Of a DNA stretch of 35,743 bases, positions 1 through 35,743 are shown in pieces. The notes under the pieces were generated by a model, which saw only the letters and a program-made list of their open reading frames with translations, made no database searches and was not told the DNA's origin. This DNA is from Lachnospiraceae bacterium (GTDB lineage Bacteria; Bacillota; Clostridia; Lachnospirales; Lachnospiraceae): assembly GCA_017480565.1 (NCBI GenBank), contig JAFVAL010000057.1, positions 1 through 35,743 on the forward strand, read 5' to 3'. Numbering within the stretch: the first letter of the stretch is position 1; each line of letters begins with the position of its first letter. The position numbers and the translations under genes were made by a program.

Positions 1-81
1 CGCGGGAGTCACGGCCGCTTACGTGTCCGCTACTGGCGGCGTAAGAAATTGCTTGCAATTTCGTCGCGAGCGAAACCCGCG
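1..81. repeat. Structured intergenic element with nested inverted repeats
   Basis: Non-coding stretch downstream of the NUDIX gene, cut by the window edge. CGCGGG at 1-6 can pair with CCCGCG at 76-81. Inside, CTTACG (19-24) pairs with CGTAAG (40-45) around a CCGC/GCGG inner stem. GAAATTGC (45-52) pairs with GCAATTTC (55-62). The same GAAATTGC/GCAATTTC hairpin occurs at 15851-15880, also next to CTTACG/CGTAA words. This suggests a dispersed intergenic repeat family rather than a gene. The element may extend left of the window. Confidence 0.45.
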
Positions 82-122
82 AGGTGTCCCTGCACACGGA
101 AAGATTCGACGAGCCCCTTAGC

Positions 123-154
123 AAAAAAAAGAAAAAGAGCTCTTAAAAGCTCTT
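123..154 (-). terminator. Intrinsic terminator of the NUDIX gene
   Basis: On the minus strand a 7-bp stem AAGAGCT/AGCTCTT (148-154 with 135-141) has a 6-nt loop. It is followed by a U-rich tract (the A-rich run 123-136 on the plus strand). The stem overlaps the NUDIX stop codon, so the terminator begins inside the gene's last codons. Confidence 0.7.
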
Positions 155-592
155 CTCCTTCTTCCTTCGCATATACTCCGCGTACGCCTTCTCAAGAATC
201 TGCTTCTCATTGGCGAACTTCAGCAGATGATATGCCTCATGATACTTGTAGTAGCCGGAATCGACAAAAAACTCTTCCCGCTGGGGTTTGCTGTAATAGC
301 TGTCGGCCATCATAAGAAACCAATGGACTTCCTTCACAATCGAATCCGTTGGAGTATTAAAGGTGTACTGACTCTTGTCCACATAACAGACGATCTCGGC
401 GTCAACGCCCGTCTCCTCGCGAACCTCTCTGGCAGCTGTCTGTTCAAAGCTCTCGCCCTCTTCAACTGTTCCCTTCGGCAATACCCATCCTTCATACTTA
501 TTCTTGTAATTCTTATACAGCAGCAAAATCTTGCCTCTGAAAATGACCACACCCCCGCAGCTTACTGCTTGCGTCATGTCATTGTACTCCAT
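143..592 (-). CDS. NUDIX hydrolase
   Basis: A 149-aa cytosolic protein of the NUDIX superfamily, which hydrolyses nucleoside diphosphates linked to another moiety; the substrate cannot be told from sequence. The complete NUDIX box is visible at about residues 41-63: G-x5-E-x7-REVREETGV, with the REVREE glutamates that bind Mg2+. The domain opens with a typical GGVVI strand and a GWVLPKGT lead-in. The tail is basic (RRKKEK). The ATG at 592 has a weak ribosome site. A second ATG at 577 has GGAG nine bases upstream and is an equally good start, giving MTQAVSCGG as N-terminus. The gene has its own promoter at 631-659 and a terminator overlapping its stop, so it appears monocistronic, although it follows the penicillin-binding protein gene on the same strand. 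Confidence 0.88.
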   Translation of the reverse strand: MEYNDMTQAVSCGGVVIFRGKILLLYKNYKNKYEGWVLPKGTVEEGESFEQTAAREVREETGVDAEIVCYVDKSQYTFNTPTDSIVKEVHWFLMMADSYYSKPQREEFFVDSGYYKYHEAYHLLKFANEKQILEKAYAEYMRRKKEKSF

Positions 593-630
593 TTCCAGTA
601 AGATTGGTGTGGATTCTTATCCTGAAACAG

Positions 631-659
631 ATTATACCCTTTGTCAGTCTATATTGCAA
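631..659 (-). promoter_or_regulatory. Sigma-A promoter of the NUDIX gene
   Basis: On the minus strand TTGCAA (654-659), a 17-bp spacer and a consensus TATAAT (631-636) sit about 40 bp upstream of the ATG. No operator is seen. Confidence 0.7.
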
Positions 660-680
660 GGAAAAGAAACAATTACGACT

Positions 681-2237
681 TTATTTATCAAGCCATGCAT
701 CAAACACTTTCCTCGCAATCGGGACTGCTGCCGTTCCGCCGCTGCCGCCGCCTTCCACAAGCACACAGATTGCGATCTCCGGGTCGTCGTAAGGCGCAAA
801 TCCGATAAACCACGCATGGGATTCCTTCTCCGCGTTGTACTCTGCAGATCCGGTTTTTCCTGCTGCGCGATACTTTGCTGTCGCAAATCCCTTCGCTGCG
901 GTACCATCGCTGACCACCGCGCGCATGCACTCCGTCAGCACCTTCACTTCGTCCGGACTCATCATCGTATTGTAAAGCTCTGGCGAGTTTTTGTCCTTCC
1001 AGCTGCCAGAGCTGCTCTCGTAGCGATCCACGAGATATGGCTTCATTAGCACACCGCCGTTGGCGATCATCGCAGCCATCATGGCATTGTGCATCGGTGT
1101 CATCAGCGTGTCGCCCTGTCCGATAGACGTCTGCGGGATCAGGCTTTTGCTCCCCGAGCCGTCAAGCTGGAACTGCGATTTGGCCGCCGCAACATTGGAT
1201 GGCAGGGTCGTATTAAAGAAGAACGTCTCGCACATTTCATAGAACTCGTCCCAGTCGAGCTCGGAGCCGATTTTAGCAAACGCACTGTTGCACGAATTGG
1301 CAAACGCTTCTTTCAGTGACTGCGTCCCGTGCGCTGTCTGGTTGTAGCACTGGATTTTCACGTCCATGTAGGAAAATGTTCCCGCACACGTGTACGTGAA
1401 ATCGCGAAACTTTGTTTTCTGCCGCATGAATGCAAGCGTGGTCAGTACCTTAAATGTAGACCCCGGCGGGTAAAGTCCCTGCGTCGCACGGTTAAGCAGT
1501 GCGGATTCCTCCGCATCTTCCGCAATCAGGTCTTCCCAGTTTTGTTCGATCGTGTTGGGATTGTAATCCGGCTTAGAAACCATGCATAAGATCTTACCGG
1601 TATCCGGCTCAATCGCAATCACGACTCCATCGCGATCTCCCAGCGCATCATAAGCCACCTTTTGCAGCTCGAAATTGAGCGTCGTGATCACATTGTCGCC
1701 CGCAAGCTTGTTGCCTTTTAGCTCACTCCACGCATTTCTCAGACCATTGTCATGCGAATAGAGCATCTTCAGATTGGTCGAAGACTCTAGTCCCGTCTTG
1801 CCACGGTTGACGCGTCCCACGGAATGCGCAAACATATTCTTGTAAGGGTAGTACCGATACTCATCTCCGTCATCATCCGTCAGGGTCTCCGCCAACACCA
1901 CGCCGTCCGAAGAAATGATCTTGCCGCGCACCACGCGCTCAGCAAGGACGGTCTCCCGGCGGTTATAGCTGGAGTTGATCACCTGATCGCTCTCCCAGCC
2001 GACAAAGTACACCAGATGGATAATCATGCCGACAAAAAGTGCCAGAAAGACATAGGTGATCGCCATGATACTGCGGTTATTCTTTTTTCTCTCCGCTGCA
2101 ATCGCAGACTCCTCTTCCGGAAGTTCGGGCTCTTCGCCCTCGTCCGGCTCGATGTAAGGCTCAATCTTGCGGGAACGAATCTCGTCCTCGTCAACCCTGA
2201 CCTTCTTCACCGTCGGCCGCTCTCTCTTGCTGCTCAA
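681..2237 (-). CDS. Class B penicillin-binding protein (PBP2/PbpA-type transpeptidase)
   Basis: A 518-aa peptidoglycan DD-transpeptidase that crosslinks glycan strands at the outer membrane face. Residues 1-55 are a charged cytosolic tail and about 57-78 are the single membrane anchor. A short dimerisation region follows, then the transpeptidase domain from about 185. All three penicillin-binding motifs are present: S260-TFK (catalytic serine), S315-CN and K461-TG. It is shorter than E. coli PBP2 or FtsI and lacks PASTA domains, resembling the PbpA proteins paired with SEDS polymerases in Actinobacteria and Clostridia. The start is a TTG at 2237 with AGGAGG nine bases upstream. It lies inside the end of the SEDS gene (47-nt overlap), so the polymerase and its partner transpeptidase are co-translated. 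Whether it serves division or elongation is not decided here. Confidence 0.92.
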   Translation of the reverse strand: MSSKRERPTVKKVRVDEDEIRSRKIEPYIEPDEGEEPELPEEESAIAAERKKNNRSIMAITYVFLALFVGMIIHLVYFVGWESDQVINSSYNRRETVLAERVVRGKIISSDGVVLAETLTDDDGDEYRYYPYKNMFAHSVGRVNRGKTGLESSTNLKMLYSHDNGLRNAWSELKGNKLAGDNVITTLNFELQKVAYDALGDRDGVVIAIEPDTGKILCMVSKPDYNPNTIEQNWEDLIAEDAEESALLNRATQGLYPPGSTFKVLTTLAFMRQKTKFRDFTYTCAGTFSYMDVKIQCYNQTAHGTQSLKEAFANSCNSAFAKIGSELDWDEFYEMCETFFFNTTLPSNVAAAKSQFQLDGSGSKSLIPQTSIGQGDTLMTPMHNAMMAAMIANGGVLMKPYLVDRYESSSGSWKDKNSPELYNTMMSPDEVKVLTECMRAVVSDGTAAKGFATAKYRAAGKTGSAEYNAEKESHAWFIGFAPYDDPEIAICVLVEGGGSGGTAAVPIARKVFDAWLDK

Positions 2238-3543
2238 CCTTCGTCTCCTCCTGATGTAACACGTAAAGTCCCTGAATAATCGAGAAAATGATCACCGTCG
2301 AGATGATCGAACTGCCTCCGTAACTGATGAGCGGCAGGGTCACGCCCGTGGAAGGGATGAACTTCGTCGCCCCGCCGATGGTCAAAAGCACCTGGAACAG
2401 GTAATTGACCGACAGTCCCAGCGCCACCAATTTATAAAACGGTCGTCTCAGACGCATCGCAATATTGATGAACATCAAAAAGATGCTCAGATAAATGAGT
2501 ACGACACAGATCGCATAAAATGTACCTAGTTCTTCTGCGATCGCCGCAAAGATAAAGTCTGAACTGACCACCGGAATGCTTTGCGGCATGCCCTTTCCGA
2601 GGCCCATGCCAAACCATCCGCCGGTTCCGATCGCAAGCAAGGAATTCGCCACCTGGTAGCCTTCGTTGTCGATCACGCTCCACGGATCCTTCCAAGCAAT
2701 CACACGGACACGCACGTGGGAAAACAGCTTGTACGCAATCACCGCGGCAACGCTTCCAGCACCCAGGCCTGCAATCGGATACCAGGGGATCGCGGTCGCC
2801 GCGTAGAGAATGCACACATAGGTCACGAAGAAAATGAGAGCCGCGCCGAGGTCTTTTTCATAGACCAGAATCAACACATGGGCGGCCGCCACACACGATA
2901 CCACAATCACGCGCCTCAGATGATTCTTCTCACACAAAAGCGACGCGATACAGAAGACAAAGACAATCTTTGCCACTTCCGACGGCTGAAACTCGATTCC
3001 TGCGATCTTCGCCCAGTTTGTCGCCCCATAATGAGACACGCCAAAGACAAAGATCAGGCAAAGAATCCCGATGCCAAGCACCGCGTACAGCCAGCCAAAT
3101 CTGGCCAGAATCTTCATTTTATCGATGATTGCGGGGATGATCAGGCAGATCAAAAGCGATGCGGTGACGATGACCACCTGGCGCTTTGCACTGCTGATGC
3201 CAAGCCTTGCCTGCATGATGAACCCGATCGCGATTAAGAGAAGCATGTTATTAAAAATCAGCTTCGATAAACTCGGATAGATCTTCTCATAGACCACCAT
3301 CATGATGACAAAAAGCACCACTTCCGTCACATACAAGACGAAAATCGTTACATTTTTTGTCTCAACATACAAGATCAGATGGCAGATCGCGTGCATCACA
3401 AAAAGGATCACTTTCTGGAAGATGAACACCAGATTTCTGCGCTCCCGGTTCTTGCCACCCACCGCGGTAAAACTCAGAATGGTATAAACTGTGATCAAAA
3501 TCACCAATATGTACTTGGATAATTGAATCAACAAATTAACCAA
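2191..3543 (-). CDS. SEDS peptidoglycan glycosyltransferase (FtsW/RodA/SpoVE family)
   Basis: A 450-aa polytopic membrane protein that polymerises lipid II into glycan strands together with a class B PBP. Family marks are EFQPSEVAKI (about 184-193), the conserved acidic stretch YEKDLGAALIF (228-238), GYQVANSLLAIGTGGWFGMGLGKG (about 295-318, given as separate blocks) and the near-C-terminal PSTGVTLPLISYGGSS (397-412). About ten to twelve hydrophobic segments are visible. It has a longer N-terminus than E. coli RodA. The start is TTG at 3543, only 4 nt after the stop of the U32 gene, with a modest upstream GAG/AAGG. The PBP gene begins within its last 47 nt. The C-terminal tail is charged and Glu/Gln-rich. 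The order SEDS then bPBP supports a cognate pair. Confidence 0.92.
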   Translation of the reverse strand: MVNLLIQLSKYILVILITVYTILSFTAVGGKNRERRNLVFIFQKVILFVMHAICHLILYVETKNVTIFVLYVTEVVLFVIMMVVYEKIYPSLSKLIFNNMLLLIAIGFIMQARLGISSAKRQVVIVTASLLICLIIPAIIDKMKILARFGWLYAVLGIGILCLIFVFGVSHYGATNWAKIAGIEFQPSEVAKIVFVFCIASLLCEKNHLRRVIVVSCVAAAHVLILVYEKDLGAALIFFVTYVCILYAATAIPWYPIAGLGAGSVAAVIAYKLFSHVRVRVIAWKDPWSVIDNEGYQVANSLLAIGTGGWFGMGLGKGMPQSIPVVSSDFIFAAIAEELGTFYAICVVLIYLSIFLMFINIAMRLRRPFYKLVALGLSVNYLFQVLLTIGGATKFIPSTGVTLPLISYGGSSIISTVIIFSIIQGLYVLHQEETKVEQQERAADGEEGQG

Positions 3544-3547
3544 TGTC

Positions 3548-5971
3548 TTACTCTACCTTTCTCACAAAATGCCCGGTCTGCGTCCTGGATAGCTTCTGTG
3601 GCTTCCCTTTCGCAAATGTCTTCTCTGCCGCACGCAGTACCTCTTCGGTCACGCGCGCATCTTCCGTCGTAAAGACAAGCCTTACGCCAGAAGGTTCTAA
3701 TGCAAGGACTTCCTCCGCCATCTCGCCCAGCCAGACCGGCTCATTTGTAAATATCTCGTTGTAACAAAATCTGCAGTGATTTTTCGCAAGATAGCTTCTG
3801 CCGTGACCATCCGAAAGCTTCATAACTTCCGGCACCTGGGTGCATCCAGCCATATTTTTCCTAAGGCACTGTACGGATGTCATGGCAGGCACACGCCCGT
3901 AGACAACAAGCGTTTGCCCTGCGATCTCATTTGACGCAAGCTCCCACCGATCTAACTCCAAAGGTGCGGTGTAATGCTTAAGCCCAGCCTCCGCAAGGAA
4001 AGCCCTCGCCTCATGATTCCACTGATACAAACTGTGGTCTCCCGCGATATGATCCATCGACTTTCCAAAGCAATCGTGCTTCTTTAAGAATGCAAGCACT
4101 TCCAGGTTCGGGCACAAAAAGCCGTCCGCCTCTGTAAAGATCTCTGGATGCGTGACTGCATCATGTTCAAGCGAAGCAAACTCCCTCTCCCGGCAGATGC
4201 GCGAAAAGGCAAGCTTTACGGTCTTTCCCGCAGCGTGTCCTCTCTGATAAGCCGCAAGGAGGTCCGCAGCCTCCCACTCATACGAAAGAATCAACTGTGA
4301 AACGAAGGGGGCTTTTAGCGCCGCCTCAAACTGAACCGGCTCCTCCACCTGCGCTTCAAGGATCAGTATACCAGATTTCGCCTTACAATCGTGTGACTGA
4401 TTGCTTACGATTTCATTAAGGTTGTACAAAGATTTTCTTTGGTGGGCAAGAAGCATCGCTTCTTTGAGCTTTGCAAATGTCTCCCTGCGAAGCTTTTTTA
4501 AATTGCCGACGGTCTGAAACGCATTCTCAGACACCTCCACGCTCAAGGAGTCAAACGCAAAAAGCTCCTCTCCGGTCTTCTTAAGCGTCGCTGCTGTGCC
4601 CTCCGGTGTCATCGGCTGGTTCTTCGCCTCCTGCACCGTCTCGCCTTCCACGGTCACACAAGTCTCCTCGCAGCAAACCGTAAGCCGCATCGGTTCCCCA
4701 CACTTTGCAATAAATGTCCCCTGCACCGCGATCTTTTCATCTCCGGACAGCCACGCTTTTTCGATTCGGTCAATCAGCTCATTCCTCCGCGTCCGGTAAA
4801 GCACATCGCCTTTTACAATCTTGGTGCCTGGCAGGAACCTTGCCCGGATCATCGCACCTGCTTTTGCGTCATCCTTCCTCGTAAATTCATACGAAGCGGC
4901 TCCATTTCTCCGAAACTCCAGCACATCCTGTGCATAAATGTCTTCAAAAAGCCGCACTTCCGCCTCAGAACCCACGATGCGTGTCACCGTTCCGACCTTC
5001 ACACCACTATGATTGGGACGTGACGTGGACATCATCTGCGGCCCGTTGTACAGCTTGTAATACCCTTCTGAGAACCCGCCGCGGTTATATAAATCCATCA
5101 GCGCAAGGCGGTCTTCCCGCACTTCGTCCGCGTATTCCTTCTGAAACCTCTCCCAGCCCTCGCGGCCACCAGACAGATAGAGATCCGCATACTTCCGGTA
5201 CAAATGCGCGGTCAGCCCGGCATAGGCTGGCTTCTTCATGCGTCCTTCGATCTTAAAGGAATCAATTCCCGCCTCAATGAGCTCTGGGATCTCATCGATT
5301 GTGCAAATATCCTTTGGACTAAGCGCATAGGCAGTCCTGCGAACCGACCCATCCTCGGTCTCAAACTGATACTCTGTCCGGCAAGGCTGTGCGCACCGGC
5401 CGCGATTTCCGCTGCGTCCCCCGGCAAAACTACTCATCAGGCACTGACCGGAATAACAATAACAGAGCGCACCGTGCACGAAGCACTCAATCTCAAAACC
5501 GCTCTCTTTCTTAAGTCTTGCGATCTCATGAAGTGACAGTTCTCTGGCAGGCACAATCCGCGTGACACCGCAATCTTTTAACATCTGCGCACTGTAGGGT
5601 GAGGTGATCGTCATCTGCGTGCTCGCATGTAGGGCAAGCTCCGGAAACTCCCTGTGCAGAAAATGTAACACGCCAAGATCCTGCACAATCGCAGCATCCA
5701 GGCCGCGCTCATAATAAGGTGCCAGATAATCGTAAAGCTCGCGCATCTCGGTCTCTTTCATCAGGGTATTGACTGTCATATACAGTTTTTTTCCATGCAA
5801 ATGAACGAAGTCGATCGCTTCGCACATCATTTGCTCATCTAAATTGTCTGCATATGCCCTCGCGCCAAAACGATGACCGCCGACATAAACTGCATCTGCG
5901 CCAGCCGCAATCGCTGCATGGATGCTTTCATTCGATCCCGCCGGTGCGAGAATCTCCACCTTACGACTCAT
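3548..5971 (-). CDS. Peptidase U32 family protein with DUF3656-type C-terminal region (RlhA/TrhP-like)
   Basis: A 807-aa protein. The N-terminal half is a U32 domain with the family signature ECFVHGALC-x4-GQC (residues 162-177) and GRCAQPCR (191-198). C170, C177, C193 and C197 are candidate iron-sulfur ligands. Characterised relatives (RlhA on 23S rRNA, TrhP on tRNA U34, UbiU/UbiV) are Fe-S hydroxylation proteins, not true peptidases. The length and the extra C-terminal region fit the RlhA-like DUF3656 architecture, so an RNA hydroxylation role is the best inference. A second Cys pair (HCRFC) lies near the C-terminus. The start is the ATG at 5971 with GGAAGAGG just upstream; an in-frame GTG at 5983 overlaps that ribosome site and is unlikely. 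It lies between zapA and the SEDS gene on the same strand. Confidence 0.88.
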   Translation of the reverse strand: MSRKVEILAPAGSNESIHAAIAAGADAVYVGGHRFGARAYADNLDEQMMCEAIDFVHLHGKKLYMTVNTLMKETEMRELYDYLAPYYERGLDAAIVQDLGVLHFLHREFPELALHASTQMTITSPYSAQMLKDCGVTRIVPARELSLHEIARLKKESGFEIECFVHGALCYCYSGQCLMSSFAGGRSGNRGRCAQPCRTEYQFETEDGSVRRTAYALSPKDICTIDEIPELIEAGIDSFKIEGRMKKPAYAGLTAHLYRKYADLYLSGGREGWERFQKEYADEVREDRLALMDLYNRGGFSEGYYKLYNGPQMMSTSRPNHSGVKVGTVTRIVGSEAEVRLFEDIYAQDVLEFRRNGAASYEFTRKDDAKAGAMIRARFLPGTKIVKGDVLYRTRRNELIDRIEKAWLSGDEKIAVQGTFIAKCGEPMRLTVCCEETCVTVEGETVQEAKNQPMTPEGTAATLKKTGEELFAFDSLSVEVSENAFQTVGNLKKLRRETFAKLKEAMLLAHQRKSLYNLNEIVSNQSHDCKAKSGILILEAQVEEPVQFEAALKAPFVSQLILSYEWEAADLLAAYQRGHAAGKTVKLAFSRICREREFASLEHDAVTHPEIFTEADGFLCPNLEVLAFLKKHDCFGKSMDHIAGDHSLYQWNHEARAFLAEAGLKHYTAPLELDRWELASNEIAGQTLVVYGRVPAMTSVQCLRKNMAGCTQVPEVMKLSDGHGRSYLAKNHCRFCYNEIFTNEPVWLGEMAEEVLALEPSGVRLVFTTEDARVTEEVLRAAEKTFAKGKPQKLSRTQTGHFVRKVE

Positions 5972-6027
5972 AACCTCTTCCACCCGTCTGAAATTCTTCT
6001 TAAAAACTCACCTGAGATGATAAGTTT

Positions 6028-6055
6028 GCCCTCACGGACGCGCATCCGCGAGGGC
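6028..6055 (-). other. GC-rich hairpin between zapA and the U32 gene
   Basis: GCCCTC (6028-6033) pairs with GAGGGC (6050-6055), with an inner CGGA/TCCG stem. It stands just after the zapA stop on the minus strand. No U tract follows in either direction, so it is more likely an mRNA-processing or attenuation structure than a full terminator. No clear promoter is seen before the U32 start, so the downstream genes may depend on read-through from zapA. Confidence 0.5.
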
Positions 6056-6061
6056 TCTCCC

Positions 6062-6412
6062 TTAGAATAATTCTTCTTTTTTCTTCAGTTCTTCCTGCAC
6101 TTGCTTTAACTTCTTCTCAGTGTTCATCAGCTCGTGCTTGAGTCTGAAAATCTCCTGGCTGTCGTTTAACAGCTGCTCCTCTAACTTCGAGACATCATCC
6201 ATCGCCTTAAAGTAATCATCTGCCATATTGATCTCTAGCATGATCGTGCGCATATCGGAGTTGAGTCTTCCGTAAAACGGCTGCTCCTTAAACTCCTTAT
6301 ACTTGCGGTTCATATAAGCCGCGATCTTCTGCAGATACTCATCGCTCTCGTACCCGGCGATCACATATTCCTTGTTGTTGATGGTCACCACCACATCGTT
6401 TCTCGTCTTCAT
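6062..6412 (-). CDS. zapA: Cell division protein ZapA
   Basis: A 116-aa cytosolic protein matching the ZapA family, which bundles FtsZ filaments and stabilises the Z-ring. The N-terminal beta-strand block NDVVVTINNKEYVIAGYESDEYLQKIAAYMN (residues 5-35, read as several family blocks) is typical. The C-terminal half, from about 75, is a long Glu/Lys-rich coiled coil (LEEQLLNDSQEIFRLKHEL and onward). Length fits the Gram-positive form. The ATG at 6412 has GAGGG nine bases upstream. It has its own promoter at 6471-6499, and the U32, SEDS and PBP genes follow it, so division and wall-synthesis genes sit together. Confidence 0.9.
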   Translation of the reverse strand: MKTRNDVVVTINNKEYVIAGYESDEYLQKIAAYMNRKYKEFKEQPFYGRLNSDMRTIMLEINMADDYFKAMDDVSKLEEQLLNDSQEIFRLKHELMNTEKKLKQVQEELKKKEELF

Positions 6413-6470
6413 CTTCTAAAACCCTCTAACAAAGCCTCCCATGAGGCATCATCTTTCCACCGATACTATC

Positions 6471-6499
6471 AGTATACCGAAAGACACTGCGAAAGACAA
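6471..6499 (-). promoter_or_regulatory. Sigma-A promoter of zapA
   Basis: On the minus strand TTGTCT (6494-6499), a 17-bp spacer and TATACT (6471-6476). It starts 2 nt after the ruvB stop. A small GCCTC/GAGGC hairpin (6434-6447) lies in the leader. Confidence 0.6.
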
Positions 6500-6500
6500 G

Positions 6501-7514
6501 TTACTTTTCCGGCGGTGTGATGCCAAAATGCCGGTAGGCCGCAGGCGTCACAATCCGTCCCTTCGGTGTTCTCTGTAAGAAGCCATTCTGGATCAGATAA
6601 GGCTCATAGACCTCCTCGATCGTGCCCTCATCTTCTCCCAGCGCGGCAGCCATCGTCTTAATTCCGACCGGCCCGCCGTCAAACTTCTCCATCAACATAA
6701 AGAGCAATTCACGGTCCTGATTATCCAGTCCGTGCGTATCCACTTCCAGTAAATCCAGGGCAGTCACCGCGACATCCTTCGTGATCACACCGTCATAACG
6801 CACCTGCGCAAAGTCACGCACACGCTTTAACAGACGATTCGCAAGACGCGGGGTTCCACGGGATCTGCGCGCCAGTTCCTCTGCGCCTTCTTCCTCGATC
6901 TTTACGCGAAATACATCCGCAGACCGGGAAATAATCTCCGCCAGCTCCTCCTTGGAATAATACTCCAACTTCTGAATGATACCGAAACGATCCCGCAACG
7001 GGGCCGATAACATACCAAAACGCGTTGTCGCACCGACCAGGGTAAACTTCGGCAGTTCCAGACGCACCGAACGTGCAGACGCAGCCTTGCCGATCACGAT
7101 ATCGATCGCATAATCCTCCATCGCCGGGTAAAGCACCTCTTCGACCTGGCGGTTTAACCGGTGAATCTCATCGATGAAAAGCACGTCCCCGTCCTGCAAG
7201 TTATTCAGAATCGCAGCCATATCGCCCGGCTTCTCAATCGCAGGCCCGGCCGTGATCTTGATGTTGACATCCATCTCATTCGCGATGATCTCCGCAAGCG
7301 TCGTCTTGCCAAGTCCGGGCGGTCCATAGAAAAGCGCATGGTCAAGCGGCTCACCGCGGCCCTTCGCAGCCTCAATGTAAACCTTCATATTCCCCTTAAC
7401 TTTTTGCTGCCCGATATAATCCGCCAAAAGCTTCGGCCGCAGGGTATTCTCGATTCTCTTGTCATCATCGATCAGTTCTGTCGTGATCACTCTCTTTGTA
7501 CTATCTAAAGCCAT
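6501..7514 (-). CDS. ruvB: Holliday junction branch migration ATPase RuvB
   Basis: A 337-aa AAA+ motor that forms hexameric rings on DNA and, with RuvA, drives branch migration of Holliday junctions. Walker A GPPGLGKT (64-71), Walker B/DEIH (115-118), sensor GATTRFG and the arginine-finger region APLRDRFG are all present. The C-terminal winged-helix domain ends with [13 protein letters not shown]. Length is standard. The ATG at 7514 has AGGA about eight bases upstream and lies 21 nt after ruvA, forming a ruvAB operon driven by the SOS-type promoter upstream of ruvA. No ruvC is seen, as expected for Firmicutes that use RecU. Confidence 0.97.
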
Positions 7515-7535
7515 AATCTTATCCTGCCTTACCCC

Positions 7536-8150
7536 TTATCGGAACGACATCTTCTTCAGCGCTGCCTTCAAAACATCTTCCACATCCATCTCGTCCGTCA
7601 TCGCAACCGCGCGCACCGCTTTGGCAGCTTCCGTCGGTGAATAGCCAAGCGCAGTCAATGCCTCGATCGCATCGCCCTGCACAGAGTTCGTCTCTTCCTT
7701 CTGCTTCTTCGCGGCCTTGCGCTCCAAGCTCTCCTCGAACGTCTCCTCCAGATGAATCTTATCCTTGAGCTCTAAGATCAGCTTCTTCGCGGTCTTAAGA
7801 CCGATCCCCTTCGCGGAAGAAATAGCCTTGACGTCTTCCGCCAGAATCGCATACTGCAGATCCTCCGGGCTAAGCGCCGATAAGATATCAAGCGCTCCCT
7901 TCGGCCCAACACCATTCACCGTCAAGAGCAGCTGAAACAGCTTCTTGTCTGCTCTCGTCAAAAATCCGTACAGCTGTCTGGCATCCTCTCTCACATGATA
8001 ATATGTATAAATCTTACAGACATCCCCGATGACCGGCAGCTCATCAAATACGGTCGTAGGCACCAAAATCTCATAGCCAACGCCTCCGGCCTCCACCGTA
8101 ATCCGGTCTTCTAACAGTTCCGTCAATTCACCCTTAATATATGCGTACAT
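7536..8150 (-). CDS. ruvA: Holliday junction DNA-binding protein RuvA
   Basis: A 204-aa protein that binds four-way junctions as tetramers and loads RuvB. It has the N-terminal OB domain (MYAYIKGEL onward), the two helix-hairpin-helix motifs (VNGVGPKGALDIL and AKGIGLKTAKKLILEL) and the C-terminal RuvB-contact domain (EALTALGYSPTEAAKAV). The start is the ATG at 8150. A TTG at 8162 is in frame, but its bases form part of the GGAG ribosome site, so it is not the start. It is the first gene of ruvAB, with a LexA-controlled promoter. Confidence 0.96.
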   Translation of the reverse strand: MYAYIKGELTELLEDRITVEAGGVGYEILVPTTVFDELPVIGDVCKIYTYYHVREDARQLYGFLTRADKKLFQLLLTVNGVGPKGALDILSALSPEDLQYAILAEDVKAISSAKGIGLKTAKKLILELKDKIHLEETFEESLERKAAKKQKEETNSVQGDAIEALTALGYSPTEAAKAVRAVAMTDEMDVEDVLKAALKKMSFR

Positions 8151-8183
8151 GAAAAACTCCAATCAAATCATTTGATATGAAAA

Positions 8184-8212
8184 AGTATAGAACATTTGTT
8201 CGCTTCTGTCAA
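8184..8212 (-). promoter_or_regulatory. ruvAB promoter with embedded LexA (DinR) box
   Basis: On the minus strand a consensus TTGACA (8207-8212), a 17-bp spacer and TATACT (8184-8189). The spacer holds GAACAAATGTTC (8190-8201). Extended, it reads CGAACAAATGTTCT and matches the Firmicute LexA consensus CGAACRNRYGTTYC at 13 of 14 positions. A repressor bound there would cover the space between -35 and -10, so SOS control of ruvAB is strongly indicated. Confidence 0.85.
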
Positions 8213-8221
8213 CCACCAGAC

Positions 8222-8251
8222 TTGCTTTTTCTTGCCCTCTTATATTATACT
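8222..8251 (+). promoter_or_regulatory. Putative promoter of the YprB-like gene
   Basis: TTGCTT (8222-8227), an 18-bp spacer and TATACT (8246-8251), 33 bp before the ATG. It diverges from the ruvAB promoter. The LexA box lies 20 bp upstream of the -35, so an effect on this gene is possible but not shown. Confidence 0.5.
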
Positions 8252-8284
8252 GAAAGTGATTCTAAATGAAAAGAGAAATGCATT

Positions 8285-9388
8285 ATGATCACGATCACAG
8301 AACCTGTTTGCATCGATGCCGATCCGATCCTTCCGGAAGGACTATCTGCATCCGACTGCATTTTTTTCGATATTGAAACTACCGGCCTCTCCGCCGACAC
8401 GTCATCGCTCTACCTGATCAGTGTGCTGACATTTTCTGCAAATGTCTGGACACTCCACCAGTGGTTCGCCGACGATTACGACAGCGAGCCGCAGATTCTC
8501 ACGGTCTTTGGCGAGATGTTAAAAGGTGCGAAAGCCGTCGTCCAGTACAACGGAGACACCTTCGATGTTCCCTACCTTGAGGCCAAATGGCGCGCACACC
8601 ACATGCCTTATTCCTTTTCCGGCATCGTTTTGTGGGATATTTACAGAAAGATTCGGCCATTTTCCTTTTTGCTGAAAACGCCGAATCTCAAGCTGAAAAC
8701 GATGGAGGAACTTCTCGGTATTTACCGCAAAGATCCTTATAATGGTGGAGAATTGATTACGGTCTACGGCACCTTCCTGCGCGCACACTACTGCAACAAG
8801 CCGACCGAGGAATTCTTGGCGCCCCTCCTGCTGCACAACCGCGAAGATGTGCTCTCTTTGCCCGCGCTGACGACCCTCATCGGTTACGCCAGCCTCCAGG
8901 ATGGCACTCACCGCGTGGCAAATGTATCCGCCACCGACACACAGCTTGTGCTTACCTTAAATTTAAGTCACACACTCCCACAGAACTTCACCTTCCGCGG
9001 GGATCACTGCTTCTTCGAAGGGACCCAGGATCAACTACAGATCCGCGTCGATTATCTGGAAGAAGAGCTTAAATACTTCTTCCCAGACTACAAAGACTAT
9101 TACTACCTCCCGGTCGAGGACACCGCGGTTCATAAAAGTGTCGGCGAATTCGTCGACAAAGAATACCGGCAAAAAGCAACTGCCGCCACCTGCTATATCC
9201 GCAAGGCAGGTCGTTTTCTACCGGTTGACGAGACATTTGCCACACAGACAAGACGGCTCTTCCGCAGGGATTATAAGAGCAAGGAGCACTATCTACTCTG
9301 GGAAGACACACTGTTAGAGGATGCAGACTTCTTGCACGCTTACGCTTCTGCGCTGCTCGCAAAGATCAAGAAGCCAGGGAAGAAGTGA
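8285..9388 (+). CDS. YprB-like ribonuclease H-like (DEDD exonuclease) domain protein
   Basis: A 367-aa protein. Residues about 24-195 form a DnaQ-fold 3'-5' exonuclease domain. Exo I is FFDIETTGL (D29, E31), Exo II is VQYNGDTFDVPYL, and the Exo III-like block is HNREDVLSL. This matches the YprB-type RNase H-like domain of Firmicutes, whose substrate is not established. The C-terminal 170 residues have no recognised motif and are basic at the end (KIKKPGKK). The ATG at 8285 follows an AGAGAAA-type ribosome site. It is divergent from ruvAB and convergent with the AT-rich island. Confidence 0.82.
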   Translation: MITITEPVCIDADPILPEGLSASDCIFFDIETTGLSADTSSLYLISVLTFSANVWTLHQWFADDYDSEPQILTVFGEMLKGAKAVVQYNGDTFDVPYLEAKWRAHHMPYSFSGIVLWDIYRKIRPFSFLLKTPNLKLKTMEELLGIYRKDPYNGGELITVYGTFLRAHYCNKPTEEFLAPLLLHNREDVLSLPALTTLIGYASLQDGTHRVANVSATDTQLVLTLNLSHTLPQNFTFRGDHCFFEGTQDQLQIRVDYLEEELKYFFPDYKDYYYLPVEDTAVHKSVGEFVDKEYRQKATAATCYIRKAGRFLPVDETFATQTRRLFRRDYKSKEHYLLWEDTLLEDADFLHAYASALLAKIKKPGKK

Positions 9389-9423
9389 TATTTCGTCCAG
9401 CACACAACAACCTTGTCATTTCA

Positions 9424-9464
9424 ATTCTGAATAATTCACCGCCATACGATGAATTATTCAGAAT
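9424..9464. repeat. Perfect 15-bp inverted repeat at the island boundary
   Basis: ATTCTGAATAATTCA (9424-9438) and its exact reverse complement (9450-9464) flank an 11-nt loop. The structure overlaps the stop codon of the downstream minus-strand gene, between convergent genes. No U tract follows on either strand. It may act as a bidirectional RNA end structure, or mark an insertion edge. Confidence 0.6.
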
Positions 9465-9936
9465 CATCATGCCAAGGCACTCTCTCAAACCCCTCGGTCC
9501 AATTACACTCATTGATTTTGTATTTATCAATATACGTGTTAATCTCAGGAACAAAACTCTCGCCTTGTGAATAAATCTCAGATAATTCATCAATTCTAGC
9601 TTCCGTCCTTTTCTGGAAGTCATCAGCCATAACGTCTGCTTCTGATTGATTTAGATAGACACCTTGCTCAACAACAACGTCTTGTTCATATGGATCAAAA
9701 GTGATTGCAGTTTGAACATAATAAACCGTATCACTTGAGATTTCAAATGCGCCTAATTTAAAGGAATACTCTGTAGTAACAAAAGAACAACCGTCTAAAC
9801 AGAATCCAGGCAGTTCCTTATATCTTTTTATTATATCATCACACGTTGCACGCGAATCGAAAAAACCAATCGTCATAGTCTCTACTTCATCGTCTAACTG
9901 ATCGTGCGCTTCTAAGAGAAATAACTTACTTTTCAT
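9454..9936 (-). CDS. Hypothetical acidic protein
   Basis: A 160-aa protein I do not recognise. It is soluble, without signal peptide or membrane segment, and strongly acidic (many Asp/Glu, ending WHDDSE). The N-terminus KSKLFLLEAHDQLDDEVETMTIGFFDS suggests an alpha/beta fold. A C-terminal helical stretch (SEADVMADDFQKRTEARIDELSEIY) follows. The ATG at 9936 has GAGG eight bases upstream. It is the last gene of an AT-rich minus-strand cluster, and a small upstream ORF overlaps its start by 11 nt. A small, acidic orphan beside ankyrin and HEAT-like genes is the usual look of toxin-immunity or similar accessory genes, but there is no direct evidence of function. Confidence 0.7.
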   Translation of the reverse strand: MKSKLFLLEAHDQLDDEVETMTIGFFDSRATCDDIIKRYKELPGFCLDGCSFVTTEYSFKLGAFEISSDTVYYVQTAITFDPYEQDVVVEQGVYLNQSEADVMADDFQKRTEARIDELSEIYSQGESFVPEINTYIDKYKINECNWTEGFERVPWHDDSE

Positions 9937-10039
9937 TTATGAGACCTCGAAATCTACTTAACAGGAACCTCTGAGGAAATAGCTTTCCCCAGAAGAAATG
10001 ATGACTTTCATACACAGCAACAATTCCCATATCTTGCAT
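9926..10039 (-). CDS. Possible 37-aa small protein, coupled to the ankyrin gene
   Basis: The ATG at 10039 overlaps the ankyrin gene stop as TGATG. The frame runs for 37 codons (MQDMGIVAVYESHHFFWGKL then PQRFLLSRFRGLINEK). It stops at 9926-9928, 11 nt inside the next gene. The product would be basic and aromatic-rich (HHFFW). The tight stop-start overlaps on both sides suggest translational coupling. It could equally be the 3' remnant of a decayed gene. No family is recognised. Confidence 0.35.
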   Translation of the reverse strand: MQDMGIVAVYESHHFFWGKLFPQRFLLSRFRGLINEK

Positions 10040-10866
10040 CATTCTCTCAATAGTGAAAGAATATCATTCGATCGCTGGAATTCGACAGCATAGTCGTAAG
10101 CCGTTTTCCCGTTTTCATCTGTAATGGTTTTATCAGCTCCCTTGCTTAACAAATATTCCACCATTTCTAGCGGAGCTTCTCTTGCAGCAGCCATCAATGG
10201 TGTGAAAGAGTTTGTCGTATCATTTACGTCGCAATAATTATTGTCGAGTAAATATTCGACTATTTTGATTCTGTCAGCCATTACTGCATGTATGAGAACC
10301 CAACGAAAGTCTACTTTATCAATGTCGATGTGCTCAATCGCGTATTGAAAAGCGCTGAACACTTCCTGCTCATCGCCATTATTAGGATAACTATAACTTA
10401 CTATATCATACAAAATAGAAAGGCTATCGCCTGAGTATGATGTTAGATAATCTATATCTGCGCCGTTTTCTATCAGCATGGTACTGTTCGCATACCAGTT
10501 TTCTCCTTTTATTTGATAAGTTAAACTGAGCGGAGTAGCTCCATCATTACAATTCACATTTGCGCCTCTTGCTATTAATAGTTCGATGATCTCCTGGTTA
10601 TCTATTCCGATTGCCTGATTTAACGGATAATAAAATCCATCGTCAAAAATGTAATCCTCAACCCATTTAGGCATGATTGTAGGATATGTATTAATACAGA
10701 TCCTATTCCATCTTGTTATTTGTTCTACTTTATCATAGTCTTCATTCTTAATCGCCTGAACAAGTTGCTTTGCACAAATCACATTATATCTGTATCCAAG
10801 TTGAACAATACTAAAGAGCAGACATACAGCGACAACCACGATTCTTATATCGAATTTAGTCCTCAT
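10039..10866 (-). CDS. Membrane-anchored ankyrin-repeat protein
   Basis: A 275-aa protein with a short basic N-terminus and a membrane segment at about residues 8-26 (IRIVVVAVCLLFSIVQLGY). An ankyrin-rich domain follows. Recognisable repeats are YPLNQAIGIDNQEIIELLIARGANVN, TPLSLTYQ with MLIENGADIDYL, VLIHAVMADRIKIVEYLLDNNYCDVN, and the C-terminal TPLMAAAREAPLEMVEYLL with GADKTITDENGKTAYDYA. Ankyrin arrays bind proteins, so the domain probably holds a partner; with a single anchor its side of the membrane is uncertain. The ATG at 10866 has GGTGG eight bases upstream. In-frame GTG codons at 10926 and 10923 would add about 20 polar residues but have poor ribosome sites. Low GC relative to the flanks suggests transfer. 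Confidence 0.75.
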   Translation of the reverse strand: MRTKFDIRIVVVAVCLLFSIVQLGYRYNVICAKQLVQAIKNEDYDKVEQITRWNRICINTYPTIMPKWVEDYIFDDGFYYPLNQAIGIDNQEIIELLIARGANVNCNDGATPLSLTYQIKGENWYANSTMLIENGADIDYLTSYSGDSLSILYDIVSYSYPNNGDEQEVFSAFQYAIEHIDIDKVDFRWVLIHAVMADRIKIVEYLLDNNYCDVNDTTNSFTPLMAAAREAPLEMVEYLLSKGADKTITDENGKTAYDYAVEFQRSNDILSLLRE

Positions 10867-10951
10867 TTGTTTAACCACCAGTTTATAATCCCCACTAGAA
10901 CCTTTTTGGTTTTCAGAAACCACCACCTTATTGCTAAATAATAGTATACGG

Positions 10952-11370
10952 TTAAGGATCTAATTGTGCATTTCTAGCACGTCTTCGAACATAATCATCG
11001 GAATCCGACATTAAAATGGTTAACAGTTCACCCCGCCACAAGGTTTACGTCTTCTTATCAACTCAGCGCATTGCCATCGAGCCCCTGGCTGCTCATGTTT
11101 CACTCCAACCTCAATCAACTTACTGACAAACAAGTCACTCGCATGATCGGTCAAATAATCCAAGACATCTTCCGTTTCATTATCAATCGCCATCACTGTA
11201 AGAATTTGATGTAATACTGATTCTTCAAGTGGTTCCTGCTTTACTAATTCAATGGTTGCATCCATCATTTCATTCCACAACGGAAACATATACTCCTCAA
11301 GATCTTTTTCTCGAAAATTGGTAGCATATGTATTTGGTCCCAGGCGAATCCACGCCCAGAAGCACTCCAA
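10952..11370 (-). pseudogene. Decayed HEAT-like repeat protein (frameshift, no proper start)
   Basis: The open frame 11370-11020 encodes ECFWAWIRLGPNTYATNFR and onward to ARWQCAELIRRRKP, then ends at CGGVNC. One base further along, another frame continues with LLTILMSDSDDYVRRRARNAQLDP to a stop at 10952-10954. That is a natural HEAT-repeat continuation. Restoring one G in the G4 run at 11031-11034 joins the two frames into about 139 aa. The 5' end is also odd. No ATG is present, and the frame is open back only to the TAG that ends the upstream gene (11377-11379), with a TTG two codons after it and no ribosome site. The gene therefore looks truncated at the start and frameshifted near the end. 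Function is unknown; acidic helical repeats suggest protein binding. Confidence 0.65.
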
Positions 11371-11376
11371 ATAATG

Positions 11377-11823
11377 CTATAAAGTGAAATCACCCAAATA
11401 AACCGGCTTAGATCCCATGGAATTATGAATCGGTCTCCAAAACAACTCTGCGCAAGCTATGATTGTTCCAGAATATGATTCGATCTCTTCTGGAATAAAG
11501 TTAGCTCCATCTGCCCAAATATACTCATTATTTCTTTCTATTAGCGAAGCTTCCAGTATCTCACATGTATACGCTTCGTTTTGTGGAAGAAGCTTCAAAA
11601 TGCTTGTTTTTTTGAACCACAATTCAACCATTGGGCAAGCATCGTTTTGTAGTTGGAAAATGACCTTTAAACTACGTTGATCGTTCACTGGAAACATGCT
11701 TAGCTCTTCATCTACATACGCTCCACTCACATAACATAACTCTTTCAAGCAGCTATCATGAAAGTGCTTCGTTAGATTCATAAAAATATCAATATCTTCC
11801 TGCGTCTTTATTTGCTTCCACAT
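11377..11823 (-). CDS. Hypothetical protein, immunity-type accessory gene
   Basis: A 148-aa soluble protein starting MWKQIKTQEDIDIFMNLTKHFHDSC. I do not know a named function. The mix of strands with conserved-looking blocks (FHDSCLKELCYVSGAYVD, LKVIFQLQ, ILEASLIERNNEYIWADGANF) resembles small orphan proteins often found in polymorphic-toxin immunity clusters. That is recall-based and not proven. The ATG at 11823 has GGAG eight bases upstream. A TTG at 11853 is in frame but poorly placed. It is the first gene of the AT-rich cluster and has a promoter at 11877-11905. The next frame is separated only by its stop codon. Confidence 0.7.
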   Translation of the reverse strand: MWKQIKTQEDIDIFMNLTKHFHDSCLKELCYVSGAYVDEELSMFPVNDQRSLKVIFQLQNDACPMVELWFKKTSILKLLPQNEAYTCEILEASLIERNNEYIWADGANFIPEEIESYSGTIIACAELFWRPIHNSMGSKPVYLGDFTL

Positions 11824-11876
11824 TTTATGCTCTCCACTGATTATTTCACGCAACCTGAACTTCCTCTTTGATATTG

Positions 11877-11905
11877 ATTTTAAATTTCTTCTTCCTTGAA
11901 GTCAA
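11877..11905 (-). promoter_or_regulatory. Promoter of the AT-rich accessory cluster
   Basis: On the minus strand TTGACT (11900-11905), a 17-bp spacer and TAAAAT (11877-11882). The 7-bp inverted repeat ATATTGA/TCAATAT (11871-11877, 11902-11908) brackets it and could be an operator. Confidence 0.6.
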
Positions 11906-11954
11906 TATTTGATATGACACATCCGCAGATGCATCCATCTTCCCACTGCATAAT

Positions 11955-11991
11955 AAAAACGCTATCCATGGCTTTTGGCTCACAGATAGCG
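11955..11991 (-). terminator. Intrinsic terminator of the aldo/keto reductase gene
   Basis: On the minus strand CGCTATC (11985-11991) pairs with GATAGCG (11960-11966) around an 18-nt loop that can fold further. It is followed by a U5 tract (A run 11955-11959 on plus). It separates the reductase gene from the AT-rich cluster. Confidence 0.75.
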
Positions 11992-12013
11992 CTCTTATTA
12001 ATTCAAAATTATC

Positions 12014-12970
12014 TTATCTCTCAAACTCTGCGACTGCTGCATTAAGCACAGCCATCTCTTCTTCCGTCAGGCTCCACTCCGCCGCGTCGCAGTTCTCATT
12101 TGCATGATGCACCTTGCTCGCGCCAAGAATTGCGGTATCCACAAGGCCGCACTGGATGTTCCAGTTGATTGCAACCTGCCCGACCGGTACGCCATGCGCC
12201 TCTGCGATCTGATCCATGACTTTTAAGAGCACCTGTCCCTTGGAGAACTTCGGCTCGTTAAAGTAATCGTAGAAACTGAAGCGGAAGTCATCTGCCGGCC
12301 AGTCCGGACGCGTGCGGTATCTTCCGGTTAAGAAACCACCGCCGATCGAACCGTAGGACATCACGCCCATATCCAGGGACTTTGCATGCTCCAGCTCATC
12401 CTGGACGCTGCGATCCACCATCGAATAAGGAGGCTGAATGACCTCAATCTCCGCATATTTCTCCGCTTCCTTCATCAGGGCAACCGGGTAGTTGGAGACG
12501 CCGATGTGACGGATCTTTCCATCATCTTTGAGCTTTTGCATCATGGAAAATGTCTCCTCGACCGGGGTGCCCAGGAAATCCGGTTTATGCACCAGATAAA
12601 CGTCGATCACATCCAGATCAAGACGTCTTCTGGAATCGTCGATCTCTTTTGCAATGGACGGAGCCGTGATGTTGCGGCTGCAGCCAGAGCCCGGAATCTC
12701 CTGATCAAAAATGAGTCCGCACTTGGTTACGATCACAAGCTTGTCGCGGTCATACCCCTTGATTGCCTTTGCCACCAGCTTCTCGGAATGGCCATTGCCA
12801 TAGCAAGGTGCGGTATCGATGATGTTGACGCCGCGGTCTAACATCGTGCGAATCGCCGCGATCGACTGTTCATCTTCCACTTCACCGTATCTCTCGCCGC
12901 CCATCGCCCAGGTGCCGGCAGTGATCACGGAAACATTCAAATCTGTCTTGCCAAATCTCGTATAACGCAT
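12014..12970 (-). CDS. Aldo/keto reductase
   Basis: A 318-aa NAD(P)H-dependent oxidoreductase of the AKR superfamily, with a TIM-barrel fold, that reduces carbonyls. The catalytic tetrad is visible: D52, Y57 (DTAPCYGNG), K83 (VTKCG) and H128 (VYLVHKP). The cofactor region near the C-terminus (AILGASKVHHANENC) is present. The substrate is not predictable. The ATG at 12970 has AGGAGG eight bases upstream. The in-frame TTG at 12997 would place the ribosome site inside the gene and is rejected. It has its own promoter (13011-13039) and terminator, so it is monocistronic. Confidence 0.92.
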   Translation of the reverse strand: MRYTRFGKTDLNVSVITAGTWAMGGERYGEVEDEQSIAAIRTMLDRGVNIIDTAPCYGNGHSEKLVAKAIKGYDRDKLVIVTKCGLIFDQEIPGSGCSRNITAPSIAKEIDDSRRRLDLDVIDVYLVHKPDFLGTPVEETFSMMQKLKDDGKIRHIGVSNYPVALMKEAEKYAEIEVIQPPYSMVDRSVQDELEHAKSLDMGVMSYGSIGGGFLTGRYRTRPDWPADDFRFSFYDYFNEPKFSKGQVLLKVMDQIAEAHGVPVGQVAINWNIQCGLVDTAILGASKVHHANENCDAAEWSLTEEEMAVLNAAVAEFER

Positions 12971-13010
12971 TCCCAATTCCTCCTCATGTAAATCCAAATG
13001 ATCTAATCAA

Positions 13011-13039
13011 AGTATAGCGATTTTATGCCCCTATGTAAA
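13011..13039 (-). promoter_or_regulatory. Sigma-A promoter of the aldo/keto reductase gene
   Basis: On the minus strand TTTACA (13034-13039), a 17-bp spacer and TATACT (13011-13016). Confidence 0.7.
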
Positions 13040-13075
13040 GAGAATTTACTTTTTCCAGGAATTCGACCAGATCGG

Positions 13076-13104
13076 TTGACTCTGTTTTTCAACTGTGCTA
13101 CCCT
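13076..13104 (+). promoter_or_regulatory. Possible promoter of the phnX-like gene
   Basis: TTGACT (13076-13081), a 17-bp spacer and a weak TACCCT (13099-13104) preceded by a TGn extension. The -35 is good and the -10 is poor. Confidence 0.35.
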
Positions 13105-13169
13105 TTGAATTGACTCTTATTTGCACGTATCAACAGAGAACTTGCAAAGCATTTTTAGGAGGTTAGCCT

Positions 13170-14014
13170 ATGTACAACAGACGTTATACCGGAAAGATTG
13201 AACTTGCCGTCCTTGATACCGCAGGTACGTTTTGTGACGGTCCTTGCGACCTGCGCCACCGCTGGCCTTTAGATGACCTTCGCGGCTGCAAAGCACCCGT
13301 CGTGCCCTTCTATGAAGCACTTCGCTCCTTTGGAATCGAATGCGACTGGGCAACGATCCGCAAGCCGATGGGTGCGTTCAAGCCCACACATTTGCGCATG
13401 CTCATGAGTGATCCCGATATCAGTGCGCAGTGGGAAGCTAAGTATGGCCGTCCGTGGAACGAAGACGATTTCAATGCAGTATTGGCTGCGTTTCGGCCGC
13501 TGATGAGCAAATATATCGTGGCGAGGATCTGGCAAGACCAGTCGAAGGTGCTGTGGAAGCACTGAATGAAATGCGCCAGGCGGGCATCCTGATTGGCTGC
13601 GATACCGGCTATTATGAGGAAGACTCGAACGCTTTGAACAAAGTTTTAGAGGAAAAGTTTGGCATGCATTTTGATGTGGTCACCAACTCCGAGAAAGTGC
13701 CTGGACGCCCCTCTCCTTTTATGGTTTACGACTGCATGTTAAGCGCTTACAAATTAACTGGCAAGGTCATTCCCTGCGAAGCTGTTGTCAAAATCGATGA
13801 CACTGCAGCAGGCATGAAGTGCGGCAATAATGCCGGCGTCTGGACCATCGGCTTGTATGCGAGCGGCTCCAACAGCTACGATGAGCTAGCGGCGTCCAAG
13901 CCAGACTTCCTCGTACCCTCCGTAAAATATGTCCCCGACATCATCTTCGGACAGATCGAGCCTCGCTTAAGAAGAGGTGAACGCCCCGGACAAGGCATTG
14001 TAGAGACGATCTAA
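13170..14014 (+). pseudogene. Phosphonoacetaldehyde hydrolase-like HAD protein, frameshifted
   Basis: The first frame (13170-13565) gives AVLDTAGTFCDGP, with the HAD motif I nucleophile Asp. It continues with KPMGAFKPTHLRML, which aligns with the Schiff-base Lys region of PhnX, and QWEAKYGRPWNEDDFNAVLAAFRPLMSKYI. Homology then jumps frame to RGEDLARPVEGAVEALNEMRQAGILIGCDTGYY and onward. It goes through VVKIDDTAAGMKCGNNAGVWTIGL (HAD motif IV acidic pair) to RLRRGERPGQGI, like the PhnX C-terminus. One missing base near 13510-13517 in an AT dinucleotide run explains the break; restored length is 281 aa, close to the family. A very good AGGAGG sits seven bases before the ATG at 13170. Family members hydrolyse the C-P bond of phosphonoacetaldehyde, but a related phosphonatase-like role is possible. 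A sequencing error cannot be excluded. Confidence 0.8.
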
Positions 14015-14052
14015 CCACGACAACCTAAAGAACGAAGCATACCCCCTCAACG

Positions 14053-14081
14053 AAAAATAACCACGCTTTCCGCGTGGTTAT
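14053..14081 (-). terminator. Intrinsic terminator of yceD-rpmF, possibly bidirectional
   Basis: The 10-bp stem ATAACCACGC (14057-14066) / GCGTGGTTAT (14072-14081) has a 5-nt loop. On the minus strand it is followed by U5 (A run 14053-14057), right after the rpmF stop. On the plus strand it may also end the phnX-like transcript, but its T tract is interrupted there. Confidence 0.75.
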
Positions 14082-14093
14082 CTATCTTCTTCA

Positions 14094-14276
14094 TTATTCA
14101 GCAACAGCAATGATCTCTCTCTTGTTGTAGCTGCCGCACTTCTTGCAGACTCTGTGAGGAACCATCAGAGCACCGCACTTGGAGCACTTAACAAGTGCAG
14201 GAGCGGTCATCTTCCAATGAGCTCTGTGTTTGTCACGTCTTGCTTTGGAATGCTTATTCTTAGGGCAGATAGACAT
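14094..14276 (-). CDS. rpmF: 50S ribosomal protein L32
   Basis: A 60-aa basic protein of the large ribosomal subunit. The N-terminus CPKNKHSKARRDKHRAHWK is typical of L32. It is the zinc-ribbon form with C31-x2-C34 and C44-x2-C47. It lies 3 nt after the DUF177 gene, the classical yceD-rpmF pair, and ends before a clear terminator. Length is normal. Confidence 0.96.
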   Translation of the reverse strand: MSICPKNKHSKARRDKHRAHWKMTAPALVKCSKCGALMVPHRVCKKCGSYNKREIIAVAE

Positions 14277-14279
14277 AGG

Positions 14280-14807
14280 TCACACCTCCTTAAACTGATC
14301 AAAAATGTCTTGAAACGCTGCCATCCGCGGATCCATTACCGTCTGATCACAGCTGCATGTCTCTCGGTTGAGATTGACTCCGCATACTTTGCAGATCCCC
14401 TTGCAATCTTCCCTGCAAAGCGTCTGCAGCGGGAAATCAAGAAGTATCTCGTCATAGATAAGCCGTTCTACATCCAGGTTAGTTCCGTCAATGTATACTT
14501 GCTCGTCCAGATCTTCCATGCGTTCAGCCTCCGTCTTCTGGAAATCGACTTCCTCGTCGAACTCCATCGGAAAGGCCACTGTCACGTCATCCAGACAACG
14601 GCTGCACGGAATCGCCAGTTTGATCAGCCCGGTACCCGTAAGACGAACCTTGCGGTTGCCAAGATTCGTGATCGTAAGTTTCACGGGCTCCTTCTCCATC
14701 ACCTTGTGATCCATTCCAGCCACATGGATCTTCTCCGCTTCCACGGGAATCTCCATCTGCTCACTTGCATTCGGGATCTGCATGATCTCCGCTAAAGAAA
14801 TAATCAT
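14280..14807 (-). CDS. YceD/DUF177 family protein
   Basis: A 175-aa protein of the DUF177 family, linked to 23S rRNA processing or accumulation in plants and bacteria and nearly always encoded before rpmF. Motifs are the central CSRCLDDV block (about residues 70) and the C-terminal cluster LCREDCKGICKVCGVNL with CSCD, which probably binds zinc. The ATG at 14807 has GGAGGG nine bases upstream; the GTG at 14837 lies further up and is not supported by a ribosome site. It is transcribed from a consensus promoter 34 bp upstream. Confidence 0.88.
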   Translation of the reverse strand: MIISLAEIMQIPNASEQMEIPVEAEKIHVAGMDHKVMEKEPVKLTITNLGNRKVRLTGTGLIKLAIPCSRCLDDVTVAFPMEFDEEVDFQKTEAERMEDLDEQVYIDGTNLDVERLIYDEILLDFPLQTLCREDCKGICKVCGVNLNRETCSCDQTVMDPRMAAFQDIFDQFKEV

Positions 14808-14840
14808 AGCACTCTTCCCTCCTTCAGTGCGCACCATAAA

Positions 14841-14869
14841 ATTATAGCGAAGGAGAAATTGTTTGTCAA
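14841..14869 (-). promoter_or_regulatory. Strong consensus promoter of yceD-rpmF
   Basis: On the minus strand a perfect TTGACA (14864-14869), a 17-bp spacer and a perfect TATAAT (14841-14846). Such strength suits a ribosomal protein operon. Confidence 0.88.
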
Positions 14870-15062
14870 CAGGAAATTTCTTTTTCCTTCACTTTATCAA
14901 ACTCTTCTTTTTCGTGACAAAGGTTATACCCTCGCGGCTTCATTTCATAAGTCCATCTAATAAGATCAAAAAGCCTCGCTTAATGAAGCCTTCCCTCGCC
15001 GGCACATTTCCAAAAAATCCTTTATTTCTGCGGTTTTTTGCGAAATTTTTTTCAAGATTTCA
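14870..15062. other. AT-rich intergenic region between yceD and xpt
   Basis: The gap between yceD and xpt is about 330 bp, with the two divergent promoters at its ends. The middle has no convincing ORF. It holds a 9-bp inverted repeat, GGCTTCATT (14936-14944) and AATGAAGCC (14982-14990), with a 37-nt loop. It also has an imperfect A6/T6 hairpin near 15013-15039. I looked for a purine riboswitch before xpt and did not find one. Confidence 0.5.
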
Positions 15063-15091
15063 TTGACTTTAAATCGATTTTAATGTTAAAT
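15063..15091 (+). promoter_or_regulatory. Putative xpt promoter
   Basis: TTGACT (15063-15068), a 17-bp spacer and TTAAAT (15086-15091), about 43 bp before the xpt ATG. The leader is too short for a purine riboswitch. Confidence 0.5.
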
Positions 15092-15133
15092 ACCTGTGTA
15101 TCAAAAATACCTTTCATTCCAGCAGGAGGCTCC

Positions 15134-15703
15134 ATGAAGCTTTTAGAAGAAATGATTCTGCGAGAGGGCAAGATTCTCCCCGGCGATATCTTAAAAGTTG
15201 GCAGTTTTTTAAACCAGCAGATCGACACCAAGCTCTTATCCGCGATGGCGGAGGAAGTGAAGAATCTTTATAAGGAAACCACTGTCACAAAGATTCTTAC
15301 GATTGAGTCCAGCGGGATCGCCTTTGCGGTCGCTGCAGGCATTGCGATGGGCGTGCCGGTGATTTTTGCGAAAAAGCATCAGAGCAGCAACGTGGACGGT
15401 GAGATTTACTCCGTGCCCGTGACCTCCTACACACATCATAACACCTACAACGCTGTGATCAGCAAGGATTACCTGACATCAGAGGATCACGTACTGATCG
15501 TCGACGATTTTCTCGCGACGGGTAATGCGCTGATTGGGATGATCGAGCTGGTGCGCCAGGCAGGTGCAACGCTTGCAGGTGTCGCAATCGAGATTGAAAA
15601 AGGCTTCCAGGGCGGCGGCGACAAGCTTCGTGCCCAGGGTGTCCGCATTGAATCTCTCGCCCTCATCGACAGCATGACCGATGAGAGCATCACATTTAGA
15701 TAA
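15134..15703 (+). CDS. xpt: Xanthine phosphoribosyltransferase
   Basis: A 189-aa purine salvage enzyme that makes XMP from xanthine and PRPP. It has the type I PRTase loop VLIVDDFLATGNAL (the PRPP-binding DDFLATG) and the N-terminal MKLLEEMILREGKILPGDILKVGSFLNQQID, typical of Xpt. The conserved SSGIAFA and KKHQSSN blocks, involved in catalysis and base binding, are also present. The start is the ATG at 15134 with AGGAGG just upstream; longer in-frame starts lie in the promoter region. It precedes a nucleoside-type importer, which fits uptake plus salvage of purines. Confidence 0.94.
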   Translation: MKLLEEMILREGKILPGDILKVGSFLNQQIDTKLLSAMAEEVKNLYKETTVTKILTIESSGIAFAVAAGIAMGVPVIFAKKHQSSNVDGEIYSVPVTSYTHHNTYNAVISKDYLTSEDHVLIVDDFLATGNALIGMIELVRQAGATLAGVAIEIEKGFQGGGDKLRAQGVRIESLALIDSMTDESITFR

Positions 15704-15730
15704 CCGATGGGAATGACCCATTGATTATAG

Positions 15731-15904
15731 ATTCCTATTTCATAAAATGAAATGAATAAAATGGAGGAATAGAATAAAAATCCTGGTTGATACCATGATT
15801 TTTATTCCTAGAGGATTGTTCCGAAGCGTAACAATCCTCCTCATATCGCAGATTAGAAATTGCCTTCGCAATTTCTAATCGCGGATCCTTCGCTTACGCT
15901 TCGG
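15731..15904 (+). repeat. Run of nested inverted repeats before the BMP lipoprotein gene
   Basis: Several hairpins follow one another. ATTTCAT/ATGAAAT is at 15737-15753 inside ATTCCT/AGGAAT. AATAAAAATC (15773-15782) pairs with GATTTTTATT (15797-15806) around a TGGT/ACCA inner stem. GAGGATTGTT (15811-15820) pairs with AACAATCCTC (15830-15839). GATTAGAAATTGC (15851-15863) pairs with GCAATTTCTAATC (15868-15880) over a 4-nt loop. An outer pair, CCGAAGCGTAA (15821-15831) and TTACGCTTCGG (15894-15904), brackets the last hairpin. Part of it may terminate xpt. The 15851-15880 hairpin shares its core with the element at 1-81. A weak TTGATT-16-TAAAAT promoter (15721-15748) may lie at its start. Confidence 0.6.
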
Positions 15905-15920
15905 AAATGGAGGAAAAGAC

Positions 15921-17126
15921 ATGAAAAAACTTGTATCCGTAGTTCTGATCCTGGCAATGGTTCTTAGCCTCACCGCTTGCGGTTCCAAGGCTGATAACAA
16001 CGAGAAGGCTTCTTCCTTAAAGGTTGGCCTGATCTGCCTGCATGATGAGAACTCCACCTACGACTTGAACTTCATCAACGCGTTCACGGAAGCTTGTGCT
16101 AACTATGGTATCAGCGAAGAAAACTACATCATCAAGACCAACATCCCTGAGGACAATGGCTGCTACGAAGCTGCTGCTGAGCTTGTTGATGAAGGCTGCG
16201 ACATCGTATTCTCTGACAGCTTTGGCCATCAGTCTTACATGCTGCAGGCTGCAAAAGAGTTCACCGATGTACTCTTCAGCTCCGCAACCGGTGTCAATGC
16301 ACATACCGCAGACCTTGACAACTATGTCAACGCATTCGCATCCATTTACGAAGGCCGTTATCTTGCAGGCGTTGCTGCAGGCATGAAGTTAAATGAGATG
16401 ATCGAAGCAGGCACCATCACTGCTGACCAGGCGAAGATGGGTTATGTAGGCGCTTACACCTACGCAGAAGTTATCTCTGGTTACACCTCTTTCTATCTTG
16501 GCGCTAAGAGCGTTTGCCCTTCCGTTACCATGGAAGTTACCTTCACCGGTTCCTGGTATGATGAGACCGCTGAGAAGGAAGGCGCTGAGATGCTCATTAA
16601 GAACGGCTGCGTCCTGATCAGCCAGCATGCTGACTCCCTTGGTGCTCCTACCGCTTGCGAGAACAACAACGTTCCGAACGTTTCCTACAACGGTTCCACC
16701 ATCAAGGCTGGCCCGAACACCTTTATCGTATCTTCCCGCATCAACTGGGCACCTTACTATGAGTATGTGTTCAAGGCTGTAGAAGCTGGCGAGAAGGTTG
16801 ATGTTGACTGGACCGGTACCCTGGCAACCGGCAGCGTTGAGCTGACTGATGTCAATGCAGATGTTGCTGCAGAAGGCACTGAGGATGCAATGAAGACCGC
16901 TCTTGACGGCCTCAAAGATGGTTCTGTTCATGTATTTGATACCGCAAACTTTACCGTTGGCGGCGAGACCCTGACCACCTACCTGGCAGACGTCGATGAC
17001 ATGGGCGATTTCGTTCCTGAGACCGAGGCAATCGCAGATGGATACTTCCATGAGTCTGAGTATCGTTCTGCTCCTTACTTCGACATCCAGATCGATGGTA
17101 TCACCCTGCTGAACACCCAGTTCTAA
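15921..17126 (+). CDS. BMP family ABC transporter substrate-binding lipoprotein
   Basis: A 401-aa extracytoplasmic lipoprotein of the BMP/PnrA-like family, which captures nucleosides. The signal peptide is clear (MKKLVSVVLILAMVLS) with lipobox LTAC and lipidated C20. The mature part starts KVGLICLHDENSTYDLNF, and later has DIVFSDSFGHQ, GRYLAGVAAGMK and QHADSLGAPTAC, all in the expected family order. It is slightly longer than PnrA. The ATG at 15921 has GGAGG nearby. Two terminator-like hairpins follow it before the ATPase gene, so it should be made in excess of the membrane parts, as is common for binding proteins. Codon use is strongly biased to Firmicute-preferred codons, which suits high expression. 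Confidence 0.92.
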   Translation: MKKLVSVVLILAMVLSLTACGSKADNNEKASSLKVGLICLHDENSTYDLNFINAFTEACANYGISEENYIIKTNIPEDNGCYEAAAELVDEGCDIVFSDSFGHQSYMLQAAKEFTDVLFSSATGVNAHTADLDNYVNAFASIYEGRYLAGVAAGMKLNEMIEAGTITADQAKMGYVGAYTYAEVISGYTSFYLGAKSVCPSVTMEVTFTGSWYDETAEKEGAEMLIKNGCVLISQHADSLGAPTACENNNVPNVSYNGSTIKAGPNTFIVSSRINWAPYYEYVFKAVEAGEKVDVDWTGTLATGSVELTDVNADVAAEGTEDAMKTALDGLKDGSVHVFDTANFTVGGETLTTYLADVDDMGDFVPETEAIADGYFHESEYRSAPYFDIQIDGITLLNTQF

Positions 17127-17141
17127 TTAAAAACAAACCGC

Positions 17142-17178
17142 ACCGGAGACTTCAAGCCGGAGTCTCCGGTCCTTTTTT
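17142..17178 (+). terminator. Terminator-like hairpin 1 after the lipoprotein gene
   Basis: ACCGGAGACT (17142-17151) and AGTCTCCGGT (17161-17170) form a 10-bp stem with a 9-nt loop, followed by T6 (17173-17178). It probably stops most transcripts after the lipoprotein gene. Confidence 0.8.
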
Positions 17179-17191
17179 CCACATGTCATTC

Positions 17192-17253
17192 TTTGCAGCA
17201 TGGCAAAACGCTCATGACCCGATGAGTTTTTTGCCATGTTGCAAACGTTTTTT
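17192..17253 (+). terminator. Terminator-like hairpin 2 before the ATPase gene
   Basis: CATGGCAAAA (17199-17208) pairs with TTTTGCCATG (17230-17239). CTCAT/ATGAG lies inside (about 17211-17226) and TTTGC/GCAAA outside. A T6 run follows at 17248-17253. Two such structures in tandem suggest attenuation rather than a simple end. Confidence 0.7.
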
Positions 17254-17274
17254 ATAGGCAAATGATTTGCCTAT
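17254..17274. promoter_or_regulatory. 21-bp perfect palindrome, possible operator
   Basis: ATAGGCAAAT and its exact reverse complement flank a single G. Its sequence and position, 45 bp before the ATPase start, fit a dimeric regulator site. A second palindromic word, ATTTGCAAAT, lies at 17277-17286. The regulator is unknown. Confidence 0.5.
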
Positions 17275-17318
17275 CCATTTGCAAATAAGTCTGCACTTCA
17301 GGAAAGGAGCACACTGCT

Positions 17319-18872
17319 TTGGAAGAAAAAACTCCGAAACTCAGTATGCGAGGCATCACCAAGCGTTTTGGCACAAAGGTGGTCGCCAACGACAACGTTT
17401 CTCTCGACGTCTACGCGGGAGAGATCCTTGCCCTGCTCGGTGAAAATGGCAGCGGCAAGACGACCCTGATGAACATCCTTGCCGGCATCTATTATCCGGA
17501 TGACGGTGAGATTTTAATCAACGGAACGCCGGTTACGATCGCGTCCCCGAGGGAAGCCTTTGAGCATCACATCGGCATGATTCACCAGCATTTTAAGCTC
17601 GTGGATGTTCTGACCGCGGCTGAGAACATCGTACTTGGCATGAATGAGGAAGGCAAACTCGATATGAAGGCTGCCTCCGCAAAGATCAAGCAGATCTGCG
17701 ATGCTTACGGCTTCGAAGTCAATCCCGCACAGAAGATCTATGAAATGTCTGTCTCAGAGAAGCAGACCGTGGAGATCGTCAAAGTTCTCTATCGTGGAGC
17801 GGATCTTTTGATTCTGGACGAGCCGACCGCGGTTCTGACCCCGCAGGAGTCCGAGAAACTCTTCGCAGTGCTTCGCAACATGCGCGATGACGGCAAGTCC
17901 ATCATCATTATCACGCATAAGATGAATGAAGTGCTCTCCGTCTCCGACCGCGTCGCGATTCTAAGAAGTGGCGCGTACATTTGCGACAGAATCACATCCG
18001 AGACCAATGCGCAGGAACTGACGGATCTGATGGTGGGCCATAAAGTATCGTTAAACATTAAACGTCCGGAGCCGAAAGATCCGATTGAGCGTATCCGCGT
18101 CAAAGGCCTGACCGTCAAGAACATCGAAGGCATCAACAAGCTCACCGATGTCTCCTTTACCGCGCGTAGCGGTGAAATTTTGGGCATCGCAGGCATCGCC
18201 GGATCCGGCCAGAAAGAACTGCTCGAAGGCATTGCAGGCCTGCAGCCGATCGAGTCCGGCACCATCGAATACGTCCATCACGACGGTACCACCGAGAACC
18301 TGATCGGAAAAGATCCCCTGGAGATCGCGGCGCTTGGCGTCTCCCTCTCCTTCGTTCCCGAAGACCGTCTTGGCATGGGCCTTGTGGCAAATATGGACCT
18401 CGCAGACAACATGATGCTGCGCTCTTACCGAAGCGGACATTCGGTCTTTACTAACCGTAAAAACCCGGAGCATCTGGCAAGAGAGGTCATCAAGAATCTG
18501 GAAGTCAACACGCCGGGCGTTCATGCGATGGTGCGCAAATTATCCGGCGGCAACGTTCAGAAAGTCCTGGTCGGCCGTGAAATCGCGTCCTCTCCGACCG
18601 TTTTGCTGACCGCTTACGCAGTGCGCGGACTGGACATCAATTCTTCCTACACGATCTACGATCTGATCAACCAGCAGAAAGAGCGTGGCGTGGCCGTGAT
18701 CTACGTCGGGGAAGACTTAGACGTACTTGTGGAACTCTGTGACCGCATTTTGGTCCTGTGCGATGGCCATGTGAGCGGCATTTTGGACGGAAGAACCTGT
18801 GACAAACAAACCATCGGTATGATGATGACACACATTGGGGAACCAACCGAGGAGGCAAACGATGAACAGTAA
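17319..18872 (+). CDS. Nucleoside-type ABC transporter ATPase with two NBDs
   Basis: A 517-aa fused ATPase like NupO/YufO or RbsA, which powers import of purine nucleosides or sugars. NBD1 has Walker A GENGSGKT (41-48), the unusual signature MSVSEKQTVEIVK and Walker B LLILDEPTAVLT. NBD2 is degenerate, as in relatives: its Walker A region reads GIAGSGQKELLEGIAG, but the signature LSGGNVQKVLVGREI is intact. Its Walker B region reads VLLTAYAVRGLD, where the family usually has a Q-P-T before RGLD. The start is TTG at 17319 with AAGGAG nine bases upstream. The next gene starts inside its last codons (11-nt overlap), so the transporter parts are co-translated. Confidence 0.92.
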   Translation: MEEKTPKLSMRGITKRFGTKVVANDNVSLDVYAGEILALLGENGSGKTTLMNILAGIYYPDDGEILINGTPVTIASPREAFEHHIGMIHQHFKLVDVLTAAENIVLGMNEEGKLDMKAASAKIKQICDAYGFEVNPAQKIYEMSVSEKQTVEIVKVLYRGADLLILDEPTAVLTPQESEKLFAVLRNMRDDGKSIIIITHKMNEVLSVSDRVAILRSGAYICDRITSETNAQELTDLMVGHKVSLNIKRPEPKDPIERIRVKGLTVKNIEGINKLTDVSFTARSGEILGIAGIAGSGQKELLEGIAGLQPIESGTIEYVHHDGTTENLIGKDPLEIAALGVSLSFVPEDRLGMGLVANMDLADNMMLRSYRSGHSVFTNRKNPEHLAREVIKNLEVNTPGVHAMVRKLSGGNVQKVLVGREIASSPTVLLTAYAVRGLDINSSYTIYDLINQQKERGVAVIYVGEDLDVLVELCDRILVLCDGHVSGILDGRTCDKQTIGMMMTHIGEPTEEANDEQ

Positions 18873-19959
18873 AACGCCTTTGATTCATATCACCAAGCGC
18901 TCGGACATTCCCGTGGGACGGGCCATTTTGATTCGGGTTATCGCCATTGCGGCCGCCCTTTTACTCTGCGGTTTTTTGACCACCTTGCTTACCGGTTTAA
19001 ATCCGATCGAGGTCTATGCGAGCATGATCCGTGGATCCTTCGGTACCTCTAGAAAGCTCTGGAACTTGCTGCAAAATATGGCGATGCTGCTTTGCGTTGC
19101 ACTTGCCCTTGCGCCCGCATTTCGCATGCGCTTCTGGAACCTGGGCGGTGACGGACAAGCCCTGATGGGATGTCTCGCAGCATCCGCCTGCATGATTTTA
19201 ATCGGTGACAAGGTATCCAACACCGCGCTGATCATCATCGAATCCGTGGCTGCCCTCGCGGCAGGTGCGATCTGGGCACTGATCCCGGCCATCTTTAAGG
19301 CCAAATGGAACACCAACGAGACGCTTTTCACCCTGATGATGAACTACGTTGCGACACAGATCGTTGCCTTCTTTATCATCATCTGGGAGTCCCCAAAGGG
19401 CTCCGGCAACATCGGTGTCATCAACCAGCACACGGAAGCAGGTTGGTTCCCGTCCATCGGTTCGAATAAGTATCTGTTAAATGTGCTCATCGTCATCGCG
19501 CTGACGCTCATCATCTTCTTCTACATGCGTTACACCAAGCATGGTTACGAGATCTCCGTCGTCGGCGAAAGCGAGCGTACCGCCCGTTACATCGGCATCA
19601 AGGTCCACAAAGTCATCATCCGCACGATGCTCTTATCCGGCGCGATCTGCGGTCTGGCAGGCCTTCTTCTAGGCCCTGGCACCAACCACACGCTCGCAAC
19701 CGGTATCATTGACGGCCGCGGCTTCACCGCAGTTATGGTTGCATGGCTGGCAAAATTCGATCCGCTCGTGATGATCATCACCAGTTTCCTTCTCGTTTTC
19801 CTGCAGCGTGGCTCCAACGAGATTGCGACCGCATTTATGCTAAATAAATCCTTCGGTGATATCCTAACCGGCATCATCCTGTTCTTTATCATCGGCAGCG
19901 ATTTCTTCATTAACTACCAGTTGCATTTCCGCAAATCTGGCAGAAAGGAGGCCAAATAA
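18862..19959 (+). CDS. ABC transporter permease (BPD_transp_2; nucleoside type)
   Basis: A 365-aa polytopic membrane protein of the branched-chain/ribose-type permease family, the NupP/YufP-like half of a nucleoside importer. Eight or more hydrophobic segments are visible, and MRFWNLGGDGQALMG, typical of these permeases, lies near residue 85. The cytoplasmic-loop block GYEISVVGESERTARYIGIKVHKV is the coupling region for the ATPase. The ATG at 18862 has GGAGG six bases upstream and overlaps the ATPase stop. An in-frame upstream TTG (18835) is not supported. The next permease gene starts right after its stop. Confidence 0.92.
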   Translation: MNSKTPLIHITKRSDIPVGRAILIRVIAIAAALLLCGFLTTLLTGLNPIEVYASMIRGSFGTSRKLWNLLQNMAMLLCVALALAPAFRMRFWNLGGDGQALMGCLAASACMILIGDKVSNTALIIIESVAALAAGAIWALIPAIFKAKWNTNETLFTLMMNYVATQIVAFFIIIWESPKGSGNIGVINQHTEAGWFPSIGSNKYLLNVLIVIALTLIIFFYMRYTKHGYEISVVGESERTARYIGIKVHKVIIRTMLLSGAICGLAGLLLGPGTNHTLATGIIDGRGFTAVMVAWLAKFDPLVMIITSFLLVFLQRGSNEIATAFMLNKSFGDILTGIILFFIIGSDFFINYQLHFRKSGRKEAK

Positions 19960-20946
19960 ATGTTTGATTTTGCTACATTTATTCCCAGAGCCATCTCCCA
20001 GAGTATTCCTCTTCTGCTCGGCAGCACCGGCGAGATCATGACTGAAAAGTCTGGTAACTTGAACTTAGGAACTGCAGGCGTCATGTATGTTGGCGGTATG
20101 TGCGGTGTCATCGGCGCATTTTTCTACGAGAATTCGCCTGGGAAGATGAACGGCGTCCTCGCGGTTTTGATCCCCTTGGTCTGCTGCCTGCTTGGCTCCC
20201 TGATCATGGGACTCATTTACTGCTTCTTGACCGTCACGCTTCGCGCGAACCAGAATGTCACCGGTCTTGCCCTCACCACCTTCGGTGTTGGCTTCGGTAA
20301 CTTCTTCGGCGGATCCTTAATCAAGATCAGCGGCGCGGAAGTGCCTTCGATCATCCTGACAAACACCAGTAACTTCTTCCGCGCAAAGCTTCCTTTTGCG
20401 GATAAGTTCGGGTGGTTTGGCAAGGTGTTCCTCTCCTACAGCTTCCTCGCCTATGCCGCAATCGTGATCGCGATTTTAGCAGGGCGAACCCTGAAGAAGA
20501 CCCGCACAGGTCTCCACCTTCGCGCAGTCGGTGAAAACCCCGCAACCGCAGACGCAGCCGGCATCAATGTCATCAAGTACAAGTATGTCGCAACTTGCTT
20601 AGGCTCCATGATTGCAGGCCTCGGTGGCCTCTACTACGTCATGGACTACACCAACGGCATCTGGTCCAACGATGCGTTCGGAGACCGTGGATGGCTCGCC
20701 ATCGCGCTCGTCATCTTCACCCTGTGGAACCCGGTATCCAGCATCTTCGCATCGATTCTATTCGGCGGACTGTACATCCTCTACATCTACATTCCGACCG
20801 GAACGAATCTCGCATTCAAGGAGCTCTACAAGATGCTCCCCTACGTAGTCACCATCATCGTATTGATCATGACAAGCCTGCGAAATAAACGCGAAAACCA
20901 GCCACCGGAGGCGCTGGGACTGCCATACTTTAGAGAAGATCGATAA
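19960..20946 (+). CDS. ABC transporter permease, second subunit (BPD_transp_2)
   Basis: A 328-aa polytopic permease like NupQ/YufQ, partner of the previous one. The N-terminus has LLGSTGEIMTEKSGNLNLGTAGVMYVGG, the canonical start of this subfamily. The coupling loop GLHLRAVGENPATADAAGINVIKYK and a C-terminal membrane pair are also present. The ATG follows the previous stop directly (TAAATG), with AAAGGAGG inside the upstream gene. It is the last gene of the transporter operon and a very strong terminator follows. Substrate (purine nucleoside) is inferred from the BMP binding protein and neighbouring xpt. Confidence 0.92.
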   Translation: MFDFATFIPRAISQSIPLLLGSTGEIMTEKSGNLNLGTAGVMYVGGMCGVIGAFFYENSPGKMNGVLAVLIPLVCCLLGSLIMGLIYCFLTVTLRANQNVTGLALTTFGVGFGNFFGGSLIKISGAEVPSIILTNTSNFFRAKLPFADKFGWFGKVFLSYSFLAYAAIVIAILAGRTLKKTRTGLHLRAVGENPATADAAGINVIKYKYVATCLGSMIAGLGGLYYVMDYTNGIWSNDAFGDRGWLAIALVIFTLWNPVSSIFASILFGGLYILYIYIPTGTNLAFKELYKMLPYVVTIIVLIMTSLRNKRENQPPEALGLPYFREDR

Positions 20947-20960
20947 GTGCATATACTTTC

Positions 20961-21004
20961 AGACATAAAAAATCCCGATCAACCGATCGGGATTTTTTAT
21001 GTCT
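20961..21004 (+). terminator. Intrinsic terminator of the transporter operon
   Basis: A perfect 20-bp stem (20961-20980 with 20985-21004) has a 4-nt AACC loop. It contains A6/T6 arms that serve as U tract in both directions. It is probably bidirectional between convergent operons. Confidence 0.85.
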
Positions 21005-21021
21005 TATCTTGAATTGATTTC

Positions 21022-21069
21022 TCAGATCAAAGCAAGTGTGTCTCAGGAGTAAGCGTTGGCTTCCTTCAC
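21022..21069 (-). pseudogene. Possible remnant of a second ackA 3' end
   Basis: On the minus strand this spacer reads codons for D-T-L-A-L-I then stop (21042-21022). This is the same C-terminus as the neighbouring AckA (ARDTLALI), differing only at synonymous positions. The codon before it is TGA where ackA has AGA. Further 5' the match fades quickly (E then A in two of the next positions) and the ackA terminator interrupts. It may be what is left of a duplicated ackA. Only about 21 nt match clearly, so chance is not excluded. Confidence 0.4.
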
Positions 21070-21070
21070 A

Positions 21071-21108
21071 AATAAAAATGCTCGCCTCATTGTGCGAGCA
21101 TTTTTATT
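21071..21108 (-). terminator. Intrinsic terminator of pta-ackA
   Basis: A 15-bp stem (21071-21085 with 21094-21108) has an 8-nt loop and A/T-rich arms that give a U tract on either strand. It starts 3 nt after the ackA stop. Confidence 0.85.
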
Positions 21109-21110
21109 TT

Positions 21111-22301
21111 TTAGATTAAAGCCAACGTGTCTCTAGCAATCGCCAGCTCTTCGTTAGTCGGGATGATCATCACTTTCACGCCGGAATCCGGGGTGGAGAT
21201 CATGATCTCTTTGCCGCGGGTCTTGTTCGCTTCTGCATCAATCTTCACGCCAAGATAGCCAAGCTGTGCGCAGACTCTCTCACGTGCTCTCGCATCGTTC
21301 TCACCGACACCCGCGGTAAATGCGATCGCATCCACGCCATTCATTGCTGCGACATAAGCACCGATGTACTTCACTACGCGGTAAATGAATGCGTCAAACG
21401 CAAGCTTTGCACGCTCATTCCCCTCAGCCTCAGCTGCTGCGATATCACGGAAGTCGCTGGAGACGCCGGACAGACCCAGAACACCGGACTTCTTGTTGAG
21501 GACATTGAGCATCTCGTCGACGCTTAAGTTCTCATGGTTGCAGATGAACTGCAGCACAGCAGGATCTACATCACCGGATCTGGTACCCATGATCAGGCCC
21601 TCAAGTGGGGTAAGACCCATGGAAGTATCAACGCACTTGCCGCCGATGGAAGCAGAGATCGAAGCACCGTTGCCCAGGTGGCAGACGATGACTTTGCCTT
21701 CCTTCTTATCAAGGCCTGCGAAATCAAGAACTCTCTTGCTTACGAACATATGGCTGGTTCCGTGGAAGCCGTAGCGGCGGATCTTGTACTTCTCATAGTA
21801 CTCATAAGGAATCGCATACATATAAGCTTCCGGCTTCATGCCCTGGCCAAATGCGGTATCAAACACTGCAACCTGCGGCTTGCCAGGCATTGCTGCCTCG
21901 CATGCCTCGATACCCATTAAGTTTGCCGGGTTGTGCAGAGGTCCGAGGTCAAAGCACTCGCGGATGACTCTCTTGACATCCTCGTTGACCACGATGGAAT
22001 CTGAATAGACAGAGCCGCCGTGCAGGACACGATGTCCAACCGCACCGATCTCATCCATGGACTTGATCACACCGTGCTCAGGATCAAGCAGGGCTGCAAG
22101 AACTAACTCAACCGCCGTCTGATGGGTCGGCATATCCTTCTCAACGACCACTTTATCCTTACCGGTCGGCTGATGGGTTAACTTCGAACCATCGATACCG
22201 ATTCTCTCACAAAGGCCCTTTGCAAGAACGCTCTCGTTCTCCATATCGATCAGCTGATACTTTAAAGAAGAGCTGCCGCAGTTCATAACTAAGATTTTCA
22301 T
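21111..22301 (-). CDS. ackA: Acetate kinase
   Basis: A 396-aa cytosolic enzyme that makes ATP and acetate from acetyl phosphate. It has the ASKHA-fold N-terminal strand MKILVMNCGSSSLKYQL, HRVLHGG, the catalytic-loop GFHGTSHMFVS, HLGNGASI and the adenosine-binding AFTAGVGEN. Length matches the family. The start is the ATG at 22301 with GGAG upstream; the earlier in-frame codon at 22331 is not supported. It lies 61 nt after pta on the same strand, so the pair forms the fermentative acetate pathway, and ends at a strong terminator. Confidence 0.97.
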   Translation of the reverse strand: MKILVMNCGSSSLKYQLIDMENESVLAKGLCERIGIDGSKLTHQPTGKDKVVVEKDMPTHQTAVELVLAALLDPEHGVIKSMDEIGAVGHRVLHGGSVYSDSIVVNEDVKRVIRECFDLGPLHNPANLMGIEACEAAMPGKPQVAVFDTAFGQGMKPEAYMYAIPYEYYEKYKIRRYGFHGTSHMFVSKRVLDFAGLDKKEGKVIVCHLGNGASISASIGGKCVDTSMGLTPLEGLIMGTRSGDVDPAVLQFICNHENLSVDEMLNVLNKKSGVLGLSGVSSDFRDIAAAEAEGNERAKLAFDAFIYRVVKYIGAYVAAMNGVDAIAFTAGVGENDARARERVCAQLGYLGVKIDAEANKTRGKEIMISTPDSGVKVMIIPTNEELAIARDTLALI

Positions 22302-22362
22302 AACGCTTATTCTCCTACTATTTATGATCAAATGTATTCTTTATGTTTGAGTCGCCGTTTGC

Positions 22363-23355
22363 TTATGCCTGCGCCTGTACAGCTGTGATCGCAACGACAC
22401 CTACGATATCATCTGCGAAGCATCCGCGGGACAGATCGTTGACCGGCTTAGCGATACCCTGGCAAACCGGGCCATACGCCTCAGCCTTTGCAAGTCTCTG
22501 CACCAGCTTGTAGCCGATGGTACCTGCATCCAGGTTCGGGAAGATCAGGGTGTTCGCCTTACCTGCAACCGGGCTGCCAGGAGCCTTGGAATTGCCGACA
22601 GAAGCGACAAGCGCAGCATCCAGCTGAAGCTCGCCGTCAAGCAGCAGATCCGGATACTCTTCCTTTGCGATTCTGGTTGCTTCCTGCACCTTGGTGACAT
22701 CGTCATGCTTTGCACTGCCCATGGTGGAGTAAGAAAGCATTGCGACTCTTGCCTCGTTGCCGGTTAAAAGCTTAAAGCTCTCAGCGGAGCTGCCTGCGAT
22801 TGCAGCAAGCTCTTCCGCAGTCGGATTCTGGTTCAGTCCGCAGTCAGAGAAAACAAATGTACCGTTGTCACCGCACTCGCAGTCAGGAACGACCATCAGG
22901 AAGAAGGAAGATACCAGCTTCGTGCCAGGCTTGGTCTTGATGATCTGAAGAGCAGGGCGAAGGGTGTTCGCGGTCGAATGGCAAGCACCGGAGACAACAC
23001 CGTCAGCGTCATTACATTTCGCCATCATGCACGCATAGAACATGTAGTCGGAGGTCATCAGATTTCTCGCCTCTTCCGGGGTCATGCCTTTCTTCTTGCG
23101 AAGCTCAACAAGGACATCCACATACTCCTCTAACTTCTCGGAAGTCTTCGGATCGATGATCGTAGCGCCGGAGATATCAAACTGAGGCGCAACCTTTGCA
23201 ATCTCCTCGGGATCGCCAAGCAGAACGATATTTGCAAAACCTTCCTCTAAAATCTTGCTCGCTGCCTCGATGACTCTCGCATCCATAGACTCCGGCAGAA
23301 CGATGGTCTTCTTGTTGGCTCTTGCTCTTTCTTTAACAACATCAATAAAGCTCAT
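22363..23355 (-). CDS. pta: Phosphate acetyltransferase
   Basis: A 330-aa enzyme that converts acetyl-CoA and phosphate to acetyl phosphate, the substrate of AckA. It is the short form without the N-terminal regulatory domain of the E. coli enzyme. Motifs include KKTIVLPESMDARVIEAA, DADGVVSGACHSTANTLRPALQ, SSFFLMV, SYSTMGSAKHDDVTKV, DGELQLDAALV and FPNLDAGTIGYKLVQRL. The ATG at 23355 has AAGGAAG upstream, preferred over the in-frame 23412 start, which lies close to the promoter. A consensus promoter is at 23423-23451. Confidence 0.97.
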   Translation of the reverse strand: MSFIDVVKERARANKKTIVLPESMDARVIEAASKILEEGFANIVLLGDPEEIAKVAPQFDISGATIIDPKTSEKLEEYVDVLVELRKKKGMTPEEARNLMTSDYMFYACMMAKCNDADGVVSGACHSTANTLRPALQIIKTKPGTKLVSSFFLMVVPDCECGDNGTFVFSDCGLNQNPTAEELAAIAGSSAESFKLLTGNEARVAMLSYSTMGSAKHDDVTKVQEATRIAKEEYPDLLLDGELQLDAALVASVGNSKAPGSPVAGKANTLIFPNLDAGTIGYKLVQRLAKAEAYGPVCQGIAKPVNDLSRGCFADDIVGVVAITAVQAQA

Positions 23356-23422
23356 AGTAATCTTCCTTTCTTGAGAAATGATTATAAAACCGACAGGAAC
23401 TCCCTGCGGCATATCCTAAATA

Positions 23423-23451
23423 ATTATAAACGAATCGAGGTCATGATACAA
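23423..23451 (-). promoter_or_regulatory. Sigma-A promoter of pta-ackA
   Basis: On the minus strand TTGTAT (23446-23451), a 17-bp spacer and a perfect TATAAT (23423-23428). The leader to the pta ATG is about 60 nt. Confidence 0.75.
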
Positions 23452-23479
23452 GAGAAAAATCGTCACAAGCGCTCGCTTC

Positions 23480-23950
23480 TCAAGGGTCTGTCTTGATGTC
23501 AAAGAGGTCTTCGCAGTCAAACTGTTCTACAACATCAGACGAAAGAAACGTCCAGGCATAATTATCCGCGGTAATTTCGGGATCATTTGTGATAAAATAA
23601 TGCTCACTTCCCCGAGCATACTGGATTCCTTCTGAGATAACAAAATATTGAAATCTTTTATGTATATATTCTCTGCCGGATCTCCTAAGGGTTGCTACAT
23701 AGTAAGACTCTCCGTCAAAGAAAACATCCCTCAGACACCATCGGTAGTCATCCGCAGCATTTTGACTACGTATAATGAACAGCCTCACATAGGCAGATTC
23801 ACCCGCCTCAGACGTCTCGATAAATGTCTTTAGAAGCTCCTCTCCAGATATGAAAGCCTGATCAACAATACAAACCCAGCCAAGGTTCTTTGCCTCGTCA
23901 AGATCGGTCGTCTTATTCCCCGCAAGCCTTCTCAATCGCCTCAATGACAA
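23480..23950 (-). CDS. Hypothetical protein overlapping the 3' end of ppk2
   Basis: A frame of 156 codons that I do not recognise. It encodes a soluble, acidic protein with clear protein-like blocks: LGWVCIVDQAFISGEELLKTFIETSEAG, YRWCLRDVFFDGESYYVATLRRSGREYI, and the C-terminal NYAWTFLSSDVVEQFDCEDLFDI. No ATG or GTG exists. The only usual start codons are TTGs at 23950, 23944 and 23935, all inside the ppk2 gene (stop at 23913-23915), and none has a good ribosome site. After the ppk2 stop, no ATG, GTG or TTG occurs before the conserved-looking part. It may be translated by coupling with ppk2, start at a rare codon, or be an N-terminally truncated gene. Confidence 0.55.
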   Translation of the reverse strand: MSLRRLRRLAGNKTTDLDEAKNLGWVCIVDQAFISGEELLKTFIETSEAGESAYVRLFIIRSQNAADDYRWCLRDVFFDGESYYVATLRRSGREYIHKRFQYFVISEGIQYARGSEHYFITNDPEITADNYAWTFLSSDVVEQFDCEDLFDIKTDP

Positions 23951-25391
23951 TCTTCAGCGCTTTGATTCTCGCATACTTCTTATCCACCGACTCCAGCACA
24001 TGCCAAGGTGCAAATGTCGTATTCGTCTTCTGCAGCATCTCGTTGATCGCACCCTCGTAGAGATCCCATTTCTCACGGTTTCTCCAGTCTTCTTCGGTGA
24101 TCTTCCACTGCTTCTCCGGCGTGTTCTGACGATCAGTGAAACGTGCCAGCTGCGTGTCAGAATCGATATGCACCCAGAACTTGATCACAACCGCACCCTC
24201 ATCGGTGAGCTCCTTCTCAAATTCATTCATCTCGTTGTAAGCTCTCTGCCAGTCATTTTCGGAGCAGAAACCTTCCAGACGCTCCACCATGACGCGTCCG
24301 TACCAGGTGCGGTCAAAGATCGCGATGTGACCGGTTTTTGGCAGTCTCGTCCAGAATCTCCAGAGGAAATGTCTCGCCTTCTCATGAGGCTCCGGGCTTG
24401 CGATCGGATGCACGATATAGCCGCGTGGATCGAGCGCGTCTGCGATTCTCTTGATATTGCCGCCCTTGCCGGCTGCGTCCCAACCTTCATACGCGATGAT
24501 GACCGGAATCTTCTTGCGGTAAACCACATTGTGCAGCTCTTTTAATCTGGCCTGCAGCTCTTTTAATTCTTTCTTGTACTCCTCGTCAGAGAGTGTCTTG
24601 CCCTCGAAGCTGATGTCTCCCAACAGAGGCGTTTTGCGCAGAGGAAATACATTTTGTAAAATGGGCGCGGCAACCCCGCGGTTCTTCATCGCAGTTTCAA
24701 TGCCCTTGTTTAAGAACTCCAGCACCTGCACAGCTGCCCAGTTGCGATCCATCGCATCAATGATATACCAAGGTGCATTTGAGCGGTTGGTGTCGCGCAG
24801 ATATCTGTCATAGACATTTAAGCACTCCTCATAGTGCGCATTCTCCCAGAAATCTTCCTTGCGGACTCTCCACTTTGTGTCTTTGTTGTCAGCAAGTGTA
24901 TCGAGACGCTTCTTCTGCTCTTTCTTGCTGATGTGGAAGAAAAACTTCATGACAAGATAGCCGTTGTCAACCAGCTGACGCTCCGTCCGGTTGATGCTGT
25001 CAATTCTTTTGTCGTACTTCTCCGGTGTCAATTCGCCGGTAAACAGGCCGTCAGTGACCGCTTCCATCCAACAAGTGTCGAAGAATTTAAACTTCCCAGC
25101 CTCCGGGATCTCAACCATATAACGGTACAAGAAGGGCATTCTTTTATCCACATCGGTCGGCGGCGCATCCATCGAAGCCACCGAGAAGAATCTCGGATCC
25201 ATGTCCTTGATCACACGGCCGATCACACTGCCCTTGCCGGCAGCCTCCCAGCCTTCAAAAATCACCATCACAGGAAGTTTTGCTTCCTTAATCTGCATCT
25301 GATACGCCGCAAGCTGTGCCTGCGCGGCCTTCATTCGCTCCTTAATCTCTTCACTCTCCGGCTTCGCCGCTTTTGCAAAATCTTTTAACAT
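23913..25391 (-). CDS. Polyphosphate kinase 2, two-domain form
   Basis: A 492-aa protein with two tandem PPK2 domains. Such proteins (class II, for example from Pseudomonas) use polyphosphate to phosphorylate AMP to ADP; other classes act on NDPs. Domain 1 has Walker A GWEAAGKGS (47-55), but its second motif reads FDTCWMEAV (104-112). Domain 2 has GWDAAGKGG (303-311) and the canonical FDRTWYGRV (359-367). Domain 2 is therefore likely the active one and domain 1 structural. The ATG at 25391 has AGGAAAAG upstream; the longer frame to 25490 lies in the promoter. The enzyme would connect polyphosphate to nucleotide energy charge. A VTC-domain gene, related to polyphosphate synthesis, is in the same window. 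Confidence 0.92.
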   Translation of the reverse strand: MLKDFAKAAKPESEEIKERMKAAQAQLAAYQMQIKEAKLPVMVIFEGWEAAGKGSVIGRVIKDMDPRFFSVASMDAPPTDVDKRMPFLYRYMVEIPEAGKFKFFDTCWMEAVTDGLFTGELTPEKYDKRIDSINRTERQLVDNGYLVMKFFFHISKKEQKKRLDTLADNKDTKWRVRKEDFWENAHYEECLNVYDRYLRDTNRSNAPWYIIDAMDRNWAAVQVLEFLNKGIETAMKNRGVAAPILQNVFPLRKTPLLGDISFEGKTLSDEEYKKELKELQARLKELHNVVYRKKIPVIIAYEGWDAAGKGGNIKRIADALDPRGYIVHPIASPEPHEKARHFLWRFWTRLPKTGHIAIFDRTWYGRVMVERLEGFCSENDWQRAYNEMNEFEKELTDEGAVVIKFWVHIDSDTQLARFTDRQNTPEKQWKITEEDWRNREKWDLYEGAINEMLQKTNTTFAPWHVLESVDKKYARIKALKIVIEAIEKACGE

Positions 25392-25461
25392 ATTTCTTTT
25401 CCTTTCTGTTTTAGAACTGCATCGATTAAAACAATGAACGTCACGAACTTCATTTGATTTG

Positions 25462-25499
25462 ATTATAGATTCACAGGAAAAAAAATACAAGTGTGAATC
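25462..25499 (-). promoter_or_regulatory. ppk2 promoter with flanking inverted repeat
   Basis: On the minus strand TTGTAT (25485-25490), a 17-bp spacer and a perfect TATAAT (25462-25467). GATTCACA (25468-25475) and TGTGAATC (25492-25499) form an 8-bp inverted repeat around the -35 and spacer, a possible repressor site. Confidence 0.65.
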
Positions 25500-25607
25500 G
25501 CAAGAATCATTGTTTCAAGAAGAATAACAGCCTTGATTTGCATGATAGAAAAAGTGTTCCGCTTATGATATGATAAAGGTTGAATATAGATCCACCAGGA
25601 GGTTCCC

Positions 25608-26840
25608 ATGAAAGTTGCATCAGTCATTGCGGAGTTCAATCCGCTCCATAAAGGCCATGAATATCTGCTTCGCGAAGCCAAATCGCGTACCGGCGCAGAT
25701 GCTCTCATCATCATCATGAGCGGCAACTTTGTGCAGCGTGGTACCCCCGCGTTTATGAGTGAAGCCTTGCGGACCGAGGCTGCTCTCCTTTCGGGTGCGG
25801 ATCTGGTGCTTGAGCTCCCCCTCTGTTATGCGACGTCTAGCATCGATGATTTTGCTTCCGGGGCGGTCTTTTCCCTCGCGGACACTGGAATTGTTGATAC
25901 CCTGGTCTTTGGCTGCGAGAATGATGACCTTGCCTTGATGCAGAGAGCCGCAGCGCTAAAAGAAGACGCGTTCTTTCACGAGCGTCTCCTCGCTGAGCTT
26001 GCGACTGGCGTGACCTATCCTGCTGCGTATGCAAAGACCATTTTGGCAAATGTATCCGCTCCGGAGCGTGAGGCGCTTACCCCCTACTTCTCCTCCCCGA
26101 ACAACCTGTTGGGGCTCTTCTATCTTCGTGCCAATGACTGCTTAGAGGAGCCATTTACGGTGCAGTTGATAAAACGAGAAGGCGCTGCTTATCACGACGC
26201 AGAGATGGATGCAGGGGCTTATGCTTCCGCGACCGCGCTTCGCGCCTCCCTCTGCAGCGATACTCCAGAGGAGGCCTTTTTTCAGATGCCGGAAGCAGTG
26301 CGTGCCCGGATGCAGGAGGAATTTCATAAGACGTATCCGATCGAGGCAAATGACCTCTCCGGCATGCTCTTTGAGAAGCTCACCCACATGTCTTACGACA
26401 AGCTCATCTCCTACGCAGGCGTGACCAATGACCTTGCAAGACGCATCTTAGACCGCAGGGATCATTTGATCGATTTTGAAAGTTTCATCGTGGAGTGCAA
26501 GACCAAGCAGATCACGCAGGTGGCCGTTCAGAGGGCTCTGCTTCACATTTTACTGGATGTGGATGAGATTCCCGAAAACCCGCCGTATCTGCGCGTTTTG
26601 GGGCTTAGAGGGGCCTTAGGAAAGGAATTACTCGCCTCGTTGTGTAAGAACGCGGCCATTCCGGTCGTCACAAGCCTAACAGAGGCAGAAAAGACATTTG
26701 CAGAGACGCAAAACTACCAAGCGCTCCGACTTCTAGAAAAAGAAATACGCGCTGATGACCGGTACCGGTATCTGATCAGAAACAGATACCGGACCCAGAC
26801 CAAAAACGCGTATCAAAGAGGTCTTATCATCTTAAATTGA
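25608..26840 (+). CDS. tmcAL: tRNA(Met) cytidine acetate ligase (YlbM/TmcAL family)
   Basis: A 410-aa nucleotidyltransferase-fold enzyme that in B. subtilis uses acetate and ATP to make N4-acetylcytidine at the wobble base of elongator tRNA-Met. The motif FNPLHKGH (10-17) is the HxGH nucleotide site; SGNFVQRGTPA follows at about 40. SGADLVLELPLCYATSSIDDFA is highly characteristic of this family. Length is standard. The ATG at 25608 has AGGAGG seven bases upstream. It is monocistronic and ends only 13 nt from the convergent glgA stop. Confidence 0.92.
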   Translation: MKVASVIAEFNPLHKGHEYLLREAKSRTGADALIIIMSGNFVQRGTPAFMSEALRTEAALLSGADLVLELPLCYATSSIDDFASGAVFSLADTGIVDTLVFGCENDDLALMQRAAALKEDAFFHERLLAELATGVTYPAAYAKTILANVSAPEREALTPYFSSPNNLLGLFYLRANDCLEEPFTVQLIKREGAAYHDAEMDAGAYASATALRASLCSDTPEEAFFQMPEAVRARMQEEFHKTYPIEANDLSGMLFEKLTHMSYDKLISYAGVTNDLARRILDRRDHLIDFESFIVECKTKQITQVAVQRALLHILLDVDEIPENPPYLRVLGLRGALGKELLASLCKNAAIPVVTSLTEAEKTFAETQNYQALRLLEKEIRADDRYRYLIRNRYRTQTKNAYQRGLIILN

Positions 26841-26853
26841 CATCATGCGAGGA

Positions 26854-28299
26854 TCATTCGCCGCACAGCTTGCGGTAAATATCCTCGTATTTTTTCGCGG
26901 AAACTGCCCAGGAGAAATCAGCCTTCATCGCACGGTCAACGATCTTGTTCCATTCACGTTTCTTGTTGTAGTACGTGTACTTCGCATACTCCACCGTGTG
27001 CAGCATCTCATGTGCATTGTAGTTTGCGAACGAGAAGCCGGTGCCCGTGCCTTCATACTCGTTATAAGGCTGCACGGTGTCCTTAAGACCACCGGTCTCA
27101 CGAACGATCGGAAGCGTACCGTAACGCAGGCTCATCAGCTGGCTTAAGCCGCAAGGCTCAAAAAGCGAAGGCATCAGGAACGCATCGCACGCCGCGTAGA
27201 TCTTGTGGGATCTCTCGTTGTTGTAGTAAATATTCGAGGAGACTCTTCCCTTATACTTCCACTCATAGTGGCGGAACAGGTTCTCGTACTTCGGATCGCC
27301 GGTACCAAGGATCACAAACTGCGTGCCCTCCGCGCACAGCTGCTCCATCACACACTCGATCAGGTCAAAGCCCTTCTGGTCGGTCAGACGTGAAACCACG
27401 CCCATCATAAAGACCTTATCGTTCTTTTCAAGACCCAGTTCTTCCTGCAGACCCAGTTTGTTTTTCTTCTTCTCTCTGCGCCAGTTGGAGATCGTGTAAT
27501 GATGGTAGATGAACGGATCCGTCGCCGGATTCCACTCATTATAATCAAGGCCGTTGACAATACCGGTCAGCTCGCCGGATCTTGCGCTGAGCAGTCCGTC
27601 CAAACCTTCGCCGTAGAACGGTGTCTTGATCTCTTCTGCGTAAGACTCAGAAACTGTGGTCACCGCATCCGCATAGCAGATGCCGCCCTTTAAGTAATTC
27701 GATCCGCCGAAATGCTCCAGCTTATCCGGTGTGAAGTAATACGGGGACAGCCCGGTGATATCCATGACCGTCTGCTTATCCCACGCACCCTGGAACTTTA
27801 AGTTGTGGATCGTCATCACAGACTTGATGCCCTGGAAGAACGGATTCTCCGCGAAACCGTCTTTTAAGAACACCGGAATCAAGCCGGTCTGCCAGTCGTG
27901 GCAGTGAATCACGTCCGGTCTGAAATCGATGACCGGAAGCGACGAAAGCACGGCCTTATCAAAGAAAGCAAACTTCTCGATGTCCCAGGCGCCGTCCTCA
28001 TACGGGTGATCTCCGCTGAAGTAATACTCATTGTCAATGAAGTAGAAGGTCACACCGTCATACTCCATCTCCATGATTCCGACATACTGATTGCGCCATG
28101 CAAGATTCATATAGAAGCTGTCTTTGTAGACCATCTTCTCTTTCCACTTGCGGTCAATCGTCTTGTAGTTCGGAAGCATCACGCGCACGTCAAACTCTTC
28201 TTTGTCAAAATACTTCGGAAGAGATCCTGCAACGTCCGCAAGACCACCAGTTTTGATAAAAGGCACACATTCTGATGTGGCAAATAAAATTTTTTTCAT
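26854..28299 (-). CDS. glgA: Glycogen synthase (ADP-glucose type)
   Basis: A 481-aa GT5 glucosyltransferase that extends alpha-1,4-glucan from ADP-glucose. The substrate-binding KTGGL motif is at 16-20 (SECVPFIKTGGLADV). The N-terminal Rossmann half has VIHCHDWQTGLIPVFL and GIVNGLDYNEWNPATDP. The C-terminal half has VSRLTDQKGFDL and MPSLFEPCGLSQLMSLRYG, which carries the catalytic-site Glu. No glgC, glgD or glgB is nearby. The ATG at 28299 has GGAG nine bases upstream. It has its own promoter that overlaps the stop of the upstream lipoprotein gene. Confidence 0.96.
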   Translation of the reverse strand: MKKILFATSECVPFIKTGGLADVAGSLPKYFDKEEFDVRVMLPNYKTIDRKWKEKMVYKDSFYMNLAWRNQYVGIMEMEYDGVTFYFIDNEYYFSGDHPYEDGAWDIEKFAFFDKAVLSSLPVIDFRPDVIHCHDWQTGLIPVFLKDGFAENPFFQGIKSVMTIHNLKFQGAWDKQTVMDITGLSPYYFTPDKLEHFGGSNYLKGGICYADAVTTVSESYAEEIKTPFYGEGLDGLLSARSGELTGIVNGLDYNEWNPATDPFIYHHYTISNWRREKKKNKLGLQEELGLEKNDKVFMMGVVSRLTDQKGFDLIECVMEQLCAEGTQFVILGTGDPKYENLFRHYEWKYKGRVSSNIYYNNERSHKIYAACDAFLMPSLFEPCGLSQLMSLRYGTLPIVRETGGLKDTVQPYNEYEGTGTGFSFANYNAHEMLHTVEYAKYTYYNKKREWNKIVDRAMKADFSWAVSAKKYEDIYRKLCGE

Positions 28300-28331
28300 A
28301 AATGAATTCTCCGTTCTTCGATGTTATTCAT

Positions 28332-28372
28332 ATTTTATCATGATTTTCATTTAAAGTAAATCAATTACTTTA
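28332..28372 (-). promoter_or_regulatory. glgA promoter with overlapping inverted repeat
   Basis: On the minus strand TTTACT (28355-28360), a 17-bp spacer and TAAAAT (28332-28337). The 8-bp inverted repeat TAAAGTAA (28352-28359) / TTACTTTA (28365-28372) covers the -35 box. It could be an operator or a small stem at the end of the upstream operon. Confidence 0.55.
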
Positions 28373-28781
28373 CATAAAACCCAGCTAATTTATAATCTAC
28401 ATCGAATGATAAGGTATAAACAGCCTTCCCATTTTCATACTTCGCAGTAATGACAGCGACACCGAAATCCCCGGCCTTCGCATTGTGCGAACCACCGATC
28501 GCCTGCTGCGTGTATTCGACAAACGCACCGTAGGAACCAATCTGGCCTTCCACCGCTTCTTTGAGCGCCTCTGCACTGACCGCTGCCTGAAACGTCGTAT
28601 CGGATCTGTCCCAGATTGCCTGGTAATCCTTCTCATGCACGAGATCCAGCACTTCCTTTGCGGCCTTCTCGATGTCTTCTTTTGTCATCCCCTCCGGGAT
28701 CTTCGTGCCGGTGCAGCCCGACAGGCTCATCACGCAAATGACTGCCATAAGCAGCACCGCAATCCATCGTTTCGCTCTCAT
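28365..28781 (-). CDS. DUF3887-like lipoprotein
   Basis: A 138-aa exported lipoprotein. The signal peptide ends in the lipobox LSGC (C23). The mature part has KEVLDLVHEKDYQAIWDRSDTTFQAAVSAEALKEAV and GSYGAFVEY, then strands VAVITAKYENGKAVYTLSFD. This arrangement matches DUF3887, an NTF2-like fold of unknown function. The ATG at 28781 lies 3 nt after the DUF2156 stop, so it is the last gene of the typA operon. The glgA promoter overlaps its stop. Confidence 0.75.
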   Translation of the reverse strand: MRAKRWIAVLLMAVICVMSLSGCTGTKIPEGMTKEDIEKAAKEVLDLVHEKDYQAIWDRSDTTFQAAVSAEALKEAVEGQIGSYGAFVEYTQQAIGGSHNAKAGDFGVAVITAKYENGKAVYTLSFDVDYKLAGFYVK

Positions 28782-28784
28782 GTC

Positions 28785-29711
28785 TCAGCCTCTTTTCTGA
28801 ATCTTAAACTTCTTCTCAAGGCGCAGCGGGTAGTACGATTCCTTGGCCTGCCGCAGACCCTCTTCTCCCATATCATCCTCGCGGTTGACGATCTCCGCCT
28901 CCGGAAATGCATTCACTAAGAAGAGTTGGTTGATGATCGTATACAGCCCGCGGATCTCCGGGTTCGCCTTCTCGACCTGAATATCCGCCATCTTAAGCTT
29001 CGGATTGTACGTCCCGATCGAATATGCCTCTAACTGTCCGTCGATGTAGATACCGCCCATCTCACAGTCAATCGCGGCGCAATTGCGAAAGACCTTAAAG
29101 ATTCCTCGCTCCTCACCGGTCAGGAACCCTTCCGGATCCTCCAGATTCTGCTCGCGGTTCTCCACCCAGCGCATATGATAGGCTTCAATCTCACACACAT
29201 TGGCACAATCCAGTGCACGGTACTCGTAGCGTCCCTCGTAGTCCTTCAGGAACCGGTTTAGATTATTTTTCTTCTTATGCAGTTTCTTGCCAGCAAGCGT
29301 CTTTAACTTCTCTGCCTCGTAAATGTAATCGAACGAATCTCTGGTCTCGACCGCTTCATAACGAGCCGAAAGCTCAGGATCCTCACTCACAACCTTTGCA
29401 AATGTCTCGTCCACCGCATAGATTTTTAAGTCTCTGCCGACCTCATTTGCAAAATAATCCTCCAGCTCACGTACCGCGGCTGGAATGTCTTCCTCGGCAC
29501 ATAGTGGCATCATCGCTGCGATATGACCGCTCTCCTCCCCGACAAGCAGGTAAAAAGCAAGGTCAGACTGCATCCAGAGCACCTCGTACTGCTCCGCCCA
29601 GATCAGCTGGGTCAGAAACTGCCCCTCACAGATGTAGATCGGCCTGCGATCCGCAAATTTCCAAAAAACTTCCGCACACTGCGGTGTCAGTTTTTCCGGT
29701 TTTGTTAACAT
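28785..29711 (-). CDS. DUF2156 (LPG synthase C-terminal domain-like) protein
   Basis: A 308-aa soluble protein resembling DUF2156, the double GNAT-fold domain related to the aminoacyl-transferase part of MprF. Motifs are KLAGKKLHKKKNNLNRFLKDYEGRYEYRAL in the centre (the basic KLxxKKNxLNxF block typical of the family) and GIYIDGQLEAYSIG. The C-terminal block is EIRGLYTIINQLF with NREDDMGEEGLRQAKESYYPLRLEKKF. No membrane domain is present, so it is not a full MprF. The acceptor is unknown. The ATG at 29711 has AAGGGG upstream and lies 27 nt after typA. Confidence 0.85.
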   Translation of the reverse strand: MLTKPEKLTPQCAEVFWKFADRRPIYICEGQFLTQLIWAEQYEVLWMQSDLAFYLLVGEESGHIAAMMPLCAEEDIPAAVRELEDYFANEVGRDLKIYAVDETFAKVVSEDPELSARYEAVETRDSFDYIYEAEKLKTLAGKKLHKKKNNLNRFLKDYEGRYEYRALDCANVCEIEAYHMRWVENREQNLEDPEGFLTGEERGIFKVFRNCAAIDCEMGGIYIDGQLEAYSIGTYNPKLKMADIQVEKANPEIRGLYTIINQLFLVNAFPEAEIVNREDDMGEEGLRQAKESYYPLRLEKKFKIQKRG

Positions 29712-29738
29712 AAATCCCCTTTTTCTTTTCCTTCCATA

Positions 29739-31607
29739 TTAAGCCTGGTTTTTCTTTGCCAATGCCTCCGCCTGCTGCTTTGCACGAATCGCTGCACGCA
29801 TGCGCTGCGTCGGATCCAGGATCTTCTTGCGCAGACGCAGACTCTGCGGCGTGACCTCCAAAAGCTCATCGGTATCCACATAGTCAAGCGCTTCCTCAAG
29901 ACTTAAGATACGCGGCGGAGAAAGTCTTAACGCTTCATCCGAGCCGGAAGCACGTGTGTTGGTCAAATGCTTCGTCTTGCAGACATTTAACTCGATGTCA
30001 TCGGTCTTTGCATTCTGGCCGATGATCATGCCGGAGTAAACTTTCACGCCAGGTCCGATAAAGAGCTGTCCACGCTCCTGCGCGTTAAACAGGCCGTAGG
30101 TCACAGATTCACCGCTTTCGTAAGCGATCAACGATCCACTCTTACGGTAAGCAATCTCACCCTTAAACTCCTCGTAGCCGTCGAAAATGGTGTTCATGAT
30201 TCCATTGCCGCGGGTGTCTGTCAAAAACTCACCGCGGTAACCGATCAGGCCACGGGACGGAATGCGAAACTCCAGGCGCGAATAGCCGCCAGCTGCGGAG
30301 GACATGCCTGTCATCTCGCCCTTTCTCTGGCCGAGCTTCTCAATCACAGCACCGACATACTCTTCCGGCACATCGATGAGCACCTGCTCCATCGGCTCCA
30401 AGCGTCTGCCCTTCTCGTCATATTTATAAAGAACCTCTGCCTTGCTGACCGCAAACTCATACCCCTCACGGCGCATGTTCTCAATCAAAACGGACAGATG
30501 CAGTTCACCACGTCCGGACACCTTAAAGCAATCCATATCCTCGGTATCTTCCACGCGAAGGCTCACGTCGGTGTTAAGCTCACGGTATAAGCGCTCGCGC
30601 AGGTGGCGAGAGGTCACATACTTGCCTTCCTGGCCCGCCAGCGGAGAATCATTGACCATGAAATCCATCGCGATCGTCGGCTCACTGATCTTCTGGAACG
30701 GAATTGCGACCGGATTCTCCGGCGAGCAAAGCGTATCACCGATATGAATATCTGCAATACCGGAAATGGCTACGATCGATCCGACCGTCGCCGCCTGCAC
30801 TTCCTTCTTCTCCAAGCCTTCGAACTCGTAAAGCTTGCTGATACGCACTTTCTTGCGGTATTCCGGGTCATGATGGTTGACAATCACCACGTCCTGATTC
30901 ACACGCAAGGTTCCGTTATCGACCTTGCCCACACCAATGCGCCCGACATATTCATTGTAATCGATCGTGCTGATGAGCACCTGCGTATCCGCATCCGGGT
31001 CGCCTTCCGGCGCCGGAATGTAGTCTAAGATCGTATCAAAGAGCGGCTTCATGTTCTTCGGTGTCTCGGTCAGATCCAGGATCGCGATTCCGGATTTCGC
31101 CGAAGCATAGACAAACGGGCAGTCCAGCTGATCATCGTTTGCATCGAGGTCGATAAAGAGCTCCAGCACCTCATCGATCACCTCGGCAGGTCTCGCCTCC
31201 GGGCGGTCAATCTTGTTGATGCAGCAAATGACCGGGAGGTTTAACTCCAGTGCTTTTTTCAGCACAAACTTCGTCTGCGGCATCGGTCCCTCAAACGCAT
31301 CCACCACCAGGATCACGCCGTTGACCATCTTGAGCACACGCTCCACCTCGCCGCCGAAATCCGCGTGTCCCGGTGTGTCGATGATATTGATCTTCGTGTT
31401 CTTATAATGAATCGCGGTGTTCTTCGACAGGATCGTGATACCTCTCTCACGCTCGATGTCGTTGGAATCCATGACACGCTCCATAACTTCCTGGTTGGCG
31501 CGAAAGACGCCGCTCTGTTTTAAAAGCTCATCCACCAGCGTCGTTTTGCCATGGTCTACATGCGCGATAATCGCAATATTTCTTACATCTTCTCTCTGAA
31601 TAACCAA
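29739..31607 (-). CDS. typA: Translational GTPase TypA/BipA
   Basis: A 622-aa ribosome-associated GTPase that helps 50S assembly and stress or cold adaptation. The G motifs are [12 protein letters not shown] (G1), ERERGITI (G2), [16 protein letters not shown] (G3) and [10 protein letters not shown] (G4). The C-terminal BipA-specific region includes [26 protein letters not shown] and [23 protein letters not shown] choose the TTG at 31607, with GAAGGG six bases upstream. A GTG at 31637 gives ten further residues that family members lack. It has a promoter at 31660-31688. DUF2156 and DUF3887 genes follow it in an operon. Confidence 0.95.
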
Positions 31608-31659
31608 ATGATTCCCTTCTTTCTGCGTCTTGGTCACTTCTCATTTACCACAATTCGCC

Positions 31660-31688
31660 AGTATAACATTTTCACGGAAAGATTGCAA
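31660..31688 (-). promoter_or_regulatory. Sigma-A promoter of typA
   Basis: On the minus strand TTGCAA (31683-31688), a 17-bp spacer and TATACT (31660-31665). The -35 word is palindromic and may also serve the divergent operon. Confidence 0.7.
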
Positions 31689-31712
31689 TAAAACAAAGCG
31701 CTTCTGCATTAT
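31683..31712 (+). promoter_or_regulatory. Possible promoter of the MBL-VTC-sigma operon
   Basis: TTGCAA (31683-31688), an 18-bp spacer and CATTAT (31707-31712). It would share its -35 with the typA promoter. The match is moderate. An ECF promoter for the operon's own sigma factor could also exist here but I cannot identify one. Confidence 0.35.
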
Positions 31713-31754
31713 CTTATTGAAAGGGCAGATGAAATTTACAAGGGAGGTAAGTGG

Positions 31755-32654
31755 ATGATCCGAAGAATTTCAAGAAAAACCGAATATATCCTGATCGGTC
31801 TGTTTGCCGCGATCCTGATCGCAGTCCTGCTGCTTCTTTGGAGAAGCCATAACAAGTCAAAGCCGGATGCGCTTCCTCCCCTGACCACAACCATTTTAAA
31901 AGTGGGCAAGGCCGATGCGATTGTGATCCGCGAGGGAGCACACACGATGCTCATCGATTGCGGCGAGGAAGATGACGGACAGGAAGTCATTGATTTTTTA
32001 ACCAACAGAAACATTGAAAAGGTCGATGTCCTCATCATCACACACTACGACAAAGACCACGTCGGCGGTGCGGATCAGCTCATCGAACAGATCCCTGTAG
32101 AACGCATTTTGCTGCCGGATTACAAAGGCGCAAGCACCGAATACTTCGATTTTGTCGCCGCGATGAAGCGCGCGAATCTGACCCCGGAGGTCTTAACAGA
32201 CGATGTTACGTTCTCCTTCGGTTCAGCCGAAGTCCTCGTCTCGCCCTCGCATCTGATGGATCATGAAGAAGCGACAAATGCAGTCGCTGCGGGGTTCGAT
32301 ATCGATAATAACCTCTCTCTCATCACGATGATGACACACGGCCAAAACCGCATGCTCTTTACCGGAGATGCTGAGAAAGAACGCATCCGCGAGTGGTGTT
32401 CCTCGGACAATGCGAAGACCTGTGCATTTCTAAAACTACCGCACCACGGCGTGTATAACACAGCGCTTGCGGAGCTTTTAGAGACCGTGAAGCCACAATA
32501 CAGTGTCATCTGCGATTCTGCCAAAAATCCGGCAAGCGCGGATACGTTAGAAACTCTGAAGCTTTATGGCGTGGATGTTTTGGAAACCAAAAACGGAAAG
32601 ATCACCATCACGAGCGATGGCATCGATCTTTATCTGAAACAAAAAGTGAAGTGA
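31755..32654 (+). CDS. Membrane-anchored MBL-fold hydrolase (ComEC C-terminal-like)
   Basis: A 299-aa protein with a basic start, one membrane helix (about 11-29) and an external metallo-beta-lactamase domain. The metal motif is THYDKDHVGG (H97, D99, D101, H102). FTGDAEKE and LPHHGVYN give further ligands. The layout resembles the hydrolase domain of ComEC/Rec2, often annotated as a competence-like MBL hydrolase. The substrate may be nucleic acid or a phosphoester, but this is not shown. The ATG at 31755 has GGGAGG seven bases upstream. It is the first gene of an operon with the VTC, DUF4956, sigma and anti-sigma genes. Confidence 0.85.
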   Translation: MIRRISRKTEYILIGLFAAILIAVLLLLWRSHNKSKPDALPPLTTTILKVGKADAIVIREGAHTMLIDCGEEDDGQEVIDFLTNRNIEKVDVLIITHYDKDHVGGADQLIEQIPVERILLPDYKGASTEYFDFVAAMKRANLTPEVLTDDVTFSFGSAEVLVSPSHLMDHEEATNAVAAGFDIDNNLSLITMMTHGQNRMLFTGDAEKERIREWCSSDNAKTCAFLKLPHHGVYNTALAELLETVKPQYSVICDSAKNPASADTLETLKLYGVDVLETKNGKITITSDGIDLYLKQKVK

Positions 32655-32664
32655 GGTGCGTTTG

Positions 32665-33417
32665 ATGATACAGACAGATTTTTGCAGGTATGAAAAGAAA
32701 TACCTGATGTCAAGGCTCACCTACGAAGCCCTGCGTGCCCGTCTTGAGCCTCACATGCAGCCGGATGAATTCGGAGAAACCACGGTCTGTAACATTTATT
32801 ATGATACGGATTCCTCGGAGTTAATCCGGCGCTCCATCGAGCATCCGATCTATAAAGAAAAACTGAGACTTCGCAGCTACGGTGTCCCAACGATGGATTC
32901 CACGGTCTTTCTCGAGATCAAGAAGAAAATCAACAAAGTCGTTGCCAAAAGGCGCATTCCGCTTACGTTAAAGGAAGCTTACGACTATGTGGAATGCGGC
33001 AGAAAGCCATCAGAAGAAAACCAGGTGCAGCGCGAAATCGACTTTCTGCTCCACCGGTACCAGCTAAAAAGATCCATCTATCTGGCCTATGACAGGCTCG
33101 CGCTGATAGGCAAGGAAGATCCCGGATTTCGGATCACATTTGACACCAAAATTCGCTCCCGCAGAAACCACATGGGTTTAGAAGAAGGGGATGTCGGCGA
33201 GCTTTTACTGCCGGATGGCTACGTGCTCATGGAGACAAAAATCTTAGGTGCCTCGCCTCTTTGGTTTAGCAGAATTCTCTCCGAGCTGCACATTTACCCG
33301 GTCTCCTTCTCCAAGTACGGGAACTTCTACAAAAAAGGTCTGGGAGTCTGGGATTACGGCCAGTTGATCACACATGAAGAACAAATTGGGAAGGCAGGTG
33401 AGATTCTCTCATGTTAA
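32665..33417 (+). CDS. VTC domain protein (polyphosphate polymerase family)
   Basis: A 250-aa protein of the CYTH-like VTC family. In yeast the Vtc4 tunnel domain polymerises polyphosphate from ATP; bacterial relatives are mostly uncharacterised. Visible marks are RYEKKYLMS (8-16), NIYYDTD (43-49), YKEKLRLRSYG (63-73), VFLEIKKKINKVVAKRRIPL (81-100) and the late VLMETKILG, which supply the basic and acidic tunnel residues. It has no membrane segment, so it probably works with the DUF4956 membrane protein. The ATG at 32665 has GAGG eight bases upstream; the in-frame GTG at 32656 is less likely. Its end overlaps the next gene by 7 nt. Confidence 0.88.
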   Translation: MIQTDFCRYEKKYLMSRLTYEALRARLEPHMQPDEFGETTVCNIYYDTDSSELIRRSIEHPIYKEKLRLRSYGVPTMDSTVFLEIKKKINKVVAKRRIPLTLKEAYDYVECGRKPSEENQVQREIDFLLHRYQLKRSIYLAYDRLALIGKEDPGFRITFDTKIRSRRNHMGLEEGDVGELLLPDGYVLMETKILGASPLWFSRILSELHIYPVSFSKYGNFYKKGLGVWDYGQLITHEEQIGKAGEILSC

Positions 33418-34079
33418 GCAGTTTATTACACGCAGGAACCTTTGATCTTCGCTCCGTGCTGTTAAGTCTTGGCACCGCGATCCTCCTAGGCCTTGTGATT
33501 GCTCTTATTTACAAGCAAATCTGTCTGCAGAGCGGCACCTTTGCTTTGATTTTGGCAGTGCTCCCCTTACTGGTGGCCTCGGTGATTTTGATCGTCAACG
33601 GCAACCTTGGCACCTCTGTGGCAGTCCTCGGGGCGTTCGGACTGATTCGCTTCCGTTCTGCGCCGGGCACCGCCAAGGAAATCATGTTCATTTTCTTTAC
33701 GATGGCGGTTGGGCTTGCCTGTGGTATGGGCTTTTTAAGCCTTGCACTCATCATCACCATCCTTGTGGGCCTGAGCGTCATCGTCATGGAAAAAACCGGT
33801 TTCTCGCAGACCATCGCAAAGGAAAAAGAGCTGCGCATCACGATCCCTGAAGATCTCAGTTACAACGGGATTTTCGATGATCTTTTCTTAGAATACACGA
33901 AGGTTGCAGAGCTCTCCCACGTCAAGACAACAAATATGGGAACCATGTACGAACTCTGCTATCACATCATCATGCGAGATCCGAAGAAGGAAAAAGAGCT
34001 GATTGACGCGATCCGCTGCCGTAATGGCAATTTAACTGTACTATTGGGGCTTGTGCAAAGAGAGAGGAACGAATTATAA
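33411..34079 (+). CDS. DUF4956 membrane protein
   Basis: A 222-aa protein with four or five membrane segments in residues about 15-125, then a cytosolic domain. The block GAFGLIRFRSAPGTAKEIMFIFFTMAVGLACGMG is the characteristic DUF4956 core. Function is unknown, but DUF4956 genes commonly pair with VTC-domain genes, so it may anchor or serve as exit path for the VTC product; that is inference. The ATG at 33411 overlaps the VTC stop (7 nt). Its stop overlaps a possible sigma start as TAATG. Confidence 0.85.
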   Translation: MLSSLLHAGTFDLRSVLLSLGTAILLGLVIALIYKQICLQSGTFALILAVLPLLVASVILIVNGNLGTSVAVLGAFGLIRFRSAPGTAKEIMFIFFTMAVGLACGMGFLSLALIITILVGLSVIVMEKTGFSQTIAKEKELRITIPEDLSYNGIFDDLFLEYTKVAELSHVKTTNMGTMYELCYHIIMRDPKKEKELIDAIRCRNGNLTVLLGLVQRERNEL

Positions 34080-34120
34080 TGAGCATAGAACAAATGAGAA
34101 CACAGGAGGAGGTGAGAACG

Positions 34121-34693
34121 ATGCCGGCATGGGCGATCACAGCAAAGCAAACTGCAGTGCAAAAACAAAAGCAAATCGATGAGTCACTCATTTCCCGCAT
34201 CGCTGGCGGTGACCGTCAGGCCTTCTTAAAACTGTATGAACAGTGCAGTTCTTCCGTGTATGCTTACGCCCTCTCCATGCTTCGCAATGTGAGTGATGCG
34301 GAGGATGTGATGCAAGATACCTTCCTAAAGATTCACGGAGCGGCACATTTATACAAAGCAAAAGGCAAGCCGATGGCCTGGATTCTCACCATTACCCGCA
34401 ATCTTTGCCTGATGAAACTAAGAAAAACTTCGGATCTCATGGCCGTCTCCTTTGAAGAAGCGGTTGCTGCACCTCTGCGTGAGACCGTCCACCAATCAGA
34501 GGACCGCATCGTTCTCACCGCGGCCTTGTCCATGTTATCACCGGAGGAGAGTCAGATCATCTTGCTGCACGCCGTTTCGGGGCTCAAACACCGCGAAATC
34601 GCAGAACTCATGCAGCTGCCGCTTTCGACCGTTTTATCGAAATATAACCGCGGCACCAAAAAGCTTCGCAAAGAATTGGAGGGAAAGCTATGA
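34121..34693 (+). CDS. ECF-type RNA polymerase sigma factor
   Basis: A 190-aa sigma-70 family protein. Region 2 is FLKLYEQCSSSVYAYALSMLRNVSDAEDVMQDTFLKIH (35-72) with the DAEDVMQDTFLK core contact. Region 4 is LSPEESQIILLHAVSGLKHREIAELMQLPLSTVLSKYNRGTKKLRKEL (139-186), a helix-turn-helix for -35 recognition. The ATG at 34121 has AGGAGG eight bases upstream and is preferred. An ATG at 34079, coupled to the DUF4956 stop, would add 14 residues. The anti-sigma gene overlaps its stop (ATGA), the usual sign of a sigma/anti-sigma pair. Likely targets include its own operon. Confidence 0.9.
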   Translation: MPAWAITAKQTAVQKQKQIDESLISRIAGGDRQAFLKLYEQCSSSVYAYALSMLRNVSDAEDVMQDTFLKIHGAAHLYKAKGKPMAWILTITRNLCLMKLRKTSDLMAVSFEEAVAAPLRETVHQSEDRIVLTAALSMLSPEESQIILLHAVSGLKHREIAELMQLPLSTVLSKYNRGTKKLRKELEGKL

Positions 34694-35743
34694 GCACGTT
34701 AAACAATCATCAGATAGAGCAGCATATCGATCAGGCTGTTTCCGTACTGCCGCAGGCGAACCCGGAAACGCTCTGGGAGACGCCTTACACGGAGGCTTCC
34801 GGCAATGAATGGTATCTTGACGGAACCGCAGAAAAAAAGAAAGTGTCTGCACGTCCGTATGTGATCGGCGCACTCTCGCTGGCCGCCTGTTTTGCGATCC
34901 TGTTTATGATGTATTTCCAGGCAAATATGGCCACACGCGCGACCATTTATCTGGATGTCAATCCGAGCATCGAGCTCGATGTCAACGCGAAAAATCAAGT
35001 CATCCGTGCGCAGGCAAACAATGCGGATGGCAAAATCATTTTAGAAAATATGAACTTAAAACACGCGGACTTAAATGTCGCCGTCAATGCGCTGATCGGT
35101 TCCATGGTCAAGCATGGATACCTCTCCGAAGCTGCGAACATGGTACTCTTGTCCGTAGAAGGCTCTGACAGTGCGTATGTAGAAGATCTGCGCATCTCAC
35201 TTGCCAAGGAAATTGAAACCAGCGTAAAAGAGCTCGTAGGCCATGGCACCGTCTTTGACCAGCGAATCGAAGATGATGATCATCTGGAGGATCTTTCCGA
35301 GCGCTACCGCATTTCCCTCGGAAAAGCTGCTCTGATTCGTTCGATCACCGAGAAAAACCCGGATTTGTCCTTCGAGGATCTTTCAAAGATGAACATTAGA
35401 CAGCTGTCCGCTTATCTGCAGACCAACGGGCTGAAAATCGAGGATTATACCCACCTTTCCGGCGATCCGATCTTCTCCGAAGAAGACCTTCGTGATTACT
35501 ATGAAGACCTTGCGGAAGGGGACGATCCGGCAGACGCACTCTTAGACCTGCTGGAAGATTTCGGTGAAATAGACGACCTTGACGATCTTGATGATCACGA
35601 TGATGATGATCATGATGACGATGACAAAGATGACGATGACCGCCGCGAAACCACCACAAAGGCGCAAGAAAAGACGACTAGAAGACATCATGATGATGAC
35701 GACGACGATGACGATGATCGTTATGATTATGATGACTGGGACG
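34690..35743 (+). CDS. RsgI-like transmembrane anti-sigma factor with Asp-rich tail (partial)
   Basis: At least 351 codons, running off the window. The short cytosolic N-terminus (1-55) should hold the sigma factor. One membrane helix follows at about 57-77. The outer part begins ATIYLDVNPSIELDVNAKNQVI (84-105), the hallmark of RsgI-type juxtamembrane domains; in RsgI proteins the chain cleaves itself at the Asn-Pro of VNP (N91-P92 here). The middle region (about 110-260) is helical. From about residue 284 it becomes extremely acidic, with long Asp runs mixed with His, then RRETTTKAQEKTTRRHH and a second Asp run, likely a metal-binding or flexible tail. The ATG at 34690 overlaps the sigma stop. 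It was assembled by my own reading, since the frame has no stop in the window. Confidence 0.88.
   Translation, partial: MSTLNNHQIEQHIDQAVSVLPQANPETLWETPYTEASGNEWYLDGTAEKKKVSARPYVIGALSLAACFAILFMMYFQANMATRATIYLDVNPSIELDVNAKNQVIRAQANNADGKIILENMNLKHADLNVAVNALIGSMVKHGYLSEAANMVLLSVEGSDSAYVEDLRISLAKEIETSVKELVGHGTVFDQRIEDDDHLEDLSERYRISLGKAALIRSITEKNPDLSFEDLSKMNIRQLSAYLQTNGLKIEDYTHLSGDPIFSEEDLRDYYEDLAEGDDPADALLDLLEDFGEIDDLDDLDDHDDDDHDDDDKDDDDRRETTTKAQEKTTRRHHDDDDDDDDDRYDYDDWD

Follow-up and report, generated by a model that had tools for sequence, protein, structure and literature searches.

The analyzed DNA, referred to here as the window, is a stretch of 35,743 nucleotides that makes up the entire contig C52 of a Lachnospiraceae genome. 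The host is a gut-type bacterium. Near the 3' end of the window lie five tightly packed open reading frames, all present in the list of open reading frames where the first-pass annotation had placed them, and the Pfam matches of all five proteins each exceed the family cut-off (Table 1). The reading frames overlap by 7 nucleotides (VTC/DUF4956), 1 nucleotide (DUF4956/sigma) and 4 nucleotides (sigma/anti-sigma), as described previously. However, two starts are uncertain. For the VTC gene, the ATG is at least as good as the GTG; for the sigma gene, an ATG at 34121, preceded by the strong ribosome site GGAGGAGG, is at least as good as the start at 34079, and if it is used, the 1-nucleotide overlap disappears. 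The 3' edge of the window falls inside the fifth gene, so the true end of the anti-sigma factor lies beyond the sequence. No CotH kinase was detected by Pfam among the five proteins, the last of which is cut by the contig end.

Table 1. Genes and sequence features of the candidate operon, numbered from the first nucleotide of the window
Feature	Position	Strand	Remarks
Candidate ECF promoter, TGCAATAA-N13-TGCATTA	31684-31711	+	exact motif match
MBL hydrolase	31755-32654	+	299 aa; PF00753 Lactamase_B, 66.8 bits; membrane anchor judged by eye
VTC-domain protein	32656-33417	+	PF09359, 145.4 bits; start GTG 32656 or ATG 32665
DUF4956 membrane protein	33411-34079	+	222 aa; PF16316, 51.9 bits
ECF sigma factor	34079-34693	+	PF04542 Sigma70_r2, 60.4 bits; PF08281 Sigma70_r4_2, 47.3 bits; TIGR02937 over cut-off
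RsgI-like membrane anti-sigma factor	34690-35743 (contig end)	+	PF23750 RsgI_M, 94.1 bits, residues 84-216
Asn91-Pro92 codons, predicted autocleavage site	34960-34965	+	alignment to solved RsgI fragments

The sigma factor has Sigma70 regions 2 and 4, with no region 3 family listed by Pfam. The adjoining anti-sigma gene encodes a hydrophobic stretch at approximately residues 57 to 78 (judged by eye), followed by the RsgI_M domain and an acidic tail. In alignment, the first residue of four solved RsgI fragment chains (8her_B, 8u9o_B, 8heq_B and 8hdj_B) corresponds to residue 92 of the window protein, and Asn91-Pro92 is therefore the predicted site of autocleavage. The annotation of this protein as RsgI-like holds for the central domain and its Asn-Pro position, but no match to RsgI_N (PF12791) was found at E-values up to 0.01, and the partner is an ECF factor rather than SigI. 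We therefore describe the protein as working like RsgI without filing it as an RsgI. Clostridium thermocellum and Bacillus subtilis have SigI/RsgI systems that likewise comprise adjacent sigma and anti-sigma genes and a membrane anti-sigma factor with RsgI_M and the Asn-Pro position. They differ from the window in that its sigma factor is an ECF factor with region 4, its anti-sigma factor has no detected RsgI_N, and the acidic tail is accompanied by no other known outside domain. In C. thermocellum, RsgI autocleavage is followed by RseP cleavage, according to the available part of PMC12203970. The aspartate-rich tail was also considered as a hallmark of VTC-linked pairs. This idea was dropped, because similar tails (at least 60% Asp or Glu over the last 60 residues) occur in G206, G217, G235 and G464, where the fetched stretch contains no VTC gene. 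That the tail senses a cation, as the first-pass annotation suggested, is thus only a possibility.

VTC genes occur in 224 of the 299 family genomes, and 79 of the 80 named VTC loci include a DUF4956 homologue. As a single sequence, the window VTC protein does not match yeast Vtc4 in the PDB; the VTC profile A1 retrieves it at 6.2e-17. Loss of all tunnel residues would, by the first-pass annotation, have refuted its proposal. Most are kept: 10 of the 11 mapped Vtc4 residues are conserved, and R253, which aligns with Ser60, counts against the model favored below. K200, R264, R266, K281, K294, R361 and R373 of Vtc4 correspond to K15, R71, R73, K89, K98, R147 and R159, with numbering checked up to R373. 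Beyond that point residues were counted by hand, and E426, S457 and K458 (E193, S219 and K220 in the window) rest on a weak second alignment. The mapped residues are among those that matter in Vtc4; R264, R266 and E426 appear as a mutant in PMC9911596. The likeness to the eukaryotic complex thus comprises the TTM/VTC domain, the tunnel residues and a membrane partner. Differences are that Pfam detects no SPX domain in the window protein, that DUF4956 is a separate family, and that activity of the window system is predicted.

The first gene appears to encode a membrane-anchored metallo-beta-lactamase-fold hydrolase of the ComEC-MBL/Pce-like kind, and its PDB sequence matches include the ComEC MBL domain (2.8e-17) and phosphorylcholine esterase (1.3e-7). 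Assignment as the ComEC competence protein was rejected, since the 299 residues hold the MBL part alone, with no multi-span competence domain, and TIGR00361 reaches 88 bits where its cut-off is 190. Homologues adjoin VTC in L033, L034, L035, L069, L078 and L181.

A candidate promoter motif connects these genes to the sigma pair. The motif was derived from the region just upstream of the sigma gene in 25 stand-alone ECF/RsgI-like pairs. Left out of this first set were the VTC-linked loci (the window, G038 and G011), a SigI locus (G279), and G165, G157 and G268. In 24 of the 25 regions the score is at least 13 of 15. Later scoring took in G165, G157, G268 and loci from the order search (G165, G483 and G389, 14 each; G157 and G463, 10 each; G268, 9); in G380 the sigma gene lies at a contig end. 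With these six rows added, 27 of 31 stand-alone sigma genes carry the motif, and the four that do not (G218, G157, G268 and G463) count against control by the switch. Among these four, G463 is a sigma fragment and G268 a weak ECF factor.

In the window, the exact motif lies 43 bp upstream of the start codon of the hydrolase gene, which opens the operon. Nowhere else in the 2.78-Mb genome does the motif match with one mismatch or fewer. The motif is likewise ahead of the first operon gene in G038 and G622 (15 and 13 of 15). We also considered, and rejected, a promoter immediately upstream of the internal sigma gene, as all four loci give only background scores of 10 to 11 of 15 there. The upstream region of L035 also scores within background (11 of 15), though its sigma start is present, and so counts against the switch. 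On a matrix for which only the 25 stand-alone regions served as input, the window site scores 28.2. Only 5 of 1046 control regions exceed 20, namely three sigma promoters of the training set, a PepSY gene and the G622 hydrolase, and the next score is 13.3. Because the pair's own motif sits before the first gene and not before the sigma gene, the hydrolase, VTC and DUF4956 genes are probably part of an operon through which the sigma factor also regulates itself, and we infer that the window's ECF factor reads the motif. On this basis, the earlier proposal that the ECF/anti-sigma switch controls the whole operon is very probable.

An operator of another regulator, or an RNA element, could also produce a repeated motif. 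The motif halves do resemble a direct repeat, one second exact site (in G278) has no evident target, and genomes without the pair contain 20 matches with at most one mismatch, in 8 of 14 genomes. Such genomes carry up to seven each, so we dropped one-mismatch counts as evidence; a reversed-pattern control was also dropped, because it includes a CpG word and could be overly lenient. Exact sites, however, are confined to carriers: of 14 carrier genomes chosen, 9 have such sites (15 in all), and 14 genomes without the pair have none, although seven of the 15 belong to the motif's own building set and only eight are thus independent (those of the window and G038, plus a further site in each of six genomes). 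Also, the motif mostly lies 20 to 70 bp upstream of sigma genes, and second sites in carriers precede a secreted PepSY gene, a secreted repeat protein and a conserved non-coding stretch. We consider an operator or RNA element very unlikely.

Of the 299 genomes searched, 76 contain both a VTC gene and an RsgI_M gene, and in 9 of these the two lie no more than approximately 4 kb apart. From gene numbers and genome sizes, 0.48 would be expected; because the genomes are related, this comparison is not a strict probability. Eight of the nine came from two family searches, and the ninth, G011, which has a VTC fragment at a contig end, was found with the window protein. A small clade retains the gene order, although some members have lost genes. 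In the sigma tree the window groups with G011, G038 and G206 (support 99/97), and the corresponding DUF4956 clade has support of 100/99; the two clades would be compatible with a single joining event. Their internal branching disagrees, and in the DUF4956 tree sigma-bearing loci are intermixed with L033 and L034, so that three changes are needed, a number as low as that in 211 of 500 shuffles.

These patterns bear on whether the sigma pair is a passenger, joined by chance in one ancestor and mainly regulating itself, with the hydrolase promoter being an old promoter displaced by the inserted cassette and the control of VTC functionless. For most ECF/anti-sigma pairs, the fetched stretch includes no VTC gene (27 of 30 anti-sigma loci from the family search). 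L033 and L034 (VTC identity 62 and 59%; the L034 gene was placed by HMM) keep the hydrolase, VTC and DUF4956 genes but have no sigma pair at the locus, so the module can do without the switch. In G622, the order is hydrolase, VTC and anti-sigma, with neither DUF4956 nor sigma between, and in G038 the anti-sigma gene is interrupted by an in-frame TGA, both of which count against the switch. A universal five-gene order was abandoned, because only L035 among the 80 named loci has a sigma gene directly 3' of DUF4956, and its contig stops inside that gene. The conserved gene order on which the first-pass annotation had staked its proposal is found in some relatives and missing at L033 and L034. Nevertheless, the arrangement is held with short spacing in the window, G038 and G011, whose sigma factors are well separated in the tree, and six genomes pair a second VTC subfamily with sensors that have this central domain. 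A passenger pair therefore seems unlikely.

Those six other genomes contain a separate SigI/RsgI-VTC-DUF4956-CotH arrangement, here called type B. Like the window, type B loci place a sigma factor and an RsgI-type sensor beside VTC and DUF4956, and have acidic repeat tails. They differ in sigma class, VTC subfamily (the one protein aligned is 23% identical to that of the window), an extra RsgI_M lipoprotein and the CotH kinase; one type B protein has an RsgI_N match just under the cut-off, and in G033 the SigI-RsgI genes are divergent. A similar locus of C. perfringens with SigI, anti-sigma, VTC and CotH genes, NELoc-2, is listed in the available portions of PMC2879425 and PMC11677781, and the 'tubulin' genes of the former presumably correspond to DUF4956. 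The system had been put forward as undescribed, which does not extend to this printed SigI-type locus. No paper joining VTC with an ECF sigma factor, or polyphosphate with an anti-sigma factor, and no report of bacterial VTC/DUF4956 activity was found in the papers searched, which came largely from outside the subscription journals. By the same search, PMC11677781, so far as its text was available, was the only paper found to name VTC and CotH together.

We consider it likely that the five genes form one autoregulated operon under its own ECF/anti-sigma switch. The computed basis of this model is gene content and order, domains, tunnel residues, the cleavage-site motif and the promoter motif ahead of the first gene; the proteolytic cascade and all steps after transcription we infer. 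At rest, the membrane anti-sigma factor would hold the ECF factor, with its outside RsgI_M domain self-cut at Asn91-Pro92 and the pieces still associated. An outside signal, or a pull on the C-terminal acidic part, would separate the two pieces, whereupon an intramembrane protease would cut the anti-sigma helix and free the sigma factor. The freed factor would read the candidate promoter, giving a transcript of the hydrolase, VTC, DUF4956, sigma and anti-sigma genes. VTC, as a triphosphate-tunnel enzyme, may then make polyphosphate or a related phosphate product at the inner membrane face, DUF4956 may serve as its membrane partner and perhaps a conduit, and the surface hydrolase may trim a phosphate-containing surface polymer.

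For the enzyme step itself, phosphate-polymer chemistry has close to an even chance. A somewhat weaker but real possibility, which concerns this step only and is compatible with the switch, is that VTC-DUF4956 transfers phosphate in the modification of surface glycans or proteins, with CotH, a Cthe_2159 beta-helix or the MBL hydrolase as partner, and does not make polyphosphate. The neighbors are of surface type: one neighbor cluster, whose one scanned member is Cthe_2159, occurs in 61 of the 80 named loci, and CotH in type B loci. The named loci share the VTC subfamily of the window, but combine VTC-DUF4956 with the beta-helix and two-component systems; in 16 of 80, a response regulator is encoded two genes downstream of VTC, in place of the ECF pair. 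In Gram-positive Pel loci, CotH-PPP-DUF4956 adjoins Pel exopolysaccharide genes (PMC7112168, available part); these loci also place a VTC-type polymerase beside DUF4956, but are tied to Pel synthesis genes and CotH, with no ECF/anti-sigma pair seen in that part of the source. Moreover, the hydrolase resembles a teichoic-acid phosphorylcholine esterase. On the other hand, the tunnel residues match those of Vtc4, and a PPK2 gene lies 1.1 kb downstream in G622, but in only 1 of 223 loci.

A broader and quite unlikely proposal is that VTC-DUF4956 is an exchangeable surface-phosphopolymer machine, making and exporting polyphosphate or polyphosphorylating surface proteins, that was repeatedly put under self-cleaving anti-sigma sensors (ECF here, SigI elsewhere). 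Its product would bind or modify their acidic, Asp-, His-, Lys- or Thr-bearing tails, forming a feedback loop across the envelope.

At least two different architectures join RsgI_M sensors to VTC modules. ECF factors that have an RsgI_M-type anti-sigma partner are a common group, and the motif provides a promoter rule by which they can be tested. In the window, the candidate promoter and the named switch provide a means to induce the VTC-DUF4956 module and to seek its product, and a promoter ahead of the module opens an otherwise unexplained gene pair to direct tests.

All five ORFs that the first-pass annotation proposed for the operon are located where it placed them, and each protein exceeds the Pfam cut-off for its assigned domain (in order: MBL hydrolase, VTC enzyme, DUF4956 membrane protein, ECF sigma factor and RsgI-like anti-sigma factor). 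Start codons are uncertain for VTC and for sigma, for which the better ribosome site is listed in the table below. The window is the whole of C52, one of 76 contigs in an assembly of 2.78 Mb, and its end falls within the anti-sigma gene. The gene upstream of MBL, typA/bipA, lies on the opposite strand, which makes the 117-bp gap ahead of MBL a natural place for a promoter. A second, distant VTC-DUF4956 pair is present in this genome on contig C15, followed by a Cthe_2159 protein; the genome's one RsgI_M protein is that of the window.

Coordinates of the operon, its putative promoter and side features (L, loci fetched from other genomes)
Feature	Sequence	Position	Strand
Five-gene operon	window	31755-35743	+
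Candidate ECF promoter motif	window	31684-31711	+
Sigma start (ATG) with better ribosome site	window	34121	+
LPG_synthase_C-type protein	window	28785-29711	-
DUF3887 lipoprotein-like gene, following the preceding	window	28365-28781	-
Anti-sigma gene of genome G038, split into two ORFs	L114	about 8096-9328	
PPK2 gene	L181	10760-12232	+
Two genes like an AbiE-type nucleotidyltransferase/antitoxin pair (by eye)	L154	4419-5592	-
Secreted-type PepSY-domain protein	L220	10135-10758	-
Secreted-type repeat protein	L217	4023-4652	-

The operon is real and lineage-restricted; what its closest named relatives are called points to Lachnospiraceae. Its gene order had been expected to recur in relatives, and it is indeed conserved, in a small and eroding clade. 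A DUF4956 tree of 86 rows groups the window, G038, G011, L033, L034 and L035 in one clade (100/99), and a sigma tree of 28 rows does the same with the window, G011, G038 and G206 (99/97). One joining event followed by losses would fit. It is not proven, because the DUF4956 tree intermixes the four sigma-bearing loci with L033 and L034 (three changes; 211 of 500 shuffles are as low), and because branching order differs between the two clades. In L033 and L034, other genes directly follow DUF4956, and in G206 the sigma/anti-sigma pair adjoins other genes, with DUF4956 copies distant only. L035 carries MBL-VTC-DUF4956 and, at a contig end, the first 65 sigma codons; hence the absence of an anti-sigma match from the assemblies of L033, L034 and L035 is weak evidence. 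In G622, which belongs to a different genus, the order is MBL-VTC-anti-sigma: the anti-sigma ORF overlaps the end of VTC, with neither DUF4956 nor sigma in between. The in-frame TGA that splits the G038 anti-sigma gene may be natural decay or a sequence error.

Pairs of ECF and RsgI_M genes are common in the family, and 84 of 299 genomes have an anti-sigma match. Among the matches listed, an ECF gene stands beside the RsgI_M gene in 29 of 30 loci (one of them weak, 2e-5) and SigI in one; DUF4956 lies just upstream of the pair in three (window, G038 and G011), and neither VTC nor DUF4956 occurs within about 1.5 kb on each side in the remaining 27. Domain matches bear out the ECF assignment of the window sigma. 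Its partner is RsgI-like in its RsgI_M domain (94 bits), and RsgI_N was not detected by Pfam. The solved RsgI outside-domain chains start with the residue aligned to Pro92, so Asn91-Pro92 is the likely self-cleavage site; PMC12203970 describes autocleavage of RsgI, cleavage by RseP and degradation by Clp.

There is strong computational evidence that the operon is driven by its own ECF switch. Two-block words were counted in the stretch ahead of sigma, at most 220 bp long, in 25 stand-alone pairs, that is, pairs without a VTC link; the family search supplied 23 of these and the order search the other two, G464 and G442. The commonest word pair is present in 21 of the 25 regions, versus 3 in the best of ten shuffles, and the consensus TGCAATAA-N13-TGCATTA scores at least 13 out of 15 in all except G218. 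Six sigma genes outside this set, scored later, gave 14 in G165, G483 and G389 and 9-10 in G157, G268 and G463; both sets together have the motif in 27 of 31 stand-alone sigma genes. In VTC-linked operons, the region before sigma scores 10-11 in four of four, versus 8-12 in 400 shuffles. Before the first operon gene, scores are 15 in the window (MBL), 15 in G038 (VTC) and 13 in G622 (MBL), and the operon start of G011 falls beyond its contig. The region before MBL in L035 scores 11, not above background, and that before the first gene of L034, which has no pair, scores 9; throughout the stretches of L033 and L034, no site reaches 13. A matrix built from the 25 stand-alone regions alone scores 28.2, 31.4 and 22.9 for the window, G038 and G622. 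It exceeds 20 in five of 1046 upstream regions (105 loci): training-set sigma promoters again (L160, L182 and L184), the PepSY gene of L220 and G622 itself; the next best is 13.3. For the 77 other named VTC loci (L036-L112), the 1.5 kb ahead of VTC was scanned as well: the top score is 13 in one locus and at most 12 in the rest.

The window site is the sole match with at most one mismatch in its genome, and at this stringency the operon is the sole candidate sigma target there; the predicted regulon includes the operon genes, as had been proposed. Among genomes carrying the pair, 9 of 14 have exact sites (15 in total, 7 from the training set), against none of 14 non-carriers; with one mismatch allowed, carriers have 31 sites and non-carriers 20. 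Second exact sites in L218, L219, L222 and L223 (G228, G047, G034 and G261) are intergenic, near a DnaJ-like gene; the roughly 130 nt that follow them are non-coding and conserved and may form an ATCAAG/CTTGAT hairpin, which makes them a candidate small RNA under ECF control. Other second sites precede the PepSY-domain protein of L220, which resembles the anti-sigma C-terminus of its own genome (G089), and the repeat protein of L217 (G442; same in G464).

VTC is linked repeatedly with sigma/RsgI-type genes, in two forms: VTC and RsgI_M genes lie near each other in 9 of the 76 genomes with both families (six SigI-type, three ECF-type), versus 0.48 expected. In G029, G033, G052, G066, G308 and G311, VTC and DUF4956 adjoin SigI, RsgI and a lipoprotein that has RsgI_M and acidic repeats, with a CotH-like gene next; VTC in these loci belongs to a different subfamily from that of the window. 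SigI-RsgI genes are divergent in G033, and two other genes interrupt the locus in G052 (L154). Pfam scans covered members from G029, G308, G311 and a VTC-less G279 locus, the others being assigned by sequence similarity. SigI-RsgI-lipoprotein triads (L152-L157 and L161-L164) occur with or without VTC-DUF4956-CotH; their lipoproteins repeat the RsgI_M domain, include PepSY in two of three scanned, and bear DTDYGPNNDGVTDYN-type repeats or long Asp tails. The pairing had been put forward as possibly undescribed. The link is repeated, yet as a general pairing it is not entirely new, because a SigI-type locus of C. perfringens is already printed as a gene list in PMC2879425 and PMC11677781.

The VTC tunnel residues, proposed as a test, are largely kept: 10 of 11 examined Vtc4 positions (the final three were placed by manual counting in a second, weak alignment), the exception being R253, which is Ser60. 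Invariant among the window protein and 35 relatives are K15, R71, R73, E87, K89, K98, R147, R159, E193, S219 and K220, among others. Yeast Vtc4 was matched in PDB by an 18-sequence profile (6.2e-17) and not found with the window sequence singly. The nearest solved sequences to MBL are the ComEC MBL domain and the phosphorylcholine esterase CbpE/Pce, and the MBL relatives of L035 and L181 start like lipoproteins (judged by eye). Pfam gives no function for DUF4956. We infer phosphate chemistry of the VTC module, export, the MBL role and signal sensing by the anti-sigma tail.

Apart from the tunnel residues, the nearest hint for polyphosphate is the PPK2 gene 1.1 kb past the G622 operon, present in 1 of 223 loci. 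The nearest hint against it is the frequency of surface-type partners, together with the exopolysaccharide genes named among VTC-DUF4956 partners in PMC7112168. Among 80 named loci, kept out of 106 confirmed relatives, 79 have a DUF4956 homologue and 61 share one neighbour cluster, whose single scanned member is Cthe_2159; histidine kinases occur in 25, response regulators in 22 (in 16 as the second gene past VTC) and MBL in 5. In the window operon, signalling of a known kind is joined to an enzyme-membrane pair that is still unexplained.
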